Shown: positions 1 to 64,000 of the stretch, piece by piece | How positions within the stretch are numbered: position 1 is the first letter of the stretch | Layout of the letters: each line of letters opens with the position of its first letter | Source: a virus | IMG/VR virus record: IMGVR_UViG_3300024999_000045 | Coordinates: 1 to 64,000 of that record | Reading direction: 5' to 3' (one strand) | Length of the DNA stretch: 64,000 nucleotides | Position numbers and translations under genes: made by a program | The notes under the pieces: model-generated | The model's database searches: none | Seen by the model: only the letters and a program-made list of their open reading frames with translations | What the model was told of the DNA's origin: nothing

Positions 1-143
1 TAAGAGCATTAAAAACACTTACAAAGACTTATAAATATCTAATAATTAATTATAATTCGTTTGAATAAAAATTGGATAAATTAATAATTAGGTTATATTA
101 TCAATAATCAATAAAAGTAATAAATACAAGTTAATATAATAGT

Positions 144-444
144 TATAACAGAAGTTGATTCCAGCTTGACGAAAATTTCTATAACAGAAACTCCTGCAAG
201 GTTGACGAGTTTTTGAAAAATAAGTTATAACAGAAGCAGCTCCAGGTTTGAAAGATTTTAAAAAAAAATATTATAAATTGCTGCAAGATCAGGAATAAAA
301 ACAAAATAAAAACATATAATATAAATATAAAAACATTATAAAAAGTTGTTGACACACAAAAAATTATATGGTAAAATTAGTTATAAGTTAAAGAAACACA
401 TAAACACTATAACAGAAAAGGTTTTAAGGTCGACAGATTTTAAA
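144..444. repeat. Four degenerate direct repeats in the non-coding left end
   Basis: TATAACAGAA occurs at 144, 180, 226 and 408. Each copy is followed after roughly 10-15 bases by a form of CAGCTTGACGA, AAGGTTGACGA, CAGGTTTGAAA or AAGGTCGACAG and then a T-rich run. The first three copies are 36-46 bp apart; the fourth lies beyond a promoter. They could be operator sites, iteron-like sites or diverged promoter repeats. The rest of 1-491 is A/T-rich sequence in which I see no gene. Confidence 0.5.
349..377 (+). promoter_or_regulatory. Sigma-A type promoter of the leftmost operon
   Basis: TTGACA at 349-354 and TAAAAT at 372-377 are separated by 17 bp, with TG one base before the -10 (extended -10). 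It lies 115 bp upstream of the first gene, with the last TATAACAGAA repeat between promoter and gene. Confidence 0.7.
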
Positions 445-491
445 TTAATGGTTTATTTTATCAAATAAAAACATAACAACGGAGGTTTAAA

Positions 492-695
492 ATGAGCAAC
501 TTTAAAGGATCAGAATTAGAAAAAAGTATTATAACAAATAATGATATTAAAGGTTTGAAAAATGTTAAGTCATACACAGAAGGTGCGATTGAATTTCATA
601 CGTTGCATAATAAAGAAAATGAAATTATATTTTTTAAATCGGCTTTAAAATTAATAAATAGTAAAATTAAGAAATTAGATAAAATAAAAATATAA
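492..695 (+). CDS. Small protein of unknown function (67 aa)
   Basis: This is the first gene after the left-end promoter. The ATG follows GGAGGTTTAAA at 481, an ideal binding site and spacing. The product is Lys/Asn-rich with a basic C-terminus ending KKLDKIKI and has no membrane segment or recognisable motif. The next small gene follows after 19 bases, so the two are probably co-transcribed. Function unknown. Confidence 0.6.
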   Translation: MSNFKGSELEKSIITNNDIKGLKNVKSYTEGAIEFHTLHNKENEIIFFKSALKLINSKIKKLDKIKI

Positions 696-714
696 TTATA
701 AAGGAGTTTTTAAA

Positions 715-861
715 ATGTTAGATAAAGAAAAATTAATTAATTCTATGAATGAAAAAATCGAATTTTTAGAAGTAGAAAATATAAAAGATAGTTTATGTAA
801 AGCAAAAGAATTAAAAGAATTATTATATGTAATAAATAAAGGTTGTTTTGATATTAATTAA
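715..861 (+). CDS. Very small helical protein (48 aa)
   Basis: A 49-codon frame opens with ATG eight bases after AAGGAG. The product is charged and Leu/Glu/Lys-rich (EFLEVENIKDSLCKAKELKEL), with predicted helical character and one Cys near the middle. The stop codon runs directly into AAATAAAA, one half of the intergenic repeat common in this genome. The position and strong ribosome site support a real gene. Function unknown. Confidence 0.5.
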   Translation: MLDKEKLINSMNEKIEFLEVENIKDSLCKAKELKELLYVINKGCFDIN

Positions 862-932
862 ATAAAAAAAGACTTGTTTTAACTGATAACAAAAAGTAAA
901 ATTAAAATAAAAAATTAGAGGAGATTAAAATT

Positions 933-1250
933 ATGAATAAAAATTATACAAGTGAATTAAATATTAATTATAAAATGCAACAACAAGCAATAAAAGAAAT
1001 TTGCGAGGAATTAAATTTAATAGTCTTTTACCCAGATTATCATGCAGACAAAACAGACAAAAACACAGTTTTAATATATAAACAAAATGCAACGGAAAAC
1101 GATCCTTATATATGTCATTTTGAAAATACAGATATAAATAATAACTTTTCATATGATTGGTTAAATCATGGTAAAATTGATGTCAGAGGTTTAAATTTTA
1201 AAGAAAAAATAAAAGAATTTATAATATCTAAATTAGAGGAGAGTGTTTAA
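933..1250 (+). CDS. Unknown protein (105 aa)
   Basis: The start follows AGAGGAGATTAAAATT. The N-terminal half is helical (YKMQQQAIKEICEELNL) and is followed by a beta-rich aromatic section containing FYPDYHADK and YDWLNHG. No catalytic motif is recognisable. The next gene starts two bases after the stop, and that ribosome site (GAGGAGAG) lies inside this coding region, which indicates translational coupling. Confidence 0.6.
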   Translation: MNKNYTSELNINYKMQQQAIKEICEELNLIVFYPDYHADKTDKNTVLIYKQNATENDPYICHFENTDINNNFSYDWLNHGKIDVRGLNFKEKIKEFIISKLEESV

Positions 1251-1252
1251 AA

Positions 1253-1459
1253 ATGTTTGAAGATAAATTTTGTATTAAAGATAGTATTTTAGATAGTATT
1301 GATTTTGAGGAATTAATTGAAATGGTACAATGTAACGAAAAAATAATTAATGAATTTACTATAACAAAATGTTATAATGAATTATTAGAAATGAAGTTAG
1401 AAAATGCAAAAGAAATGTTTAAAAGTAATATGGAAAATATTTTAAAGGAGTGTATTTAA
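1253..1459 (+). CDS. Unknown acidic helical protein (68 aa)
   Basis: The ATG lies two bases after the preceding stop, with its ribosome site inside the upstream gene. The product is dominated by Glu, Met and Asn and is predicted nearly all helical (FEELIEMVQCNEKIINEF). It has three Cys without a zinc-site arrangement. Probably a cytoplasmic, partner-binding early protein; function unknown. Confidence 0.55.
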   Translation: MFEDKFCIKDSILDSIDFEELIEMVQCNEKIINEFTITKCYNELLEMKLENAKEMFKSNMENILKECI

Positions 1460-1460
1460 T

Positions 1461-1631
1461 ATGAATAATAAAGAGAGAATCGTAATGATGGAAAATAATC
1501 TCCGGGAGTCATATAACAAGCTACAAAGAAATGAAATAACAAGAGAGCAATATTCAGTTTTAAAAAATGATGTTGATAATAGAATTAAAGAAATTAAAGC
1601 AGAAATTAAGAAGGGTAAAGGTGAAAAATAA
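1461..1631 (+). CDS. Small helical protein (56 aa)
   Basis: The frame opens one base after the preceding stop, using AAAGGAG about 12 bases upstream. The product is Lys/Arg/Glu-rich and likely a helical hairpin (RESYNKLQRNEITREQYSVL). Its stop TAA shares its last base with the ATG of the following gene, a classic coupling arrangement. A very basic end (KAEIKKGKGEK) is compatible with nucleic-acid binding but does not prove it. Confidence 0.5.
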   Translation: MNNKERIVMMENNLRESYNKLQRNEITREQYSVLKNDVDNRIKEIKAEIKKGKGEK

Positions 1632-1843
1632 TGAATAATAAACTATTTACATTAAAAGAATTAGAGAAAATGGAAACAATTTCACAAGGACACATGGACA
1701 ATCTAAAATATCAAGATACAAACATTAAAATATGGTTATCAAGAATGACAATTGAAGATGGGGCAGAATATAACAATCAAGTTACAGTAGAAAATTATAT
1801 TAATAATGAATGGGTAACTGTATTAGAATATCAAGCATTATAA
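1631..1843 (+). CDS. Unknown protein (70 aa)
   Basis: The start overlaps the previous stop by one base. The N-terminal stretch (FTLKELEKMETISQGHMDN) looks helical. The C-terminal half (VENYINNEWVTVLEYQAL) looks like a small beta unit. No family is recognised. It ends the coupled cluster that begins at 933; a short hairpin follows the stop. Confidence 0.55.
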   Translation: MNNKLFTLKELEKMETISQGHMDNLKYQDTNIKIWLSRMTIEDGAEYNNQVTVENYINNEWVTVLEYQAL

Positions 1844-1845
1844 AG

Positions 1846-1864
1846 GCAAATGACTCTAATTTGC
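1846..1864 (+). terminator. Short hairpin after the first gene cluster
   Basis: GCAAAT at 1846-1851 pairs with ATTTGC at 1859-1864 across a 7-base loop, three bases after a stop codon. No U-tract follows (TAAAAATAT), so termination would be weak; it could instead be an mRNA end-protecting structure. Confidence 0.25.
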
Positions 1865-1926
1865 TAAAAATATAATAAAATTATAACAATACCAACATAA
1901 ACTATAACATAAAAGGGGAATATATT

Positions 1927-2088
1927 ATGGTAAAAGTAATTTCTTTAATTAATGGTGCTGGATTGACTAAAAATAATACTTATAATGCAATAGATTTTGT
2001 GAAGGGGATAGGTTTAACAGTTATAATTGAGGATAATGATGGTATCGAGCAAAGTTTAAGTCAGGGTAATTATTCAATAATAGAATAG
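1927..2088 (+). CDS. Small beta-rich protein (53 aa)
   Basis: A 54-codon frame preceded by AAAAGGGGAATATATT. The protein (MVKVISLINGAGLTKNNTY at the start, then DFVKGIGLTVIIEDNDG) looks like a small beta-barrel or SH3-like unit. No named family is recognised. It stands alone, with about 80 bases of A/T-rich sequence on either side. Confidence 0.5.
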   Translation: MVKVISLINGAGLTKNNTYNAIDFVKGIGLTVIIEDNDGIEQSLSQGNYSIIE

Positions 2089-2163
2089 TTATAACAAAAA
2101 TATAATAATAATTAAATAAAGTAATAGTTTTGTTTAAAAATATGAGCGCCTGGAGGGGTTAAA

Positions 2164-2286
2164 ATGCAAGATAAATGGTTAATAGTATTTACAAACGGAA
2201 AAACAGAAATAATGACTCATAAGATGGTTAAGTATTTTACAGATAAGTTTCCATCAATAGTAAAGAGTTGTGGGTTTATAGGTTAA
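2164..2286 (+). CDS. Very small protein (40 aa)
   Basis: The frame follows a strong GGAGGGG site at 2153. The product carries MQDKWLIVFTNGKTEIMTH, then a helical VKYFTDKFPSIVKSCG. The beta hairpin plus helix is reminiscent of small phage proteins of unknown role. It ends shortly before the next gene, whose ribosome site lies downstream of this stop. Confidence 0.45.
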   Translation: MQDKWLIVFTNGKTEIMTHKMVKYFTDKFPSIVKSCGFIG

Positions 2287-2324
2287 ACAAAATGATAATT
2301 ATATTGAGAATGGAGATTGATACT

Positions 2325-2495
2325 ATGAAACGCAGAACATTAAAAAATATGGATAAAGCTACTAAAATGATAGTAGAAAAAGGATATGATTGGAATACAG
2401 CAAATGAGATTGCAATACAATGTTTTGACCGATTAGAGCAAATAAAAAATGGTATGAACGTAGAATGGTTTATTAATAAAATTGCAATAAAATAA
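2325..2495 (+). CDS. Small basic protein (56 aa)
   Basis: The reading frame is open further upstream, from a TTG at 2268. The ATG at 2325 is preferred because TGGAGATTG lies about ten bases before it, while the upstream candidates lack a ribosome site. The product (KRRTLKNMDKATKMIVEKG onward) is helical, and the ANEIAIQCFDRLEQIKNGM region could form a helix-turn-helix-like pair. Function unknown. Confidence 0.5.
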   Translation: MKRRTLKNMDKATKMIVEKGYDWNTANEIAIQCFDRLEQIKNGMNVEWFINKIAIK

Positions 2496-2524
2496 ACATT
2501 TTAAATGAAAAGGAGAGATTAATT

Positions 2525-2830
2525 ATGAATAAAGTAGATATTAGTAAATTAACAAAAATACCTTTTAACAGTAGTCAATCAGATTTAGTTAAATATAATG
2601 GTGAAGATTTTGAAATTATTAGAGAGTTAGACATGGAAACAGAATATGATTTTGAGGGAATATATATGTTTGAGATTAAATTCTCAAATGGAGATATTAT
2701 TCAAGTATTTGATGATGAAATAGTTAAAAACTTCTTTATCTATAATGTTTGTGGAGAACAATTCAATGATGATTTTCTAGCAATAGATGGTGGAGAACAT
2801 ATTTGCCAAAAGTGTTTTGATAATAATTAA
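2525..2830 (+). CDS. Unknown protein with a C-terminal Cys cluster (101 aa)
   Basis: The start follows AAAGGAGAG. Residues 1-75 look like a compact alpha/beta domain with many acidic residues. The last 25 residues carry a Cys in NVCGEQF and a CQKC pair, a possible half-formed zinc site. The stop codon lies in a copy of the intergenic inverted repeat. Function unknown. Confidence 0.6.
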   Translation: MNKVDISKLTKIPFNSSQSDLVKYNGEDFEIIRELDMETEYDFEGIYMFEIKFSNGDIIQVFDDEIVKNFFIYNVCGEQFNDDFLAIDGGEHICQKCFDNN

Positions 2831-2869
2831 ATAAAAAATTGATTTTATCAAATAAAAGGAGAGATAAAA

Positions 2870-3286
2870 ATGGAATTTGAAGAAAAAATAATTAAACTAA
2901 CATCAATGAAGCCTAATGGTTTTAAGGAATTTGAAAAATGTGTATATAGTTTATTTGCCGAAGATGAAATATCAATGTCACAAATGAGAGATTGTTATAC
3001 AATAGGTTTTATAGGAAATAATGATAGTCTATATTATGATTGGTATAACAAAACATGGTCAGCAAGTGAAAATATAACAATATACACATCAAAAACTATA
3101 ACAGTAAAATTTATAGGAGCAGACAGTTGGGGCAGAAAAGTATATCAAAACATTGAAAGCAAAAGATTATACAAAGATCCTAAAAGTTTAAATTATTCAG
3201 GTTTACATACAACAGACAGTTTTGAAGGTGAGCCAGATTGTCCATTAAGAGAAGATTTAATTATAAATTATATTGAAGAAGATTAA
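2870..3286 (+). CDS. Unknown protein (138 aa)
   Basis: Strong ribosome site AAAGGAGAG. The protein is aromatic-rich and mostly beta-predicted (TIGFIGNNDSLYYDWYNKTW, ITIYTSKTITVKFIGADSWG). Its C-terminal part contains PDCPLREDLIINYIEED. The arrangement resembles a single globular domain, possibly ligand-binding, but no family is recognised. An intergenic repeat copy separates it from the next gene. Confidence 0.6.
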   Translation: MEFEEKIIKLTSMKPNGFKEFEKCVYSLFAEDEISMSQMRDCYTIGFIGNNDSLYYDWYNKTWSASENITIYTSKTITVKFIGADSWGRKVYQNIESKRLYKDPKSLNYSGLHTTDSFEGEPDCPLREDLIINYIEED

Positions 3287-3328
3287 ATGAAAAGACAATT
3301 TTAATTAAAAATTAAAAGGAGATAAAAA

Positions 3329-3523
3329 ATGGATATTATAACAACAGTAAAATGGGTTAATGGGAATGATAGTGCAAATGATTGTATTATAAGATATTGC
3401 AAAGAAAATAATATAGATTTTAGATATAACCATTACTTTAACTTAGAAATATTTATGAGAGGAGAATGGAAAGGCACAGATTATAAATGTAACGGTGAAG
3501 ATATGCAAATATTAATAAAATAA
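3329..3523 (+). CDS. Unknown protein (64 aa)
   Basis: ATG follows AAAAGGAGATAAAA. The sequence (TTVKWVNGNDSANDCIIRY, then YNHYFNLEIFMRGEWKGT) suggests an alpha/beta fold of about 60 residues with two scattered Cys besides one in DYKCNGED. No catalytic motif. Part of the run of short genes that share ribosome site and junction structure. Confidence 0.55.
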   Translation: MDIITTVKWVNGNDSANDCIIRYCKENNIDFRYNHYFNLEIFMRGEWKGTDYKCNGEDMQILIK

Positions 3524-3544
3524 TATAATAAAAGGAGAATTATA

Positions 3545-3712
3545 ATGATTAAAATATTAAGGATGAATAATAAAACTTATAAACATTTTTTAACACTAAT
3601 AAATGATGGTATAAATATTATTGGAAATGGCACAAATATTATAGTTGATGAAACATTAAATGATGATGATATAAGAACAGAATACAAAAATATTAATAAT
3701 TTAATACAATAA
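3545..3712 (+). CDS. Small protein (55 aa)
   Basis: A 56-codon frame with AAAGGAGAATTATA upstream. Isoleucine- and asparagine-rich, beta-prone (HFLTLINDGINIIGNGT, NIIVDETLNDDD). The stop is followed by AAATAAAA of the intergenic repeat and then a TATAACAATGGAGG start region for the next gene. Function unknown. Confidence 0.5.
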   Translation: MIKILRMNNKTYKHFLTLINDGINIIGNGTNIIVDETLNDDDIRTEYKNINNLIQ

Positions 3713-3761
3713 TTAAATAAAAGGACGAATTTATCAAAAAATATAACAATGGAGGTATATT

Positions 3762-4013
3762 ATGAGTAAAATTAAAGTATTTGAGTTTGAAGTGTGCAAT
3801 AGTGCAACATGGGACACAAAGGGATTGAGCCAGGAATGGTTAAAAAGATGTCAAGAAAGATTATTTAATATGAGCGACATAGAAAATACAATTAATGATT
3901 TTTTAAAAGATAAAAAATTAATAGATATTAAGATAAATAATGTAGATGTTAATTATCATAATAATGGTAGAACGAATACTATAAATTTAATATATACAAT
4001 ATTATTTGAATAG
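3762..4013 (+). CDS. Unknown protein (83 aa)
   Basis: Good ribosome site (AATGGAGGTATATT). The N-terminus, KIKVFEFEVCNSATWDTKG, includes a possible beta strand; the C-terminal half has DIKINNVDVNYHNNGRTNT and ends in a beta strand. The layout (beta, helix, beta-beta) is that of a small alpha/beta protein. Not recognised. Confidence 0.55.
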   Translation: MSKIKVFEFEVCNSATWDTKGLSQEWLKRCQERLFNMSDIENTINDFLKDKKLIDIKINNVDVNYHNNGRTNTINLIYTILFE

Positions 4014-4056
4014 AATAGATGTTTTACTAAAAGTTATAACAAGAAAGGGTTTAAGT

Positions 4057-4281
4057 ATGACAGTAAGTGAAATTATTAATAAAAAGTATAACAAATACGA
4101 TAAAAAAGATGAAGAAAATAAAAATTATAAAAGAAAATTTAACAATGATCAGATAAGAGAGATAAGAAATATATATGAAAATGAAACTGATAGCATTAGA
4201 GATATTGCAAAAATATATAATGTAAGCCCTGAAACAATTAGCAGAATAATAAATAATAAAAGTTATAAATATGTAGTTTAA
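4057..4281 (+). CDS. Small helix-turn-helix protein (74 aa)
   Basis: The frame extends upstream to 4006, but ATG 4057 follows AAGAAAGGG and is the best start. The C-terminal 45 residues form a resolvase/NUMOD-like helix-turn-helix: a helix in NDQIREIRNIYEN, then SIRDIAKIYNVSPETISRI as the two recognition helices, then NNKSYKYV. The same pattern occurs at the C-terminus of the HNH-type protein at 7194, so this may be the orphan DNA-binding part of a lost homing endonuclease, or a small regulator. A promoter follows directly. DNA binding is inferred from the motif. Confidence 0.65.
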   Translation: MTVSEIINKKYNKYDKKDEENKNYKRKFNNDQIREIRNIYENETDSIRDIAKIYNVSPETISRIINNKSYKYVV

Positions 4282-4295
4282 TTTGGAAATATTTG

Positions 4296-4324
4296 TTGAC
4301 ACAGTATAATTATAATAGTATAAT
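4296..4324 (+). promoter_or_regulatory. Sigma-A type promoter
   Basis: TTGACA at 4296-4301 and TATAAT at 4319-4324 with an exact 17-bp spacer, just after the HTH gene and 36 bp before the next start. Confidence 0.75.
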
Positions 4325-4359
4325 AAATCTATCTTATAACAGTAAAGGAGTTGAGCTTA

Positions 4360-4461
4360 ATGAAAAACTTAGAACAAATGAAAATATATTACTTAGATAG
4401 ATTGGAAAACCTAAGAATGAAAACAGAAGTGAAGTTAAAATTTGCAGAAATTAATCTATAA
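4360..4461 (+). CDS. Very small helical protein (33 aa)
   Basis: This 34-codon frame is the first after a consensus promoter and has AAAGGAG eleven bases before its ATG. The product is a single amphipathic charged helix (MKNLEQMKIYYLDRLENLR). The promoter and ribosome site make it plausible despite its size. It could alternatively be a leader for the zinc-ribbon gene downstream. Confidence 0.4.
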   Translation: MKNLEQMKIYYLDRLENLRMKTEVKLKFAEINL

Positions 4462-4485
4462 ATATAATAATATGAGGTGGATTAG

Positions 4486-4647
4486 ATGGGTTACTTTAAA
4501 TTAAAATGTAGTCAATGTGGCAGCACAGATATAGATTTTGGATTAAATAGTAATATAATAGTTTGCAATAGTTGTGGTAAAGGTGATGAAAATGTTGATG
4601 TTGCACTAATTGATACTAGCTGGACAGAGTGGATAGAAGAAGATTAA
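4486..4647 (+). CDS. Zinc-ribbon small protein (53 aa)
   Basis: ATG follows TGAGGTGGATTAG. Two CxxC knuckles, CSQC near residue 8 and CNSC near residue 27, form a complete four-Cys zinc ribbon. An acidic tail follows, ending SWTEWIEED. Such ribbons bind nucleic acid or protein partners; no specific target is evident. It is one of several zinc-ribbon microproteins in this genome. Confidence 0.65.
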   Translation: MGYFKLKCSQCGSTDIDFGLNSNIIVCNSCGKGDENVDVALIDTSWTEWIEED

Positions 4648-4698
4648 ACAAAATAAGGGTTTGATTGAAATAAAAATATAACGATAGGAGGAATAAAA

Positions 4699-4914
4699 AT
4701 GTTAGAGGATTTTAAAAATGAAATTGATATTGCAATAGGAAAATATGGAAACGATCATATTGATGTAGTAATTGAAGATAATAAAATTTATGGTATGTAT
4801 CATAGCGAAAATGATAGTTTTGGAGTAACAAAAGATTATATTATTAATGTAGCAGCGTATGAAGAGTTAGAAAAGTATTGTAATTTAAGAGATATTGGAC
4901 TTTGTGAAGATTGA
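4699..4914 (+). CDS. Unknown acidic protein (71 aa)
   Basis: Ribosome site ATAGGAGGAATAAAA. Alternating helix and strand (EIDIAIGKYGNDHIDVVIEDN, then IYGMYHSENDSFGVT), with an acidic end containing LRDIGLCED. No motif recognised. The stop lies in an intergenic repeat copy (TTGAATAAAACAGAAG). Confidence 0.55.
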   Translation: MLEDFKNEIDIAIGKYGNDHIDVVIEDNKIYGMYHSENDSFGVTKDYIINVAAYEELEKYCNLRDIGLCED

Positions 4915-4990
4915 ATAAAACAGAAGTTTCGTCTAAAATAAAGTTTGAGTTTAGATTAACCTAAAAATTATAACAGAGGAGGTATAACAG

Positions 4991-5137
4991 ATGGCAAGAT
5001 TTGTATTGGTTTGTGAATGTGATAGTGATGATTTTGAGCATATTAATGATGTAGATAGTTTTGTATGTATGAATTGTGGAAAAGTATATAATGAATCTGA
5101 AGCTGGAACGAATTTATTATATGAAGAAGAGGAATAA
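4991..5137 (+). CDS. Small Cys-rich protein (48 aa)
   Basis: AGAGGAGGTATAACAG precedes the ATG. The protein has CEC near residue 8 and CMNC near residue 26, giving four possible metal ligands in a shortened ribbon. The rest is very acidic, ending LLYEEEE. It probably binds a single zinc; partner unknown. It belongs with the similar protein encoded at 4486. Confidence 0.55.
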   Translation: MARFVLVCECDSDDFEHINDVDSFVCMNCGKVYNESEAGTNLLYEEEE

Positions 5138-5179
5138 AGATTAAATAAATTGAAGATTTTAAATAAAGGAGAATGAAAA

Positions 5180-5524
5180 ATGAAATTTGAAAATGTAAAT
5201 GAGTTAGCAAATGTATTAAGAACAAGAAGTCAGATACCTGGTCAGTATTTTGAAATTGATGATATTGTATTATTTAATGAATCAAACAATGAGGATTTAA
5301 TACATTATCATCAAGAGTATTCAGTTTACTGTTGGCATGGGGATAAAATATTAAAGAAAATCGAATCTATAACAGTAACAATGTACGAGTCAGACGAAGA
5401 ACTTGCAGAACAACTAGATCAGTTTATAAATGAAGAAATGGGATTTATATATGATAAAGAAATGACAATTGAACAGTTTGAGAAGTATAAACAAGATTTT
5501 GAGGAATTTGCTAGAAATTATTAA
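5180..5524 (+). CDS. Unknown acidic protein (114 aa)
   Basis: Start after AAAGGAGAATGAAAA. The first 65 residues look alpha/beta (VNELANVLRTRSQIPGQYF); the last 45 are helical and strongly acidic (YESDEELAEQLDQFINEE). No known family. It is the gene immediately upstream of the TnpB element, and the spacer after its stop includes AATGAATCTTTC, which is echoed as AATGAATCTTTT on the far side of the element. Confidence 0.6.
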   Translation: MKFENVNELANVLRTRSQIPGQYFEIDDIVLFNESNNEDLIHYHQEYSVYCWHGDKILKKIESITVTMYESDEELAEQLDQFINEEMGFIYDKEMTIEQFEKYKQDFEEFARNY

Positions 5525-5576
5525 ACAAAATGAATCTTTCGTTCAAATATTATAACAGATGGGGGGGGGTGAAATA

Positions 5577-6773
5577 ATGAAAAATTATAAAACAATATTA
5601 ATACCTGTAAAATGTTCAAAAGAAGAATTGCATATATTATTTCAATATAATAGATTATCGGCTCAAGTATGGAATTTGTGCTTAGAATTAGATAAAAAAT
5701 ATAAAGAAGAAAACAAAAAACATATATCTAACAATGATTTACAAAAACAAACTAAAAAATGTATAGAACTTCCTGCAAAGTGTATTCATCATGTTGTTCA
5801 TAAGTATTTATTTGCAAGAGATTCAATGTTTAAGAGTATTAAAGCAAAACACAAAAATAGCAACAAAGTTAAATTGCCTTATAGAACAAAAAAATATTTT
5901 ACTACTGGTTGGGATTATCAAAGTATTAAAACAGATTATAACAAAGGACTTATCCAACTTGTAAGACCAAAAATTAAAACTGAAAATGGGATTAAAAGGC
6001 AAGAAAGTATTAAATGTTATTCAAAGAATCTACCACAAAACATTAAAGAAGTTGAACTTATTTGGAGAAATAAATTATATCTAGCAATAAAATATCTCGA
6101 CAATACAGAATATCAACAAATACAATCAAACAATACTTCTGCAATAGATTTAGGTGAAATCCATGCTATAACATCTATTGATAATAATGGTAATGCAATT
6201 ATAATTACTGGAAGAAAACTAAGAAGTATAAAGTATTTAAGAAATAAAAATCAAGCTAGAATATATGAGAAGATGAGCAAATGTACTAAAGGTAGTAAAC
6301 AGTATAAAAAATATATTAGATCATTAGAAAAATTGAGAATTAAAACAGAAAATCATATTAAAGATGGTGTTCATAAAGTTAGTAAACATTATTTAGATTA
6401 TTGCTTAAATAATAATATTAATACAGTTTATTATGGAGATTTAGATAGTTGTACTAGAAATACAAGAAAGAAACACGTTACAAATACAAATGTAAGACAA
6501 AAACTATCTCAATGGAACTATGGCTTGTTAATGCAAATATTAGAAAACAAACTAAAACAATACGGAATTAAATTAATAAAAGTTAAAGAATATTACACGT
6601 CAAAGACCTGTCCTGAATGTGGTTGTTTGAATAAACCAAAGAAAAGAAATTATAAGTGCGATTGTGGGTACACTCAACACAGAGATATTGTTGGAAGTAT
6701 AAACATTCTTAATACGAATAGTAGTTATAGAATTAAAAAGTATAACAATAAAAAGTATCTACAAATTGCTTAG
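5577..6773 (+). CDS. tnpB: TnpB-type RNA-guided nuclease, RuvC-II glutamate missing at the usual place
   Basis: 398 aa, the usual TnpB length. TnpB proteins are RNA-guided DNA nucleases carried by IS200/IS605 elements. Visible parts: N-terminal helical region; RuvC-I Asp in AIDLGE (D191); a zinc finger with CPECG and CDCG; RuvC-III Asp in HRDIVGSINIL (D370). At RuvC-II, where most members have an (I/V)EDL motif, this protein reads YYGDL, so the catalytic Glu is Gly (residue 287). Some TnpB groups are reported with the Glu relocated; a candidate lies in QILENKLKQYG. Alternatively it is nuclease-dead. The chosen ATG follows the G9 tract; another ATG lies just before the tract at 5559. No tnpA is nearby. 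Confidence 0.85.
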   Translation: MKNYKTILIPVKCSKEELHILFQYNRLSAQVWNLCLELDKKYKEENKKHISNNDLQKQTKKCIELPAKCIHHVVHKYLFARDSMFKSIKAKHKNSNKVKLPYRTKKYFTTGWDYQSIKTDYNKGLIQLVRPKIKTENGIKRQESIKCYSKNLPQNIKEVELIWRNKLYLAIKYLDNTEYQQIQSNNTSAIDLGEIHAITSIDNNGNAIIITGRKLRSIKYLRNKNQARIYEKMSKCTKGSKQYKKYIRSLEKLRIKTENHIKDGVHKVSKHYLDYCLNNNINTVYYGDLDSCTRNTRKKHVTNTNVRQKLSQWNYGLLMQILENKLKQYGIKLIKVKEYYTSKTCPECGCLNKPKKRNYKCDCGYTQHRDIVGSINILNTNSSYRIKKYNNKKYLQIA

Positions 6774-6850
6774 GTATGAGTAGTAAATGCAGATGTTGAC
6801 TGCCACTAGAAATAGTGTAGCCTATGTAAATAGGAAAGGTTAGAATAATC
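6774..6850 (+). ncRNA. Probable omega-RNA-like structured region at the tnpB 3' end
   Basis: Immediately after the tnpB stop, three consecutive hairpins can be drawn: GCAG/CTGC (6789-6803), CACTA-GAAA-TAGTG (6804-6817) and CCTA/TAGG (6821-6834). The region is less A/T-biased than its surroundings. TnpB guide RNAs are known to arise from the 3' end of the gene and element. The guide would read into the flank beyond roughly 6850. Family assignment is inferred from position and structure. Confidence 0.5.
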
Positions 6851-6925
6851 ATTAACACAATGAATCTTTTATAATTTAAACTTTCAACAAAATAGGGATT
6901 TTACATAACATAAGGAGGATTTAAG

Positions 6926-7102
6926 ATGAACATTATAACAGAACATAAAACATTTAGCCCATATTGGGGCAAGATAGTACAGAAATCTAAGCCTGGTGAA
7001 ATGATTGACTATGTTGTATATAGTGGTAACATTGCATATTCAGGATTAGTAGACAAAGAAGTTGATAAGGAGTTGAGAAAAAGAATTAATATATTGGTTT
7101 AA
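6926..7102 (+). CDS. Small unknown protein (58 aa)
   Basis: ATG follows TAAGGAGGATTTAAG. The protein has an N-terminal aromatic patch (EHKTFSPYWGKIVQKSKPG) and a basic helical tail (KEVDKELRKRINILV). Composition matches the neighbouring small genes rather than the TnpB element. Not recognised. Confidence 0.5.
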   Translation: MNIITEHKTFSPYWGKIVQKSKPGEMIDYVVYSGNIAYSGLVDKEVDKELRKRINILV

Positions 7103-7141
7103 AATATAAAAATAATAATATGGAAATATATTAAATTTACA

Positions 7142-7170
7142 TTGACTTATATAAATGGTTAATGTAAAAT
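7142..7170 (+). promoter_or_regulatory. Promoter of the degenerate HNH gene
   Basis: TTGACT at 7142-7147, 17-bp spacer, TAAAAT at 7165-7170. The predicted transcript would start a few bases downstream, after the possible ATG at 7155, which favours the ATG at 7194 as the true start. Confidence 0.55.
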
Positions 7171-7193
7171 ATATACATGGTGGTGAGTTTTAT

Positions 7194-7682
7194 ATGCTAA
7201 GTAAAGAGTTTTATGATTATACAATATTTGAAAATGGTGAAATATATAAAGGCGAAAAAAGAGTATCAATAAGAATTAATGACGGAAGATATGAAACTAG
7301 ATTGACAATTGAAGGAAAAAGAAAGAATTTCATACTAGCAAGACTTATGTTCTTAGTATTTAAAGAATTTAATATTGATGATAAAAATTTGTGTATCTGC
7401 AACAAGGATGGCGATAAACTGAATATTAATCTTGATAATTTGTATTTAGAAGATAGAAAAAATTTAATTCAAGGTGATAAACATAAAAATCAAGCCAAAA
7501 TATCCGATTTAGAGGCAGAAGAAATAAGAAAAGAGTATAATGGTAAAGTTGGAAGCAATCAACATGATAAAATAGGATTATCCTTAAATGATTTAGCAAA
7601 GAAATACAATGTAACTAAAGGATTAATTGCTCAAATTGTTAGTGGTAGGTGCAGAAATAAAAGCAAATATATATTAAAATAA
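7194..7682 (+). CDS. Degenerate HNH-family protein with C-terminal helix-turn-helix
   Basis: 162 aa from ATG 7194, which has GGTGGTGAG at ideal spacing; a longer frame from 7155 lacks a site and begins upstream of the likely transcript. An N-terminal HNH-like domain keeps the family scaffold (LARLMFLVFKEF, then NKDGDKLNINLDNLYL). However, both catalytic His positions are replaced: Ala where the family has IHRLV, and Asn in CNKDG where it has NHxDG. A C-terminal NUMOD-like helix-turn-helix follows (SLNDLAKKYNVTKGLIAQI). It is likely a DNA-binding protein derived from a homing endonuclease and no longer a nuclease. It has its own promoter, fitting an independent mobile or regulatory gene. Confidence 0.65.
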   Translation: MLSKEFYDYTIFENGEIYKGEKRVSIRINDGRYETRLTIEGKRKNFILARLMFLVFKEFNIDDKNLCICNKDGDKLNINLDNLYLEDRKNLIQGDKHKNQAKISDLEAEEIRKEYNGKVGSNQHDKIGLSLNDLAKKYNVTKGLIAQIVSGRCRNKSKYILK

Positions 7683-7696
7683 TACGAGGTGATTAA

Positions 7697-7957
7697 ATGT
7701 TAGAATTAGGTCAAGTGGTAGCAACTCCAGGTGTCATTGAATCAATTAGTCAAGAAGATATAAATGAAGCATTAGATAAGCATAGATTAGGTAATTGGGG
7801 TAATGTTTGCGATGAGGATTGGGAAACAAATAATGAGGCGCTAAATGATGACGGAAGGGTATTATCATCATATACATCTAAGGAAGGAAATGAATTTTGG
7901 ATTTTATCTGAAGGTGACCGTTCTTCAACAACCGTTTTGCTGCCATCAGAATATTAA
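7697..7957 (+). CDS. Unknown protein, small plasmid/phage type (86 aa)
   Basis: ATG follows CGAGGTGATTAA, a start context used by several genes here. The sequence contains ATPGVIESISQEDINEALDKH, a helix, then HRLGNWGNVCDEDWETNNEAL and a beta-rich C-terminus (SSYTSKEGNEFWIL, then STTVLLPSEY). This pattern resembles a small family of unknown proteins found on plasmids and phages; no biochemical role is known to me. Its codon use is slightly less A/T-extreme than the neighbours, suggesting transfer. Confidence 0.65.
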   Translation: MLELGQVVATPGVIESISQEDINEALDKHRLGNWGNVCDEDWETNNEALNDDGRVLSSYTSKEGNEFWILSEGDRSSTTVLLPSEY

Positions 7958-8000
7958 TATTTATTTAAAAGGTGAAATTTATTTAAATTTAGAATAAGGA

Positions 8001-8546
8001 GTGATAGTTATAGCACCACCAATTAAAGGATTTAATGACTATGAAGTAAGAGATAAAACAACTGCAATATTTTTATATAAAACAAATGGTGAAAAATTTG
8101 AAACCTTGATAGACACAGAAGATTTAGAAAGAATAAAAGAATTGGGTTTACATTGGCATTTGAGATATGCTCCTAAAACAAAATCATATTATGCTAAGGC
8201 AACGGGCAATAAATATAATCATAGTAATAAGTCTAATATATATTTACATATGATTATTATGTGTTCTGATTTTAATAAAAAACAATATGTAAATCATAAA
8301 AACCACAACACTTTAGATAATAGAAAAAATAACCTTGAAATTGATACTAATCGTGGCAATTCACAAAAAAGAATAAAACCAAATTCTAATAATAAATCAG
8401 GGTATAGAAATGTGTGTTGGATACTTGGGCAATGGTGGGTACAAATGCAGATTAATGGCAAAAATAAGGTATTAGGTAAGTTTGATGACGTTCACGAAGC
8501 CGGTATTTTTGCTAAAGAAATGAGAAATAAATATTATAAAAAATAA
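8001..8546 (+). CDS. HNH homing endonuclease with C-terminal AP2-like DNA-binding domain
   Basis: About 180 aa. The HNH core is intact: His in YLHMIIM, then VNHKNHNTLDNRKNNLE. A C-terminal AP2/ERF-like domain follows (SGYRNVCWILGQWWVQMQI, then KVLGKFDDVHEAGIFAKEM). Such free-standing enzymes cut DNA at specific sites and spread their own gene. The start is unclear: GTG 8001 directly abuts the ribosome site AAGGAG and is too close, and the only codon at normal spacing is ATA at 8010. A non-standard start or a mutated ATG is possible. Not within an intron as far as I can see. Confidence 0.8.
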   Translation: MIVIAPPIKGFNDYEVRDKTTAIFLYKTNGEKFETLIDTEDLERIKELGLHWHLRYAPKTKSYYAKATGNKYNHSNKSNIYLHMIIMCSDFNKKQYVNHKNHNTLDNRKNNLEIDTNRGNSQKRIKPNSNNKSGYRNVCWILGQWWVQMQINGKNKVLGKFDDVHEAGIFAKEMRNKYYKK

Positions 8547-8588
8547 CTTAAATCTAAATAAATGAGAAATTTTAATTGGAGTGATAGT

Positions 8589-8798
8589 ATGACTAAAGAT
8601 AAACAAAGACACAATCCTGATAAGCCACAAAATAATTATGGAAGTTGGTGTTCTTATTACGAAGAGTATTCTAACGGTTCAGTAGGTTGCGAAAGAGGTT
8701 TAGATGTATCTGTTTGTAAAGGGAATCCTCATAATTGTATTAAAATTAAATATAAAGAATTAGCATCAAGAAGTGACAGACAAAAAATAGAAGATTGA
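8589..8798 (+). CDS. Small Cys-containing protein (69 aa)
   Basis: An upstream ATG at 8562 has no ribosome site; ATG 8589 follows TTGGAGTGATAGT and is preferred. The product has Cys in SWCSYYEEY, VGCERG, SVCKGNP and HNCIKI, four Cys that could hold one metal. The ends are charged. The cysteine spacing resembles small phage proteins of unknown function. An intergenic repeat copy follows the stop. Confidence 0.55.
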   Translation: MTKDKQRHNPDKPQNNYGSWCSYYEEYSNGSVGCERGLDVSVCKGNPHNCIKIKYKELASRSDRQKIED

Positions 8799-8834
8799 AT
8801 AAAAAAGATATTTCATTTAGAAAGGAATGATTAA

Positions 8835-9113
8835 ATGAGTTTAAAACATAAAGAGACAATGATATTTTATGATAAAAATAAGGAATATATTGTGTCTATT
8901 AATGATTATTTAAAAGTAAAAGTTAAAGAACATGACAAAATTAAAGTCTTAGATGGATATGTTAGTACAATTGATACATTTGAAAGAGGAATAATAGAAT
9001 TAGAAGAATTTATTGACGGTAAACACAATTTTAAACCTTTCGATTATGGTTGTGTAGAAGAAATTATTGAACACATAAAAGATGGACAAAAGTTAGCAAA
9101 AATATTTAAATGA
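8835..9113 (+). CDS. Unknown protein (92 aa)
   Basis: Ribosome site AAAGGAATGATTAA. Alternating strands and helices (KEYIVSINDYLKVKVKEHDK, then VLDGYVSTIDTFERGIIELE), with a helical tail ending IKDGQKLAKIFK. Possibly a small beta-barrel. The stop overlaps an intergenic repeat copy. Function unknown. Confidence 0.55.
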   Translation: MSLKHKETMIFYDKNKEYIVSINDYLKVKVKEHDKIKVLDGYVSTIDTFERGIIELEEFIDGKHNFKPFDYGCVEEIIEHIKDGQKLAKIFK

Positions 9114-9143
9114 AACTAAAATTTCACTTAAAGAGAGGACAAT

Positions 9144-9329
9144 ATGAATGATATTGAAGAAATAATTAGACAAATTACAGTAAGAATGCCTAATTCTTAT
9201 GAAGAATGTAAAACTGTTTATTTAAAATTTGGAGATGTAGAAAAGACAGAAAAGGTACTGAATTTATATAATAGATTGCCATGTTTTCAAGGTAAACCAG
9301 AATTATATGATTTTTTAAAGATATGCTAG
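9144..9329 (+). CDS. Unknown protein (61 aa)
   Basis: ATG follows AGAGAGGACAAT. The sequence contains RMPNSYEECKTVYLKFGDV and ends with helices and two Cys (LPCFQGKPELYDFLKIC). It is the last gene before a small promoter-like site. No motif recognised. Confidence 0.5.
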   Translation: MNDIEEIIRQITVRMPNSYEECKTVYLKFGDVEKTEKVLNLYNRLPCFQGKPELYDFLKIC

Positions 9330-9369
9330 TTTTGATAAAAAGAATATTTTGTTTTAAGAGCATTTATGA

Positions 9370-9375
9370 TATACT
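9370..9375 (+). promoter_or_regulatory. Possible extended -10 promoter
   Basis: TATACT at 9370-9375 is preceded by TG with one intervening base. A poor -35 (TTGTTT, 9349-9354) lies 15 bp upstream. It would serve the frameshifted gene at 9404. Confidence 0.35.
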
Positions 9376-9403
9376 AAATAAAAAAAGAAAAGGGGAAATT
9401 AAT

Positions 9404-9581
9404 ATGAAAAAGAAATATGTTTTAGAAATTCAAACGGGGGAATCAATTATGTAATGGAGATATAGACTCCGTAGTATTTTATTTTCTTGAAGAAGAAAAA
9501 AATAAAATGGATATTATTTTGGAAATAGCTATTGAGAATAGTTATAAGACAATGGTGTATCTTGATGATGATATTGAATAA
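9404..9581 (+). pseudogene. Frameshifted small gene (about 58 aa if restored)
   Basis: ATG 9404 has AGGGGAAATTAAT upstream but stops after 16 codons at TAA 9452. Removing one G from the GGGGG run at 9436-9440 joins it to an open frame through to TAA 9579-9581. That would give a protein beginning MKKKYVLEIQTGN and ending YLDDDIE, with an acidic helical middle. A normal ribosome site and an intergenic repeat copy at the end support a real gene. Either it is a recent frameshift, a base-count error in the run, or a slippage-controlled gene. Confidence 0.55.
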
Positions 9582-9613
9582 AACGAACATTTTATCTTAA
9601 AAGGAGTGAACAT

Positions 9614-9694
9614 ATGTTAGATGTTATATGTATATTAATTTTTATGGGAGTCGGAGGATTTGTTGTGGCTTTATTTCTGGCAGCAATTACATAA
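9614..9694 (+). CDS. Membrane microprotein (26 aa)
   Basis: A 27-codon frame with AAAAGGAGTGAACAT at ideal spacing. Nearly the whole product is one hydrophobic segment (ICILIFMGVGGFVVALFLA), so it would be a single-span membrane peptide. Its position after a regular gene junction and before a promoter supports it. Possible roles include a small holin-like or membrane-protein modulator; there is no direct evidence for either. Confidence 0.45.
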   Translation: MLDVICILIFMGVGGFVVALFLAAIT

Positions 9695-9733
9695 AATAAA
9701 TTTAATAATAACCGAAAATAAATAAAAAAACTC

Positions 9734-9761
9734 TTGACAATGATTTCCATTGTGTTAAAAT
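9734..9761 (+). promoter_or_regulatory. Promoter of the recombinase-like gene
   Basis: TTGACA at 9734-9739, 16-bp spacer, TAAAAT at 9756-9761. It is followed directly by ATAAATATAATA, the sequence that recurs after -10 elements in this genome. Confidence 0.7.
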
Positions 9762-9796
9762 ATAAATATAATATATAAAGAAATGAGGTGAAACAG

Positions 9797-10876
9797 ATGT
9801 TGGCAGATCAAAATAATGTAATAGGTTTTAATAGTAAAAGTTTTTATACTGCTCTAAATAGTATTTTAAATGATATAAAAGAAGAATCTGAGAATACTCA
9901 TAAAAATTATCTTGGGACATACAGAAACTTTTTTCAGTTTATTTTAGGCAAAAGTTTAGATAATATAAGCTGGGATGATATAAAAAAAATAGACTTTCCA
10001 ACAATACAAAATTATGTTGATCATTTAAAGAAAAAGAGTAAGCTGCCAACAGTAAAAGCGAAAATTGCTGCATTAAATACTTTATATGACAGACTTCATA
10101 GTTGGGACAATAGCATAAATAAAGAATTATTTGGGCAGCTAAAGAAGATTAAAATAACTAGTCAAATTAAAAAAGAGGGGAGGTATGGGGCATTAACTAT
10201 TAGTGAAGTAAATAAATTATTAAAATTTGCATCAGAGCAAAAGTGTAAAGGAAGAGAAAATTTTGGATTAGAACAAAAGTTATTTTTTGAATTTGCATTA
10301 ACATTAGCAATAAGAAAAGAGTCTATATTATCTCTAAAATGGGAAAATATAATGAAGGTTTTAGATAAAAACAGTGGAGAAGAAGTTTGGGTTGTTTATG
10401 GATATGAAAAGAGAAAAGATATAGAAAAAGCTATAAATGAAGACTTTTTTAATAGATTAAGTGAATTGAAAAATAAAGAAACAAAACAAACAGATTATGT
10501 ATTTAATATATGTGAGCAAACATTAAGAAAAACTTTAAAAGACTTTTGTGCCGAAAATGGAATTGGAGAAAATAGAAAAATAAAGATTCATAGTTTAAAA
10601 AAGACTTCAGGTGATAGAACGTTTGATATGACTGGTGGAAACATTAAACTAACAGCAGATCAACTTCAACACTCAGACATTAATACAACATACAATGATT
10701 ACTTAGGTCAAAATATGAGCTATACAGAGCAACCAAGCTTCTTTCTAAACTTTGATGAAGTAAATGCCATAGACACAATTAAACTAGATGAATACACCAA
10801 AGAACAGTTAATAGAAGCTATAAGCAAATGTAATAAAAATATCATAAACCAAATATGTAAGAATATTGAAAAATAA
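9797..10876 (+). CDS. Tyrosine recombinase-like protein (YopP-like position)
   Basis: 359 aa from ATG 9797, which follows GAGGTGAAACAG; GTG 9788 is inside the ribosome site. The N-terminal core-binding domain (about 10-110) contains NTHKNYLGTYRNFF. The catalytic domain has Arg in ALAIRKESILSLKW, a possible hairpin Lys in YEKRKDI, HSLKKT, LQHSDINTT and a Tyr in YNDYLG. The motif HxxR is HxxK here, so the second catalytic Arg is replaced. It could be an integrase, but its place before a DGQHR protein and an MrpR-like repressor matches the yopP-yopQ-yopR order I recall from SPbeta, where such proteins belong to lysogeny control. I lean to the regulatory reading, with integration activity possible. 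Confidence 0.75.
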   Translation: MLADQNNVIGFNSKSFYTALNSILNDIKEESENTHKNYLGTYRNFFQFILGKSLDNISWDDIKKIDFPTIQNYVDHLKKKSKLPTVKAKIAALNTLYDRLHSWDNSINKELFGQLKKIKITSQIKKEGRYGALTISEVNKLLKFASEQKCKGRENFGLEQKLFFEFALTLAIRKESILSLKWENIMKVLDKNSGEEVWVVYGYEKRKDIEKAINEDFFNRLSELKNKETKQTDYVFNICEQTLRKTLKDFCAENGIGENRKIKIHSLKKTSGDRTFDMTGGNIKLTADQLQHSDINTTYNDYLGQNMSYTEQPSFFLNFDEVNAIDTIKLDEYTKEQLIEAISKCNKNIINQICKNIEK

Positions 10877-10899
10877 TTGAAGAATATAAAAATAATATC

Positions 10900-10964
10900 T
10901 TGACAATGGGTATAAAAATATGTTATTATGTTTATAATAAGTAATGAGAAACATAATAACATAT
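10900..10964 (+). promoter_or_regulatory. Promoter with a perfect 16-bp inverted repeat (probable operator)
   Basis: TTGACA at 10900-10905 and TATTAT at 10924-10929 form a promoter for the gene at 10978. ATATGTTATTATGTTT (10918-10933) is perfectly repeated in inverse orientation at 10949-10964, separated by 15 bp. The left arm covers the -10 element. In DNA this looks like an operator; in RNA the same sequence would fold into a 5' leader hairpin. Likely ligands are the recombinase-like or DGQHR proteins of the module. Confidence 0.65.
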
Positions 10965-10977
10965 AGGAAGTGACCGC

Positions 10978-12273
10978 ATGAGAGCAGAAAGAGAAAAGTT
11001 AGAAGAAAAATTGAATATTGTTTTAGAAGAAATATATAGAGATAAAAATATTATTACAAAAGTAACAGATGAATTATTATCAAAAGGTATATTTAGTGTA
11101 AAAAAAATATTAGATAAAAGAGTTCCTTTAAAAGTTTTAGATGAAAAATTACTAGGTTTATTAACATTAGAAATATATAAACACACGCAAAAAGAATTAA
11201 TTAAACCTTCATTATTCTTTACTGAAACAGAAATAAAAGAATCTTCTGTTTATGAATTAAAAAGTAACAACAAAAGCAGCAACGGATATCCAATAGTTCT
11301 GAAGAATGTTAATAAATTATATGACGATCATTATACTACAACCTTAACGATAAAAGAACTTGTTGAATTATATAGAAATACAATGATAATTTATAATTAT
11401 GAAACACAAAGAAATACTAGAATTAAAAGCAACGGAATGGAGGAAATTAATGTTAATCCTATTTCTGTTGAAGAAATAAAAAATGCTATTCTAACTGGTA
11501 AATTTATATCAAATACAGTAACTTTAAATCTATTTCAAGATGGCGAAGATGTTTTTGAATATTCAGACGAAACCAATAAGATTAAAATAATAGCAGGCGA
11601 GCTAAATATTGTAGATGGATTTCATCGATCATTAGGAATGATAGCTGCTTATAGAGAGAACCCAAATTTAGATTTTATAACTGAAATTAGATTTACTAAT
11701 TTTAATATAGATAAAGCTAGAAGACTTATTGTTCAAGAGGATAAACAAAATAAAATTGATAAAAAGTATATCAAATCTCTTAATACAGAAAATTTAGAAA
11801 ATATAGTTGTTAAGAGAATTAATGAGAGTGACGAATCTGAATTACAAGGCAAAATAACAACGAATGCAAAACTTATAACACTGAATAAAGCACTAGTTCT
11901 GCAAGATATAATGTCTAATGCAATAAAATATAACTTTGAATTTAAAGCGAAACGAGATGTTGATGTAGTGTCAAAATATTTAATTGAATTTTTTAATGAA
12001 TTAATTGGAATTTATCATAAAGAATTTGTCGATGAGTTAGAAAGTTATAAAAAAATTAGTGTTATAAATAATCCGAATATTTTCGCTGGTTATATAGCAT
12101 TAGCAAAAAAAATACAGAATAATAAAAATTGGAAAGAAGAGTTAGAAACGACAATGAAAAAAATTGACTTCAGTGTTCATAATCAAGAGTGGAACACAAC
12201 AGGAATATTTAATAAAAAATTAAACAAAGGCAATATCAACACAATTTCAGAATATTTTACAAGAAAATTATAA
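10978..12273 (+). CDS. DGQHR/ParB-like protein (YopQ-like position)
   Basis: 431 aa; ATG 10978 is preceded by AGGAAGTGACCGC. Residues about 1-80 are charged helices. Around residue 213 lies IVDGFHRSLGMIAAY, the DGxHR signature of ParB/sulfiredoxin-fold proteins, a group that includes DndB-type and phage proteins. The C-terminal third is helical. DGQHR proteins often bind or sense nucleotides or DNA, but no activity is established for this one. It sits between a recombinase-like gene and an MrpR-like gene, downstream of a strong operator-like repeat, so a role in lysogeny control is the best inference. A nucleotide-binding regulator or a DNA-binding partner are both possible. Confidence 0.65.
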   Translation: MRAEREKLEEKLNIVLEEIYRDKNIITKVTDELLSKGIFSVKKILDKRVPLKVLDEKLLGLLTLEIYKHTQKELIKPSLFFTETEIKESSVYELKSNNKSSNGYPIVLKNVNKLYDDHYTTTLTIKELVELYRNTMIIYNYETQRNTRIKSNGMEEINVNPISVEEIKNAILTGKFISNTVTLNLFQDGEDVFEYSDETNKIKIIAGELNIVDGFHRSLGMIAAYRENPNLDFITEIRFTNFNIDKARRLIVQEDKQNKIDKKYIKSLNTENLENIVVKRINESDESELQGKITTNAKLITLNKALVLQDIMSNAIKYNFEFKAKRDVDVVSKYLIEFFNELIGIYHKEFVDELESYKKISVINNPNIFAGYIALAKKIQNNKNWKEELETTMKKIDFSVHNQEWNTTGIFNKKLNKGNINTISEYFTRKL

Positions 12274-12294
12274 TCACATAGGGGGTGAGAGGAT

Positions 12295-13233
12295 ATGGAA
12301 AGAAACTTATATAATGAAGAATTTAAGAAAAAGTTTGTGAATGCACAATATACTGGTAGAACAAATGATTATTACATTTATGTATTATCATTAGCAAGTA
12401 AAATAGAAGAAAATTTTGGGAAAGATTTGTATGAATTTAATGATGAAGAATATGATATTTTGCTTAGCAATATTAAAACAAATAGTTTAAATTCATTAAT
12501 TAGCATTAATATAATATATTCAAAATACGTTGAGTTTGCTATGTCAGAAGGCCTTGTTAAACACAGAATTAATTATCCGTCGCTAGTAAATCCACAAGAT
12601 TTAAAAACATATGTAGGTAAAATAGTAAAAGAAAAAAGATATATTAATACAAGAGAAGATTTTGAAATAGTAATAGGTCTTTTATATAATCCACAAGATA
12701 GAGCATTGTTTGGATTGTTATACGAAGGAGTAAAAGGTGCAAATGGTATTGAAGAATTACAGAACTTAAAGAAAACTGATTGTAATATAACAAACAATAC
12801 ATTAACCTTAACGAGAGATAATGGGACACAAAGACAAGTAGTGGTATCAGAGTATACAATGGAACTTATTCAAGAAGCAATTGAAGATAATGAATATTAT
12901 AAAAACAATGGGGACGGCGATCATTTAAGAAACCCATTTACTCCTCTTGCTCAAACTGAATATGTGTTAAGACCTTCTGGGATTAAAAAAATAAATAAGG
13001 TAACTCAACAAGGCATAATTAGAAGAATTAATAACTTGAAAGAATGGTTTGATTATCCATTTATATCTATAACTAATATTTGGGTTAGTGGACAGATAGC
13101 TGCATCAAAAAATAAAAAAGAAGAATTAGGAAGAGAATTGTCAAGACAAGAGTATATTGAGATAGCGGAGAAATTTGGCTTTGGGGAAGCATATTGGTTT
13201 AATATTAAGCGAAGCGTGATAGATTATATATAG
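12295..13233 (+). CDS. mrpR: MrpR-like lytic-cycle repressor (catalytically degenerate tyrosine recombinase)
   Basis: 312 aa; ATG follows GGGGGTGAGAGGAT. The fold signature is that of a tyrosine recombinase: an N-terminal helical core-binding region (YYIYVLSLASKIEENFGKDL, NIIYSKYVEFAMSEG), then a box I-like region (ALFGLLYEGVKGANGIEEL) in which the catalytic Arg is missing, and no HxxR or nucleophilic Tyr box at the C-terminus. SPbeta MrpR (YopR) is a DNA-binding repressor of exactly this type, and residues here recall it closely. The role would be to hold lytic genes silent in the lysogen. The gene ends inside a 42-nt perfect hairpin and is followed by a response regulator gene. Confidence 0.7.
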   Translation: MERNLYNEEFKKKFVNAQYTGRTNDYYIYVLSLASKIEENFGKDLYEFNDEEYDILLSNIKTNSLNSLISINIIYSKYVEFAMSEGLVKHRINYPSLVNPQDLKTYVGKIVKEKRYINTREDFEIVIGLLYNPQDRALFGLLYEGVKGANGIEELQNLKKTDCNITNNTLTLTRDNGTQRQVVVSEYTMELIQEAIEDNEYYKNNGDGDHLRNPFTPLAQTEYVLRPSGIKKINKVTQQGIIRRINNLKEWFDYPFISITNIWVSGQIAASKNKKEELGRELSRQEYIEIAEKFGFGEAYWFNIKRSVIDYI

Positions 13234-13257
13234 GGAAACCTATATATAATCTATCAC
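13216..13257 (+). promoter_or_regulatory. Perfect 19-bp stem hairpin with GAAA loop spanning the repressor stop codon
   Basis: The 19-base arm starting GTGATAGATTATATATAGG at 13216 is perfectly complemented at 13239-13257 around a GAAA tetraloop. It covers the last codons and the TAG stop (13231-13233) of the MrpR-like gene. There is no U-tract afterwards, so it is not a standard terminator. Options are an RNA stability or processing hairpin, a partial terminator, or a palindromic protein-binding site. Confidence 0.7.
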
Positions 13258-13288
13258 TAGTATAAACATTATAATAAATTATAATAAA

Positions 13289-13334
13289 TTATACCATAGT
13301 GAGATTTACAAAAAGATACAAGTTGTGGTATAAT
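13289..13334 (+). promoter_or_regulatory. Promoter of the response regulator with flanking inverted repeat
   Basis: TTTACA (13305-13310), 18-bp spacer, TATAAT (13329-13334). TTATACCA (13289-13296) and TGGTATAA (13326-13333) are exact inverse copies, one just upstream of the -35 and one overlapping the -10. A dimeric regulator could bind both arms. Confidence 0.6.
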
Positions 13335-13357
13335 GAGAGGTGGAGGCGATAATACAG

Positions 13358-14071
13358 ATGATATTAAACACTATAATATGTGATGATATGCTAGGTCAAA
13401 TTGATTTAATACAAATTTACATTGAAAATATGAATATACCCAATGTCAAAGTAGTCAAAACAATTACTGATGGGTCAAAATTAATAGAAACTTGTAAAGA
13501 ATTGAAACCAGGTTTAATTATTTTAGATATAGAACTTCATGAATATGGAGAATATAACGGAATGGATTTAGCTAAAAAAATATACGAATTTGATAAAGAT
13601 GTTTCGTTTATTTTTATAACAGCACATAAAGATTTTTCAATTGAATCTTATAAGGTTAGAGCTGTAGATTTTATAGTAAAACCGTTTCAATCAGATAGGT
13701 TGAAGGAATCTATTGAATTTATAATCAATAAAAGGGGATATAACAATAAATGGTTTAATAATAGAATAGATGTTGTTTCTAGCGGTACGATATATAAAAT
13801 AGATTTTAATAATATAATATTTATAGAAGCGTTAAATCGTAAAATAGTAATACATACTATAGAAGAGGAAATTGAAGTTAATGATACTTTAGATAATATA
13901 TTATCAATGTTAAATCCTATAAAGTTTAAAAGGTCTCAAAAATCATTTATTGTTAATATAGATAAAATAAAGAAAATAAAAGGAGGCAATAGTAAACATT
14001 CTTCAAAAATAATTTACTTTTGTAATTATCAAAAAACTGCATATCTTGGTGAAAAATATGATATTTTGTAG
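13358..14071 (+). CDS. LytTR-family response regulator (AgrA-like)
   Basis: 237 aa. An in-frame GTG at 13340 lies inside the ribosome site, so ATG 13358 is chosen. The receiver domain (about 1-125) has the acidic pair D9/D10, phosphorylatable D57 in IILDIEL, FITAHK and KPF with the conserved Lys. A LytTR DNA-binding domain fills about 140-237 (NNIIFIEALNRKIVIHT, then KFKRSQKSFIVNIDKIKKI). In bacteria AgrA-type proteins answer quorum peptides through a membrane kinase; no kinase, AgrB or AgrD is nearby. It directly follows the MrpR-like repressor, so it may couple host density signals to the lysogeny decision. Regulated by its own promoter with an inverted repeat. Confidence 0.85.
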   Translation: MILNTIICDDMLGQIDLIQIYIENMNIPNVKVVKTITDGSKLIETCKELKPGLIILDIELHEYGEYNGMDLAKKIYEFDKDVSFIFITAHKDFSIESYKVRAVDFIVKPFQSDRLKESIEFIINKRGYNNKWFNNRIDVVSSGTIYKIDFNNIIFIEALNRKIVIHTIEEEIEVNDTLDNILSMLNPIKFKRSQKSFIVNIDKIKKIKGGNSKHSSKIIYFCNYQKTAYLGEKYDIL

Positions 14072-14128
14072 AATGAAAATTAAAAAGGATATTTCACGCA
14101 CAGAAAGGGATAACTTAGACATTTTCAA

Positions 14129-14156
14129 TTGATTTTGTAAAAATATAATATATAAT
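14129..14156 (+). promoter_or_regulatory. Possible promoter after the response regulator gene
   Basis: TTGATT at 14129-14134, 16-bp spacer and TATAAT at 14151-14156, about 50 bp before the next gene. A second TATAAT begins at 14144. Unusually for this genome it is not followed by ATAAAYATAATAA. Confidence 0.45.
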
Positions 14157-14207
14157 TCATTTGTAAACAAACTTAAATATAAAATAAAAATTGGGGGTAA
14201 CAAATTA

Positions 14208-14660
14208 ATGAATTTGACAAAAGATTTGACAACAGGTTTAATAGAAAGACTTGAAATACCCGACAACTTTAGTAAACGCTTATTTAATAAATTGAATTTT
14301 TTAATAAGTAATAAAAAAAATAAAGAAGAATTTATAAATAAGTTTTATGATAAAAATGATTGCTTTGTACTTTGTATTGGTAGATATGAAAAATATTTAC
14401 GCAAAGAAAAAAGCAGAGGCTTACGACCATCTGCTTCACAAATAAATAAATTAATCCAACACAAAAATTATAACAGTTTAAAAGGAATTTTGCAAGAAAT
14501 ATTTTTAGAATTTATATCTGATGAAGACTTGAATAAATTTGTATCTTATTTTTTGGGGCAAAACATTGATTTTGACAGAGTAGTATATTGGTTTGAAAAT
14601 AAAAATATAAATAAAAGTTTTGATAGATTATTGGTTGAATTAAAAAATAATAGAATATAA
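14208..14660 (+). CDS. Unknown helical protein of the lysogeny region (150 aa)
   Basis: ATG follows TTGGGGGTAACAAATTA, a moderate site. The product is nearly all helical, basic in the middle (GRYEKYLRKEKSRGLRPSASQ) and without Cys pairs or membrane segments. It has its own candidate promoter and is followed by a hairpin, so it is a separate transcription unit next to the LytTR regulator and is a possible target of it. No family recognised. Confidence 0.6.
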   Translation: MNLTKDLTTGLIERLEIPDNFSKRLFNKLNFLISNKKNKEEFINKFYDKNDCFVLCIGRYEKYLRKEKSRGLRPSASQINKLIQHKNYNSLKGILQEIFLEFISDEDLNKFVSYFLGQNIDFDRVVYWFENKNINKSFDRLLVELKNNRI

Positions 14661-14667
14661 AAATATC

Positions 14668-14703
14668 TCTTCTGGCTTAGATTTAAGTGTCTAAGCTGGA
14701 AGA
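14668..14703 (+). terminator. Hairpin after the 14.2-14.7 kb gene
   Basis: The 14-base arms 14668-14681 and 14690-14703 (TCTTCTGGCTTAGA against TCTAAGCTGGAAGA) pair in 12 of 14 positions around an 8-base loop, beginning eight bases after the stop codon. The tail is TTAATTAAAA rather than a U-run, so termination would be imperfect. Confidence 0.45.
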
Positions 14704-14739
14704 TTAATTAAAACTAAAAATTAAAGGAAGGTAAATTTT

Positions 14740-15258
14740 ATGAAAAATTTAGAAAAAATTATACATCAGATTTTAAGTTTAGAAAATTATTTAGAAAAAG
14801 AAAGTAATAAGCTTAACGAAGAGCAAAGCACAATTGATACATATAGAGAATTAATTCTGCATAATTATTTTGAGTCATCTAGAGTTAATGCAAGTTTAGG
14901 ATACAAATATTATGCTGAAACCAGAGATGTTCAATTAAAAAGAAGAATGATAAAAAATGATGCAAGTGTTTTAAAAAGTTTTTTAAGTAGATATAAGAAT
15001 CTTATTAAAGATATTAATATTCAAATCTCAGAAAACGAAACAGAAAATGAAAATATACTAAAATCATTATCAAATCAGAAAATAATTAAAGAAAATGTTG
15101 AATGTATTGATAAACTTTTAAAACAAAACCCAAAAACAAACCAACATAGATATAATATCCAAAGATTGAATAATGTTAATAAAACTAATATCAAATTTAA
15201 GGAGGATAAATATCTAACTCGTATAGAAGAATTATTCGAACAAATAAAACAATGTTAA
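14740..15258 (+). CDS. Unknown coiled-coil protein (172 aa)
   Basis: ATG follows AAAGGAAGGTAAATTTT. Almost the entire sequence is charged and helical, with long heptad-like stretches (IIHQILSLENYLEKESNKL, then IQISENETENENILKSL), pointing to a coiled-coil dimer. There is a single Cys near residue 127 and one near the end. Function unknown. It is followed by a promoter for the 3D-domain gene. Confidence 0.6.
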   Translation: MKNLEKIIHQILSLENYLEKESNKLNEEQSTIDTYRELILHNYFESSRVNASLGYKYYAETRDVQLKRRMIKNDASVLKSFLSRYKNLIKDINIQISENETENENILKSLSNQKIIKENVECIDKLLKQNPKTNQHRYNIQRLNNVNKTNIKFKEDKYLTRIEELFEQIKQC

Positions 15259-15271
15259 ATAATATGCACAT

Positions 15272-15302
15272 TTAACACAATATTTTAAATCTGTGATATA
15301 AT
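15272..15302 (+). promoter_or_regulatory. Promoter of the 3D-domain gene
   Basis: TATAAT at 15297-15302 is followed immediately by ATAAACATAATAA, the recurring post--10 sequence. The best upstream element is TTAACA at 15272-15277 with a long 19-bp spacer. Confidence 0.55.
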
Positions 15303-15338
15303 ATAAACATAATAATTATAAAACAAAAGGGGATATGT

Positions 15339-16084
15339 ATGAAAAAAGATTATTTATTTATAAATTTAGAAAAAAGCAAAAAATTAACAATGAAGTCATT
15401 ATTTAAAAATACACTAAAGAATGCAATTGATTTTATAAAATCATTTAGAAAATTATTTATATCGTTAATATTAATACCTATTATTGCTGTGATTATTTTA
15501 ATTAATATAATTTATTCTAAATATAAACATAATAATGAAATCAAAGTATCTGATGAAAAAAATAAATTTGAGACTATTCAGAAGGTTGAAACCGTAATAA
15601 AAGAAGAAATAATTCCAGAAAAAGAAGAAGTTATAACAGAAGTTATAAAACCTATAACGAAAACTGAAGTCAGAGAGGTTATTTCTAGGGGTTCTGAGCA
15701 TAAGTTCAGGTAAATACTGAATATCTAGGTGAGCTTAGAATATTTGAATTTACTGCATATGATTTATCTTATCAGTCTTGCCAAAAGAATCCTGGAGATA
15801 AGGGATATGGCATAACAGCGAGTGGCTTTAACTTATCTGGGTTAACAAGAGAACAAGCAATGACAGTAGCAGCAGGCTCTAGAATATTTCCAATGGGTAC
15901 TAAGTTATACATAGAATTTGATGGTAATAGAAGTAAATATAATGGAATTTATACTGTTAGAGATACTGGTGGAGATATTAAAAGAAATAGGATTGATTTA
16001 TTCATTAATAGTTATAACGAATGCTTAGAATTTGGAAGAGCTAATGGCAGAGTAAAAATTATAAAAGAAGAGGATGGATTATAA
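15339..16084 (+). pseudogene. 3D-domain cell-wall protein, split by a frameshift
   Basis: The first frame (15339-15713) encodes a basic N-terminus, one membrane segment (LFISLILIPIIAVIILINII) and a Glu/Lys-rich stalk, and stops at TAA 15711. The continuing homology is in another frame, open from 15704 to 16084: EFTAYDLSYQ, then a 3D domain with the Asp triad in YTVRDTGG, DIKRNRIDLF. 3D domains bind or cleave peptidoglycan in spore and wall hydrolases. One extra base near AGGTAA (15708-15713) would restore a 248-aa anchored protein. Stops in the second frame at 15695 and 15701 confine the break to about ten bases. It could be real decay or a base-calling error; the site is not slippery. Confidence 0.75.
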
Positions 16085-16085
16085 A

Positions 16086-16622
16086 ATGATATTATTAACT
16101 GGATTTAGTGGAAGTGGTAAAAGTCATATAGAAGAATTATTAAGAAAATTAGGATTAAATAAGTTAACGTCATACACTTCGAGGCCTATTCGCGAGGGTG
16201 AGACTAATCATACTAATTATCATTACATAACTGAAGATGAATTTGAAGATAAGGTTCAAGAAGGATTTTTTGCAGAAAATGTATTTTATCAAGGAAATTA
16301 TTATGGTTGTGCCAAAGAAGATTGTTTAGACAATTCTATTGTTGTAGTAGAGCCAAAAGGATTACAACAATTAAATACAGTTCCGGGATTAAATATAACC
16401 TCAATTTGTATTAAAACTAATATGTTTATAAGGGTGTATAGAATGATAAGAAGAAAAGATAAAATTAAAAATATTCTTAAAAGATTAATTTCAGACCCAA
16501 AAGTATTTAAAGATATAGAAAATAAAGTTGATTATATTATTACTAATAACAAAAATGATCAAGGTAGCCATGCCTTAGCAAAAATTAAAAAAATATTAAA
16601 GAATATAAACATAACAATATAA
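16086..16622 (+). CDS. Guanylate kinase-like P-loop protein
   Basis: 178 aa. ATG 16074 abuts its own ribosome site, so ATG 16086 is preferred. The P-loop GFSGSGKS starts at residue 6. TSRPIREGE and the YHYITEDEF stretch match the GMP-binding region of guanylate kinases. In the cell such enzymes phosphorylate GMP or dGMP with ATP; for a phage this would feed dGTP synthesis. The LID/C-terminal part is shortened and lysine-rich compared with a typical 200-aa enzyme. It overlaps the following gene by one base and follows the 3D gene with no gap, so it belongs to one operon. Confidence 0.75.
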   Translation: MILLTGFSGSGKSHIEELLRKLGLNKLTSYTSRPIREGETNHTNYHYITEDEFEDKVQEGFFAENVFYQGNYYGCAKEDCLDNSIVVVEPKGLQQLNTVPGLNITSICIKTNMFIRVYRMIRRKDKIKNILKRLISDPKVFKDIENKVDYIITNNKNDQGSHALAKIKKILKNINITI

Positions 16623-17059
16623 TGATAAGTTTATCTAAAAAAAATCAAATTAATAATGAAAGACAAAAATTATATGATTTAGGTTACAATGCTACTAAAA
16701 TGGCTGAAATATTAGGTTGTGATCGAACGACAATTTCAAAGTGGCTAAAGGGAAAAGATTTAATTAGTAATGAAAAAAAAGATGAAGAAACAAAATGTTT
16801 TAGCTGCTCGATGTGTAGTGCTTCAAAATGTTATTTTCATGCAGTTGTACACGTTGAACATAAATATGATAAAACAGTTGTGAGATTATTAGAATCAAAA
16901 GATGCAAAAGACCTAGAGAAAGCTAAAACATTACAAGATAGAATAAATAAGGATAAAATTAATGATTTTAGAAAAAGAGGAATATCTGTATCGATTAATA
17001 ATATTGGAGATTGTTTTGTAAGTGATTGCAGAAGTTATAAACCAGATACGAGAAAATAG
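16622..17059 (+). CDS. Helix-turn-helix protein with Cys cluster (145 aa)
   Basis: ATG shares its first base with the last base of the previous stop codon. Residues about 10-45 form a helix-turn-helix (QKLYDLGYNATKMAEILG, then DRTTISKWLKGK), like transposase or phage regulator HTH units. Then comes a Cys-rich patch, CFSCSMCSASKCYFH, that could bind zinc. The C-terminal part has two more Cys (GDCFVSDC). The combination suggests a DNA-binding regulator whose metal site has a structural role. It directly precedes clpX. Target unknown. Confidence 0.65.
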   Translation: MISLSKKNQINNERQKLYDLGYNATKMAEILGCDRTTISKWLKGKDLISNEKKDEETKCFSCSMCSASKCYFHAVVHVEHKYDKTVVRLLESKDAKDLEKAKTLQDRINKDKINDFRKRGISVSINNIGDCFVSDCRSYKPDTRK

Positions 17060-17077
17060 AGAGGTGGTTAAATTAAA

Positions 17078-18304
17078 ATGGGTATTTTATCAAAAATAGA
17101 TCAAATTTGTTCTTTTTGTGGCAAGTCAAGTAAAGATGTAGAGAAGATGGTAAATGGCGGAAGTGTAACAATTTGTAATGAATGTGTTGAAACTTGTGTA
17201 GATATATTAAAAGATAAAAATGTTATTACAAAATCTACTGGATATTCAAACTATTTAAAACCATTAGATATAAAAAATATATTAGATGAAACGGTTATTG
17301 GCCAAGATTATGCTAAAAAAGTGTTATCTGTAGCCGTTTATAATCATTATAAGAGGATTAATAATAAAAATAAATCAGGTGTTGATATACAAAAGTCAAA
17401 TATTATGATGTTAGGGACAACAGGTTGTGGAAAAACTCTAATTGCTCAAAGCATAGCGAAAATATTAGATGTACCCTTTACAATTGCAGATGCAAATAGC
17501 CTCACAGCTAGCGGTTATGTGGGTGAGGACGTAGAATCGATACTTACAAGACTATTACAAAATTGTGATTTCGATGTTGAAAAGGCAGAACGTGGAATTA
17601 TATTTTTAGACGAAGTGGATAAGATAGCTAAAAAAGGTGAAAATGTTTCAATTACAAGAGACGTTAGTGGTGAATGTGTTCAACAAGCATTGCTTAAAAT
17701 CATAGAAGGTTCTGTGGTGAATGTTTCACCTCAAGGTGGCAGAAAGCATCCACAACAAGAATTTATACAAGTAGACACTTCAAATATATTATTTATTGTA
17801 GGTGGAGCATTTGTAGGTATTGAAAAGATAATACAAGATAGATTAGATAAAGATAATCCAAAGAAAAATAAGAAAATAGGATTTAATACTGAAGTTATTA
17901 CAACAGAAGAGATAAAAGAAATTGATAAAGAAGAATTATTAACACATATAGCACCACAAGACTTAATAAAATTTGGGATGATACCAGAGTTTGTTGGTAG
18001 ACTTCCAGTTATAGCAACATTAAAAGCTTTAAATAAAGATGCTTTAGTAAAAATATTAACAGAACCTAAAAATTCTATAACAAATCAATATAAAGAGTTG
18101 TTTGAAATGGATAATTTAGATTTAACTTTTGAAAAAGATGCTTTGGAATCAATAGCCGATAAGGCTATTAAAAGAAATACTGGCGCTAGAGGTCTAAGGG
18201 CAATAATTGAAGAGGTAATGTTGGATTTAATGTTTGATGCACCATCAAAAAAGAAGAAGAAATATGTTATTACTAAAGAAATGGTTGAAAAAGTGGTGGC
18301 ATAG
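17078..18304 (+). CDS. clpX: ClpX ATPase (phage-encoded)
   Basis: 408 aa, near the usual 420. It has the N-terminal zinc domain ([14 protein letters not shown]... CNEC), Walker A GTTGCGKT near residue 115, the GYVGED pore loop, Walker [10 protein letters not shown], the ClpX box [10 protein letters not shown], and [10 protein letters not shown] near the C-terminus (sensor II). An IGF-like loop (KKIGFNTEV) is present, so it should dock onto host ClpP. ClpX unfolds proteins for ClpP; the zinc domain receives adaptors. A phage copy would redirect host proteolysis or act as a chaperone for replication proteins or a repressor. A phage-encoded ClpX is unusual. The gene has good ribosome sequence GAGGTGG and no own promoter visible. 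Confidence 0.95.
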
Positions 18305-18316
18305 AAAGAGGCAAAT

Positions 18317-18853
18317 ATGAGTTATTTTATTAATATAGAAGATAATAATGCATCAAAAAATTTTAATAAGTCACTAAAAAATATATTAAAAGATAAATTT
18401 AGTTTAAAATCAATAGTTATTTTAAATATTGGGACAGACAGATCAACTGGCGATTGTTTAGGGGCGTTGGTGGGATATAAATTAAAGAATTTAAAACACA
18501 ATAATATACATATTTATGGTAATTTAGATAATCCAGTACATGCTAAAAACTTAGAACAAAATATGAATATAATAAAAGAAAAACACAAAGACTCATTTGT
18601 TATTGCAATTGACGCTTCATTAAGTAGTTCAGATAACATTGGAAGAATAAATATATCGGATATTCCAATAAAACCTGGAAGTGGTGTAGGAAAAAACTTA
18701 CCAGAAGTTGGTGATATTGCTATAACGGGTGTTGTAAATACTTATGGATATAATGAATTTTTAACATTACAAAATACACGCTTAAATATTGTAATGAAAA
18801 TGGCAGATTTAATATCTTCGGGATTAATGAAAGTATTACCAAAAGTGGTTTAA
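18317..18853 (+). CDS. YyaC-like (DUF1256) protein, GPR protease fold
   Basis: 178 aa. The signature IVILNIGTDRSTGDCLGALVG matches YyaC, a sporulation-associated family related in fold to the germination protease GPR. Further family-like stretches are IYGNLDNPVHAKNL, AIDASLSSSDNIG and PGSGVGKNLPEVGD. YyaC's exact activity is not established; in hosts it belongs to spore formation. It starts 13 bases after clpX, so the two are probably one mRNA. A phage copy may tune sporulation or spore entry of phage DNA. Start ATG 18317 follows GAAAGAGGCAAAT. Confidence 0.8.
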   Translation: MSYFINIEDNNASKNFNKSLKNILKDKFSLKSIVILNIGTDRSTGDCLGALVGYKLKNLKHNNIHIYGNLDNPVHAKNLEQNMNIIKEKHKDSFVIAIDASLSSSDNIGRINISDIPIKPGSGVGKNLPEVGDIAITGVVNTYGYNEFLTLQNTRLNIVMKMADLISSGLMKVLPKVV

Positions 18854-18888
18854 ATAAAAATAAGATTTCGTTGAAAAGGGGAATAAAT

Positions 18889-19296
18889 ATGACAGGAAGA
18901 GAAGAATTGCTACAAAAAATCAAAGATAAAGAGTGTGAAGTTAATGAACTTAGCAATGAAAGATATGAATTAATGCAAGAGTTTTTAGATAAATATGAAG
19001 TTCTAGAAACCAAAGAACAATATCTTAATAAATACTTTAAATATAAAAACAATCATTATAGCTGCCCAGAGGACGAGAAAGATTATTGGAACGAATATTA
19101 TTACGTTTATAAAATTACAAGTAAAGCAAATATAAAAGCAATTAATTTTAGAAAAGATAATGAAGGTGCAATAGAAATTAAAAAAGAAACAATGTATATA
19201 AATGATAATGTCGTTGAAATAACTAGAGAAGAATTTTTAGAAAATTGGAATATTATAAAAAATGACGTAACAGACCTAGAAAAAATGTTTCAATAA
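18889..19296 (+). CDS. Unknown helical protein (135 aa)
   Basis: TTG 18871 lies upstream in frame, but ATG 18889 follows AAAAGGGGAATAAAT and is preferred. The N-terminal 45 residues are a charged coiled-coil-like helix (GREELLQKIKDKECEVNEL). The middle is aromatic (CPEDEKDYWNEYYYVYKIT) and the end again helical. No family recognised. Confidence 0.55.
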   Translation: MTGREELLQKIKDKECEVNELSNERYELMQEFLDKYEVLETKEQYLNKYFKYKNNHYSCPEDEKDYWNEYYYVYKITSKANIKAINFRKDNEGAIEIKKETMYINDNVVEITREEFLENWNIIKNDVTDLEKMFQ

Positions 19297-19328
19297 AATA
19301 ACGATTTGACTTGAAAATGGAGGATAAA

Positions 19329-19616
19329 ATGGTATTAAGTGATATTAAAAATATAGTAAATAAATATGTACCTGATATTATGGGATATCCAGAAGACGAA
19401 TATGGTGAGTTGTATACCGAAGTTTATACTCATGAAATAAATGGACTTTGTAATAGTATAAAACTTATGTTAGAACAAGAAATTTATGGAAAATATGATT
19501 TAGCAGTAATAATTTTAAATGAATGTGTTGGTATATGGGGTAAAGACGGCAACAAATTAACGAGAAGTATTTATAATAATCTATCAAGAGATTTATTAAC
19601 AGAGTATTATCAATAA
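19329..19616 (+). CDS. Unknown protein (95 aa)
   Basis: ATG 19329 follows AATGGAGGATAAA; the in-frame upstream TTG and ATG lack a site. Acidic, helical (SDIKNIVNKYVPDIMGY), with YDLAVIILNECVGIWGKDG in the centre and a helical end (SRDLLTEYYQ). No family recognised. Intergenic repeats flank it on both sides. Confidence 0.55.
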   Translation: MVLSDIKNIVNKYVPDIMGYPEDEYGELYTEVYTHEINGLCNSIKLMLEQEIYGKYDLAVIILNECVGIWGKDGNKLTRSIYNNLSRDLLTEYYQ

Positions 19617-19652
19617 AGCAGCAATTTTATTAAAAAGGAAGAGGAATAGAAG

Positions 19653-19991
19653 ATGGCTAAATCAAGAGAACATATTGTAATGAATGGAAAGCCAGCTTTT
19701 TACGCTTGTATTTATGAAGATTTAAGAAAAGCTGCTATAAATTGTGGATGGGCATTAGGTTTACATGGAAGTCTGGCAAGTGATATGGATATTATGGCAA
19801 TGCCTTGGACGGAAGATGCAAAACCAGTTGATGAAATGATAAAAGTTTTATCAGATTGCTTTACTGATAGTCCATTTAAAGAACATCATACAATACCAAA
19901 TTATAATAAACCTAACAATAGAGTTGTTTATACAATGAGTATATGGGGTAATTTTTACTTAGATATTAATGTTATTAAATCTACATTGTAA
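19653..19991 (+). CDS. Minimal nucleotidyltransferase-like protein
   Basis: 112 aa. The motif LGLHGSLASDMDIMAMPW contains GS followed after three residues by DxD, the signature of the polymerase-beta nucleotidyltransferase superfamily. The preceding helix (YEDLRKAAINCGW) and a later WGNFYLDINVI are consistent. Minimal forms lacking a polymerase domain occur in phages, and their substrates are generally unknown. A third catalytic Asp may be the one in YLDINV. It sits between small genes, sharing the usual junction repeats. Start ATG after GGAAGAGGAATAGAAG. Confidence 0.55.
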   Translation: MAKSREHIVMNGKPAFYACIYEDLRKAAINCGWALGLHGSLASDMDIMAMPWTEDAKPVDEMIKVLSDCFTDSPFKEHHTIPNYNKPNNRVVYTMSIWGNFYLDINVIKSTL

Positions 19992-20043
19992 AAGGATATA
20001 AAAAATTAAACAAAATAGAAATTTTATTTAGAAAGGAATATAT

Positions 20044-20358
20044 ATGTTGTATATAGCAGTAGTAGCATATAATTTCGAGTTATCATGTAGAGCTATAAGA
20101 ATTTTAGCCGAAAATGATGCAAATACTGAAATTAAAACTATAAGAAAAGATGTAATTGAGATGAGTGACAATACTAAATATAAAGCATTTTCTAATTATA
20201 ACCATGTTCGTGGACATTATATAGACCAATTAGTTATTGTTGATGATTTTAGGTGGAATGTTCATATGCAACAAGAAGAGCTAATAAGTTGGATAAAATA
20301 TCGCATGATGCATTCTTGTGTTCCAAAAGAATTTCAAATACAAGAATATGAATATTAA
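20044..20358 (+). CDS. Unknown protein (104 aa)
   Basis: ATG follows AAAGGAATATAT. LYIAVVAYNFELSCRAIRI at the N-terminus is followed by AFSNYNHVRGHYIDQLVIV. That pattern (strand, helix, strand, HVRG-H-YID) resembles a compact alpha/beta nucleotide- or nucleic-acid-binding unit. The C-terminal part is helical. Not recognised as a named family. Confidence 0.55.
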   Translation: MLYIAVVAYNFELSCRAIRILAENDANTEIKTIRKDVIEMSDNTKYKAFSNYNHVRGHYIDQLVIVDDFRWNVHMQQEELISWIKYRMMHSCVPKEFQIQEYEY

Positions 20359-20382
20359 GTTTAAATAAAAGGGAGATTTTGT

Positions 20383-20544
20383 ATGAAAAAGATTAAAATT
20401 AGTGAGAAAAATTATTATTGTAAAGACGAAAAATATTGTGGGTGGTATAAATGTCCTAATTGTGAAGATACGAATATAACGTATTACGATAATTATTGCT
20501 CTAATTGTGGTAGTAAACTAGAGTGGGAAGATAAGTCTAAGTAA
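20383..20544 (+). CDS. Zinc-ribbon small protein (53 aa)
   Basis: ATG follows GGGAGATTTTGT. Two Cys pairs are spaced as a ribbon, CPNC near residue 24 and CSNC near residue 39, with additional Cys at CKDEKYCGW. The C-terminus is charged (KLEWEDKSK). It is one of at least five small four-Cys proteins in the window, and could bind nucleic acid or a host protein. Confidence 0.55.
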   Translation: MKKIKISEKNYYCKDEKYCGWYKCPNCEDTNITYYDNYCSNCGSKLEWEDKSK

Positions 20545-20583
20545 AATTACAGTTTGATTTAAAGAAAGAAGGGAGTAAATTAA

Positions 20584-20844
20584 ATGATTAATATATATAT
20601 AAATATTTGTTTTCATTTTGATTTAGTTTTATCAAAATACGAATGGCACGAAATGCAAAACCCAATTTTGAAATTAATAGAGCAATTTGCAGTTCATACA
20701 TTACCAAAATCCTATAGTAATATAGGTCAGATTAAAATTAATGATGATTTTATGGATGTTTATTGTAAATTTAAAGAAGGGTCACTTTGGTTTATTGTAA
20801 TAGATAATAAAAAAGCTGAATATGAAGATATAAATATTGATTAA
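20584..20844 (+). CDS. Unknown protein (86 aa)
   Basis: Ribosome site AAGAAGGGAGTAAATTAA. Predicted beta-helix-beta: INICFHFDLVLSKYEWH, then ILKLIEQFAVHTLPKSY, then FKEGSLWFIVIDNKKAEYE. No Cys. No family recognised. It lies in the same run of small genes and ends in the usual junction repeat. Confidence 0.5.
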   Translation: MINIYINICFHFDLVLSKYEWHEMQNPILKLIEQFAVHTLPKSYSNIGQIKINDDFMDVYCKFKEGSLWFIVIDNKKAEYEDINID

Positions 20845-20874
20845 AACTTTCATTTTATTAAAAGGAGAAGATAT

Positions 20875-21069
20875 ATGAATAATAGCAAAAGAATAGAAAC
20901 AATATTTGAGAATTTAGACACAAGATTAACTTGGTTGGCTAAATCAGATAGTGCTATTGAATATGCACCACATATAAGATCTGATTTTAATGGTGTAGTT
21001 GGTTTAATAAATGAATTAAAATACGAGTTAGGATTTGAAACAAAAGAATGTAACGAATACTTTAAATAA
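20875..21069 (+). CDS. Small helical protein (64 aa)
   Basis: ATG follows AAAGGAGAAGATAT. The protein is helical and acidic (NLDTRLTWLAKSDSAIEYAP, then GLINELKYELGFETKECNE). A single Cys near the C-terminus. No motif. Spacing of 14 bases to the next gene suggests joint translation. Confidence 0.5.
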   Translation: MNNSKRIETIFENLDTRLTWLAKSDSAIEYAPHIRSDFNGVVGLINELKYELGFETKECNEYFK

Positions 21070-21083
21070 AAGGAGAAAACAAA

Positions 21084-21290
21084 ATGCTAAATGTACAAAA
21101 CTTAGAAGTAAAAAATGTTATTTATATGTCCAAAGAGGAAATTAAAATTGAAATTCAAGCAATTAAATCAGCTTTGCAAGTAATAAAAGTATCTAATGTT
21201 AAAATTGATGTTATGAATGATAAAAAAGCAAAGCGTTTAAGAGTATTAGAAACTGAATTAACGGATAGAAATTTTAATAATATTAAATAA
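21084..21290 (+). CDS. Small helical protein (68 aa)
   Basis: ATG follows AAAAGGAGAAAACAAA. Lys/Glu/Ile-rich, probably a pair of helices (SKEEIKIEIQAIKSALQVIK, then DKKAKRLRVLETELTDR). The next feature is the RNase H promoter, so this closes an operon. Function unknown. Confidence 0.5.
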   Translation: MLNVQNLEVKNVIYMSKEEIKIEIQAIKSALQVIKVSNVKIDVMNDKKAKRLRVLETELTDRNFNNIK

Positions 21291-21339
21291 ATCAAAAGAT
21301 TGATTTAAAAATATAAATATAATAATTTTAAAATGGCTA

Positions 21340-21367
21340 TTGACATATTATTTACAAATGGTATAAT
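21340..21367 (+). promoter_or_regulatory. Promoter of the RNase HI operon
   Basis: TTGACA at 21340-21345, 16-bp spacer, TATAAT at 21362-21367, TG plus one base before the -10, then ATAAATATAATAA. This is one of the most complete promoters here. Confidence 0.8.
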
Positions 21368-21400
21368 ATAAATATAATAATATAACAACGAGGTAAAAAT

Positions 21401-21871
21401 ATGGATAAAATAATTATATACTGCGACGGATCCTGTCTTAATAATCAAAGCGAGGTAAACTTTGGAGGGTGGGGTGCAGTAATTCAATTCAAAGACCAAA
21501 TAAAAGAGATTTATGGTGGAGAAAAGAATACCACAAATCAAAGAATGGAATTGTTAAGTTGCATTAAAGCCTTAGAGTTGCTTAAATCAAATAAATACAT
21601 AGTTGAAGTATATAGTGATAGTGCTTATTTAATCAATTGTATGCAGCAAGGATGGTATAAAAAGTGGCAATCTAATGGGTGGAGAAATTCACAAAAGAAA
21701 CCAGTGGAAAATAAAGATTTGTGGGAGCAATTAATTGTGTTAATTGAGGGGTTTAATATAAATTTTAATAAAATTAAAGGCCATTCGGGGAACAATTTAA
21801 ACGAAAAAGTAGATCAATTAGCACAAAAAGGTGCATATGAGATAAAGGAGAAAGAAAATGAAAAAAATTAG
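21401..21871 (+). CDS. rnhA: Ribonuclease HI
   Basis: 156 aa. RNase HI cuts the RNA strand of RNA-DNA hybrids, removing primers and R-loops. All four acidic catalytic residues are recognisable: Asp in IYCDGSC, Glu in NQRMELLS, Asp in VYSDSAYL and Asp in NEKVDQLA. The substrate-binding part WYKKWQSNGWRNSQKKPV and the metal-proximal IKGHSGN are present. Length is typical. It heads an operon with a strong promoter, and its 3' end overlaps the first FETNSSSTHS gene by 14 bases. In the phage it would complement the primase, helicase and polymerase at 44-54 kb. Confidence 0.95.
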   Translation: MDKIIIYCDGSCLNNQSEVNFGGWGAVIQFKDQIKEIYGGEKNTTNQRMELLSCIKALELLKSNKYIVEVYSDSAYLINCMQQGWYKKWQSNGWRNSQKKPVENKDLWEQLIVLIEGFNINFNKIKGHSGNNLNEKVDQLAQKGAYEIKEKENEKN

Positions 21872-22352
21872 AAATAGTGTTTTTGAAACAAATTCAAGCA
21901 GTACGCATTCAATTTGCATTACTAAAAATAATGTATTGAATGATAAAAGAAGTGAAATTAGTTTTACAATAGGCGAATTTGGTTGGGAATGTGATACATT
22001 GTCAACTCCTTATGAAAAAGCACAATATCTTTACACTGGTGTCTTGGCAAATAACAGAGAAGAATTGATAGACCAAATCAAATCAATATTAGATAAAAAT
22101 AATATTAGTTATGATTTTCAAGAACCAGAATTTGAGACATATGGAGACGAGAATCATAAATATTTAAAAGATGGATATATTGACCACTCATGTGAATTAG
22201 GTGGATTTTTAGATATTTGCACAGATGAAAATAAATTAATGAGATATTTGTTTTCTTCAGAAAGTTTTATTATAACAGGCAATGATAATGATGATTACGA
22301 CGTGGATATTAATGTAAATTATGACCACGAAGAATACTACAAAGGAAACTAG
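21858..22352 (+). CDS. FETNSSSTHS-motif protein 1
   Basis: 164 aa. The N-terminus IRNSVFETNSSSTHSICI carries the motif shared by the three consecutive genes here. After it the sequence is unrelated: acidic, with GEFGWECDTLSTPYEKAQYL and several Asp/Asn-rich runs. The ATG lies inside the end of the RNase H gene, so translation is coupled. The motif resembles an N-terminal tag (Phe-Glu-Thr-Asn-Ser-Ser-Ser-Thr-His-Ser) that I remember in hypothetical phage proteins. No assigned function. The neighbouring radical SAM enzyme makes a modification hypothesis reasonable. Confidence 0.7.
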   Translation: MKKIRNSVFETNSSSTHSICITKNNVLNDKRSEISFTIGEFGWECDTLSTPYEKAQYLYTGVLANNREELIDQIKSILDKNNISYDFQEPEFETYGDENHKYLKDGYIDHSCELGGFLDICTDENKLMRYLFSSESFIITGNDNDDYDVDINVNYDHEEYYKGN

Positions 22353-22364
22353 GAGGATTTAAAA

Positions 22365-22655
22365 ATGAGAACAATAAGAAGAGGCGTTTTTGAAACAAAC
22401 AGTAGTTCAACACACAGTATTAGCATCGTATCAAAAGAAGAATTTGATAAATGGAAGAATGGCGAATTGTTATATGACAGGTATGAAAAATTATTTTTAA
22501 CAAAAGATGAATCACAGGAACTCGAAGACCAAGATGATTTAAATACATATGACGAATATTTTGATGATGGGTGTTTAGAAGGTTTTACAAAAAAACACAC
22601 TACAAAGAGTGGTGATGAAATAATTGCTTTTGGTAAATATGGATATGATGGTTAG
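22365..22655 (+). CDS. FETNSSSTHS-motif protein 2
   Basis: 96 aa, the shortest of the three. It starts IRRGVFETNSSSTHSISIV and then is acidic and helical (FLTKDESQELEDQDDLNTY), ending in KYGYDG. It starts 12 bases after the previous stop with AGGAGG. Variable remainder and constant N-terminus suggest that the motif does a common job for different cargo domains. Confidence 0.7.
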   Translation: MRTIRRGVFETNSSSTHSISIVSKEEFDKWKNGELLYDRYEKLFLTKDESQELEDQDDLNTYDEYFDDGCLEGFTKKHTTKSGDEIIAFGKYGYDG

Positions 22656-22700
22656 TGATAATTAATAATTATATTCTACATAATATAAGGAGAGATTAAA

Positions 22701-23234
22701 ATGATAAAAATAAGAAGATGTGTATTTGAGACAAATAGCAGCTCAACCCACAGTATAAGTATTTATAAATGGACGCCAGTGAAAGAAAGTAAAATCCCTA
22801 AAAATAAATCAATTGAGGTTAAAGGTGGAGTACCACCACAAACTGAAATAAAAGATGAATTAGGTAAATTAAAATATATTATATGTATATTAGCATCATT
22901 AGAAGAAAATATTCAGAATAGACAAGGTGAAGATTATATTTATGGAGTAGATTGTTGTTCGTACAAAGATGGATATAAATATTTTGAAATAATGATTAAT
23001 AGTAATCGTTTTAAATGGCTTAAAGAAATAATAAAAGAAAAATGTAATACAGATATAAAATATATTACTACCGATGATTGTTTTCCTTACTATGAAACTG
23101 TGTATAATGATGGTAGTTCATTAGAAAGTATATTAGCATGTGATATAAACGACGAGCAGTCATTCAAAGAAAGAATTTCTGAAATTATATTTGAAGATAA
23201 TTATGTTATAGAGGATAAGGAGAATGAATATTAA
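22701..23234 (+). CDS. FETNSSSTHS-motif protein 3
   Basis: 177 aa. It begins IRRCVFETNSSSTHSISIY. The rest is acidic alpha/beta (LKYIICILASLEENIQNR, then VDCCSYKDGYKYFEIMINS). Its stop codon shares its last base with the ATG of the radical SAM gene, strong evidence of joint translation. ATG follows AAGGAGAGATTAAA. The three genes probably arose by duplication of the 5' part with replacement of the 3' part. Confidence 0.7.
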   Translation: MIKIRRCVFETNSSSTHSISIYKWTPVKESKIPKNKSIEVKGGVPPQTEIKDELGKLKYIICILASLEENIQNRQGEDYIYGVDCCSYKDGYKYFEIMINSNRFKWLKEIIKEKCNTDIKYITTDDCFPYYETVYNDGSSLESILACDINDEQSFKERISEIIFEDNYVIEDKENEY

Positions 23235-24118
23235 TGGATATTAAATTATTAGGGTCATATAACAACGGAAATTATACCGTGGAAATATATAATGATGGGA
23301 CAAAAATTAGGGAAACAGACGATGATAGTTTTATATCGTCTTTCCCAGAATGCATTGATTTAAAAATAACTAATTATTGTGATATGGGGTGTCCTTATTG
23401 CCATGAAAATTCAACTAAAGACGGTAAACATGGAGATATACTCAATACCGAATTTATTAATACATTACAACCATATACCGAATTAGCAATTGGAGGTGGG
23501 AATCCATTAGACCACCCTGATTTAATTGAATTTTTACATAAATTAAAAGAAAAAAATATAATTGCAAACATAACAGTAAATCAAAATCATTTTATGAAAT
23601 ATGAATCTATTATTTTAGATATGGTAAATAAAGAATTAATTAAAGGTTTGGGAATTTCTTTAACAAATGCAAATGATATTCATTTTATTGCAAGACTAAA
23701 AGAGTATCCAAATGCAGTTTTACATGTTATTAATGGGATTATTGGCCTTAAAGACTTAGAAAAATTATATGGTTATGGCTTTAAAATATTAATATTAGGT
23801 TATAAACAAATTAGAAGGGGTATAGAATATTATTCAGACCAAGTAGAAACAAATAAAAAGGTTATTTTTGATAATATTAGTGACATTATTAATGGATTTA
23901 AGGTTGTAAGCTTCGACAATTTGGCAATTAGACAATTAGAATTAAGAAGAATTTTCACAGATAAAGATTGGAATGAATTTTTTATGGGTGATGATGGTCA
24001 ATTTACAATGTATATTGATTTAGTTGAGGAAAAATTTGCATTAAGCTCTACAACATTAGAAAGACATGATGTAAAAGATAATATTATTGATATGTTTAAT
24101 ATTGTAAAGTCTAAATAA
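23234..24118 (+). CDS. Radical SAM enzyme next to the FETNSSSTHS genes
   Basis: 294 aa. The CxxxCxxC iron-sulfur cluster motif is at C49/C53/C56 (YCDMGCPYC), followed by a TIM-barrel-like layout: ELAIGGGNPLDHPDLIEFL carries the GGG-type SAM-binding loop, then ANITVNQNH and LGISLTNANDI. Radical SAM enzymes use S-adenosylmethionine radicals to modify peptides, nucleotides or RNA. There is no C-terminal SPASM Cys cluster that I can see, so it is a compact core enzyme. The one-base overlap with the third FETNSSSTHS gene suggests a functional connection. The substrate is not deducible; peptide modification and nucleotide modification are both possible. Confidence 0.8.
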   Translation: MDIKLLGSYNNGNYTVEIYNDGTKIRETDDDSFISSFPECIDLKITNYCDMGCPYCHENSTKDGKHGDILNTEFINTLQPYTELAIGGGNPLDHPDLIEFLHKLKEKNIIANITVNQNHFMKYESIILDMVNKELIKGLGISLTNANDIHFIARLKEYPNAVLHVINGIIGLKDLEKLYGYGFKILILGYKQIRRGIEYYSDQVETNKKVIFDNISDIINGFKVVSFDNLAIRQLELRRIFTDKDWNEFFMGDDGQFTMYIDLVEEKFALSSTTLERHDVKDNIIDMFNIVKSK

Positions 24119-24135
24119 AAGAAGAGTTTTATTTA
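24112..24135. repeat. Intergenic inverted repeat, well-formed copy
   Basis: TAAATAAAA (24112-24120) and TTTTATTTA (24127-24135) are exact inverse complements around GAAGAG. The left arm includes the stop codon of the radical SAM gene. The right arm runs into ATAAATATAATA, the promoter-like motif of the next gene. Confidence 0.6.
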
Positions 24136-24166
24136 AATATAAATATAATATTAAAAGGAGACAAAT

Positions 24167-25255
24167 ATGAGAAAATTAGCGTCAATACAAAAAATAATTG
24201 CATTAAACCCAATAGAAAAAGCTGATGCAATAGAAGTTTGTACAGTATTAGGTTGGGAATGCGTTGTAGCAAAAAAAGATAATTTTAAAGTTGGAGATTT
24301 AGTTTGTTATATTGAAGTAGATAGTATAGTGCCTGATAGATTAGAATTTGAATTTTTAAGAGATAGAAAATTTAGGGTTAAAACTATAAAATTAAGAGGT
24401 CAAGTAAGCCAAGGGTTAGTATTACCATTATCTATATTACCAAAAGGAAATTATAAAGAAAATGAAGATATAACAGAAATTCTTGGTGTTAAGAAACATG
24501 ACCCACAAGCTGATGCAGAGAGAAAATCAATAGAAGAAAAATTAGCCACAAGTAACAATCGTGTTCATAAATTTTTTGCAAAATACTCATGGTATAGAAA
24601 TATATTTTTTAAACCAAAGAAAAGCAATTTTCCTAAATTTATAAAGAAAACAGACGAGGATAGAATTCAATTATTCCCACATATTTGTGAAAATGAAAAA
24701 GATACAGTATTTAGTGTAACTGAAAAATTAGATGGTCAAAGTGGAACATACTTTTTAATTAAGAACCCTAGAAGGTTTTTGTTTGGTAAAAAATATATAT
24801 TTGGTGTTTGTAGTAGAAATATTCATTTAACTAAAGAAGATAATAGTTCTTATTGGACTATAGCTAGACAATATAATATTGAAAAAGTTTTAAATAATTT
24901 AATTGAAAATAACCAATTTATAGTTTTACAAGGAGAAATTTTAGGAACTGGAATTCAAGGTAATAAATATAAGGTTGATGGATATGATTTCTATGCTTTT
25001 AACTTAATATATCCTAATAAACAAATTAGCAGCATAGCTGCAAAGTTGTTATTAGAGGGATTTGAAATTAAATTTGTACCTATATTAGAAACTGGATTTA
25101 AATTAAAAGAAACAATAAAAGATATGGTTGAATACGCTAAAGGTAATTCTACTTTATTGCCAGTATTAAGAGAAGGTGTTGTAATAAGAAATTATAATAA
25201 AAATACTAGTTTTAAAGTAATAAATCCTGACTTTTTACTAAAAAATGAAGAATAA
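24167..25255 (+). CDS. RNA ligase (DRB0094/Rnl5-like, N-terminal OB fold)
   Basis: 362 aa. RNA ligases seal RNA ends through an enzyme-AMP intermediate. The N-terminal part (about 1-115) resembles the OB module of DRB0094-type ligases (NFKVGDLVCYIEVDSIVPD, then IKLRGQVSQGLVLPL). The nucleotidyltransferase part follows: motif I EKLDGQSGTYF with the adenylated Lys, FGVCSRN, VLQGEILGTGIQ, REGVVIRN and SFKVIN with the late Lys. All five ligase motifs are recognisable. In phages such enzymes repair tRNA or RNA cut by host defence. It follows the radical SAM gene with a ribosome site AAAGGAGACAAAT. Confidence 0.88.
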   Translation: MRKLASIQKIIALNPIEKADAIEVCTVLGWECVVAKKDNFKVGDLVCYIEVDSIVPDRLEFEFLRDRKFRVKTIKLRGQVSQGLVLPLSILPKGNYKENEDITEILGVKKHDPQADAERKSIEEKLATSNNRVHKFFAKYSWYRNIFFKPKKSNFPKFIKKTDEDRIQLFPHICENEKDTVFSVTEKLDGQSGTYFLIKNPRRFLFGKKYIFGVCSRNIHLTKEDNSSYWTIARQYNIEKVLNNLIENNQFIVLQGEILGTGIQGNKYKVDGYDFYAFNLIYPNKQISSIAAKLLLEGFEIKFVPILETGFKLKETIKDMVEYAKGNSTLLPVLREGVVIRNYNKNTSFKVINPDFLLKNEE

Positions 25256-25294
25256 GTTTAAATAAAAAGATTGTTTTACTGAAAAGGAGAGGCT

Positions 25295-25465
25295 ATGTGG
25301 ATAATAGGATTTAATACGGGGTATTACCCTTATATATTAACATTTAAAGATGAACAAAAAGCAAAAGAAGAATATGAATATTTAAAATCCAGTAAAAATG
25401 AAGAAGAGACAGTGTATTTGGCTGAAGTAAAAGAATTTGACGGTGATATTGAATTTGAAGATTAA
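25295..25465 (+). CDS. Small acidic protein (56 aa)
   Basis: AAAAGGAGAGGCT precedes the ATG. Sequence: MWIIGFNTGYYPYILTF, then the helix DEQKAKEEYEYLKSSKN and an acidic beta end. This beta-helix-beta arrangement is common in small phage proteins. Function unknown. Confidence 0.5.
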   Translation: MWIIGFNTGYYPYILTFKDEQKAKEEYEYLKSSKNEEETVYLAEVKEFDGDIEFED

Positions 25466-25498
25466 ATAAAAGATTGTTTTTATCAAAAGGAGAAAATT

Positions 25499-25864
25499 AT
25501 GAAAAGAAAAGATTGGACTGTAGGACAATATGGAATAAGACCAGTAGGGAAGCCAGATAGATGTTTATATTGTGACTCTAAAATTGGTGATCAACACAAA
25601 GAAGATTGTGTTATTAGAAGTAAAACTGTTGTAATAAACTTTAATATTGAAATGGTAGTGGATATACCAGAATATTGGACAAAAGAAAATATCGAATTTA
25701 GATATAATGAAGGTTCGTGGTGTGCAGATAATTTAATTAATATGTTAGACCGAGGAAAAAATAATTGTTTATGCCCATATGTTAAAGCAGAATTTATAAG
25801 AGAAGCTACTGAAGAGGATGAGGAAAATTGGGGTTTATGCAAAGTAAATGAGTTAGAAAATTAA
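25499..25864 (+). CDS. Unknown protein with N-terminal zinc site (121 aa)
   Basis: ATG follows AAAGGAGAAAATT. The N-terminal region has CLYC, then His in GDQHKEDC and the Cys of that stretch: a C2HC-type zinc site around residues 21-38. The rest is alpha/beta with IEMVVDIPEYWTKENIEFRY and a Cys pair NNCLCPY. Probable nucleic-acid or protein binder; target unknown. Confidence 0.6.
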   Translation: MKRKDWTVGQYGIRPVGKPDRCLYCDSKIGDQHKEDCVIRSKTVVINFNIEMVVDIPEYWTKENIEFRYNEGSWCADNLINMLDRGKNNCLCPYVKAEFIREATEEDEENWGLCKVNELEN

Positions 25865-25903
25865 ATAAAATGATGGTTTGATTATAAAAATGGAGGTAAT
25901 AAA

Positions 25904-26230
25904 ATGTCTCAGAAAATATTAATAGGTGAAAACTGCACACTAAATTATATTGATACAGATTATACAGTTATTAGAGAATATTTAAATATGGATATAAAAG
26001 AACTTAATGATCTTCATATGAATGATAATTTTGATAAATTTAGAACAGATGAAAAATTACATAAAATTGTAATAGATAATAATTTTATTATTGGTAAAAG
26101 TAATTGGTCGGATGAAGAAGATTATAAAGTTAAAATAATTGAAATTCCAGATAATATTGAATGGGATATTAGGCAGCCAGAGTGTGAAATTAGTGAATAT
26201 ATTTGTGAAAAACATAGAATCTGGAGTTAA
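25904..26230 (+). CDS. Unknown acidic protein (108 aa)
   Basis: ATG follows ATGGAGGTAATAAA. Acidic and Asn/Asp-rich (DIKELNDLHMNDNFDKF), with Cys in ENCTL, PECEI and YICEK. No zinc arrangement. Before the YtxC-like operon promoter, so it ends a transcription unit. Confidence 0.5.
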   Translation: MSQKILIGENCTLNYIDTDYTVIREYLNMDIKELNDLHMNDNFDKFRTDEKLHKIVIDNNFIIGKSNWSDEEDYKVKIIEIPDNIEWDIRQPECEISEYICEKHRIWS

Positions 26231-26295
26231 AAGTCATTAAAATAATACTTTTATTTAAATATATAAAATATTTTAATAAAATGTAAAAATAACTC

Positions 26296-26324
26296 TTGAC
26301 TTATAGTAATAATATAAATATAAT
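26296..26324 (+). promoter_or_regulatory. Promoter of the YtxC-like gene
   Basis: TTGACT at 26296-26301 and TATAAT at 26319-26324 with a 17-bp spacer, in a 137-bp gap. Confidence 0.65.
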
Positions 26325-26367
26325 AGTAAATATAATAAATCAGTAAATAATTTAAAGAGGTGTAAAT

Positions 26368-27183
26368 ATGAAATCAATAACAATTTCAACAAGTAAAAAT
26401 CTTGAATCTTTAAAATTACAACTTAACAATATTCCAAAAGTAGAGGTAGAAGAAGTTAACAGTAGATTAGTTTTGAATATAAATAATGACAAAGTTTCTA
26501 TTATTAACGATGTTATTTCTAAACTATCAGATATCTTAACTGATTACATTATAGCAAACTATGAACAAGACGTAGTAAAAAAACTTATAATTACTGGGTT
26601 TGAAGATTTAAACGATGAAGAAGTATTGGAAGTTTTAGAGATATTTAATTCAAATATTAATAATGCTGCTGAGTTGGAAATATCAAATAGATTATATGCA
26701 ATTAAAAGAAAAAATACGTTAAATACATTATTGATTAACTATTTTGAAACCAACAATGAAATTAATGTCTGTGGGTTCGTAAATTTTAGAGCAAAGGAAT
26801 ATAAAACAGATTTAGAATATATAGTTGATAAAGCAATAGATGATTATTTAGAAATTAGAGATGATAAAGAATTAATTCAGGTGTTAAAATCATATGTTGA
26901 TACTTCAGATAAGAAATGTGAAAAGATTACAGTTGCAGCTATTAACGATGGATCATATGAGATATTTGATGAAAAAGGATATAATATTACAAACAGATGT
27001 AGGAGAATTTTTAATGAAAATGACTTTAATAACAGTGATGTGTCATATGATGATTTTCTAATTAGTGCATTAATTACGTTAAATCCTAAGAAAATAGTTA
27101 TTAAAAATAGTAAAATTATTATTAATACTGAAGTTACTAAGTTTATAAGTGATATTTTTGAAGGTAAAGTTGAATTAATTTAG
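26368..27183 (+). CDS. YtxC-like (sporulation-associated) protein
   Basis: 271 aa, similar in length to host YtxC proteins of about 280-300. The most telling part is the C-terminal half: INVCGFVNFRAKEYKTDLEY, IVDKAIDDYLEIRDDKEL, then ITVAAINDGSYEIFDEKG, followed by a helical tail. YtxC is conserved in spore-forming Firmicutes but has no confirmed biochemical role. No signal peptide or membrane segment. It has its own promoter. With the YyaC-like gene it makes two sporulation-family genes on this phage, a possible aid to carry or delay spore formation. The assignment rests on motif memory and should be treated as probable. Confidence 0.65.
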   Translation: MKSITISTSKNLESLKLQLNNIPKVEVEEVNSRLVLNINNDKVSIINDVISKLSDILTDYIIANYEQDVVKKLIITGFEDLNDEEVLEVLEIFNSNINNAAELEISNRLYAIKRKNTLNTLLINYFETNNEINVCGFVNFRAKEYKTDLEYIVDKAIDDYLEIRDDKELIQVLKSYVDTSDKKCEKITVAAINDGSYEIFDEKGYNITNRCRRIFNENDFNNSDVSYDDFLISALITLNPKKIVIKNSKIIINTEVTKFISDIFEGKVELI

Positions 27184-27226
27184 ATAAAGTATAAACATAA
27201 TAACACATTAGAGAGGATTTGACGGA

Positions 27227-27388
27227 ATGAACACAAAATTAATAAAAGAAAAACCAAATTTCAATCCACCACCCCAAAAGAAACGAATGAACACAATAGA
27301 TAAGACTGAGGAAGAAATATTGCTTGGAATAGATGAAAGTAATGGAGTAGATTACACGTGTAAAACATACGGTTATATAAAAAAATGA
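27227..27388 (+). CDS. Small protein (53 aa)
   Basis: ATG follows GAGAGGATTTGACGGA at wide spacing. Pro/Lys-rich N-terminus (LIKEKPNFNPPPQKKRMN) suggests a disordered stretch; the C-terminus is acidic then aromatic (VDYTCKTYGYIKK). It lies after a TATAAACATAATAAC motif and so may begin a transcript. Function unknown. Confidence 0.45.
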   Translation: MNTKLIKEKPNFNPPPQKKRMNTIDKTEEEILLGIDESNGVDYTCKTYGYIKK

Positions 27389-27435
27389 TGTAATTTACAT
27401 TACTAGACAACAAATAATCAAGGGAGTGAGAATAA

Positions 27436-27948
27436 GTGAAATTAAAAAACACAAGAGGATTCAAAACAGTTGAAATGAATACAATTTATTTTTTGGAAGT
27501 ATCAAAAAAAGACCACACCGAATTTAGCATAAGATATAAAGAAGGCGAAGTCGAATATGAGATGGCAAACGTTCATAATGATGCAGATGCAGAATACATA
27601 GTAAAATCAGTCAATGAGTATGAAAGATTAAAAGAAGAAAATGAGAATTTAAAAGTAAAATTAGACAACTGGAAATATGAAGTTGAATGTAATATGGATG
27701 AATTGAAAATAACAAAAGAAGAAAACGAGAAGTTTGCAAATCTATTAAATAGAAATTCTGATAATTATGCAAAATTAATCGACAATTATGATATATCTCA
27801 ACAACAACTAGATAAATCAGTAGATGTAATAACAGATTTAATAAAATCAAATGAGGAATTTAGACGTAGAACGATTTCATTTGATGAATATTTAGATCAT
27901 AAGAAAGATGCAGAACAATTCATTAAACATGTTAAGGAGAATAAATAA
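27436..27948 (+). CDS. Coiled-coil protein (170 aa)
   Basis: GTG start after AAGGGAGTGAGAATAA. Residues 1-55 are beta-rich (TIYFLEVSKKDHTEFSIRY); about 55-165 are a long helical section with heptads (VNEYERLKEENENLKVKLDN, then MDELKITKEENEKFANLL), a probable coiled coil. The C-terminus overlaps the start of the next gene by one base. No enzyme motif. Likely a structural or scaffold protein. Confidence 0.6.
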   Translation: MKLKNTRGFKTVEMNTIYFLEVSKKDHTEFSIRYKEGEVEYEMANVHNDADAEYIVKSVNEYERLKEENENLKVKLDNWKYEVECNMDELKITKEENEKFANLLNRNSDNYAKLIDNYDISQQQLDKSVDVITDLIKSNEEFRRRTISFDEYLDHKKDAEQFIKHVKENK

Positions 27949-28100
27949 TGGCAGATATAACAATGTGTGCTAAGCCGTTTTGTGAAAAAGAAAAATCGTG
28001 TTATCGAAAAACTGCAAAACTAAATAAATATAGACAATCAATGTGTGAATTCACAGAGTGTAATGAACCTGATTTTGAATATTATTATAAATGTGATTAA
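27948..28100 (+). CDS. Small Cys-rich protein (50 aa)
   Basis: ATG overlaps the previous stop by one base; ribosome site AAGGAGAAT. Six Cys are visible (CAKPFCEKEKSCYRK, SMCEFTECNEP and a final Cys), so a zinc or disulfide-like knot is possible. It resembles the Cys-rich small proteins at 4991 and 8589 only in general character. Function unknown. Confidence 0.5.
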   Translation: MADITMCAKPFCEKEKSCYRKTAKLNKYRQSMCEFTECNEPDFEYYYKCD

Positions 28101-28141
28101 AAGAGGAAATTAAATAAAATGAGTGTTTTACAGGAGGTAAT

Positions 28142-28342
28142 ATGATTAATTTATATCACAAAAGTTGGTCAAAGTGGAGAATAAGCGATAATTTTTATAG
28201 ATTTGAAGCTTATCTTAATATTCAAAAGAAACTTATGTTAGGATTTGAGATTAAATTAGATGATTGCTGCATTAATTATAGTTTTTGTTTTTTATTATTT
28301 AGTTTACATGGGCATATAGTATTTGATATAAAGAAATTTTAA
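28142..28342 (+). CDS. Small protein with hydrophobic C-terminal segment (66 aa)
   Basis: ATG follows CAGGAGGTAAT. The first 40 residues are basic and aromatic (YHKSWSKWRISDNFYRF), then helical. CCINYSFCFLLFSLHGHIVF is hydrophobic and may associate with the membrane. No recognised family. Confidence 0.45.
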   Translation: MINLYHKSWSKWRISDNFYRFEAYLNIQKKLMLGFEIKLDDCCINYSFCFLLFSLHGHIVFDIKKF

Positions 28343-28373
28343 GTAAAAATATAATAATGGAGGATAAATAAAT

Positions 28374-28814
28374 ATGATTGATTTTATTTTAACAATACCA
28401 TTAGTGTTATTGGTATTATCTGTACCAGCATTGCTAATTTGGATTAGATATGAGGACTATAGAGAAAAGAAAGAACTACAAAAAAAGTATAATGTAGATA
28501 AATTTCCAGTTACATCAAAATCAAATACAGAATACTTTGTGGAAATTAAGTACGAACCTAATTGTTCTGGAAATTTTGTATGTAATATTTATAAAAGAGT
28601 AGTAAAAAAGAATGGTAAAACTAAAGATATTCACTTGGATGGGGATTATTTTTCTTTAAAAGAAAGTGAATATGATTACATTGCAATAGCAACTAAAGTT
28701 ATTAATTGTTTTGAAATAAAACTTGAACATTTTAAAGCAGAAGATTTGAAAAAAGAACAATTATTACAAGAAAATAAAGAAAAATGGCAAAAATGGGACG
28801 GAATTATTAATTAA
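28374..28814 (+). CDS. Single-span membrane protein (146 aa)
   Basis: ATG follows TGGAGGATAAATAA. An N-terminal transmembrane helix of about 20 residues (FILTIPLVLLVLSVPALLIW) is followed by a charged cytoplasmic or extracellular domain. That domain has KYEPNCSGNFVCNIYKRVVKK and a helical tail ending KWQKWDGIIN. Orientation is not clear, though the positive residues after the helix (RYEDYREKKE) suggest the bulk stays inside. Function unknown. Confidence 0.55.
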   Translation: MIDFILTIPLVLLVLSVPALLIWIRYEDYREKKELQKKYNVDKFPVTSKSNTEYFVEIKYEPNCSGNFVCNIYKRVVKKNGKTKDIHLDGDYFSLKESEYDYIAIATKVINCFEIKLEHFKAEDLKKEQLLQENKEKWQKWDGIIN

Positions 28815-28849
28815 AATTAGACTTTTATTTAAAAACGGAGGGTAAAAAT

Positions 28850-29497
28850 ATGTATAATGATTTTGATGATTATGATTATGAAAGATATGAACCACCAAGT
28901 GAATTTATGACTAAAATAGACGAATTAGTAAAAGAAGAAGTTGTAAATAATATAAAATCAAAAATAGAAGATTTAAATTCTTATATAACACAAGAAAAAG
29001 AACTCAGAGAAACACTTAGAATAACCAAAAATCAGTTGCGAGATTTAGAAAATAAACACAAAATAGAATTACAACAAGCATTAAAAGATAAAGAAATAGA
29101 AGTCCAAAGGAAGTTAGGGGTAGGTTTTGCAGTTAATGACACAGTTTATTATATTGAAACTGAAAGAAGTTATACTAAATGTGATAAATGTAATGGAAAA
29201 TATGAAATGAAAGTAGAAGTATTAGGGAAAGAAACTAATGTAAGGTGTCCTCATTGTAGTTGTGGTCAAGTTATGCATTGTAAATATTATCCAAAACAAG
29301 ACATTATAAGTTCTATAAAATTTTATATTAGTAGAAAAGAGTGGCGAAACAACAAATCTTTGGGTGAACTTACAGAAGATAAGAATATTGAAATGTACCT
29401 TGAAAAATCAGAGGGTTATAAAAATAGAGGAAGTTTATATCATACCGAAGAAGAATGTCAGGCTGTTATTGATAAAATGTATGGCAAACAAGTTTAA
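28850..29497 (+). CDS. Coiled-coil plus zinc-finger protein (215 aa)
   Basis: ATG follows ACGGAGGGTAAAAAT. N-terminal 100 residues: acidic start then coiled coil (ITQEKELRETLRITKNQLRD). Next come four Cys as CDKC and CPHC with GxG-type spacing, and a CxC addition, a DnaJ-like zinc knuckle. The last third is alpha/beta (YISRKEWRNNKSLGELTED), ending in the helix around HTEEECQAVIDKMYGK. The zinc knuckle suggests nucleic-acid or protein recognition. No family name. Confidence 0.6.
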   Translation: MYNDFDDYDYERYEPPSEFMTKIDELVKEEVVNNIKSKIEDLNSYITQEKELRETLRITKNQLRDLENKHKIELQQALKDKEIEVQRKLGVGFAVNDTVYYIETERSYTKCDKCNGKYEMKVEVLGKETNVRCPHCSCGQVMHCKYYPKQDIISSIKFYISRKEWRNNKSLGELTEDKNIEMYLEKSEGYKNRGSLYHTEEECQAVIDKMYGKQV

Positions 29498-29534
29498 ATA
29501 AAATAATGTTTTTATGGAAAAATGGAGGATTACA

Positions 29535-29717
29535 ATGGTTGATAAAAGTAAAGTATATCAATGTGTAGTTGAATTTATGGAAGAAAATGAAATTAAATGC
29601 GATGAAACAATATGGCAGTGTGATAGAATTTTAGAAAATTCATTACCATTTATAACTAAACTATTTGAAATAGTAAAAGAGGATTTAGATTTGGAGGATG
29701 TAGATGATGAAATTTAA
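29535..29717 (+). CDS. Small acidic helical protein (60 aa)
   Basis: ATG 29514 in frame lacks a ribosome site; ATG 29535 follows AATGGAGGATTACA and is preferred. Acidic helical protein (YQCVVEFMEENEIKCDETIW, then FEIVKEDLDLEDVDDEI). The end overlaps the next gene start by 14 bases. Function unknown. Confidence 0.5.
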   Translation: MVDKSKVYQCVVEFMEENEIKCDETIWQCDRILENSLPFITKLFEIVKEDLDLEDVDDEI

Positions 29718-30066
29718 AGTTTATAAATTAACACATACTTACAATAAAGAGGATTCTAAAATTTATTTTAAGTCAACAATGAAACAAGATGATTTGTTAA
29801 AATTAATTAAAGTATGGCAGTATAAATTAGATGATATTGTAGAGGCAACTGATTTAGATGATGACGTTTTAATGAATATATTAGAAAGTTTTGGCTGTAT
29901 TAGACTTAGTGAAACTGATGATTTTAAAAGTTATACTGAGTTAAATGCATATATAATTTGGGAAGCTAGAAACATTAAAGTAAGTGAAGATGATATGAAT
30001 AATCTTAATTATAATAATTCAAAAGCACGTGAAATACTTAATAATTTTGTGGAATCAATGAAATAA
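29704..30066 (+). CDS. Unknown helical protein (120 aa)
   Basis: Two ATG codons (29704, 29707) fit TTGGAGGATGTAG. Mixed alpha/beta start (KFKVYKLTHTYNKEDSKIYF) then helices (DDDVLMNILESFGCIRLSETD). Acidic. No motif. Translationally coupled to the gene in front. Confidence 0.55.
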   Translation: MMKFKVYKLTHTYNKEDSKIYFKSTMKQDDLLKLIKVWQYKLDDIVEATDLDDDVLMNILESFGCIRLSETDDFKSYTELNAYIIWEARNIKVSEDDMNNLNYNNSKAREILNNFVESMK

Positions 30067-30067
30067 A

Positions 30068-30095
30068 TTTAAATAAAACAAGGTATTTATTTAGA
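30068..30095. repeat. Intergenic inverted repeat, another typical copy
   Basis: TTTAAATAAA (30068-30077) and TTTATTTAGA (30086-30095) match as inverse complements in nine of ten positions around an 8-base loop. The copy starts just after the stop codon and ends four bases before GGAGG of the next gene. Confidence 0.6.
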
Positions 30096-30109
30096 AATAG
30101 GAGGATATT

Positions 30110-30604
30110 ATGGAGATATATGTAGTGACCGCAGGAAGTTATTCAGATTATCATATTCAATATGTTTTTACAGACAAAGAAAAGGCACAAAAATATGTTG
30201 ATTTACACTCTAATGACAGTTGGGATACACCAGAAATAGAGATATATGAAAGCATTGAAGAAGATTTAAATGAAATAAAATGTGTTGCTATACGTTATAA
30301 AATTCAAAATAATGAAGTTGACTATAATTTTAAAATAAAAACTCGTGTTTCCTTTGAAGATAACAAATTTGAAGATTATCATACATGTTTTCAGGATTAT
30401 AATTATTGTAATGAACAAGCAATTAATATAGGAAGAAGAATATATTTAAAAGATTTTAATGAAGAGCAATTAAAAAACAAATACGAAAAAGTATGTCAAG
30501 ATTTATTAAAACAAATTAATTATCTAAAAAGTATAGGTATGAGTGAAAAACAAATAAGAGATGTTTTAGAAAATAAAGCTGATGAATTGATTGGCGAAAA
30601 TTAA
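30110..30604 (+). CDS. Unknown protein (164 aa)
   Basis: ATG follows TAGGAGGATATT. N-terminal 45 residues (MEIYVVTAGSYSDYHIQYVF, then DKEKAQKYVDLHSND) match a common small phage/bacterial pattern of a beta hairpin sensing element followed by a helix. The C-terminal part is helical and basic (DLLKQINYLKSIGMSEKQIR). No enzyme motif. It may be a signal-sensing or regulatory protein, but this is a guess from the sequence pattern. Confidence 0.55.
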   Translation: MEIYVVTAGSYSDYHIQYVFTDKEKAQKYVDLHSNDSWDTPEIEIYESIEEDLNEIKCVAIRYKIQNNEVDYNFKIKTRVSFEDNKFEDYHTCFQDYNYCNEQAINIGRRIYLKDFNEEQLKNKYEKVCQDLLKQINYLKSIGMSEKQIRDVLENKADELIGEN

Positions 30605-30697
30605 ATGAAAGAACGCTTTTATTTAAAGTTAGGTAAAGTATAAATATAATAACAAATATTACAATAAAATCAGAAATTTATTCAAAAGGAGATAAAA

Positions 30698-30868
30698 ATG
30701 ATTAATTTATTTCATAAACATCAGTGGGTATTTCAAGCTAAACATAATCATTGTCAAGAAAATCTTTGGTTTTGTCTAATATGTAGGAAATATTATGTTC
30801 AACATTATGGTTTAGGTATTGGATATGTAACAAAGTTTCAAAAATATTTTTTAGAAAGTTTTAATTAA
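30698..30868 (+). CDS. Small His/Cys-rich protein (56 aa)
   Basis: ATG follows AAAAGGAGATAAAA. Potential ligands: HKHQWVFQAKHNHC and CLICRKYY, giving a mixed His/Cys zinc site. The end is basic and aromatic. Preceded by a TATAAATATAATAAC promoter-like motif. Function unknown. Confidence 0.5.
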   Translation: MINLFHKHQWVFQAKHNHCQENLWFCLICRKYYVQHYGLGIGYVTKFQKYFLESFN

Positions 30869-30890
30869 ATTTATTTAAAAGGAGAAAATT

Positions 30891-31130
30891 ATGGAAAATC
30901 AAACAGAAAACTATATTATATTAAAACCTATTGCAGAAAGATTTAATAAGGTTGCAAGTTCAATAACAGATGAAGATATTAAAAGTTTAATTTTTAGTGA
31001 AATGAGAAATAAATTACAAGCTATTGATTTTAGGTCTGAGATTGAAGAAATTATTGGTGATTATTTAGACAATAATTCAGATGAGGTTTTAGGTTTATTT
31101 AAAACTCAATTAATAAATAAATTTAAATAA
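30891..31130 (+). CDS. Unknown helical protein (79 aa)
   Basis: ATG follows AAAGGAGAAAATT. Entirely helical by composition (LKPIAERFNKVASSITDED, then EIEEIIGDYLDNNSDEVLGL). No Cys, no membrane span. It is followed after ten bases by the next gene, probably one mRNA. Confidence 0.5.
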   Translation: MENQTENYIILKPIAERFNKVASSITDEDIKSLIFSEMRNKLQAIDFRSEIEEIIGDYLDNNSDEVLGLFKTQLINKFK

Positions 31131-31140
31131 AGGAGAAAAT

Positions 31141-31473
31141 ATGCCAACAAAAATCACAGATGGAACCATGTATTTAACAGATCAAAATGGCAATAAAATT
31201 GAATTTGGCAATGTGGTAGAGTTAGATTTTGGCACGGTTTATGAATATGACCAAAATTGTTTTCAAAACTTTAAAAATCAAGAGTTTTCTATATCATGTA
31301 AAGCAAAAATATATCCACAATTATATAAATATATATTAGAAGATGAGCTTGATAGCGACAAAAAGAGAGAATTTAATAGAGTGTGTAATATTTATAAAAG
31401 AGTTAAGAAGTCCAGAATAAAAGAAAAGTTAAGAAAAAGAATAGAAAAGTTATTTTTAAAGTGTTTTAAATAA
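31141..31473 (+). CDS. Unknown protein, basic tail (110 aa)
   Basis: ATG follows AAAGGAGAAAAT. First half beta-rich (MYLTDQNGNKIEFGNVVEL), second half helical and strongly basic (IYKRVKKSRIKEKLRKRIEK). The first part resembles the small phage-tail-like or host-takeover proteins with a single beta barrel; the tail may contact nucleic acid. No family assigned. Confidence 0.5.
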   Translation: MPTKITDGTMYLTDQNGNKIEFGNVVELDFGTVYEYDQNCFQNFKNQEFSISCKAKIYPQLYKYILEDELDSDKKREFNRVCNIYKRVKKSRIKEKLRKRIEKLFLKCFK

Positions 31474-31514
31474 ATTTTGTATTTTATCAAAATATAAATA
31501 TAATAGGTGATTAA

Positions 31515-32258
31515 ATGTTAGAAATTAATAAAATATATAATCAAGATTGTTTAGAGGGTATGAAACTAATAAATGATAAGTCAATAGATATGATATTGTG
31601 CGATTTGCCATATGGACAAACGGCAAGAAATAAGTGGGATACACAATTACCTTTTGACCAATTATGGAAACAATACGAACGAATAATAAAAGATAATGGA
31701 ATTATTATATTATTTGCAAATGGAATGTTTACCGCAGATCTAATGACAAGTAATAAAAAACTTTGGAAATACAATTTAGTTTGGAATAAAGTTCTTCCTA
31801 GTGGGTTCTTAAATGCTAAGAAAATGCCTATGAGAAGTCATGAAGATATATGTATATTTTATAAAAAACCACCTAAATACAACCCTCAAATGGTTGAAGG
31901 TAATGAATGCCATAGCAGGGGTAATGTAATAGGTAAAAAACAAGAGGACTTTTCTAGAAACACAAATTACGGTGAGTTAAAAGCTGTACAAACTGAGGGT
32001 AATTTAAAATACCCAAAAAGTATTTTAACTTTTCAAAAACCTCATCCTTCTACTACTATACACCCAACACAGAAACCAGTCGAATGTTTAGAATGGCTAA
32101 TAAAAACTTATACAAATGAAAATGAATTAATTTTAGATAATTGTGTAGGTTCTGGAAGCACAATTGTGGCTGCTATCAATACTAATAGAAATTATATAGG
32201 ATTTGAATTAGAGGAAAATTACTATAAAGCAGCTTTAGAGAGAATTAATAAAATTTAA
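31515..32258 (+). CDS. DNA methyltransferase, N6-adenine/N4-cytosine type
   Basis: 247 aa. ATG follows ATAGGTGATTAA. Motif IV is DLPYG (about residue 31), followed by TARNKWDTQLPFDQLW. The SAM-binding motif comes late, DNCVGSGSTIVAAI then NYIGFELEENYY, so the order is that of beta-class enzymes such as many phage adenine methylases. HPTQKPVECLEWLIKTYT is the typical pre-motif I stretch. No restriction partner is visible, so it is a solitary methylase: likely functions are protecting phage DNA from host restriction or regulating gene expression. Length is typical of the minimal class. Confidence 0.9.
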   Translation: MLEINKIYNQDCLEGMKLINDKSIDMILCDLPYGQTARNKWDTQLPFDQLWKQYERIIKDNGIIILFANGMFTADLMTSNKKLWKYNLVWNKVLPSGFLNAKKMPMRSHEDICIFYKKPPKYNPQMVEGNECHSRGNVIGKKQEDFSRNTNYGELKAVQTEGNLKYPKSILTFQKPHPSTTIHPTQKPVECLEWLIKTYTNENELILDNCVGSGSTIVAAINTNRNYIGFELEENYYKAALERINKI

Positions 32259-32291
32259 TAAAAATACTATTTTCTAAAAGGAGATTAAGTT

Positions 32292-32471
32292 ATGGATAAT
32301 TTATGTGCGTGGATTTCATTAATTAGTGGTTGTTATTTTATATTTTTTGCACTAATAGCAAACACAGAAAACTTTGCATCAGCTTTAATGTTTAAGGTAT
32401 TCCCATTTTTCTTTGGGATTGGAAATGTATATGTGGCTTTAAAGTTATTTGATGTAATTATATTTAAATAA
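32292..32471 (+). CDS. Small membrane protein (59 aa)
   Basis: ATG follows AAAAGGAGATTAAGTT. Two hydrophobic segments (CAWISLISGCYFIFFALI and MFKVFPFFFGIGNVYVAL) predict two membrane spans. Function unknown. Its stop is the left arm of the best-formed intergenic inverted repeat in the window. Confidence 0.5.
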   Translation: MDNLCAWISLISGCYFIFFALIANTENFASALMFKVFPFFFGIGNVYVALKLFDVIIFK

Positions 32472-32490
32472 AAGGCAGAGTTTATTTAAA
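32463..32490. repeat. Intergenic inverted repeat, perfect copy
   Basis: TTTAAATAAA (32463-32472) and TTTATTTAAA (32481-32490) pair perfectly over ten bases around an 8-base loop. The left arm contains the TAA stop (32469-32471). The right arm ends two bases before GAAAGG of the next gene. Confidence 0.7.
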
Positions 32491-32503
32491 GAAAGGATAA
32501 ATT

Positions 32504-32770
32504 ATGAATAGCATTTCACAATTTTGTAGTATTTGTCATAAAGAAATAAAAGTAGAAGTTAGTATTTCTAATTGCTTATTTTATGAATATTGGTTTGATA
32601 TAAAAAGGCATTATCATTATAAATTTAGGCATAAAAAGCAATTTTTCACAAGTAAAGGAATAATAAAAAGATGGTTTGGATTTATAATTTTATTGTTAAT
32701 AACAGGTTTATTTGCACCTTTATATTTAATAACATATCCATTTAAAGCATTACACGAATACTTATTTTAG
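32504..32770 (+). CDS. Zinc finger plus membrane segment protein (88 aa)
   Basis: ATG follows AAAGGATAAATT. The N-terminus has CSIC followed by an isolated Cys, and HYHYKF, a possible half zinc site. The C-terminus has one hydrophobic span (FGFIILLLITGLFAPLYLI) and a short tail. It may anchor a small metal-binding head on the membrane. Not recognised. Confidence 0.5.
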   Translation: MNSISQFCSICHKEIKVEVSISNCLFYEYWFDIKRHYHYKFRHKKQFFTSKGIIKRWFGFIILLLITGLFAPLYLITYPFKALHEYLF

Positions 32771-32782
32771 AAAGGACAAATT

Positions 32783-33037
32783 ATGAATATTGACGAAGCG
32801 AAAGACATTTTACAAGTATTTGTAGATATATATGAGTATGGTAAAGGTTTTGGTGAGAAAAATAGTAAGTTTGAAGCAATACACGATGAATATGTTGCAA
32901 CAAAAACACTATTAGATCATTGTAAAACACTTGAAAAAGAAGTTACACAATTAGCAATTGAGAGTATTGAACGAGAAAAATTATTGGCAAGGCTTGAAGC
33001 TGAGATAATGGCGGTTATAAATCATAAAGAAATGTGA
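32783..33037 (+). CDS. Coiled-coil protein (84 aa)
   Basis: ATG follows AAAGGACAAATT. Acidic helices (DEAKDILQVFVDIYEYGKGF, then KTLEKEVTQLAIESIEREK), probably forming a short coiled coil. No Cys clusters apart from one in DHCKTL. Function unknown. Confidence 0.5.
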   Translation: MNIDEAKDILQVFVDIYEYGKGFGEKNSKFEAIHDEYVATKTLLDHCKTLEKEVTQLAIESIEREKLLARLEAEIMAVINHKEM

Positions 33038-33071
33038 TAAAAGTAAAGTTTTATATAAAAAGGAGAAAATT

Positions 33072-33452
33072 ATGAGTGTAGAACATTATCATTGTGAAAG
33101 TTGTGAGGAAAGTATATATGAAGAATATGTAGGACATTGTGCTGAATGTCAAAAGAGAATATGTACTTTTTGTACAATAAATAATGAAATTGATTCAAAT
33201 TATGAATATGATTATAGGCTTAAATATGATGGCAGTAAAGAACAAAGAGAAGAATATGGATTTGATGAAGATTCATATGAAATAGGTGAACCCATTGAGG
33301 ATGTAGGGATTGACCCAAAATATTGTCCATTTTGTATTGGAAATCAATATACAAGTGATGATTTGTTAAATTATCTTTTGGCTAAATATAATTTGACTGA
33401 AGAGTCTGTGAAAGAAGAATATTTTAAAAATAGACAGTCTACAGTCCTTTAA
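33072..33452 (+). CDS. Multi-zinc-ribbon protein (126 aa)
   Basis: ATG follows AAAGGAGAAAATT. Three Cys pairs, CESC, CAEC and CTFC, lie in the first 45 residues and CPFC near residue 97. They are spaced as two zinc sites. Between them is a strongly acidic, Tyr-rich stretch (YDGSKEQREEYGFDEDSY). It looks like a protein-interaction module, perhaps a host-transcription or translation binder, but there is no direct evidence. Confidence 0.6.
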   Translation: MSVEHYHCESCEESIYEEYVGHCAECQKRICTFCTINNEIDSNYEYDYRLKYDGSKEQREEYGFDEDSYEIGEPIEDVGIDPKYCPFCIGNQYTSDDLLNYLLAKYNLTEESVKEEYFKNRQSTVL

Positions 33453-33539
33453 AATCAAGGGTTGTAAAATGAGATATTTAGATAAAATGATTTTTTTATT
33501 TAGATATTAAAGCATAAATATAATAATAAGGTGGATAAT

Positions 33540-35021
33540 ATGAAGAAAATAGAGGTTATTGAATTTTTTGCAGGTATAGGTAGTCAGAAAAAATCTTTAG
33601 ATAGACAAAAAATTGGAAATGAAGTAATAGCAATTTCTGAATGGGATGTAAATGCATTAATATCATATGACGCAATACATACTGACGATGGAATAGATTA
33701 TTCAAAAGGTTTAACTAAAAAGGAAATTTTAGAAAAGTTGAAAAATTTTACATTCTCAACCGATGGGAAGAAACCTTGTAATAAAGAGAGAATAAAAGAA
33801 AAAACTTTAAGGCAATTATATAATTGCCTTAAAGTTTTTAAAAATATGGGTGATATTACAAAAATTAATAAAACACCAAATGCAAATTTATGGACATATT
33901 CTTTCCCATGCCAGGATATCAGTCTGGCTGGAAAACAAGCTGGTATAAAAGAAGGAACTAGATCAGGATTATTATTCGAAGTTGAAAGATTATTAGAAAT
34001 TTGTAAAGCAAACGAAGAATTACCAGAGTATTTACTACTTGAAAATGTAAAGAATTTAGTAGGTAAAGAATTTAAATCAGATTTTAATATATGGTTAGAT
34101 AAGCTTGAACAACTAGGATACAATAATTATTGGAAAATAGTAAATGCAAAAGATTGTTTAATCCCACAAAATAGAGAACGAGTTTTTTGTATAAGTATAA
34201 GAAAAGATATTAATAAAGAGTTTGATTTTCCAGAAAAACAAGAATTAGTATTAAGATTAAAAGATATTTTAGAAGATGAGGTTGATGAAAAGTACTATAT
34301 AAATAAAAATTGGCACTTTTCAACTGATTTAGACGAAAAACATGACACAAATGAAATAGCACAAATAGATAATGTTAACTTTAAATCACTTAGAACTATA
34401 ACAGACTTAAATAAAATATGCCGGTGTTTAGATACGATGGGTGGTGGTCAGAGAGAACCTAAAATTATTTGTGAACAAAGAACAGATGAGGGTTTAAGAT
34501 TTTTTAAAGATAATATATATGGCACTATTAGAACCATTGATTCTGGTGGTGATAAAAGAGTAATAGAAATTGAAGAATCTACTATCATAGCCCAAAGAGG
34601 TCGTTATAATGATGATGGTGAAATTGAACAACAATTTGAGAAAAGAAAAGATGGTCTGACTAATACTATTGCCACAGTTCAAAAAGATAATTTAATTCTA
34701 GAAAAACAAGAGCCTAAAATAATAACTGTAGGTCAAGTCTCAAACGAAGGTAGTCAATCAGGCAAAGTTTATTCAGATGGAGGAATATTCCCTACAGTAT
34801 GTGCTTGTACTCATGGATATGCTATCGGAAATATTGAAACTAATTATCGCATAAGAAAACTTACCCCAAAAGAATGCTGGCGTTTAATGGGGTTTGATGA
34901 TGAAGATATTGAAAAATGTATTGCTAAAGGAATTTCTGATTCACAGTTATACAAGCAGGCAGGAAATAGCATTGTAGTTCAATGTCTAGATGGAATATTT
35001 GAAAACTTATTTTTAAAATAA
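33540..35021 (+). CDS. C5-cytosine DNA methyltransferase
   Basis: 493 aa. GTG 33531 overlaps the ribosome site (AAGGTGG), so ATG 33540 is chosen. Conserved motifs: I FFAGIGSQKKSL, IV SFPCQDIS with the catalytic Cys, VI LLENVKNL, VIII QNRERVFC, and the C-terminal IX/X block RKLTPKECWRLMGF... KQAGNSIVV. The enzyme transfers a methyl group to C5 of cytosine; the long middle part (about 230-430) is the target recognition domain with GGGQREPKI and repeated IAQRGRYND / TNTIATVQ sections. No restriction partner nearby. Very unusually, codons around residue 90 form a 40-bp perfect palindrome (33800-33839). Confidence 0.92.
   Translation: MKKIEVIEFFAGIGSQKKSLDRQKIGNEVIAISEWDVNALISYDAIHTDDGIDYSKGLTKKEILEKLKNFTFSTDGKKPCNKERIKEKTLRQLYNCLKVFKNMGDITKINKTPNANLWTYSFPCQDISLAGKQAGIKEGTRSGLLFEVERLLEICKANEELPEYLLLENVKNLVGKEFKSDFNIWLDKLEQLGYNNYWKIVNAKDCLIPQNRERVFCISIRKDINKEFDFPEKQELVLRLKDILEDEVDEKYYINKNWHFSTDLDEKHDTNEIAQIDNVNFKSLRTITDLNKICRCLDTMGGGQREPKIICEQRTDEGLRFFKDNIYGTIRTIDSGGDKRVIEIEESTIIAQRGRYNDDGEIEQQFEKRKDGLTNTIATVQKDNLILEKQEPKIITVGQVSNEGSQSGKVYSDGGIFPTVCACTHGYAIGNIETNYRIRKLTPKECWRLMGFDDEDIEKCIAKGISDSQLYKQAGNSIVVQCLDGIFENLFLK
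33800..33839. repeat. 40-bp perfect palindrome inside the cytosine methyltransferase gene
   Basis: The 20 bases 33800-33819, beginning AAAAACTTTAAGG, are the exact reverse complement of 33820-33839, ending CTTAAAGTTTTT. The sequence encodes KTLRQLYNCLKVF in the region between motifs I and IV. As RNA it would be a stem followed by a U5 run, terminator-like in both directions. Confidence 0.85.
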
Positions 35022-35139
35022 AATAAACTTTAAAAAACGTAGTATAAGCGAGTATGAGTGAGACTGAGAGAGTTTGATAATCCAATGTTTAAATAAAACA
35101 CAACTTTCATTTAATAATAAAATAAAGTAATTCACGTCA

Positions 35140-35168
35140 TTGACAAGCATTAAAAATTAGTATATAAT
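35140..35168 (+). promoter_or_regulatory. Promoter, twin of the one at 61793
   Basis: TTGACA at 35140-35145, 17-bp spacer, TATAAT at 35163-35168, then ATAAACATAACAA. The 27 bases 35121-35147, including GTAATTCACGTCA and the -35, recur identically at 61774-61800. Confidence 0.8.
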
Positions 35169-35205
35169 ATAAACATAACAACAATCGTGAGCAAGGAGGT
35201 TAAAC

Positions 35206-35451
35206 ATGAAAGTTAGAGTATTAAAAGTTACGGATACAAATGAAAAAAGTAAATATGAAAGAATTTGGAATAGCACAAGAATGCTACCATTTTTAGAAAT
35301 AGGAGCACCAATGTATTTAGAATATGCCGACGATCCTAATTTAGTAAGAACAACTAGTCAAGTAATTGGATTTCAAGAAAATTTAGATGAAAAAATTAAG
35401 ACAATACATACATTAAATAGTATTTATACGTTAGAAGTATTGGAGGAATAA
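35206..35451 (+). CDS. Unknown protein (81 aa)
   Basis: ATG follows AAGGAGGTTAAAC. Beta-rich: MKVRVLKVTDTNEKSKYE, GAPMYLEYADDPNLVRTTSQ, then HTLNSIYTLEVLEE. This pattern (small SH3-like barrel) is seen in phage proteins of unknown role. It is the first gene behind a strong promoter; the next gene begins one base after its stop, so both are one transcript. Confidence 0.6.
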   Translation: MKVRVLKVTDTNEKSKYERIWNSTRMLPFLEIGAPMYLEYADDPNLVRTTSQVIGFQENLDEKIKTIHTLNSIYTLEVLEE

Positions 35452-35452
35452 G

Positions 35453-36055
35453 ATGAGAAATCCAGATAGAATTAAACCATTTTTAGAAGAAATAGAAAAA
35501 GTAGAAGAAGTTTGGAGCGATATTAAAGGATATGAAAATTTATATCAAGTTAATGTATTTGGAGAAATAAAATCAATTTATAATAATATAATTTTAAAAC
35601 CATGGATAAATTCTTGTGGTTATATGAATATAAAATTAAGTGTAAAAGGTAAAAGAAAAAACAAACAAATACATAGATTAGTTGCAGAAGCATTTATCAG
35701 TAATGATGAAAATAAAAAAGAGGTAAATCATATAGACGGAAATAAATCAAATAACAATATAAATAATTTAGAATGGGTTACTAGAAATGAAAATATTTTT
35801 CATGCTTATAAAATTGGATTATATGATAAAAATTTTAGAAAAATCATACAAATAAAAGACGATAAAATTATCAATATTTTTAATAGCATAAAAGAGGCGA
35901 GCGAAAAAACAGGAATTAATAATGGTTGCATTTGTTCATGTTGTGGAGAAAAATATAGATATAAAACCGCTGGTGGTTACACATGGAAATACTATGAAGA
36001 GACTGAGTTATTAATAGAATTAAAGAAATTTAAAGAAGATGTTTTAGGAAAATAA
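35453..36055 (+). CDS. HNH endonuclease apparently inserted in a small phage gene
   Basis: 200 aa. The core is a NUMOD4-HNH-NUMOD1 homing endonuclease: VWSDIKGYENLYQVN, IHRLVAEAF, VNHIDGNKSNNNINNLEWVT, then NUMOD1-like IFNSIKEASEKTGINNGCI and GGYTWKYY. The outer parts are foreign to it. The first 17 residues (MRNPDRIKPFLEEIEKV) and the last (ETELLIELKKFKEDVLGK) match the beginning and end of a small Firmicute phage family of unknown function that I recall (RNPxRI...EDxELI). So the endonuclease looks inserted in frame into that gene, replacing its middle. Active-site residues are intact. ATG lies next to GTATTGGAGGAATAAG. Confidence 0.8.
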   Translation: MRNPDRIKPFLEEIEKVEEVWSDIKGYENLYQVNVFGEIKSIYNNIILKPWINSCGYMNIKLSVKGKRKNKQIHRLVAEAFISNDENKKEVNHIDGNKSNNNINNLEWVTRNENIFHAYKIGLYDKNFRKIIQIKDDKIINIFNSIKEASEKTGINNGCICSCCGEKYRYKTAGGYTWKYYEETELLIELKKFKEDVLGK

Positions 36056-36127
36056 TTAAGTAAAAGCAATATTTCATTTAAAAATATAAAAAATATGGGT
36101 TATGACCAACATAAAAGGAGAATTAAA

Positions 36128-36304
36128 ATGACAAATTTAATTAACAAAGAAATTACAAAAGAAAATCTTAATAAAGAAATAGATAATTCAAATATTATAT
36201 TTATAGAAGAAATTGATCCTAATGAAATTAAAAGGTTGTTTAATGAACTTCAAGAAAATTTAAGCAGTCTTTATAAAATATTTTTAAAAGGAAATTTAAT
36301 TTAA
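36128..36304 (+). CDS. Small helical protein (58 aa)
   Basis: The in-frame ATG 36095 lacks a site; ATG 36128 follows AAAAGGAGAATTAAA. Asn/Glu/Lys-rich helices (NKEITKENLNKEIDNSN, then PNEIKRLFNELQENLSSLY). No motif. Function unknown. Confidence 0.5.
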   Translation: MTNLINKEITKENLNKEIDNSNIIFIEEIDPNEIKRLFNELQENLSSLYKIFLKGNLI

Positions 36305-36337
36305 AATATAAAAATGTCAATCAAAAAGGAGAAAATT

Positions 36338-36583
36338 ATGAGAATTTTATTTAAAGATATTAATAAAAAAGAATCAAATAGAAACGATATTGCTTTTATA
36401 AAATTAGAAATAAATGATAATTATTCAGAATTTATAAAAACCTTAAAAGAATTAAAAGAATTTGTTGATTATAATGACGGCAGTGTTTATAGAATAGATG
36501 GAATTAATTTAATTATACCTGGTTTTGAAATAGGCGTTCCAACTATTGAAGTTGTAGGACACGTTATTTTGGATCTTAAATAA
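36338..36583 (+). CDS. Unknown protein (81 aa)
   Basis: ATG 36338 follows AAAAAGGAGAAAATT; an upstream in-frame ATG (36314) has none. Starts RILFKDINKKESNRNDIAF, ends with VYRIDGINLIIPGFEIGVP and a strand. Alternating alpha and beta as in a small binding domain. Not recognised. Confidence 0.5.
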   Translation: MRILFKDINKKESNRNDIAFIKLEINDNYSEFIKTLKELKEFVDYNDGSVYRIDGINLIIPGFEIGVPTIEVVGHVILDLK

Positions 36584-36615
36584 ACTAAAAATATGGAGAA
36601 CTTGCAAGTAATAAA

Positions 36616-36643
36616 GTGTAGCTACACCTCCTAACGTGGGAGG
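36616..36643 (+). promoter_or_regulatory. RBS-sequestering hairpin before the CoiA-like gene
   Basis: GTGTAGCTACAC (36616-36627) is a perfect 12-bp palindrome. CCTCC (36627-36631) lies seven bases before GGAGG (36639-36643), the ribosome site of the next gene, and can pair with it around TAACGTG. Opening or closing of this stem would control translation. Confidence 0.5.
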
Positions 36644-36647
36644 AAAT

Positions 36648-37730
36648 ATGTCTAAAGAAGTTAAAATAATTTATTGTTATGATGAATTAGGTAATGCTAT
36701 ACATTATTTAAAAGTGATAAAAGGTAAAAAATATTTTTGTATAGATTGTGGTTCGGAATTAATATGTAAACATGGAACAAAAAAAATAAAACATTTATCG
36801 CATAAAAATACCGAAGAGTGTGGAGGAACAGGTGAATCAATATTTCATAAACATTGGAAAGAAAATTTATTTAAAGCAGGGATGTTTATAGATATTGCTA
36901 TTAGAATGAATAAGCCAGAAAATATAGAAATATTAGAGGTTTTAAATGAGGTTTCATTAAATAAAAGATATAATAAAGAGTGGGATATAGAAATAATTGT
37001 AGATGTATTACTTATTACAAATAAAGGTGATATTGTTGTTGAAATCAATTATAAAAATCCTAAAGATTGGATTAAACTAAAGCCATATTATAATGAATTA
37101 AATTTGTTGAGAATATATGAAGTTAAAGTAGATAAAAATATAAATACAAAGTTGGAATGGTTTAGTTTTGAAACAGAAGAAATAAAAAAAATAGAAGATC
37201 AAAAAGAAATAATAGAATATGAAAAACAAAAAGAAAAAGATAGAATAAAAGAAATAAAAATAGCGGAATATGCAGAGAAACGTGCAGAGATTAGAAAAAA
37301 AACAAAGATAGAAAAAAATCTAGAAAAAGAAAGAATTAAAAATGAATTATTATTAGAAAAAGAAAAAATCATTAAAGAGGAACGTGAAAAGATAAGAGAA
37401 ATGTTAAAAAATGGAACAGCAAAAAAATATAAAATATTTTTTAATTATAAAATTGATTTGCGAAAAATTGATGATAATTATTGTATGTTGCATTGTTTAT
37501 CAGAAATAAAGCCATCACAATATAAAAAAATAAAATTAAAGTTTAGCATTGATAAATTTAGTTATAAAATATTATATGAAAATTTTAATACATCTTATGG
37601 AATTAAATGCTGTGATGTTATTGTAAAAAACACACTTACAGAAGATAATTTTCATGAAGTTCTTGCCTTTGGTGTTAAATGTGATGCAATATATAATAAA
37701 CCTTTATATATACAATTGTGTAATATTTAA
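36648..37730 (+). CDS. CoiA-like nuclease-fold protein
   Basis: 360 aa. GTG 36636 overlaps the ribosome site, so ATG 36648 is used. The N-terminal zinc region (FCIDCGSELICKHG) and SHKNTEECGGTGES precede FHKHWKENLF, then VDVLLITNKGDIVVEINYKN, an arrangement typical of competence CoiA-like proteins with a PD-(D/E)XK-type core (Asp of DVLL, Glu of VVEI). CoiA proteins act in DNA uptake and recombination but their activity is not proven. Residues about 185-265 are a highly charged coiled coil; the C-terminal 100 residues are a separate alpha/beta part. A hairpin covers its ribosome site. Confidence 0.65.
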   Translation: MSKEVKIIYCYDELGNAIHYLKVIKGKKYFCIDCGSELICKHGTKKIKHLSHKNTEECGGTGESIFHKHWKENLFKAGMFIDIAIRMNKPENIEILEVLNEVSLNKRYNKEWDIEIIVDVLLITNKGDIVVEINYKNPKDWIKLKPYYNELNLLRIYEVKVDKNINTKLEWFSFETEEIKKIEDQKEIIEYEKQKEKDRIKEIKIAEYAEKRAEIRKKTKIEKNLEKERIKNELLLEKEKIIKEEREKIREMLKNGTAKKYKIFFNYKIDLRKIDDNYCMLHCLSEIKPSQYKKIKLKFSIDKFSYKILYENFNTSYGIKCCDVIVKNTLTEDNFHEVLAFGVKCDAIYNKPLYIQLCNI

Positions 37731-37775
37731 TTATAAAATATAAACATTATAATAATAAATTAAAAGGAGGGTATA

Positions 37776-38132
37776 ATGAGTGTAAAATATAAGAGAAAAG
37801 CAAATAAGATGGTTAAAGAAATTAAATATATTTTTGGAGCTAGTAGAATAGAAGCCAAGCATCATTTGTTTGATGATTTATATAATACACTTGCAGATAT
37901 ATTTAATGATATTTTATGTGGAGATTTAATAAGTGATGACGCATATGAATTTTTTAATACATCAGAGGATGAGATAGATGTAATTCAGAAGTTATCAAAG
38001 ACCGAAACAGACGCAGACGAAAAATTTGAGATAAAAATAAATAAAGCTTGGGAAGAAAATTCAGACGAAGATATATTAGAATTTGTTGAACAATATAAGA
38101 TTTTTAGAATTTCAGAGTTTAGAGGGTTTTAG
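37776..38132 (+). CDS. Unknown protein (118 aa)
   Basis: ATG follows AAAAGGAGGGTATA; a TATAAACATTATAATAA motif lies upstream. Acidic helical protein (ASRIEAKHHLFDDLYNTLAD, then SDDAYEFFNTSEDEIDVIQ). No motif. Function unknown. Confidence 0.55.
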   Translation: MSVKYKRKANKMVKEIKYIFGASRIEAKHHLFDDLYNTLADIFNDILCGDLISDDAYEFFNTSEDEIDVIQKLSKTETDADEKFEIKINKAWEENSDEDILEFVEQYKIFRISEFRGF

Positions 38133-38167
38133 ATAATAACATAAATAAAATAACAAAAGGAGAAAAT

Positions 38168-38272
38168 ATGAAAGCTTTAAAAAGTGATTTTGAAAATTTA
38201 TCTAAAGTTTGGGTTGATTTTAGTGAAGAAATGAAAGATTGTATTATAAATGGAATTTTAAATAAAATATAA
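38168..38272 (+). CDS. Very small protein (34 aa)
   Basis: A 35-codon frame with AAAGGAGAAAAT at ideal spacing; begins MKALKSDFENLSKVW and ends CIINGILNKI. Helical. The stop merges into AAAAGGAGAATG, the ribosome site of the next gene. Confidence 0.4.
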   Translation: MKALKSDFENLSKVWVDFSEEMKDCIINGILNKI

Positions 38273-38285
38273 AAGGAGAATGAAA

Positions 38286-38621
38286 ATGAAAGTTAATATA
38301 TTTAACATGAAAAAAGACAATGATGTATTAATACAATTAGGAGATTTATTTTTAGATGAAATTAATAAAGTTTATATGGTAGTTCAAAATAATAGTGATA
38401 ATCGAAAATGGCAGCTAATGAATTTAACTGATAATACCTTTTTAAATGGGTTATCTAGGGTAAAAGACGATGTTGGTATTTTACATAACGTATCTCTTAA
38501 TTTAGAAGGAATGACAGTTTTAGAAGCATATAAAAATATCTATGAAGTTTTTAAAAGAACAGATTTTACCATACATTATTCTGTTGATGAATATAAAATT
38601 AATTTATATATAAATGAATAA
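38286..38621 (+). CDS. Unknown protein (111 aa)
   Basis: ATG 38280 is too close to AAAGGAG; ATG 38286 fits. Beta-rich (VYMVVQNNSDNRKWQLMNL, then NVSLNLEGMTVLEAYKNIY). The C-terminal FTIHYSVDEYKINLYIN suggests a barrel-like domain. No family recognised. Confidence 0.5.
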   Translation: MKVNIFNMKKDNDVLIQLGDLFLDEINKVYMVVQNNSDNRKWQLMNLTDNTFLNGLSRVKDDVGILHNVSLNLEGMTVLEAYKNIYEVFKRTDFTIHYSVDEYKINLYINE

Positions 38622-38654
38622 TAGATATATAAAAGAGACTAAAAGGAGAAAATT

Positions 38655-38900
38655 ATGTTAATTAAAGTTATAGATAACGCAACAGTTGACACAGGAGTGA
38701 TTGCGTATATAGACCACAAGAATCCTATTGAATTTATAAAAATAATTAAAGAGGTTAATAGAATAAATATTAAAGGAAAGACGTGGATATATACTGACTG
38801 TGATTTTAATCCAACTTTTGATTATATAAGTATAGACGTTGTTCGCATTTTTGTTGATGAAGAGGATGAAGACGAAAACGAATTTAATGATTATGAGTAG
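38655..38900 (+). CDS. Unknown acidic protein (81 aa)
   Basis: ATG follows AAAAGGAGAAAATT. First two thirds are alpha/beta (MLIKVIDNATVDTGVIAYI, then WIYTDCDFNPTFDYISIDV); the tail is extremely acidic (FVDEEDEDENEFNDYE). Such tails often compete for nucleic-acid-binding partners. Role unknown. Confidence 0.5.
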   Translation: MLIKVIDNATVDTGVIAYIDHKNPIEFIKIIKEVNRINIKGKTWIYTDCDFNPTFDYISIDVVRIFVDEEDEDENEFNDYE

Positions 38901-38939
38901 TTTAAATAAAAAATACATTTTATCGAAAGGAAAACAAAT

Positions 38940-39827
38940 ATGGGAACAAATATTCAAGATTTATATCTTAAAGGTGAGAGAGTAGGAAATAAAATAGAAT
39001 ATATAACTACTAGTTCACCAATAAATAATATAAGTCGTGGTTGGAGAGCATTTAATGGTATTGAACCTAAAACATTTAGTTCTAGTTGCTCAGGGGATTG
39101 GTTAACAGCAGATTTTTCAAAAATAAAAACAGAGTTATCTAGAATATCAGATTATAATATAGGAGGAAACAACGTGAAAACAGAAGAACAAAAACAAGAT
39201 GAGTTACTAAAATTTATTGAGGAAAATGAAGTTGAACATGACGAAGAAAATGTTTATATGTACTTAGTTGTTGATTTAGAAGGTAAATCTCATAGATACT
39301 CAGAATTTAATTATAAAAAATGTGGATTTTATAGTTTATCAGACGCAGTTTATACACTTATTAGAAAAGACGCCGTTGAGAAAATAAAAGATTATTCAAA
39401 GAATGTATATGTGCATAAAAATGAAGTTATTAATACCAATTTTCTTTATGAAATAAATTATAAAATTATTAAGGTTAAAATTAATAAAAAAGATTTATTA
39501 GAAGTGTGTGGTATGGCATTAAAGTGTAATAAATTCGAAGTTATTTCAGAGGAAACTATTGAAAATTCATTTGAATTTGAAGTATTAGATATCGAATCTG
39601 ATAAAGAAACGTCTATACAATTAGCATTAGAGGGTATTTCAACTGATATATGCGTATACGAAACAAAACTAAAAAATACTGCAACTGGGAATGGTTTGAT
39701 ATTAAATATTTATGGGGAATTAAATATATCCCAAGAAGATATTAAGAAACTTATTGTCGATGAATTAGAAAGATTAAATAAAATATTTAACCAAAAACAA
39801 AATTTAAAAGGTAAAATAAAATTATAA
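38940..39827 (+). CDS. Unknown protein with a strong internal start (295 aa)
   Basis: The full frame starts at ATG 38940 (AAAGGAAAACAAAT upstream). In frame, at codon 79, GTG 39174 has an ideal AGGAGG seven bases before it, and TATAATATAGGAGG looks like the usual gene-start sequence here. So two products are likely, or two genes were fused by loss of a stop. Segment 1 (1-78) is Gly/Ser-rich and beta-like (RGWRAFNGIEPKTFSSSCSG). Segment 2 (79-295) is acidic alpha/beta (EEQKQDELLKFIEEN...). No family recognised for either. Confidence 0.6.
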   Translation: MGTNIQDLYLKGERVGNKIEYITTSSPINNISRGWRAFNGIEPKTFSSSCSGDWLTADFSKIKTELSRISDYNIGGNNVKTEEQKQDELLKFIEENEVEHDEENVYMYLVVDLEGKSHRYSEFNYKKCGFYSLSDAVYTLIRKDAVEKIKDYSKNVYVHKNEVINTNFLYEINYKIIKVKINKKDLLEVCGMALKCNKFEVISEETIENSFEFEVLDIESDKETSIQLALEGISTDICVYETKLKNTATGNGLILNIYGELNISQEDIKKLIVDELERLNKIFNQKQNLKGKIKL

Positions 39828-39845
39828 TAATAAAGGAGAATTTAT

Positions 39846-40160
39846 ATGATGGCATTGGGAATTATAGGAGTAATATGTATGGTGGTTATTTTATTACCAT
39901 TAGAAATATTATTAAATGGATTTGTTTTAACAAAATTATGGTTTTGGTTTATTAATCCAATATTTGGATTAGCATTATTGACATTACCACAAGCAATGGG
40001 CTTATCATTAATAATTAGTTTTTTAACTCATCAAATTGTCGATACAGAGCCTAAAAAAGAAAGTGCTACGACTAAAATAGCAACATCGTTGGTAAGACTT
40101 TTTATAACTCCATTATTATTTTTATTAATAGGATTTATTATAAAACAATTTATGGGATAG
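39846..40160 (+). CDS. Integral membrane protein (104 aa)
   Basis: ATG follows AAAGGAGAATTTAT. Three hydrophobic spans are visible: IIGVICMVVILLPLEILL, NPIFGLALLTLPQAMGLSLI and LFITPLLFLLIGFII. The loop between spans 2 and 3 is charged (EPKKESATTKIATSL). It resembles small phage membrane proteins near lysogeny genes. No assigned function. It is directly followed by an AbrB-like gene. Confidence 0.6.
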   Translation: MMALGIIGVICMVVILLPLEILLNGFVLTKLWFWFINPIFGLALLTLPQAMGLSLIISFLTHQIVDTEPKKESATTKIATSLVRLFITPLLFLLIGFIIKQFMG

Positions 40161-40169
40161 GTGATTAAT

Positions 40170-40379
40170 ATGGAACTTAAAGTAACGGGAATGGTTAGAA
40201 GAATAGATGATCTTGGGCGAGTTGTAATTCCAAAGGAAATAAGACGAACACTTAGATTACTCGAAGGCGATGCAATGGAAGTATTTATTACTGAAGATGG
40301 TGGAGTTTATCTTAAAAAGTGTGAATTTGAGCAAGAATTAGGAAGAATTGATGATACTTTGAATTTATTTAAGAATTAA
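40170..40379 (+). CDS. AbrB/SpoVT-type transcription regulator
   Basis: 69 aa. GTG 40161 is inside the ribosome site (ATAGGTGATT), so ATG 40170 is taken. The AbrB swapped-hairpin motif is clear: VTGMVRRIDDLGRVVIPKEI then RRTLRLLEGDAMEVFITEDG, the N-terminal DNA-binding domain. Only a short tail follows (ELGRIDDTLNLFKN). AbrB proteins control transition-phase genes in Firmicutes and bind flexible AT-rich DNA as tetramers. A phage copy may regulate its own operons or interfere with host AbrB. It is next to two small membrane proteins. Confidence 0.85.
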   Translation: MELKVTGMVRRIDDLGRVVIPKEIRRTLRLLEGDAMEVFITEDGGVYLKKCEFEQELGRIDDTLNLFKN

Positions 40380-40404
40380 AAATAAAAATTATAAGGAGAT
40401 TGAC

Positions 40405-40578
40405 ATGAAATTATTTAAATTAATAGTATGTATTTTGTTAGTTATAGCAGGGACGATAAATTTGTTTTTAGCTTTTAAAAATCCTACAGTAGTTGAATAT
40501 TGGGGAAAATCAATATTAATGTTTTTACTTTATATTCATAATGATTTAGGAATGAAATTAGATGAAATAAAAGATTAA
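40405..40578 (+). CDS. Small membrane protein (57 aa)
   Basis: ATG follows AAGGAGATTGAC. A hydrophobic N-terminal helix (LFKLIVCILLVIAGTINLFL) is followed by a second weaker one (YWGKSILMFLLYIHNDLG), so one or two spans. The tail is acidic. Function unknown. Confidence 0.5.
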   Translation: MKLFKLIVCILLVIAGTINLFLAFKNPTVVEYWGKSILMFLLYIHNDLGMKLDEIKD

Positions 40579-40617
40579 ATAGAATATGTCATTTATTTAA
40601 AAGCGAAAGGAGAAAAT

Positions 40618-40980
40618 ATGATAGGTAAAACGTATAAAACAACAAGAATTAATGGAATATTTGGTGAAGTAAATATAGATTCTATTCAAATTGATAATGA
40701 ATATTCCAAAACAAGACACTATGAAGAAGAAATGGATATAGAAACAGGAAAAGAAATTAATTTTAAAGATGAAACACTTGGACTTCCAGACGGAATTAGT
40801 ATTGATACATATTTTAAAATGGCATTAATTCAGCAATTAGAGTCTATAAATAGAAGTTTGGGTGCTATAAATAAATATCCGCAAGTTACAGTAAAACTTG
40901 ATGAAGAAACTATTATTAAATTAAAAGATGGCAATGTAAACGATTTTATGAATACCTTAACAAGAAAAACAAAGAAATAA
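40618..40980 (+). CDS. Unknown protein (120 aa)
   Basis: ATG follows CGAAAGGAGAAAAT. Alpha/beta: GKTYKTTRINGIFGEVNID, then DGISIDTYFKMALIQQLES and KYPQVTVKLDEETIIKL. The C-terminus is helical and basic (DFMNTLTRKTKK). No family recognised. Twelve bases separate it from the next gene. Confidence 0.55.
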   Translation: MIGKTYKTTRINGIFGEVNIDSIQIDNEYSKTRHYEEEMDIETGKEINFKDETLGLPDGISIDTYFKMALIQQLESINRSLGAINKYPQVTVKLDEETIIKLKDGNVNDFMNTLTRKTKK

Positions 40981-40992
40981 AAAGGAGAAAAT

Positions 40993-41376
40993 ATGAACTA
41001 TCCAATATATCCAGATGATTTTGATGATAATAAAGATGGTGTTGCTATTAGCAATGAAAAAATTAATGAGTGGTTAATAGATGGTGTGATTTTTCTAGAA
41101 AGAAATAAAAATGAATTTAATTGGTTTTGTCAATCTGGTGATACAAGAGTTGAAGTTAGAAGAGTTTATTATGATAATAAAGGACTTGAACAAACTTACG
41201 AAGTAAATGTATTTAAGAAATTTGAATATGGTGGGTCAAATGTGTTTATGGTTGATAATCAAAACAAAGTATTGGACTGGTCGCTTTATAATAAAGAAGA
41301 GAATAAACGCCTAGAAATGTTAGAAGAAATAGACGAATTAGAGCAAAGAATCAAAGAATTGCGAGAAAGATTATAA
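40993..41376 (+). CDS. Unknown protein with helical C-terminus (127 aa)
   Basis: ATG follows AAAAGGAGAAAAT. The first 90 residues are mixed alpha/beta with NEFNWFCQSGDTRVEVRRVY. The last 35 are a coiled-coil-like helix (RLEMLEEIDELEQRIKELRE). No motif. Function unknown. Confidence 0.55.
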   Translation: MNYPIYPDDFDDNKDGVAISNEKINEWLIDGVIFLERNKNEFNWFCQSGDTRVEVRRVYYDNKGLEQTYEVNVFKKFEYGGSNVFMVDNQNKVLDWSLYNKEENKRLEMLEEIDELEQRIKELRERL

Positions 41377-41394
41377 TTAAAAAGGAGAATAATT

Positions 41395-41613
41395 ATGACT
41401 AGATGTAAGTTTAATTGTGAATCAGTAACTAAGTTTGCAAATGGTTCTAAAGTTAATTTTAGAGCAGTAACTCATGGAAGTCCTGAAAACGAACAATTTT
41501 TTAAATGGACACCAAATGCAAATATGGAACTGCAATTAGTAAATGATGAAGTTGCAAAACAATTTGAACCAGGTAAAGAATATTATATTGATATTACAGA
41601 AGTAAATTTATAA
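41395..41613 (+). CDS. Conserved small phage protein (72 aa)
   Basis: ATG follows AAAGGAGAATAATT. The pattern CKFNCESVTKFANGSKVNF, AVTHGSPENEQFFKWTP and KQFEPGKEYYIDITE matches a small widespread phage family, in which the same VT...GS.EN..FF.WTP...F.PGKEYY order is found. Its function is not known to me; it is often near replication genes and here lies just before the HD-domain and SSB-like genes. Beta-rich and probably a single-domain protein. Confidence 0.7.
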   Translation: MTRCKFNCESVTKFANGSKVNFRAVTHGSPENEQFFKWTPNANMELQLVNDEVAKQFEPGKEYYIDITEVNL

Positions 41614-41666
41614 TCAAACATAGATTTTATAAAAAATATAAACATAATAACAAGAAAGGAATATTA

Positions 41667-42236
41667 ATGGAAAAATACGAAGTTTTTAATAAGGAATTAA
41701 ATTATATTAAAAATGCAAAAATCAAAGAATTCACAACTGAAGTGTTAAAAATTGTACCAGATTATTTTTGGGAAGTTCCAGCTTCGAGTACGTTTAAGTA
41801 CCACCCCTCTCCATCTAGAGAGGTAGGGGGTTTAATTTATCATACTAAATCCGCTGTGAGATTCGCTGTCGAGATGTTTGGGTTTCATAGTATGCAAAGT
41901 TATGATAATACAATGCAAAGCATAATAATTTCTGCATTAATACTTCATGATATGGCAAAGTCAGGGATACCAAAAACACAATATACAGTAACAGAACATC
42001 CGTTAATTGCTGCTAATTATATAAGAGAGCACAAAGATATTTGTGAGATTTTAGATAAAGAAATTTTAGATAAAATTCTATCTGGAATAGAGACACATAT
42101 GACCGAATGGAATAAAGATTATAAGACAGGCAAAGAAGTTCTTCCATTACCGACTCAGGGATATCAAAAATACATTGGTATTTGTGATTATTTAAGTAGT
42201 AGAAAATGTATGACTTTGGATTTAGATGAGGATTAA
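41667..42236 (+). CDS. HD-domain phosphohydrolase
   Basis: 189 aa. ATG follows AAAGGAATATTA. The metal-binding HD signature is present: GLIYHTKSAVRFAV, then LILHDMAKSG, EHPLIAANYI, IETHMTEWNK and a late Asp in CDYLSSRK. HD-domain enzymes cleave nucleotide phosphate esters; substrates range from dNTPs to (p)ppGpp, oligonucleotides and cyclic dinucleotides. The present sequence does not single out a substrate. It is the last gene before an HNH gene and the SSB-like gene, with stop overlapping the next ATG by one base. Confidence 0.8.
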   Translation: MEKYEVFNKELNYIKNAKIKEFTTEVLKIVPDYFWEVPASSTFKYHPSPSREVGGLIYHTKSAVRFAVEMFGFHSMQSYDNTMQSIIISALILHDMAKSGIPKTQYTVTEHPLIAANYIREHKDICEILDKEILDKILSGIETHMTEWNKDYKTGKEVLPLPTQGYQKYIGICDYLSSRKCMTLDLDED

Positions 42237-42919
42237 TGGGTTTATTAAATAATATGGTTGGAAGAATTTTTGGAAAGTTAACGGTTATAGCAAGAGATGT
42301 TGATAAATTACAAAATACATATTGGATTTGTAAATGTAGTTGTGAAAGTGGCAAAACTAAATCAGTAAGAGGTTCACATTTAAAAGCAGGCAGAATTCAA
42401 AGTTGTGGGTGTTTATATAATAAAATAAGAGGTCAAAAACTGCCGAATAATCAGTTTATATTTAGAGATAATTATAAAATTGGAATAACTTATGACGGGA
42501 AAGAATTTTATTATGATGTTGAAGATGCTTATTTTATTGAAGAACATACTTGGTATTTTGATAAAGACGGTTATGTTATAACTAGAATTAATAACAAAGG
42601 TGTAAAAATGCATAAATTAATTATTCCAAGTAGCAGAAATGAAATTATAGACCATAAAAATCAAAATAAATTTGATAATAGAAAAGATAATTTAAGAAAA
42701 TGTGATTCTAGTCAAAGTGCTATGAATATTAGACGAAGAAACCACAATACAAGTGGTGTTACTGGAGTTGGGTGGCATAAAACAAGCAATAAATGGAGAG
42801 TTAGAATTAATTATAATAAAAAATCTGTTTTTCTTGGAGAATTTGAAAATTTCGAAGACGCAGTGAAAGTACGCAAAGAAGCAGAACAAAAATATTTCGG
42901 AGAATTTGCACCAAAATAA
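42236..42919 (+). CDS. HNH homing endonuclease with N-terminal Cys domain and C-terminal AP2
   Basis: 227 aa. ATG overlaps the HD gene stop by one base, so the endonuclease sits exactly at a gene border. The N-terminal part has FGKLTVIARD, CKCSCESGK and SCGCLYNK (a zinc-like Cys set). The HNH core is KMHKLIIPSS, then IIDHKNQNKFDNRKDNL. The C-terminal AP2-like domain has SGVTGVGWHKTSNKWRVRI and EFENFEDAVKVRKEAEQ. Such genes home into sites next to conserved phage genes. It is a close relative in architecture of the enzyme at 48291. Confidence 0.88.
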   Translation: MGLLNNMVGRIFGKLTVIARDVDKLQNTYWICKCSCESGKTKSVRGSHLKAGRIQSCGCLYNKIRGQKLPNNQFIFRDNYKIGITYDGKEFYYDVEDAYFIEEHTWYFDKDGYVITRINNKGVKMHKLIIPSSRNEIIDHKNQNKFDNRKDNLRKCDSSQSAMNIRRRNHNTSGVTGVGWHKTSNKWRVRINYNKKSVFLGEFENFEDAVKVRKEAEQKYFGEFAPK

Positions 42920-43005
42920 TAAAATATAAACATAATAATTAAATATAATTAGAGTTTATACTCTTTTATATAGATAAAAAACATAGATTAAACGGAGGAT
43001 ATAAA

Positions 43006-44181
43006 ATGGCTAAAAAAGAAGAAAAAAAGGCATTAAAAAAAGGTCAAGCAAATTTTCAATTAATTGGCAAAGTAAAGATTGGTGATTTTACTTATAAAAT
43101 CGACCAACAATCAAAAACTTCAGATTGGCTTTATAATCAAATGAACCTTGGTGTTGATTGTGGAGATGGTAATATTGTATATGCAGATATGATGGGTGGC
43201 TATGGCACAGAAAGAGACAACGTATTATATGTACATGGCAAGAAAAAATCAGATAATAGTGACAAACTTATTGATGACTATGAAAACAGATATACAATTT
43301 CTTGGGAAGATAGATTTGATGAAACATTAACTGAAGGTATTGGTGAAAATTGTTTTATAACAGTTGGAATAGAAAAAGATAGTAAAGGTAAAACATTTGC
43401 TAAAAAATTCTTATCACAATACGATGCAATAGAATATACAAAAGAACATTTAGAAGATGGAACTATTGTTAATGTTAAAGGTTCTTTAAAATATAGTGAA
43501 TATAATGAAAGTTTACAAATTAAAAAAGAAATAAACTCTATATTTTTATCAAAAGTTGAAAAAGAATCCGATTTTAAAGCAAAATTTACTCAAACAATAC
43601 TTGTTCATAGAGATAGTGTTAGTTTTGATAAAGATAGAGAAGTTTATAATATTGAAGCTTATATTGTAGACTTTCTTGGAAAACTTGATAATAGAAAGAT
43701 AAATGAAAATATAGTATATACAAAGGTTTTTGAAATGGCAGTTGACCAAACTAATCCAGAAAAAACTAATAAATTAATTTCTAAGATATTCAAAACTTCT
43801 AAAGGTCTTAAAGAAATTACAGTTGAAGGCGAATTAGTAGAAGGACAATCAATGACAAAAGTATCTGCCGATGATATTCCTAATGATATAAAAGAATTGA
43901 TTGAATATGGTGCAATTACACTTGAAGATTATCAAGGAAGAGCTGCTATTGGTGGAAATAAAGAAAAGAAAATGGTAATTAAAACTCCTTCAATTAAGTT
44001 TGTTGAAAAAGATGGAGCAAAATCTCCAGTTATTCTTATGGAAGAAAGTAAATATCAAGAAAGTGATCTAGTATTTTTACATCAATTTTTAGAAGAAGAA
44101 ATAGAAGAATTAGAAGAAGATAGTGACGAAGATGATAGTGAAGACTTAGATGATGATTTAATGAGTTTATTAAATGACTAA
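43006..44181 (+). CDS. Putative single-stranded DNA-binding protein of the replication block
   Basis: 391 aa. ATG follows ACGGAGGATATAAA, after a TATAAACATAATAA motif. Beta-rich body: ANFQLIGKVKIGDFTYKID, DCGDGNIVYADMMGGYG, then IVNVKGSLKYSEYNESLQIK, consistent with OB folds. The last 30 residues are extremely acidic and end DLDDDLMSLLND. This design, an OB body with acidic tip, is that of phage SSBs, and the gene is immediately followed by a Sak4-like ATPase. The same tip (DLKDLLNLLD) is on the PD-(D/E)XK nuclease. No direct biochemical signature, so the SSB call is by context and tail. Confidence 0.6.
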   Translation: MAKKEEKKALKKGQANFQLIGKVKIGDFTYKIDQQSKTSDWLYNQMNLGVDCGDGNIVYADMMGGYGTERDNVLYVHGKKKSDNSDKLIDDYENRYTISWEDRFDETLTEGIGENCFITVGIEKDSKGKTFAKKFLSQYDAIEYTKEHLEDGTIVNVKGSLKYSEYNESLQIKKEINSIFLSKVEKESDFKAKFTQTILVHRDSVSFDKDREVYNIEAYIVDFLGKLDNRKINENIVYTKVFEMAVDQTNPEKTNKLISKIFKTSKGLKEITVEGELVEGQSMTKVSADDIPNDIKELIEYGAITLEDYQGRAAIGGNKEKKMVIKTPSIKFVEKDGAKSPVILMEESKYQESDLVFLHQFLEEEIEELEEDSDEDDSEDLDDDLMSLLND

Positions 44182-44209
44182 AATATAAATATAATAATAG
44201 GAGGTAAAT

Positions 44210-45187
44210 ATGGGATTCAGAGATTCTAATTCAAAACAAATAGGTGGTAAATTTTTAGTATATGGTGATACAAGTTCGGGTAAAAGTTTTTTTACCCTTA
44301 CTTTTCCAAAATTAGCTTCTGTTGATAGCGAAGCAGGACTTGCACATTACGAGGGTAGAGACGTTGTTATTAATAATAAAAAATACAACAATTTAGTTAT
44401 TGTTGATAATACTGCTGATTTAGAAGACTTAGAGGATAGCTTAGATGATTTACTTGATGGAAAATATGATGGTAAAATTGAAAGTTTTGCAGTTGATAGT
44501 GAAACAAAATTTTATAATACAATGCAAGTTGGTGCTATGGAAGTAGAAGAAAGAAGAGCAAGAAAAAAAGGTGAAGATGTTGACGATCAAACTGTATCAC
44601 AAAGGCAATGGGGTAGAATTAAATTAATCAATATGAAACTTCAACAAGCTAAAATAGATTTATCTACTAAAGGTGTTCACGTTGTTTCTGTTGCTCAAGG
44701 AATGGATTTAAGAGATAAAGCAGGTAAAAATGTAATAGGTGAAAAACCAGATATGCATAAATCAGTTCCATTTGATTATGATACTGTTTTAAGATTCTAC
44801 AAAGAAAAAGATAAAACTACTGGAAAAATAAAGTTCTTTGCAGAAGTTGAGAAAGATAGAACCGAAGTTACAAATATAGGAGATATTTTTGAAAATTGTA
44901 CTTTTGATGTTTGGAAAGATTATTACAATAAAAAATCTAAACTAGATAAAATGGTTACAAATTATACTAAAGACTTAAAAACTTCTACTGAAGGAATTAT
45001 GACTGATGCTGACAAAGCTGATGAATTAGTAAAAGAATTTAAGGAAAATTTGAAAAAAGTAGCACCTGAAAGTCAATCTTTGGTTAATTCAAAGATAAAA
45101 GAATTAGAACTTTCAGTTAAAAATTTAAATATTTCAGACACAAATAAACTTCAACAATTAGTTAATTATACAAAGTCATTAGTCTAA
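44210..45187 (+). CDS. Sak4-like RecA-family ATPase
   Basis: 325 aa. ATG follows ATAGGAGGTAAAT. Walker A is GDTSSGKSF (about residue 19), an AAA_24-type P-loop, with SVDSEAGLAHYEG after it and ESFAVDSETKFYN as Walker B-like region. VHVVSVAQGMDLRDKAG is the sensor-like stretch. The C-terminal 90 residues are helical. Sak4 proteins act as single-strand annealing/recombination ATPases in phages and pair with an SSB, as here. Length is at the longer end because of the helical tail. Confidence 0.8.
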   Translation: MGFRDSNSKQIGGKFLVYGDTSSGKSFFTLTFPKLASVDSEAGLAHYEGRDVVINNKKYNNLVIVDNTADLEDLEDSLDDLLDGKYDGKIESFAVDSETKFYNTMQVGAMEVEERRARKKGEDVDDQTVSQRQWGRIKLINMKLQQAKIDLSTKGVHVVSVAQGMDLRDKAGKNVIGEKPDMHKSVPFDYDTVLRFYKEKDKTTGKIKFFAEVEKDRTEVTNIGDIFENCTFDVWKDYYNKKSKLDKMVTNYTKDLKTSTEGIMTDADKADELVKEFKENLKKVAPESQSLVNSKIKELELSVKNLNISDTNKLQQLVNYTKSLV

Positions 45188-45197
45188 ACACAATATG

Positions 45198-45222
45198 GTG
45201 GGGATATAAATTATATCCCCAC
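45198..45222 (+). terminator. Perfect hairpin after the Sak4-like gene
   Basis: GTGGGGATATAA (45198-45209) is an exact inverse complement of 45211-45222, with the central A as loop. It lies 11 bases after the stop. There is no U-run (ACAATTATATTA), so it may be a weak terminator, processing site or protein-binding palindrome. It separates the SSB/Sak4 pair from the helicase group. Confidence 0.45.
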
Positions 45223-45245
45223 ACAATTATATTAGGGTGATTAAA

Positions 45246-45707
45246 TTGAAAACAATAGATAAAGGAAAACAAAAAGACTGGCTTGAATTATGTGATTATG
45301 TACACAAAGAGATATTAGAGTATGAAGAAGATATGAAATTCCCTAAAAAATTAGCATTAAGATTAAAAGGGTTGTCTTCAGGACAATTTCTAGCAAATAA
45401 TACTTTGAAACCACAAGCAAATTATGAATATAAAACTATCCTTTATACTTTTAAAATATACAAAACTGAAATACTTCAGGCAGTGCAAAGAAAATGCTCT
45501 GACTTCAAAAGTGAAGAGCATAAATGGAATTATGTAATGGCTATAGTTGAGAATAAAATAAATGATGTAGTTATTATGTTAAAAAAGAATAAAAAATCTA
45601 TGCAAAAAACAGAAAATATAGATACTTCTAATCATTTTAATAATAGTGCAGAATATAAAAAGAAAACTATAGAAAAGAAAAATTCAACATTAAATAAACT
45701 GTGGTAG
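45246..45707 (+). CDS. Replication-block protein of unknown function (153 aa)
   Basis: TTG start at 45246, after AGGGTGATTAAA; an in-frame GTG at 45237 is inside the ribosome site. Helical and very basic: KKLALRLKGLSSGQFLANN in the middle, KYNYVMAIVE-like helix later, and a Lys-rich tail (AEYKKKTIEKKNSTLNKLW). Between the Sak4-like ATPase and the DnaB-like helicase, it is in the place where phages carry helicase loaders or accessory factors. No AAA+ motif, so a loader of the DnaC type is excluded. Its stop overlaps the helicase gene region. Confidence 0.55.
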   Translation: MKTIDKGKQKDWLELCDYVHKEILEYEEDMKFPKKLALRLKGLSSGQFLANNTLKPQANYEYKTILYTFKIYKTEILQAVQRKCSDFKSEEHKWNYVMAIVENKINDVVIMLKKNKKSMQKTENIDTSNHFNNSAEYKKKTIEKKNSTLNKLW

Positions 45708-45715
45708 GTGATACT

Positions 45716-47209
45716 TTGGCAAAGAAAAATGATAAACTATCCGCTTTTGAAGAGGAGTTATTAAAGGGTATAAAAAAAGTTAAAGAATTTAAACTATCTT
45801 GCGAGGCTAATATAGTTTCTATTTTATACAAAAATCCCGACTTATATTATGATTATGAAAGTATCACAATAAAAAACTTTTCTTATAATGAGTGGAAGGT
45901 ATATTTTCAAATAGGTTATGACATTATTGTAAAAGAAAATAAAAAATCACTAGATGAGATTACGGTGGGTTTATATTTAGAAAAGCACTCTAAATTAAAA
46001 GAAAAATATACTGAATATGGTGGATTTGACACTATAGAAAAAGCCAAAGAATATGTAAAAGAAAAAAACATAATTGGATATGTTAATGAACTTCATAAGT
46101 GGAATACTGTTTTAGAATTGTTAAATAAAAAATTCCCAGTTGTAGATAGAATAAAAGAATTTGTTGATATGTCTTTAGAAGAAATGTATAACGAATATGA
46201 AGCTATTTTAAATCATGTTTTCATAAATGCAGAGAGTGATGACGCTTGTTATGATATAGCAGATAATATATATGAATTAATTGATGAATTAAATGAAGGC
46301 TCTGCAATCGGTATGCCATTACATAATGCCCCACTTCTGTCTAAAGAAATTGGTGGAGATTTAGTAGGAAATATTACTTTAGTTGGTGGACTAAGTGGTT
46401 CTGGAAAAAGCAGCATGGTTAGAACAACAAAAATACCTAGTGTTATTGAATTTGGTGAAAAATTAGTCATTATGATCAATGAAGAAGGTTTAAAAAAATG
46501 GCAACGTGAACTAATTGTTTGGGTTTCAAACAATATTTTTAAAGAAGACCTTCAGAAATATATTGTAAGGGACGGAAAATACAGTAAAGAAACTAAGGAT
46601 TTATTACTAAAATGTGCAGAATGGATTAAAAGTAATAGTGGATTAATAAAAGTAATTCCATTTAAAAAATATTCAACTAACAAAGCCATAAAAGTGATTA
46701 AAAAATATTCAAGTATTGGTGTTAAATATTTTGTATTAGATACATTCAAAGCTGATTCAAAAAGTAGTAATAACGATGCATTTTGGATTAATATGCAACA
46801 AAGTATGGTTGATATATACGACACTATAAAACCAGACCAAAAAAATGTACATATCACAATTACATTTCAACTTAGTAAAAGTAGTTCTAAACAAAGATAT
46901 TATACACAAGAAAATGTTGGTATGGCTAAAAATATGATTGATGTAGCTTCAACTTGTATAATGATTAGACAATTGTTTGATGATGAGTTTGAAGGTGAGA
47001 AAAAAGAATTAAAAGTATATAGGTTAGAAGGTAAAAATAATAAAACTAAAATACCAGTAAAATTAACTAAAAACAAGCATTATCAAGTAATTTTTATTGT
47101 AAAAAATAGAGAAGGTGCTAGTAATGATTATCAAATAGTAGTTGAACATGATTTAAGTAGAAATACTTATAAAGAAATAGGAATTACGACTGTACCAGTA
47201 GATTTTTAA
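45716..47209 (+). CDS. dnaB: DnaB-like replicative helicase
   Basis: 497 aa. TTG 45716 follows TAGGTGATAC; GTG 45701 is further from any site. N-terminal domain (about 1-165) is helical, DnaB-N-like. The RecA-like C-terminal domain has Walker A LVGGLSGSGKSSMVRT, then MINEEGLKKWQ as the H1a-type loop, KYFVLDTFKADS as Walker B, and ITITFQLSKSSSK and AKNMIDVAST as later motifs. DnaB helicases unwind DNA ahead of the polymerase as hexamers, and the primase follows immediately. Overlaps the preceding gene region by close spacing. Confidence 0.85.
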   Translation: MAKKNDKLSAFEEELLKGIKKVKEFKLSCEANIVSILYKNPDLYYDYESITIKNFSYNEWKVYFQIGYDIIVKENKKSLDEITVGLYLEKHSKLKEKYTEYGGFDTIEKAKEYVKEKNIIGYVNELHKWNTVLELLNKKFPVVDRIKEFVDMSLEEMYNEYEAILNHVFINAESDDACYDIADNIYELIDELNEGSAIGMPLHNAPLLSKEIGGDLVGNITLVGGLSGSGKSSMVRTTKIPSVIEFGEKLVIMINEEGLKKWQRELIVWVSNNIFKEDLQKYIVRDGKYSKETKDLLLKCAEWIKSNSGLIKVIPFKKYSTNKAIKVIKKYSSIGVKYFVLDTFKADSKSSNNDAFWINMQQSMVDIYDTIKPDQKNVHITITFQLSKSSSKQRYYTQENVGMAKNMIDVASTCIMIRQLFDDEFEGEKKELKVYRLEGKNNKTKIPVKLTKNKHYQVIFIVKNREGASNDYQIVVEHDLSRNTYKEIGITTVPVDF

Positions 47210-47226
47210 ATAGATTGGAGATATGT

Positions 47227-48300
47227 ATGGACGCATTTGAATTAAAAAACTATATTATTCAAAATGAAAAAATTAAATACATATTAGAAAATCTAGAATG
47301 TCATAATATAAAACAATATTCAACAGAATTTAGATGTGGACTTCCAGGTCATTCAAACAAAACTTCAATTTCAGTAAAGATAGAAAGTTTATCTATTGGT
47401 ATATATCAATCTGAAGATGAGACGGTTAGAGGAGATATATTTACCTTATGTATGCATTTGAAGTCTATTTCTTTTCCAAAGTCAGTTAAATATATACATG
47501 AGATACTTGGTTTAGAATATAGTTATACTAAAAAAGAAGAGAAAAAAGAAAAAAGAGATCCCTTAGAAGTCTTTAAAAAAATCAAAAGAAAAAATCATTT
47601 CACAAGTAATTTTGAAATTTATGATGAAAATAGTTTAATAGATTATCTACCATACCCTCATATAGAATGGTTGCGAGATGGAATTTCTGCTAAAACATGT
47701 GAGAGGTTTAAAATAGGATATAGTAATAAACATAAAAGAATAGTTATTCCTGTTAGATATTGGTGCGGTAGTGAAAATGACTTCATAGGTGTTATAGGAA
47801 GAACTACAGTGAAGACATATGAGGAATTCGATATACCTAAATATTTTCCTTTAATAAAATATTCTAAGAGTCTGAATCTATATGGGTTGCAAGAAAATTA
47901 TAATGGCATTCAAACAAAAAACCAAGTTGTAGTTTATGAATCGGAAAAATCTGTATTAAAAAGATTTACTAGGTTAGATGAAACTGGGGTAGCTGTAGGT
48001 TCACATTCATTAAGTGAAGAACAAATAAGAATACTAATTGGTTTGAATGTTGATATAACTATTGCTTATGATAAAGATATACCACTACAACATATTAGGT
48101 CTGAATGTGAAAAGTTTTATGGAATTAGAAATATAAATTATATTTTTGATAAGAGAGGACTTTTAAAAGAAAAAGAAAGTCCAGCAGATGCACATAATAG
48201 AATATTTGAATACTTATTAAAAAACAAAATCAAATATGATGAAAAAGAACATGAATTATATATTAAAAGTCTAAAAAAGGAGTTAAAACTGTGGACTTGA
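47227..48300 (+). CDS. DnaG-like primase
   Basis: 357 aa. ATG 47227 follows TTGGAGATATGT. An N-terminal zinc-binding-like part is reduced (FRCGLPGHSNKTSISVKI, CLPGHS pattern), then FTLCMHLKSISFPKSV. Toprim part: VVVYESEKSVLKRF with the catalytic Glu, GSHSLSEEQI, and ITIAYDKDIP with the DxD. A typical DnaG has all three zinc ligands and is longer; this is a minimal phage primase. It makes RNA primers for the DnaE-type polymerase downstream. The next gene, an HNH endonuclease, overlaps its end by ten bases. Confidence 0.8.
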   Translation: MDAFELKNYIIQNEKIKYILENLECHNIKQYSTEFRCGLPGHSNKTSISVKIESLSIGIYQSEDETVRGDIFTLCMHLKSISFPKSVKYIHEILGLEYSYTKKEEKKEKRDPLEVFKKIKRKNHFTSNFEIYDENSLIDYLPYPHIEWLRDGISAKTCERFKIGYSNKHKRIVIPVRYWCGSENDFIGVIGRTTVKTYEEFDIPKYFPLIKYSKSLNLYGLQENYNGIQTKNQVVVYESEKSVLKRFTRLDETGVAVGSHSLSEEQIRILIGLNVDITIAYDKDIPLQHIRSECEKFYGIRNINYIFDKRGLLKEKESPADAHNRIFEYLLKNKIKYDEKEHELYIKSLKKELKLWT

Positions 48301-49031
48301 TAGGACAAAAATTTAACAGACTAACAATTACAAAAAAAACTCAAAAACCTTTAAATAGAAAATATAGTGGAACTTTTTGGTTATGTATATGTGATTGTGG
48401 TAATGAAAAAATTTTATCAACTGGTGAGATCAAAAGTGGAAACACAAAAAGTTGTGGTTGTTTAAATATAGAAAGAATAATTAATTATAATAAAGAGAAT
48501 AAAAAAAAGTATAATGTTTATGACCTAACAGGTGAATATGGCATTGGATATACCTCTAAGAACGAGGAATTTTATTTTGACTTAGAAGATTATGATAAAA
48601 TTAAGGATTATTCTTGGCATTTGGATAACAAAGGCTATGTTATTAATTCTAAAAATGAAAAACAAAAAATATGTTTTCACAGGTTAGTTATGAATTGCGA
48701 AGATAATTTAATAGTTGACCATAAAAATGGACACAAATCAAGAAATAATAATAGAAAAAACAATTTAAGAATATGTAGTCATAAAGAAAATGCTTGGAAT
48801 AGAAAGATTGTATCAAATAATAAAAGTGGACAAAATGGAGTTTGTTTTAGTAAAAAAGAGGCAAAGTGGAAGTCCTCAATCACAGTAAATAAAAAAAAGA
48901 TAAGTTTAGGTAGTTTTAATAATCTCGAAGACGCAATAAAAATAAGGCAAAAAGCAGAAATTGAATATTATGGAGAATATAAATATAATAACGAGGTATT
49001 AAAATATGAGAAAAACACAAAAACAACTTGA
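48291..49031 (+). CDS. HNH homing endonuclease at the primase-nuclease border
   Basis: 246 aa. GTG start at 48291 lies inside the last codons of the primase, after AAAAGGAGTTAAAACT. N-terminal Cys set: FNRLTITKKT, CICDCGNEK, SCGCLNIER. HNH core: CFHRLVMNC, IVDHKNGHKSRNNNRKNNLRIC. C-terminal AP2-like domain: SGQNGVCFSKKEAKWKSSI and FNNLEDAIKIRQKAEIE. Same architecture as the enzyme at 42236; both sit in exact gene borders. Its 3' end overlaps the following nuclease gene by 26 bases, providing that gene with its ribosome site (AACGAGGTATTAAA). Confidence 0.88.
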   Translation: MDLIGQKFNRLTITKKTQKPLNRKYSGTFWLCICDCGNEKILSTGEIKSGNTKSCGCLNIERIINYNKENKKKYNVYDLTGEYGIGYTSKNEEFYFDLEDYDKIKDYSWHLDNKGYVINSKNEKQKICFHRLVMNCEDNLIVDHKNGHKSRNNNRKNNLRICSHKENAWNRKIVSNNKSGQNGVCFSKKEAKWKSSITVNKKKISLGSFNNLEDAIKIRQKAEIEYYGEYKYNNEVLKYEKNTKTT

Positions 49032-50157
49032 ACAGATAAAAAAGAAATATAATATTAGTGAATTATGGAGTTGGAGCAAATATAATACATACAAAACAGA
49101 TAAATTTGAATATTTCTTGAAATACATCAAACAAACAAAACAAGATAGAAATGATTCTATATACGGTGCCAGTGGAAATGCTGCACATGATATTATAGAA
49201 AAGTTTTATAATAAAGAAATTAAATATGAAGAAATGATAGACGAATATGAAGACGCATTATTTAAATTTAATATAGCAAAATTAAAATATGATAGATGTG
49301 ATGAAGATAAAAATGAAAAAATAGCAAATAAATATGAAGAATGTATGAGACATTTTTTCTTAAATCATCAAATATTGCCTTATAAATTAATTTTAGAAGA
49401 GTTTTTATTAATAAAAGTTGGTGAATTTCTATTTCAATCATACTTAGACTGTGTTCATAAAGAAATTAGAGACGGAAAAGCAAAGTACCTAGTTACAGAT
49501 TTTAAAACATCGAGTATTTATACTGGTAAAAAAATAAACAAAGAACGTGGTCAATTAGTATTATATGCAGAAGGACTAAGGCAAAAATTAAATATACCAT
49601 TAGAAGATATAATAATAAGATGGGCATTTCTAAAATATGTTGAAGTTGAACAAATGCAAGCCAATGGCAAGGTCTCATATAGAAATATAGAGAGAAATAA
49701 AATTGGTGAAAGTTTAACTGCTGGTGCAAAAATGTGGTTAAAAAAAGAAAAATATAGTGAAGAAGAAATAGAAGACTTTATTTTTTTAATGGAAGAGACA
49801 AACAATATATTATGTTTACCAGAAAGTGTTAGAGAAAAATTTGTTATCAAAGATTGCTATGTTGAAATTCCACTAGATCAAAAAGTTATTGATGATTTAA
49901 AATCTGAAATCATAAGCACAATAATTGAAATTAAAAAACTTGAAAATGAATATATAAAAACTAAAAATGAAAAGTTATTTTGGCAAGATGTAGACAAAGA
50001 GCATTCATATTATATGGCTAATTTAAGTTCATATAGCAGAAATATACATAAACCATACGATGAATATTTAACAAATATTGAAATCATGAGTGGTGGAAGT
50101 AATAGTAAAAGAGATGATGACGATGATTTAAAAGATTTATTGAATTTACTTGACTAA
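49006..50157 (+). CDS. PD-(D/E)XK nuclease, Cas4/RecB-like
   Basis: 383 aa. The core motifs are GNAAHDIIEKFY (motif with His and Glu), QSYLDCVHKEI (Asp), YLVTDFKTSSI (D-x-K) and KERGQLVLYAEGLRQKL (Q-x-x-x-Y of the RecB group). The spacing fits Cas4/AddB-type exonucleases. The C-terminal tail SKRDDDDDLKDLLNLLD is acidic and strikingly like the tip of the SSB-like protein. No Fe-S Cys ligands are obvious, unlike Cas4 proper. It could process DNA ends for recombination-based replication. The ribosome site is inside the HNH gene, suggesting that the HNH insertion preserved it. Confidence 0.8.
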   Translation: MRKTQKQLEQIKKKYNISELWSWSKYNTYKTDKFEYFLKYIKQTKQDRNDSIYGASGNAAHDIIEKFYNKEIKYEEMIDEYEDALFKFNIAKLKYDRCDEDKNEKIANKYEECMRHFFLNHQILPYKLILEEFLLIKVGEFLFQSYLDCVHKEIRDGKAKYLVTDFKTSSIYTGKKINKERGQLVLYAEGLRQKLNIPLEDIIIRWAFLKYVEVEQMQANGKVSYRNIERNKIGESLTAGAKMWLKKEKYSEEEIEDFIFLMEETNNILCLPESVREKFVIKDCYVEIPLDQKVIDDLKSEIISTIIEIKKLENEYIKTKNEKLFWQDVDKEHSYYMANLSSYSRNIHKPYDEYLTNIEIMSGGSNSKRDDDDDLKDLLNLLD

Positions 50158-50196
50158 ATATAAACATAATTATATAATAAATGAGGTGAAGGTTAT

Positions 50197-53100
50197 ATGA
50201 TATATAATAATTACCATAAACATGACCATTATTCAAATACTAGAACACCAGATGTTATAGTAAAACCAGAAGATTATATTAGTAGGCTATTAGAATTAGG
50301 TCATACACATTATTTTACAACTAATCACGGTTGTAGTGGAAATGTTTTTGAAGCTTATGATTTATGTAAGAAAAATGATTTGAAAATGGTTTATGGTATG
50401 GAAATGTATTATGTTGATGATAGATTTGAAAAAAACAGAAAAAACTTTCATATAATTGTAATCGGACTAACTAAAAATGCTTATTATCATATAAATAGAA
50501 TATCCTCAGAAGCTAATAAAACAGGTTTTTATTATCACCCAAGAGTAGACAGAGAATTATTATTAAGTTTACCTAAAGATGAAGTAATAATTACAACAGC
50601 ATGTATAAATAATAGAATATTTGGTGGTGAAAACGGCATTGAAGAGTTTTTAATTCCACTAAAAGAACATTTTAACAATAATTTTTTATTAGAAGTTCAA
50701 AATCACAATCACCAAATCCAAATTGAATGGAATAAAAAAATATTAGAATTATCAAAAAAATATTCAATTTCAATTATACATGGAAATGATTCACATTATA
50801 TTTATCCTGAACAATCTAAAGATAGAGTAGAATTTTTAAAAGGAAAAGGTATGAATTATGGAGATGAAGATTCTTTTATTTTAGATTTTCCAAATTATGA
50901 AACAATATTAAATAGATATAAAAATCAAGGAGTTTTAAATGATGAACAAATTTACCAATCTTTAGAAAATACTTTAATTTTTGATAAAGCTGAGGATTTA
51001 AATTTTACAAAAGAAATAAAAATGCCAACTATATATCCAAATTTAACACCACATGAAAGACTTTTAAAACTTAAAGACATAATAGTTGATAAATGGAATA
51101 AAGAATCTAAAAACATTCCAATAAATGAACACAAAAAGTATAAAGAAGCAATAAAATTTGAAATGAAGATATTAAAAGAAACAAATGAAGTTAAAACATC
51201 AGATTATTTTCTGATTAATGAAAAAATAATAGATATTGGTGTAAATAAATACGACGGAATTCTAACAAGGACGGGTCGTGGATGTTTTACAGAAGATGCA
51301 CTTGTTCACACAAAAAATACATTGAAATCAATCAAAGATATTAAAATTGGTGATGAAGTTATTACAAAAGATGGTAAATTTAATAAAGTAATAAATACTA
51401 TGGCGTATGACGTAAATGAAAAGTTAATTCAAATTAAACATTTATATGGTACTGATAAATATTATCCTACAATATGTACTTCAGACCACAAAATTTTAAT
51501 AAATAGAAATGGGAAAGTAGAATGGATTGCTGCCAAAAACATTATAAAATCAGATTTTGTATGTGTTCCAAAAATAAAAAGTCAATCAATATTGCCAGGG
51601 TATATTGATTTAAATAATTATAATATTTTTGGTTATGAATTTGATGAAAAATATATATATGAATATTCACCATATATTAATAATGAATATACATATTCTC
51701 CTACGGAAGTTTCTAGAACAATAGGAGTAGGAAAAAGTGTTTTTGAAAAATTTGCTAATGGAGATAAAAATGTTTTGACTAATAAAAAATATTGGGCAAG
51801 AGAAAAATTTTTTGAATTATTTCCTTTTAATACACAAGAAGATTATGTTAAATATATAAAACAGAAAAGAACGAAAAAAATTAATCGTTATATCAAATTA
51901 GATAAAACATTTAATCAATTTATAGGTTTAATGTACGGAGATGGATTTGCACCAAAAAATAGACCTTATACAATTGGATTAGCTATAAATAATACAACTA
52001 AAAAAGATGAAATTAACAGAAAAATATTTTTTGAGATTGCATATAAATTTAATATTGATGTTTATGAAAATAAAAGTAAAATAAAAAAATTATCTCAATT
52101 AACAATAAATTCAAATATTATTTCGAGATTTATTAGAGCTGATTTGTTTATATCTCAACAAAATAAAGAGAAACAATTTAATAATAAGTGGTTTAATCAA
52201 GATAAAAATAATTTGATTGGAATAATCGAGGGTTTAAGATTTTCCGATGGAAGTTTTCCATGTGAAAATCAAACAGATAGACGAATAAATTTTGATAATA
52301 CTTCTAAATCAATAGTGAATGCTTATAAAATTTTATGTTTAATGACAGATGAAGGTATTAACAGTCTAAATGTAAGACCTTCATGGTTAGATAAAAGTAA
52401 TTATAAATGTAAAGAAAGTTATAAATTAAGAATTAATAAAAATTCAGATGATGCAAAAAAAATAACAGAAAGAACTTTTCAAGATGATAATTATTGGTAT
52501 CTACCAATAAAAGAGGTTGTATTTTTACCAAAGCAAAAGACAAAAGTTTATGATATAACGGTTGAAAATGAACATAATTATCTATTAAATAATATGATAG
52601 TACATAATTCGGCAGTATCTTTTTATATTAATAAACTCTTAGGATTTACTGAAGTAGATAGATTAAAAGCAGATGTTCCATTATATCCAACAAGGTTTAT
52701 GAGTGTTTCAAGAGTTCTTGGTACTAAGTCAATGCCCGATATAGATTTTAACACTGCAAACCCTGAACCATTTATTAAAGCAAGTAAAGATGTTTTAGGT
52801 GAAGACGGCGTTTATTATATGATTGCTTATGGTACTATGAAAGAGTCTGGTGCTTTTAGAAATCTTTGTAGGGCTAGAGGTATGGAAGTTCAAGAATATA
52901 ATGAGGTAGCAAAAGATTTAGAAAAATATATAAATGACTCAAAATGGAAAGATTTAATAGAAGAATCCAAAAAATTTATAGGTGTTATTGATTCGATTTC
53001 ACCCTCTCCTTGTAGCTTTTTATTATTAGATAAACCAATATCTAAAGAAATAGGTTTAATAAGAGTAGGGAATGAAATATGTTGTTGTATAGATGGATAT

Positions 53101-54642
53101 ACATCAGATGTATGGAAGTTTTTGAAAAATGATATTTTAACTGTTAGTGTTTGGGATATAATTTCTAAGACATATAAATTGTTAAATAAACCAATACCAA
53201 ATATAGAAGAATTAAAAATGCAATTAAATGATGATGTTTGGGAATTATATAAGAATAAAATAACTGCAACAATGAACCAAGTTAATACTGAATGGGCGAC
53301 TAATTTAGTAAGTAAATATTCACCAAAGTCTGTTGCAGAGTTAACAGCATATGTTGCTGCCATTCGTCCTTCATTCTCTTCTTTATTAAATGGTTTCTTA
53401 AATAGAGAAGAATATTCTACGGGAACACCAGAGCTAGATGAATTATTAGAATCTTCATTTAATTATCTTTTATATCAAGAAAATTTGATGCAATATTTTA
53501 CTTGGTTAGGAATAGAAGAAGATATAACTTATGATTTGATTAAAAAAATTGCAAAAAAGAAGTTAGATGAAAAAGAATTAGTTAAATTAGAAAAAGTTTT
53601 ACATAAAAATTGGATAGATAAAATAGGCAATGACGATAAATTTAAAGAAACTTGGCAAGTAATACAAAACAGTGCAGAATATGGGTTTAATGCAAGTCAT
53701 GCATTATCAGTAGCATTAGATAGTTTATATGGTGCAAATTTAAAAGCTAAATATCCATTAGAATATTATACTGTAATATTAAATATGTATGAAACCAATA
53801 CAGAAGAAACTGCTAAAATATTGTCTGAATTAAAATATTTTAATATTGAATTAAAAAACATTCAGTTTGGTAAGTCAAGGTCAGAATATTCATTTAATAA
53901 AGAATTAAATACAATTCACAAAAGTATATCTTCTATAAAATTCCTTAACGCAAAAATAGCAGATGAGTTATTTGAATTATCAAAAGAATATAAATATAAT
54001 AACTTTATAGAATTATTAAAAGATATAAAAGAAAAAACTAGTGTGAATTCAAGACAATTAAAAATACTAACTGGATTAAACTTTTTTAGTGAATTTGGTA
54101 AAAATAAAAAGTTACTTGAAATAACTGAATTGTTTGAAAATTTTTATGAAAGAAAACAGATTAAAATAAATGAGATTGAAAAATTACAGATAGATTTAAA
54201 TGTTTTAGAACGTTGTAGTAATAAACAAACTGAAAAATTATATAAAGAATTAGATATGGAAAAATATTTAAAAATTGTGATTAAAGATATTGAAGATAAA
54301 GCACTTTCGATTAAAGATGAAGTAAAATTTCAAATGGAATATCTTGAATATACTGAATATACCAATGAAAAAATTGAAAGTAATATGTATATTGTTATAG
54401 AACATAAGACTTTTCAGGATAAAAGTAAACCATATATAACTTTAAAACAAATTAAAACTGGTCTAGAAATAAAGACTAAGGTAAAAAATTCTAAATTATT
54501 TATTGAAAATCAATTTAAATTATTTGATATTTTAAAAATTGATAAGTTTAAAATTCAAAAGAAGAAAAAAAATATTGGTGGAAATAATTGGGTTGAAACC
54601 GATGAAGATGAACAAATTTTAGATATATGGGAGGTGTTTTAG
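50197..54642 (+). CDS. dnaE: DNA polymerase III alpha (DnaE type) with an intein
   Basis: 1481 aa as translated, about 1039 after intein removal. ATG follows ATGAGGTGAAGGTTAT. PHP domain at the N-terminus: YHKHDHYSN, FTTNHGCSGN, VYGMEMYYV, IIHGNDSHY. The C-family palm has TRTGRG/SAVSFYINKLLG, then SMPDIDFNTANPEPF, with catalytic Asp residues. Finger motif and C-terminal helical parts follow (YGFNASHALSVALDSLYG). An intein of 442 residues interrupts GRG/S. No proofreading exonuclease domain. It is the main replicase here; helicase and primase are just upstream. The end overlaps the RecD-like gene by one base. Confidence 0.93.
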   Translation: MIYNNYHKHDHYSNTRTPDVIVKPEDYISRLLELGHTHYFTTNHGCSGNVFEAYDLCKKNDLKMVYGMEMYYVDDRFEKNRKNFHIIVIGLTKNAYYHINRISSEANKTGFYYHPRVDRELLLSLPKDEVIITTACINNRIFGGENGIEEFLIPLKEHFNNNFLLEVQNHNHQIQIEWNKKILELSKKYSISIIHGNDSHYIYPEQSKDRVEFLKGKGMNYGDEDSFILDFPNYETILNRYKNQGVLNDEQIYQSLENTLIFDKAEDLNFTKEIKMPTIYPNLTPHERLLKLKDIIVDKWNKESKNIPINEHKKYKEAIKFEMKILKETNEVKTSDYFLINEKIIDIGVNKYDGILTRTGRGCFTEDALVHTKNTLKSIKDIKIGDEVITKDGKFNKVINTMAYDVNEKLIQIKHLYGTDKYYPTICTSDHKILINRNGKVEWIAAKNIIKSDFVCVPKIKSQSILPGYIDLNNYNIFGYEFDEKYIYEYSPYINNEYTYSPTEVSRTIGVGKSVFEKFANGDKNVLTNKKYWAREKFFELFPFNTQEDYVKYIKQKRTKKINRYIKLDKTFNQFIGLMYGDGFAPKNRPYTIGLAINNTTKKDEINRKIFFEIAYKFNIDVYENKSKIKKLSQLTINSNIISRFIRADLFISQQNKEKQFNNKWFNQDKNNLIGIIEGLRFSDGSFPCENQTDRRINFDNTSKSIVNAYKILCLMTDEGINSLNVRPSWLDKSNYKCKESYKLRINKNSDDAKKITERTFQDDNYWYLPIKEVVFLPKQKTKVYDITVENEHNYLLNNMIVHNSAVSFYINKLLGFTEVDRLKADVPLYPTRFMSVSRVLGTKSMPDIDFNTANPEPFIKASKDVLGEDGVYYMIAYGTMKESGAFRNLCRARGMEVQEYNEVAKDLEKYINDSKWKDLIEESKKFIGVIDSISPSPCSFLLLDKPISKEIGLIRVGNEICCCIDGYTSDVWKFLKNDILTVSVWDIISKTYKLLNKPIPNIEELKMQLNDDVWELYKNKITATMNQVNTEWATNLVSKYSPKSVAELTAYVAAIRPSFSSLLNGFLNREEYSTGTPELDELLESSFNYLLYQENLMQYFTWLGIEEDITYDLIKKIAKKKLDEKELVKLEKVLHKNWIDKIGNDDKFKETWQVIQNSAEYGFNASHALSVALDSLYGANLKAKYPLEYYTVILNMYETNTEETAKILSELKYFNIELKNIQFGKSRSEYSFNKELNTIHKSISSIKFLNAKIADELFELSKEYKYNNFIELLKDIKEKTSVNSRQLKILTGLNFFSEFGKNKKLLEITELFENFYERKQIKINEIEKLQIDLNVLERCSNKQTEKLYKELDMEKYLKIVIKDIEDKALSIKDEVKFQMEYLEYTEYTNEKIESNMYIVIEHKTFQDKSKPYITLKQIKTGLEIKTKVKNSKLFIENQFKLFDILKIDKFKIQKKKKNIGGNNWVETDEDEQILDIWEVF
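51283..52608 (+). other. Intein in the DnaE active-site motif (442 aa, LAGLIDADG)
   Basis: Starts with Cys in CFTEDALVHTKN right after GRG and ends NNMIVHN, followed by Ser (SAVSF). Splicing blocks: CFTEDALVHT (A), TSDHKILI (B), TKVYDITVENEHNYLL (F) and the terminal HN (G). Two LAGLIDADG-like elements, FIGLMYGDGFA and GIIEGLRFSDGSF, mark a homing endonuclease in the middle. A spliced protein would join GRG to SAVS, the polymerase nucleotide-binding motif. Residues 363-804 of the precursor. Confidence 0.93.
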
Positions 54643-57600
54643 TGACAGAAAATATTATTGAGTTTGAGTGTGTGCCCGAAATATTAGTACATAACTCTGA
54701 GAATTACAAGATATATGGTGTTTCAGTTAATACAGATATATATAAAAATATTAAGATCAATAAGTATGGAAATGCAACTATTGTAGGTGATATCCATGAT
54801 TTGGGGATAGGTATAAATTATCAAGTAAAAGCAATTGAAGAAAGCAATAAGTTTGGAATAAGTTATAAAGTAATGAATATAAGAAGAGACGTACCAGTAA
54901 ATTCTGATTCAACAAGAACTTTTTTATCTGAAATTCTTACACCAATACAAGTTGATTCTATATTAAATGCTTATCCTGATATAATAGATAGAGTTATTAA
55001 AGGAAAAACAGATGATATTGACCTACAAAAAACACCACATATTAAAGAATATATATTTAATGTTATAAAAAGAAAGATAACCGAAAATTTTGTTTTTGCA
55101 GAATTAGTAGATACATTTAAAGGTTTAATAGACTTTAATACATTAAAGAAACTTTATGAGAAATATCCTTCATCAACACAGATTAAAAAAGCATTAAAAA
55201 CTCAACCTTATGAAAGTCTCTGCAAACTTTCTAGAGTTGGATTTAAAAGAGCAGATAGTATATTACTTGCTTATGATTTAGAATCAAAAGAATCTCTTAA
55301 AAAAGGTGAAGAAATACCATTTATATTCGAATTTGATTTAAAAACTTCTAAACAAAGAGGAAAATCGGCTTTAATGTATTTATTAGAAGAAAATGAGTCT
55401 AGTGGTAATACAAGAATTAGTCTATCAGAGACAAAAAATCAGTATGATAAATTGGTTCCAGCTTGTAAAGAACACTTTATTGATATAATAAAAACTGAAG
55501 AAGATATATATTTAGATAAAAATACTAAATGTTTGGCTTTAAAATCAACTTATGATATTGAAAGATATATTTCTGATAGAATTTTAGAAGGTTTAAAAAT
55601 TAAAAATGTTTGGGAATTTGATTGTGAAAAATATAGAATATTTGAAGAAATTTCATTAATAGATGAACAGACTAGTATTTTGTATAAAATATGTAATAAT
55701 AATGTTAGTATTCTTAATGGGTCAGCCGGATGTGTCGATTGTGATACAGAATATTTTAATGGTTTTCAGTGGAAAAAAATATCTGAATATAATGGTGAGA
55801 ATGTTTTACAATACAATAAAGACGGAACTGCAAATTTAATCAAACCATCTTTATACCATAAATATCCAGAAAAAGATTTTTGTTTTATAAATAATACGTC
55901 GGGTTCAATAAATCAAGTTTTATCGCCGGAACATAATATAGTTTATTTAACCAGTAGACAAAACATAAACATAATAACATTAGAAGAAATGCTTAGAAGG
56001 CATAATGAAAGTCCTTTGGGATTTAGTGGTAAATTTATTACAACTTTTAAATATAATGGAGAAGGAATTGATTTGAGCAACGAAGAAATCAAGCTTATGA
56101 TGGCAGTAATTTGTGATGGTCATTTTGCAAGTAATACTAACTTATGCAGAATAAATTTAAAAAAGCAAAGAAAAAAAGATAAATTAGAAAAAATATTAAA
56201 TGATTTGGGAATTAATTATAAAAAAACAATAAGTTCTACGGAAGGATATCATGTTTATAGTTTTATTTCGCCAAGAAGAGAAAAGTTTTTTTCTGAATAT
56301 TGGTATAAATGCTCAAAAGAACAGTTGTCGATTATAACAAACGAAGTTTTATTTTGGGACGGTGCAGTTGATAAAATGGGAAGAAAAAGTTTTTCAACAT
56401 CCAATAAGCTTACCGCTGACTTTATTCAATTTGCATTTAGTGCTTGTGGATATAGAAGCACAATAAATATCCGTGATAGAAGAGGCGAATCTAAAATTAA
56501 TAATTCTAATGGAAAAGAATATATTAGGAAATCTATTGAATACACAGTGATTATATGTAAAAACCTAAACTCAAGTGTAAGTATATGCGCTAGAGCACCT
56601 AAAGAAAAATGTATAATAGAGAAATATGAATCAATAGACAATTATAAATATTGTTTTACAGTACCTTCTGGAATGTTAGTTTTAAGAAGAAATGATAAAA
56701 TATTTATTACAGGTAATTGTGGAAAGTCACAAACAACAAAAGCAGTTATCAACCTATTAAAAGACAATAATAAATCATTTAAACTACTTTCTCCAACTGG
56801 TAGAGCTGCAAAAGTTCTACAAGGATATACTGGTGAACAAACATCTACTATACATAGAGGTTTAGGTTATCAAGGAGAAGATAATTGGACTTATAATGAA
56901 AACAAAAAATTAGATTATGACATAATTATTGTAGATGAAGTCTCTATGGTTGACATATTTTTAATGGAAAAGTTATTAAAAGCAATAGATTTTTCTAAAA
57001 CAAAACTTTTATTAGTTGGAGATGGGTTCCAAATACCTTCGGTTGGTGCAGGAAATGTTCTTTTCGACTTATCAAACTCTGAAATTATTCCTATTACCAC
57101 TCTTACAAAAGTTTTTAGGTTTGGTGAAGGTGGAAAAATGACTGTTGCAACTATGACAAGACTTGGTGATAAATTCATTAAAGATGAACAGTCAGAATTA
57201 ACCACTTTTGGTGATGATAAAGATTATGTATATATGCCATTAAGACAAACAGAAATGTTGAAAAATGTTAAAGCATTATATAGTAAACTTTTGACAAAAG
57301 GTAAAAAACCAGAAGATATTTTAATTTTATCCTCATATAATAAAGGTGAATATGGTTCTATAGCCATAAACAATGAAGTTCAAAAAATAGCAAACCCTAA
57401 TTATATGAGGTCTAAAAGTATTAAACATGGTGAAACAGTATATTATGAAGATGATTTAGTAATACAATTAGTTAATAATTATAAGGCCAAACCATATATA
57501 GAAAATGATACTCTTAATGATTTTGATACTATTCAAATTGATGAAGAATTTATAGATGAAGATGAAGAAATTTTCATACCTAATGGTGAAATAGGAAAAA

Positions 57601-57923
57601 TAGTTAAAATAAAAGGTAATTATATGGTTATTAAATTTGATAATGAATTAATTAAATATACTATTGGTGAATTAAACCAAATCAAACTAGCATATTGTAT
57701 AACACTTCACAAATCTCAAGGGGGATCCGTGAATACAGTTATATTATTAACACCTAAATCTCATACTTATATGTTGAATGCAAATTTACTATATGTAGGT
57801 CAAACTAGAGCAACAGATAAAGTTTATCACTTTGGAGAACCTAAAACTGTAAATTTGGCAATAAAAAAGAAAGCTAACTTTGATAGAAAGACATTTTTAA
57901 GAGATATGATGGTTAAAGTTTAA
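54642..57923 (+). CDS. recD2: RecD-like helicase with an intein
   Basis: 1093 aa as translated, about 764 after intein removal. GTG start at 54642 overlaps the polymerase stop, with GGGAGGTG upstream. N-terminal region (about 1-350) includes helical repeats resembling the RecD2 helix-hairpin part. Walker A GSAG/CGKSQTT is split by the intein. Later motifs are SPTGRAAKVLQG, IIIVDEVSMVD, VGDGFQIPSVGAG, AYCITLHKSQGGSVN and LLYVGQTRATDK. RecD2-type enzymes unwind DNA 5' to 3' in repair and replication fork restart. Acidic insertion near residue 980 (DEEFIDEDEEIF). Directly coupled to the polymerase. Confidence 0.92.
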   Translation: MTENIIEFECVPEILVHNSENYKIYGVSVNTDIYKNIKINKYGNATIVGDIHDLGIGINYQVKAIEESNKFGISYKVMNIRRDVPVNSDSTRTFLSEILTPIQVDSILNAYPDIIDRVIKGKTDDIDLQKTPHIKEYIFNVIKRKITENFVFAELVDTFKGLIDFNTLKKLYEKYPSSTQIKKALKTQPYESLCKLSRVGFKRADSILLAYDLESKESLKKGEEIPFIFEFDLKTSKQRGKSALMYLLEENESSGNTRISLSETKNQYDKLVPACKEHFIDIIKTEEDIYLDKNTKCLALKSTYDIERYISDRILEGLKIKNVWEFDCEKYRIFEEISLIDEQTSILYKICNNNVSILNGSAGCVDCDTEYFNGFQWKKISEYNGENVLQYNKDGTANLIKPSLYHKYPEKDFCFINNTSGSINQVLSPEHNIVYLTSRQNINIITLEEMLRRHNESPLGFSGKFITTFKYNGEGIDLSNEEIKLMMAVICDGHFASNTNLCRINLKKQRKKDKLEKILNDLGINYKKTISSTEGYHVYSFISPRREKFFSEYWYKCSKEQLSIITNEVLFWDGAVDKMGRKSFSTSNKLTADFIQFAFSACGYRSTINIRDRRGESKINNSNGKEYIRKSIEYTVIICKNLNSSVSICARAPKEKCIIEKYESIDNYKYCFTVPSGMLVLRRNDKIFITGNCGKSQTTKAVINLLKDNNKSFKLLSPTGRAAKVLQGYTGEQTSTIHRGLGYQGEDNWTYNENKKLDYDIIIVDEVSMVDIFLMEKLLKAIDFSKTKLLLVGDGFQIPSVGAGNVLFDLSNSEIIPITTLTKVFRFGEGGKMTVATMTRLGDKFIKDEQSELTTFGDDKDYVYMPLRQTEMLKNVKALYSKLLTKGKKPEDILILSSYNKGEYGSIAINNEVQKIANPNYMRSKSIKHGETVYYEDDLVIQLVNNYKAKPYIENDTLNDFDTIQIDEEFIDEDEEIFIPNGEIGKIVKIKGNYMVIKFDNELIKYTIGELNQIKLAYCITLHKSQGGSVNTVILLTPKSHTYMLNANLLYVGQTRATDKVYHFGEPKTVNLAIKKKANFDRKTFLRDMMVKV
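55731..56717 (+). other. Intein in the RecD-like Walker A motif (329 aa)
   Basis: Begins with Cys (CVDCDTEYFNGFQWKK) after NGSAG and ends KIFITGN, followed by Cys of CGKSQTT. Splicing blocks visible: CVDCDTEYF (A), LSPEHNIVYL (B), YCFTVPSGMLVLRRN (F) and terminal GN (G), with Gly in place of the usual penultimate His. Endonuclease-like elements: LMMAVICDGHF and LFWDGAVDKMG. Without splicing the ATPase site is broken. Confidence 0.9.
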
Positions 57924-57986
57924 TTAATTTAATATTTATTGTATAAAACATAAATATAATAACAAATCATACCCAAGGAGGTCAAA

Positions 57987-58175
57987 ATGAAGCAAAATTC
58001 ACCAATACTAATTGCACAGTTAGAAAACGCAAATGCGAGCATAAATTTAGCACTTTCTGAAATCAAGAATGTAGTGGTACCAAGGGTTACAGGGTTCGAA
58101 TATTTAGATAAAATCACCATTTTATTGAAACACTCAGAAAATGTCATAAATAACGTCATAGAGCAATTAAAATAA
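57987..58175 (+). CDS. Unknown helical protein (62 aa)
   Basis: ATG follows CCAAGGAGGTCAAA. Helical start (SPILIAQLENANASINLAL), then VVVPRVTGFEYLDKI and a helical end. A TATAAAACATAAATATAATAAC motif lies upstream, so it may begin the nucleotide metabolism operon. No family recognised. Confidence 0.6.
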   Translation: MKQNSPILIAQLENANASINLALSEIKNVVVPRVTGFEYLDKITILLKHSENVINNVIEQLK

Positions 58176-58195
58176 CTAATTTGGAGGAATTTGAG

Positions 58196-60628
58196 ATGAA
58201 AATTGAAAATCCAGTCTTATACAGTATATGGGAAGATAGATATAAGAAAAATAATGAATCTTTAGATGATAATTTAAAACGTGTTGCAAAATATTGTTCA
58301 TATAATGAAGAAGAAGAAAAAAGTTTTTATGAGATGATGGATAAAGGTTTGTTTTTTCCAGCAGGTAGAACAATGAGTAATGCTGGTATTGGAATGGATT
58401 TAACTTTAAATAATTGTTTCGTTGCTCCACAAATAAAAGATAATTTAGATGATATATTTTCAAAAGTTGCTTTAGGAGCTAAAACACATCAAAGAGGTGG
58501 TGGAATTGGTTATGATTTTAGTCAACTAAGACCTAATGGTAGCCCAACATCTAATGACGCAATAGCTTCTGGATCAGTAAGTTTTATGGATGTTTTTAAC
58601 GCACAAACTTCGACGATATTGCAAGGGAATAGACGTGGAGCGAATATGGGAGTTATGAATATATATTCTATGGATATTGAAGAATTCATAACTTCAAAGT
58701 CAAAAGATGCAAATAAGTTAAATCATTTTAACATCTCAGTAATGGTAGACGATGATTTTATGATTGCCAAAAATAATAATCAAGATATAGAATTGCATTT
58801 CCCAGTATATGATGAAAATGGGAATATATTAAAAGATGAATCTAAATGGAAATACAAAAAAAGTATAAATGCTAAATATTTATGGGATTTAATAATACAA
58901 AATGCTTATAACACAGGGGAGCCAGGAGTATTCTACTACAATAATATGAATAATGATAATAATTTATGGTATATTGAAAAAATAGTTTGTAGCAATCCTT
59001 GTGCTGAATATTTAGCAGGAACAATATATGGTAAAAATCCACAAACTGGTAAAATATTAAATGCAAATGATTTCGGTGGAGCATGTAATTTAGGCAGCTT
59101 AATGTTACATAATTTTGTAGATAATGCTTTTAAAGAAAATGCAGTAATTAATTATGCATTATTAGAAAAAAGTATTGGTCATGCTGTGAGATTTTTAGAT
59201 AATATAATAGATATAAATAAATATCCAGATGAAATATATAAAAACTATCAAACTAATTTTAGAACAATAGGATTAGGTATAACTGGCTTAGCAAATATGT
59301 TAGTTATGCTTAATATAAAATATGGTTCAATTGAATCATTAGAATTTATAGATAAATTAATGAACTTTATAACTAAAAATATATACAAAGCATCAATTAA
59401 TTTAGCAAAAGAAAAGGGAAGTTTTAATTTTCTAGATAAAGATAAATTTATCCAAAGTCAATTTATTACTAAACATATTAAAATTGATCCAGAGTGGAAT
59501 GAAATACTTGAAGATATTAAAATATATGGAATTAGAAATTCAAAAATGATATCAGTAGCTCCTACTGGAACAATGAGTTTAACTTATGGTGGTAATTGCT
59601 CTTCTGGATTAGAACCAATTTTTAGTTTATCATATGAAAGAAAGGTTAAAATTGGAAGTCAATCAGATGAAGATATTCAAATAGTAAAAATGGAAGATTA
59701 TTCATATAAATTATGGCAAGAAGTTAAAGATGGAAATATAGTAGAAAAAAATAAATTTGCAACAGCTATGGATTTAACGGTTAAAGAACATTTGGAAATG
59801 TTAAAAACAATCAATTTTCATGTTGATATGTCTTCAAGTAAAACAATTAATATACCAATTAATTATTCTTTTGAAGACACAAAATTAGTATATGATTATT
59901 GTTGGGAAAATGGAGTAAAAGGATGCACTATTTTTAGACCAAATGAAATTAGACAAGGTATTTTAATGACTGATGTAAAAAAAGAAGATAAAGATGAAGA
60001 AAAAATTGTTGAAAAAACAAGTTATTCTCTCCAACGTGGAGATATACTTTTAACAGATGATGGTTTAATTGGTAGAAAGAGAAAATTAACTACTGGGTGT
60101 GGATCTTTACACATGACGGCATTTTTTGAGGCTTCAACTGGGGAATTTTTGGAATTGTTTTTATCAAAAGGGTCTTCAGGAGGATGTAATAATACACTTA
60201 CTGGGTTATCAAGAATGGTTTCTTTAGCAGCAAGAGGCGGAATAGATATACATTCTATAATCGACCAATTAAAAAGTAGTGGCACTTGCCCATCTTATGC
60301 TGTTAGAAAAGCATTAAAAAATGATACATCTATAGGAAGTAGTTGCCCAATTGCAGTTGGAATGGCTCTATTAGAAATGCATAAAGAGATACAAGAAGAA
60401 ATTGATGATGAAGAGTTTATTGAAGAAGTAAAATTTGTTAGTATTAAGGAGCCTAGTAACGTAAAAGAAGAAATTTTTTCACAAGAACAACTTGAAAAAA
60501 TAAAAAAATATGGGGAAATTAGTTTTGCTAAAGAATATAATATTTGCCCAAGATGTGCAACAAAACTAAATCATGTAGAGGGTTGTATTTCTTGTTTATC
60601 TGGGTGTGGTTGGTCAAAATGTGATTAA
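58196..60628 (+). CDS. nrdJ: Class II (B12-dependent) ribonucleotide reductase
   Basis: 810 aa. ATG 58196 follows TTGGAGGAATTTGAG. Motifs: FFPAGRTMSNAG, NNCFVAPQ, HQRGGGIGYDFSQLRP (substrate loop), NPCAEYLAG (Asn-Cys-Glu active site), SVAPTGTMSL and GSLHMTAFFEA. The C-terminus has Cys pairs CPRCA and CISC plus GCGWSKC, thiol relay and zinc-like positions typical of adenosylcobalamin enzymes. It reduces nucleotides to deoxynucleotides, using a B12 radical, without the NrdB partner, and it can work without oxygen, matching an anaerobic host. The dUTPase gene follows. No thioredoxin partner is encoded here. Confidence 0.92.
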   Translation: MKIENPVLYSIWEDRYKKNNESLDDNLKRVAKYCSYNEEEEKSFYEMMDKGLFFPAGRTMSNAGIGMDLTLNNCFVAPQIKDNLDDIFSKVALGAKTHQRGGGIGYDFSQLRPNGSPTSNDAIASGSVSFMDVFNAQTSTILQGNRRGANMGVMNIYSMDIEEFITSKSKDANKLNHFNISVMVDDDFMIAKNNNQDIELHFPVYDENGNILKDESKWKYKKSINAKYLWDLIIQNAYNTGEPGVFYYNNMNNDNNLWYIEKIVCSNPCAEYLAGTIYGKNPQTGKILNANDFGGACNLGSLMLHNFVDNAFKENAVINYALLEKSIGHAVRFLDNIIDINKYPDEIYKNYQTNFRTIGLGITGLANMLVMLNIKYGSIESLEFIDKLMNFITKNIYKASINLAKEKGSFNFLDKDKFIQSQFITKHIKIDPEWNEILEDIKIYGIRNSKMISVAPTGTMSLTYGGNCSSGLEPIFSLSYERKVKIGSQSDEDIQIVKMEDYSYKLWQEVKDGNIVEKNKFATAMDLTVKEHLEMLKTINFHVDMSSSKTINIPINYSFEDTKLVYDYCWENGVKGCTIFRPNEIRQGILMTDVKKEDKDEEKIVEKTSYSLQRGDILLTDDGLIGRKRKLTTGCGSLHMTAFFEASTGEFLELFLSKGSSGGCNNTLTGLSRMVSLAARGGIDIHSIIDQLKSSGTCPSYAVRKALKNDTSIGSSCPIAVGMALLEMHKEIQEEIDDEEFIEEVKFVSIKEPSNVKEEIFSQEQLEKIKKYGEISFAKEYNICPRCATKLNHVEGCISCLSGCGWSKCD

Positions 60629-60640
60629 GGGTGAGCAGAT

Positions 60641-60829
60641 ATGCATGGTGATTGGGATAGTAGAGACCCTACACAAGACCAAAAGCAATGGCAAAATAAA
60701 TGGGTGTTGTGGGAATTATTAATTTTAAGAAGAAATAATGGAAGTAATAAAAAACAAAACGTAAAAAATACACTTCACCCTATTTTAATTTTAAATAAAA
60801 GAGCATTAAATTTAAAAAAGAATAATTAA
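60641..60829 (+). CDS. Small basic protein (62 aa)
   Basis: ATG follows AAGGGTGAGCAGAT. Starts MHGDWDSRDPTQDQKQWQN, then WVLWELLILRRNN and a basic tail rich in Asn and Lys. The Trp-rich start is notable. Located 12 bases after the ribonucleotide reductase stop, so co-transcribed. Function unknown. Confidence 0.55.
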   Translation: MHGDWDSRDPTQDQKQWQNKWVLWELLILRRNNGSNKKQNVKNTLHPILILNKRALNLKKNN

Positions 60830-60858
60830 ATATAATTATAATAACAAAGGAGAATATA

Positions 60859-61422
60859 ATGAGAAAATTTGAAATAGCAAAAGGTTTTGAAGACCAAAAT
60901 ATCAATATTCCTACTAGAGCAACAAAAAACTCAGCAGGTTATGATTTTGAATGTGCAGAAGATATAATTATACCGTCTTATTTTGAGTTGATTAATGATT
61001 ATAATGATATTTTTAATAGTGGAGATATGTTAGAAATGATAACAGCTTCTTCATTACGAGATTATTTAGAAGGATTAGAAGAAAAACGAAAAAGCTTTAA
61101 TATAAAGCCCACTCTTGTAAAAACAGGCATTAAGGTACTTATGGGTAGTGATGAAGGTTTATATTTATATAATAGATCAGGTAACCCTTTGAAAAAAGGA
61201 TTAGTATTGGCAAACGGGGTTGGTATTATAGATTCCGACTATTATAACAACTCCGATAATGATGGACATATAATGTTTCAATTTTATAATTTTTCTCCTG
61301 AAGAGGTTGTTATTAATAAAGGAGAACGTATTGGACAAGGAGTTTTTCAAAAATTCTTATCAGTAGACAATGATAATGCAGACGGCGAGAGAACTAGTGG
61401 TTTTGGAAGTACAGGAATTTAA
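60859..61422 (+). CDS. dut: dUTPase with an internal insertion
   Basis: 187 aa against about 145-150 for most trimeric enzymes. ATG follows AAAGGAGAATATA. Motif 1 NSAGYDFECAED, motif 2 LYNRSGNPLKKGLVLANG, motif 3 VGIIDSDYYNN, motif 4 GERIGQGVFQKF and motif 5 GERTSGFGSTG are all present. The extra length is a 40-residue insertion between motifs 1 and 2 (about 45-85, NDYNDIFNSGDMLEM and LRDYLEGLEEKRK). Enzyme converts dUTP to dUMP and keeps uracil out of DNA. It completes the nucleotide supply set with the ribonucleotide reductase. Insertions of this kind occur in phage dUTPases with regulatory roles. Confidence 0.95.
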   Translation: MRKFEIAKGFEDQNINIPTRATKNSAGYDFECAEDIIIPSYFELINDYNDIFNSGDMLEMITASSLRDYLEGLEEKRKSFNIKPTLVKTGIKVLMGSDEGLYLYNRSGNPLKKGLVLANGVGIIDSDYYNNSDNDGHIMFQFYNFSPEEVVINKGERIGQGVFQKFLSVDNDNADGERTSGFGSTGI

Positions 61423-61452
61423 ATAAAACACAAATTTTAAATAAAGTCGGGT

Positions 61453-61515
61453 GTATGCATAGGGTGTAGACTATAATACGGGTGGCATACAAAAATAATA
61501 GTGTTGGCAGCTATT
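61453..61515 (+). promoter_or_regulatory. Structured leader region after dut
   Basis: GTATGC (61453-61458) pairs with GCATAC (61485-61490), with an inner ATAG/CTAT stem; then AATAG (61497-61501) pairs with CTATT (61511-61515). This G-rich segment (GTCGGGTGT, ATACGGGTGGC) has far more G than its surroundings. It lies in a 122-bp gap before the next gene and may be a cis-acting RNA or a small RNA. Confidence 0.35.
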
Positions 61516-61544
61516 CATATTAAAAATAGAAATGAGGAATCTAA

Positions 61545-61778
61545 ATGTTCCAAAAAGGTGATAGATTTAAGTTTCCAACTGGAGTTATTCATGAAGTGAT
61601 TACCGTTTCTACAAAGAAAGGTAAAAACTTATATGGATTTATAGACTTTAAACATCTCATACCAGAAGAAGATTTGATGACATATAAACAGATAATTTAT
61701 AATCAAGCAGACATAAAAGCTATTAATAAAGACAGTCAACCCAAGAAAAAACGTAGACGACGAACAATCAAAAAATAA
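61545..61778 (+). CDS. Small basic protein (77 aa)
   Basis: ATG follows AATGAGGAATCTAA. The first 50 residues look like a small beta barrel (DRFKFPTGVIHEVITVSTKK, then LIPEEDLMTYKQII). The C-terminus is a strongly basic tail (QPKKKRRRRTIKK) fit for nucleic-acid binding. No family recognised. A terminal promoter follows directly. Confidence 0.55.
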   Translation: MFQKGDRFKFPTGVIHEVITVSTKKGKNLYGFIDFKHLIPEEDLMTYKQIIYNQADIKAINKDSQPKKKRRRRTIKK

Positions 61779-61792
61779 AGTAATTCACGTCA

Positions 61793-61821
61793 TTGACAAG
61801 ACAAAATATTTAGTATATAAT
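61793..61821 (+). promoter_or_regulatory. Promoter, twin of the one at 35140
   Basis: TTGACA at 61793-61798, 17-bp spacer, TATAAT at 61816-61821, followed by ATAAACATAATAAC. It shares the 27-bp upstream block (61774-61800) with the promoter at 35140; spacer sequences differ. Confidence 0.8.
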
Positions 61822-61868
61822 ATAAACATAATAACAATTACATTAAATTCTAAATCCAAGGTGTGAAT

Positions 61869-62192
61869 ATGACAGATAAAATAAATATATTTAAAACCAA
61901 CACATTCTACATACAAGAGCAACTTAAATGGAGGAATAACATGAAAATAGTAAATCAGATGGAAAATTACACAAAATCAGAAATACTTAATAATATTCAA
62001 GGTAAAATGCATCAAAAAGAATTTAACAATTTAATTCTAAATGGCGAGAATAAAAAAGACAATAGTACAGAATTAAAACAAGAGCATTTGATCCTAAATA
62101 ATGTAAGAATGAACATTAAACAAAATTATACTCCTTGTGCTAACTGGCAAGTAGCTAAACAAACAGGATTAAATCTTAATCTAAAGGTGTAA
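61869..62192 (+). CDS. Unknown protein (107 aa)
   Basis: ATG 61869 follows CCAAGGTGTGAAT; GTG 61863 is inside that site. An internal ATG at 61941 also has TGGAGGAATAAC in front of it, so a shorter product of 83 aa is possible. Lys/Asn-rich helices throughout (TKSEILNNIQGKMHQKEFN); the C-terminus has CANWQVAKQTG. No family recognised. Confidence 0.5.
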   Translation: MTDKINIFKTNTFYIQEQLKWRNNMKIVNQMENYTKSEILNNIQGKMHQKEFNNLILNGENKKDNSTELKQEHLILNNVRMNIKQNYTPCANWQVAKQTGLNLNLKV

Positions 62193-62194
62193 TT

Positions 62195-62419
62195 ATGGAT
62201 AATATGGCAAATAGAGATAAGTTTATTCAAGGTATTAAAACATTAGAAGTAGATAAACTTTTAACATATCCAAAACAAATAAGAATGAATAGCAGAACAT
62301 TTAGTAAAATTACTGGAATAACTAATCATTATACTGACGCAAATGGATTAATAGGTAATTACTGGACAATTAAAGTATATATTGATGATAGTGTTAAAGG
62401 TTATAATTTTGTATTTTAA
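62195..62419 (+). CDS. Unknown protein (74 aa)
   Basis: ATG follows AAAGGTGTAATT. Begins with helices (RDKFIQGIKTLEVDKLLTYP) then beta strands (TFSKITGITNHYTDANGLIG, TIKVYIDDSVKGYNFVF). A small alpha/beta unit. Function unknown; co-transcribed with the previous gene. Confidence 0.5.
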   Translation: MDNMANRDKFIQGIKTLEVDKLLTYPKQIRMNSRTFSKITGITNHYTDANGLIGNYWTIKVYIDDSVKGYNFVF

Positions 62420-62444
62420 TATAAACATAATATGAGGTGTTAAT

Positions 62445-62621
62445 ATGTTATTTAGCATTTTTAAATCAGACAAAGAAAAAATATTACGAAAAGCAAGCAA
62501 GAATTGGGATTATTGGGATAGAAAAGTTAGAGAATATAATGAATTAGCTGATAATGCAGTACAAAAAAGACATGAATGTGGTGATATAATGGATAACTAT
62601 TATAAAAGTGGCAGGAGGTAA
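62445..62621 (+). CDS. Small charged protein (58 aa)
   Basis: ATG follows TATGAGGTGTTAAT, just after a TATAAACATAATA motif. Highly charged helix (SDKEKILRKASKNWDYWDRK). The C-terminal codons contain GGCAGGAGG, the ribosome site of the next gene, so the two are coupled. Function unknown. Confidence 0.5.
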   Translation: MLFSIFKSDKEKILRKASKNWDYWDRKVREYNELADNAVQKRHECGDIMDNYYKSGRR

Positions 62622-62624
62622 ACA

Positions 62625-62939
62625 ATGATAAAGATAAACTATAAAGAAGTAACAGTAGAAAAAATCTTACAAACAATAAATAAATATTGCTTGCATAATT
62701 ATGTAACAGTGGCAGAACAAATACATAAATTATATACAGGAAATGAAAAAGAAATAGAAAGCATAGAGATAGACATACCACATTACAAACATAGAATATA
62801 TATTTATAAAGAACATGAAAATGAAATAGATTTTGGTATCGAAAAAATGAATGAAGAAAACGAAGCCTATGGAATGAGTTTTACTAAAGAAGAAGCAAAG
62901 GAACTAGCAAACAATATATTAAAAATGTGTGGTGAGTAG
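62625..62939 (+). CDS. Unknown protein (104 aa)
   Basis: ATG follows AGGAGGTAAACA. Helical N-terminus (YKEVTVEKILQTINKYCLHN), a beta middle (IESIEIDIPHYKHRIYIYKE), and an acidic helical end. No family recognised. Separated by three bases from the next gene. Confidence 0.55.
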   Translation: MIKINYKEVTVEKILQTINKYCLHNYVTVAEQIHKLYTGNEKEIESIEIDIPHYKHRIYIYKEHENEIDFGIEKMNEENEAYGMSFTKEEAKELANNILKMCGE

Positions 62940-62941
62940 AT

Positions 62942-63139
62942 ATGGAAAAGGAAAAAAGTTTGGCACTATTAGATAAATGTATTAATGAATTACGTAATAT
63001 GACACAGGAAAAATTTGATGAAAAAGATTTTAAAGTACAAGAAATGGCGCAAATAAAAGAACGTGTAGAAAACTTAGAAGAAGAATTATATAAATTAAAA
63101 GTTGGCGTTAAAGAGTTTGCGCGTATGCTTGAAAATTAA
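62942..63139 (+). CDS. Small coiled-coil protein (65 aa)
   Basis: ATG follows GTGGTGAGTAGAT. Helical throughout (LALLDKCINELRNMTQEKF, then MAQIKERVENLEEELYKL), with heptads indicating a coiled coil. No motif. Function unknown. Confidence 0.5.
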   Translation: MEKEKSLALLDKCINELRNMTQEKFDEKDFKVQEMAQIKERVENLEEELYKLKVGVKEFARMLEN

Positions 63140-63210
63140 AAAATATAACTAAAATATGAATTTTATTTAAAAACAAAAATATAACAACCGATTAAAAGGA
63201 GGAAACAAAA

Positions 63211-63843
63211 ATGGAATTAAGTATAACTAGAGCATTATCAGAATTAAAATTATTAAATGATAGGATTTTAAGAAAAGCATCTGAAGGTGTATATATTGCT
63301 GGGGCTAAAAAAAGTTCTAAAAAAATCAACAATATATATAGTAGAGAGGAATTTAATGAAAAGGTTAAATCAGATTATCAAAGTATAACAGCTTTAATTG
63401 AGAGAAGAAAAAGAATTAAATCAGCAATAGTTAGTTCAAATTCACAAACAAAAATTACTATAAGCAATAAAGAAATGACAGTTGCAGAAGCAATAGAAAG
63501 AAAAGATTCAATAGAATATGACAAATGTTTATTAAGAGAAATGAGCAATCAATTTAATGCAGTTTTATCAAACATTAGTCGTCAAAATGAAATGGTTAAT
63601 GCTAATTTAGAAAATCTATTAAACACTTCTTTTGGTAAAGAAAGAACTGGCAAGGTTGATGAAAGTGAAATTTTAGCAATAAGTAAACCTTATTTAGAAC
63701 AAAACGAGTGGGAAGTTATTGATGTATTAGCATTAAAAACTAAGATTGAAGATTTAAAAACTAGTATTGAAGATTTTGAATCAGAAATCGACTTCACATT
63801 AAGTGAAAGCAACGCAATTACTAAAATTACTATAGAAGACTAG
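63211..63843 (+). CDS. Unknown helical phage protein (210 aa)
   Basis: ATG follows AAAAGGAGGAAACAAAA. Nearly all helical: ITRALSELKLLNDRILRKA, YQSITALIERRKRIKSAIV, EMTVAEAIERKDSIEYDK. The ordering (RAL.ELK.L..RI, TI..K.MTVAEAIERK) is like a family of phage and Firmicute proteins of unknown role that I have seen. The end is acidic (EDFESEIDFTLSESNAIT). It has no membrane or metal motif. The region after it is structured RNA. Confidence 0.6.
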   Translation: MELSITRALSELKLLNDRILRKASEGVYIAGAKKSSKKINNIYSREEFNEKVKSDYQSITALIERRKRIKSAIVSSNSQTKITISNKEMTVAEAIERKDSIEYDKCLLREMSNQFNAVLSNISRQNEMVNANLENLLNTSFGKERTGKVDESEILAISKPYLEQNEWEVIDVLALKTKIEDLKTSIEDFESEIDFTLSESNAITKITIED

Positions 63844-63903
63844 TATTAAAAATCAAATATAATATTGTGGCTATTCGAAAACTATAAACTTAAATTCCCT
63901 TAC

Positions 63904-63974
63904 ACATTTGTGGGATAACAAATGTATACAAGAACAATTAGGACGTTACCTAATTAAAATCAAATGATGATTTT
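63904..63974 (+). ncRNA. Three consecutive hairpins at the right edge
   Basis: ACATTTGT/ACAAATGT (63904-63911 with 63918-63925), AATTAGG/CCTAATT (63936-63942 with 63949-63955) and AAAATCA/TGATTTT (63956-63962 with 63968-63974) are all perfect stems. There is no open frame of note in 63844-64000. It is probably a structured non-coding RNA, riboswitch or intron start cut by the window end, and the family cannot be assigned. Confidence 0.4.
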
Positions 63975-64000
63975 GATATTATAAAAGGATGCCCTCTGTG

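What the first reader, a model, noticed from the sequence alone, without database searches (positions are those of the whole stretch)
21858..24118. Three proteins with an invariant FETNSSSTHS N-terminus joined to a radical SAM enzyme
Seen: three consecutive genes share an N-terminal block (IRxxVFETNSSSTHSIxI) and then diverge completely in sequence and length (164, 96, 177 aa). The third overlaps the radical SAM gene by one base. Known: radical SAM enzymes often modify peptides encoded beside them. Inferred: the common Ser/Thr/His-rich block may be a recognition tag or a modification site, so this could be an undescribed phage peptide/protein-modifying system with exchangeable cargo. Alternatively the motif is a localisation or assembly tag and the radical SAM enzyme serves another substrate.
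Basis: partly seen in the sequence, partly recalled or inferred. Interest (0 to 1): 0.72.

Follow-up and report, generated by a model that had tools for sequence, protein, structure and literature searches.

The report
Phage tag proteins with matching enzyme
Hundreds of phages carry a radical SAM enzyme together with small proteins that all begin with the same short sequence (FETNSSSxH), and a second family of this enzyme pairs just as strictly with a second version of the tag, so this looks like an undescribed way for phages to chemically mature a set of their own proteins.

Summary
Three consecutive genes (21858-22352, 22365-22655, 22701-23234) begin with IRxxVFETNSSSTHS, and a radical SAM gene (23234-24118) follows with a one-base overlap. 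The link between tag and enzyme is far above chance. In 50 motif-bearing phage records, 37 have a radical SAM gene within 1.7 kb downstream on the same strand (1.35 expected, maximum 8 in 20,000 simulations). Of 135 loci found through the enzyme alone, 127 carry the tag. The enzyme is one tight family with a C-terminal half that is homologous to SPASM but has lost its cluster ligands. A sister family that keeps the SPASM cysteines pairs with a sister tag, KIRx(G/D)FV(S/T)NSSSSSF. Across all fetched loci the pairing is 218:0 and 116:0, and one phage carries both systems side by side. No other gene is conserved around the module. Models of two tag proteins put the tag at a low-confidence N-terminal tail of otherwise confident domains with no PDB fold match. 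In three distant relatives the class A tag domain is fused to the enzyme. Best reading: a SPASM-derived maturase that recognises, and probably modifies, the N-terminal T-N-S-S-S tail. The chemistry and the phage benefit are unknown. E. coli phage RB43 carries the sister system and makes the idea testable.

The parts
21858..22352 (+). Tag protein 1 (164 aa), class A body (GEFGWE, KASYLYT, YIDH, TGNDN)
   Evidence: PHROG 28997 (unknown function) E 1.7e-31; AF2 model pLDDT 92
21882..21911 (+). FETNSSSTHS codons of protein 1
22365..22655 (+). Tag protein 2 (96 aa), class B body (ends FGKYGYDG)
   Evidence: AF2 model pLDDT 87.5
22389..22418 (+). FETNSSSTHS codons of protein 2
22701..23234 (+). Tag protein 3 (177 aa), diverged class A-linked body
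22725..22754 (+). FETNSSSTHS codons of protein 3
23234..24118 (+). Radical SAM protein (294 aa), clusterless SPASM-derived family A1; overlaps protein 3 by one base
   Evidence: PF04055 39.1 bits; PHROG 16999 'Fe-S oxidoreductase' 4e-55; alignment A1
23378..23401 (+). CDMGCPYC, the CxxxCxxC ligands of the radical SAM cluster (C49, C53, C56)
   Evidence: invariant columns of A1

Best explanation
The three tag proteins and the radical SAM enzyme form a self-contained phage protein-maturation module. Shown by sequence: the enzyme family and the N-terminal tag are obligate genomic partners, and two sister enzyme types pair strictly with two sister tag types. Inferred: the enzyme recognises the low-confidence N-terminal tail (K/R-x-I-R-x-x-V-F-E-T-N-S-S-S-x-H) and uses the 5'-deoxyadenosyl radical to change one residue of the invariant [TS]-N-S-S core, after which the small folded body becomes active or stable. 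Class A is the core client: it can be the only partner and can be fused to the enzyme. The family studied here has lost the SPASM cluster ligands, so an oxidative reaction that needs an auxiliary cluster (formylglycine, thioether) is less likely than a redox-neutral or hydrogen-transfer reaction. The product, and what the phage gains, are unknown.
For: Association from the motif: radical SAM gene 1.7 kb or less downstream on the same strand in 37 of 50 records (positions) against 1.35 expected and at most 8 in 20,000 simulations. Association from the enzyme: 127 of 135 loci carry the tag, five of the eight others being cut by a contig end beside the enzyme. Specificity: 234 clusterless enzymes, 218 next to FETNSSSxH and 0 next to FV[ST]NSSSSSF; 119 SPASM enzymes, 116 next to FV[ST]NSSSSSF and 0 next to FETNSSSxH. 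One 159-kb phage carries both enzymes 9 kb apart, each by its own tag genes. Conservation: R(-4), E, N, S, S and H are 99% conserved over 344 heads, while mean column identity over class A is 20%. Models: tail at low confidence, body confident. The enzyme is homologous to SPASM-type enzymes (hhalign 99.3%), and the sister profile's best PDB hit is the peptide maturase SkfB (2.8e-8). No third gene is conserved over 232 loci.
Against: No modification has been observed; everything is genomic and structural inference. In Salmonella phage Arash, Deferribacter pDF308 and Methylobacterium pVL1_2 the class A domain is fused to the enzyme and is the only such tag found in the record, which also fits a partner-subunit role. 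Nine motif stretches lie in records without the enzyme (mostly short fragments, but one of 122 kb and one of 597 kb, the latter at a contig end). In the sister superfamily 5 of 28 records of at least 100 kb lack a strong match. Low pLDDT at a terminus can also mean a missing partner rather than exposure.
Confidence: 0.68

Rival explanations
1. The tag proteins are interchangeable partner or adaptor subunits: the N-terminal tail docks them on the radical SAM enzyme, and the complex acts on another substrate such as a host protein or nucleotide.
For: Class A domain fused to the enzyme in three distant relatives, with no other tag of this type found in those records; class A has its own conserved polar residues D109, H110, D143; several diverse bodies per enzyme.
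Against: The most conserved stretch is a short polar N-terminal segment rather than the body; the sister enzymes carry SPASM, a domain best known from enzymes that act on peptides and proteins (established knowledge); up to 10 tag genes in one locus is many for adaptors.
Confidence: 0.2
2. The tag is a localisation, assembly or degradation signal read by another phage or host factor; the radical SAM enzyme is merely co-inherited.
For: Tag is N-terminal and low-confidence in the models; unrelated bodies share it.
Against: 127 of 135 enzyme-found loci carry the tag; strict pairing of enzyme type with tag type; both systems kept separate in one phage.
Confidence: 0.07
3. Phage-borne RiPP pathway in which the tag proteins are precursors and the modified peptide is cut off and exported.
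For: Radical SAM enzyme next to small proteins with a common N-terminal block, like leader peptides.
Against: No conserved protease, transporter or third gene; bodies are confidently folded domains of roughly 80-320 aa.
Confidence: 0.04

Closest known systems
Radical SAM/SPASM peptide maturases (SkfB, SuiB, PqqE, mycofactocin maturase MftC, WgkB)
   Same: Radical SAM core; the sister family A4 has PF13186 SPASM hits and hits SkfB (2.8e-8), SuiB and PqqE in the PDB; enzyme gene beside genes with a conserved N-terminal block.
   Different: The A1 family lacks the SPASM cysteines; partners are several folded proteins with an N-terminal tag, not one short precursor; no RiPP accessory genes.
Anaerobic sulfatase-maturating enzymes (anSME/AtsB)
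   Same: A radical SAM enzyme that acts on a short motif (including Ser) within a folded protein, described from established knowledge.
   Different: anSME reads C/S-x-A/P-x-R and needs auxiliary clusters; here the motif is T-N-S-S-S and the auxiliary ligands are lost.
Prokaryotic viperins (pVip)
   Same: Small radical SAM enzyme in a phage context; weak profile match, 26.9 bits and 21.6 bits.
   Different: Far below the NCBIfam viperin cut-off of 180; always beside tag proteins.
PHROG 16999 (Fe-S oxidoreductase) and PHROG 28997 (unknown function)
   Same: These hold the enzyme and the class A protein of the window; Microcystis phage LMM01 gp128 and gp130 are members by similarity.
   Different: No recorded link between the two families; 45 of 81 class B members also match PHROG 28997, and in the window's protein 2 this match covers only residues 4-24.

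Membership tests
Radical SAM superfamily | PF04055 above its cut-off and CxxxCxxC | tested here: met
   39.1 bits against 29.5; C49, C53, C56 invariant in 58 sequences
Radical SAM/SPASM maturases | SPASM domain with auxiliary-cluster cysteines | tested here: not met
   No PF13186 hit for the window enzyme; hhalign puts L230, G252, S271 opposite C251, C273, C291 of A4, and the region of C333 is not aligned
Radical SAM/SPASM maturases | Homology over the whole length to SPASM-bearing enzymes | tested here: met
   A1 against A4: probability 99.3, 282 columns including the C-terminal part
RiPP pathway | Short precursor plus conserved accessory genes (RRE, protease, exporter) | tested here: not met
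   No gene family recurs in more than 13 of 232 loci apart from tag proteins and enzyme; partners are folded. RRE domains were not searched for separately
anSME | C/S-x-A/P-x-R substrate motif | tested here: not met
   Head logo shows FETNSSSxH
Glycyl-radical enzyme activases | Partner protein with a conserved glycine radical site | tested here: not met
   No glycine in the conserved motif core
Prokaryotic viperin | Score above the NCBIfam viperin cut-off | tested here: not met
   21.6 bits against 180
Radical SAM protein-modifying enzyme | Chemical change on the partner protein | not testable with these tools
   Needs expression and mass spectrometry

The most novel reading that the evidence does not exclude
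A clusterless, SPASM-derived enzyme installs a modification not known from SPASM chemistry on an N-terminal T-N-S-S-S tail, creating the working residue of a phage protein family with a new fold. The same logic, with a SPASM enzyme and the sister tag FV[ST]NSSSSSF, is used by many other phages, including T4-like coliphages RB43 and RB16: one general protein-maturation code of mobile elements.
Probability: 0.3. Interest if true: 0.92.

Novelty: new variant of a known kind. Interest (0 to 1): 0.8.

Why it matters
If true, a very common set of uncharacterised phage genes (tag families annotated as hypothetical, in gut, rumen, cyanobacterial and enterobacterial phages and in Lak megaphages) gets a common biochemical explanation, and a radical SAM enzyme gets a readable substrate code. 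The two cognate enzyme-tag pairs, one with and one without SPASM cluster ligands, would make the role of auxiliary clusters directly testable. RB43 and RB16 in E. coli offer a standard laboratory host.

Tried and rejected
Chance similarity of the three N-termini: rejected, the motif recurs in more than 119 stretches of IMG/VR at the N-terminus of proteins. Motif widespread without the enzyme: largely rejected for FETNSSSxH. A missing third component: none found. Known fold: Foldseek against PDB gave nothing at E <= 0.001 for either class; PDB sequence profiles gave nothing convincing. Defence-system membership: no PADLOC hit for the tag proteins, only weak viperin similarity for the enzyme. 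Literature: no paper in the held library contains TNSSSTHS, SNSSSSSF or related strings; searches for phage radical SAM modification, LMM01, Arash and RB43 found nothing relevant. A profile comparison of class A with class B failed in the tool, so their common ancestry is undecided. A search of 196 genomes of the class of G051 for FV[ST]NSSSSSF gave three hits, one of them (L269) with an adjacent radical SAM gene.

Full report
WHAT IS THERE. Four tandem genes on the + strand: tag protein 1 (21858-22352, 164 aa), tag protein 2 (22365-22655, 96 aa), tag protein 3 (22701-23234, 177 aa) and a radical SAM protein (23234-24118, 294 aa). Upstream is an RNase H gene that overlaps tag protein 1 by 14 bases; downstream is an RNA ligase. 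The record is a 130,449-base virus contig and holds the motif only here. The window looks like a replication and metabolism region: DNA polymerase, DnaB-like helicase, ribonucleotide reductase.

HOW WIDESPREAD. In nearly all, the motif sits at the very N-terminus: the start codon is 8 or 9 residues before the F in 321 of 367 distinct proteins. The bodies fall into two large families, A (187) and B (113), and many small ones. The window's proteins 1 and 3 join A (3 only through intermediates) and protein 2 is B.

ASSOCIATION, FROM THE MOTIF. Positions of PF04055 and of the motif in 50 records put a radical SAM gene at most 1.7 kb downstream on the same strand in 37 (my count from the two tables); random placement gives 1.35, maximum 8 in 20,000 runs. 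With a profile of the window's enzyme, 89 of 120 fetched stretches hold this one family, 80 of them 0-1.7 kb downstream of a motif gene. Of the 31 others, 22 lie in records that carry the enzyme elsewhere; the 9 left are mostly fragments.

ASSOCIATION, FROM THE ENZYME. Scans with the enzyme alignment A1 used a C-terminal peptide pattern and not the motif. Of 135 loci, 127 carry the tag on the same strand, nearly all within about 3 kb. Of the eight without, five are cut at a contig end beside the enzyme (L154, L173, L176, L177, L253); L221 lies in a record that has the motif 28 kb away; L142 and L211 are from short contigs. Loci come from many Firmicutes MAGs and isolates, archaeal MAGs and viral contigs. 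Named phages with both parts: Microcystis phage LMM01 and relatives, and the Lak megaphages, where the enzyme is followed by four tag genes.

A SECOND, MATCHING SYSTEM. Distant relatives of the enzyme are also accompanied by or fused to N-terminal [ST]-N-S-S-S proteins. Fused: Arash gp146c, Deferribacter DEFDS_RS11685, Methylobacterium miv_RS31505. Beside or near the enzyme: RM378 gp106, Thermus phage YS40_162, and a 131-aa protein on Agrobacterium, Rhizobium and Rhodobacter plasmids and in a clostridial genome. The class A profile matches the fused N-terminal domains at 1e-8 to 1e-10. Scans for KIRxGFV[ST]NSSSSSF and the DFV version found 232 further stretches, often tandem arrays of up to 10 genes; 113 of 224 of these, often short, loci hold a sister radical SAM enzyme. 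For 50 records whose fetched stretch mostly lacked one, 31 have a strong match elsewhere, and 23 of the 28 records of at least 100 kb (my count). Typing every enzyme by profile gives complete pairing: clusterless with FETNSSSxH 218, with the other tag 0; SPASM type with FV[ST]NSSSSSF 116, with the other tag 0. The loci were found partly through the motifs, so the totals are not independent samples, but no cross-pairing was seen. One 159-kb phage has both enzymes 9 kb apart. E. coli phages RB43 and RB16 carry the sister tag; RB43 ORF116c and ORF121c are tag proteins and ORF169c is the enzyme.

THE ENZYME. A1 is a single family (58 sequences, 31-70% identical to the window's). Its C-terminal half aligns with the SPASM part of the sister family A4 (hhalign 99.3%), but the invariant ligands C251, C273 and C291 of A4 are L230, G252 and S271 here and the region of C333 has no counterpart. 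A4-type enzymes have PF13186 hits and match SkfB, SuiB, BtrN and PqqE in the PDB. No NCBIfam model reaches its cut-off for the window's enzyme.

THE TAG. AlphaFold2 on deep alignments gives confident bodies (mean pLDDT 92 and 87.5). Residues 1-10 average 51 and 58, and no secondary structure is assigned before residue 15. The most conserved stretch of the family is thus the least confidently structured part, which fits a recognition or modification site. Neither body has a PDB fold match.

MECHANISM. Shown: obligate and type-specific genomic partnership, N-terminal position, SPASM ancestry, loss of auxiliary ligands, absence of any other conserved gene. Inferred: the enzyme binds the tail and modifies a residue in [TS]-N-S-S, the part common to both tag types. 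The fusions suggest that class A plus enzyme is the minimal unit, so the modification probably serves the body's own activity rather than labelling arbitrary cargo. The partner-subunit model remains the main rival.

KNOWN OR NEW. No Pfam or PADLOC family covers the window's tag proteins (NCBIfam was run on the enzymes only) and no held paper mentions the motif. PHROGs list both parts separately, as 'Fe-S oxidoreductase' and 'unknown function'. It works like a radical SAM peptide or protein maturase; membership of SPASM, RiPP, anSME or viperin families fails on tested defining features.

Noticed in passing
L502 (Escherichia phage RB43): 4446-4913, 8363-8845, 28837-29859, all - strand: RB43 carries the sister system: ORF116c and ORF121c start MKIRSGFVSNSSSSSF and ORF169c (annotated hypothetical) is a radical SAM/SPASM protein; the overlapping ORF168c holds further SPASM-like cysteines, so the gene may be split or frameshifted.
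   Followed up: partly
L260:3491-4921, L261:3341-4888, L262:3539-4864: Single proteins in Salmonella phage Arash, a Deferribacter megaplasmid and a Methylobacterium plasmid fuse the class A tag domain to the radical SAM enzyme.
   Followed up: yes
L269:95-1548 and L263:3560-4993: A clostridial genome and Agrobacterium-type plasmids hold a 131-aa DFV[ST]NSSSTSF protein directly before a radical SAM/SPASM gene: a cellular or plasmid version of the module.
   Followed up: partly
L175:5001-5884 (Breznakiella homolactica chromosome): The enzyme gene is split in two adjacent frames, which suggests a frameshift in a chromosomal, possibly proviral, copy.
   Followed up: no
window 24167-25255: An RNA ligase with a PHA02142 OB-fold follows the module; its family recurs near the module in 10 of 232 loci, always on the same strand.
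   Followed up: partly
window 17078-18853: A ClpX-like ATPase (408 aa) and a spore-protease-like protein (PHROG 8268) lie a few genes upstream, unusual for a phage.
   Followed up: no
C-termini of class B and of RB43 ORF116c: Proteins of both tag systems can end in a short ...GYDG motif (class B FGKYGYDG, RB43 ORF116c GGGYDG), which may mean a shared C-terminal strand or second signal.
   Followed up: no
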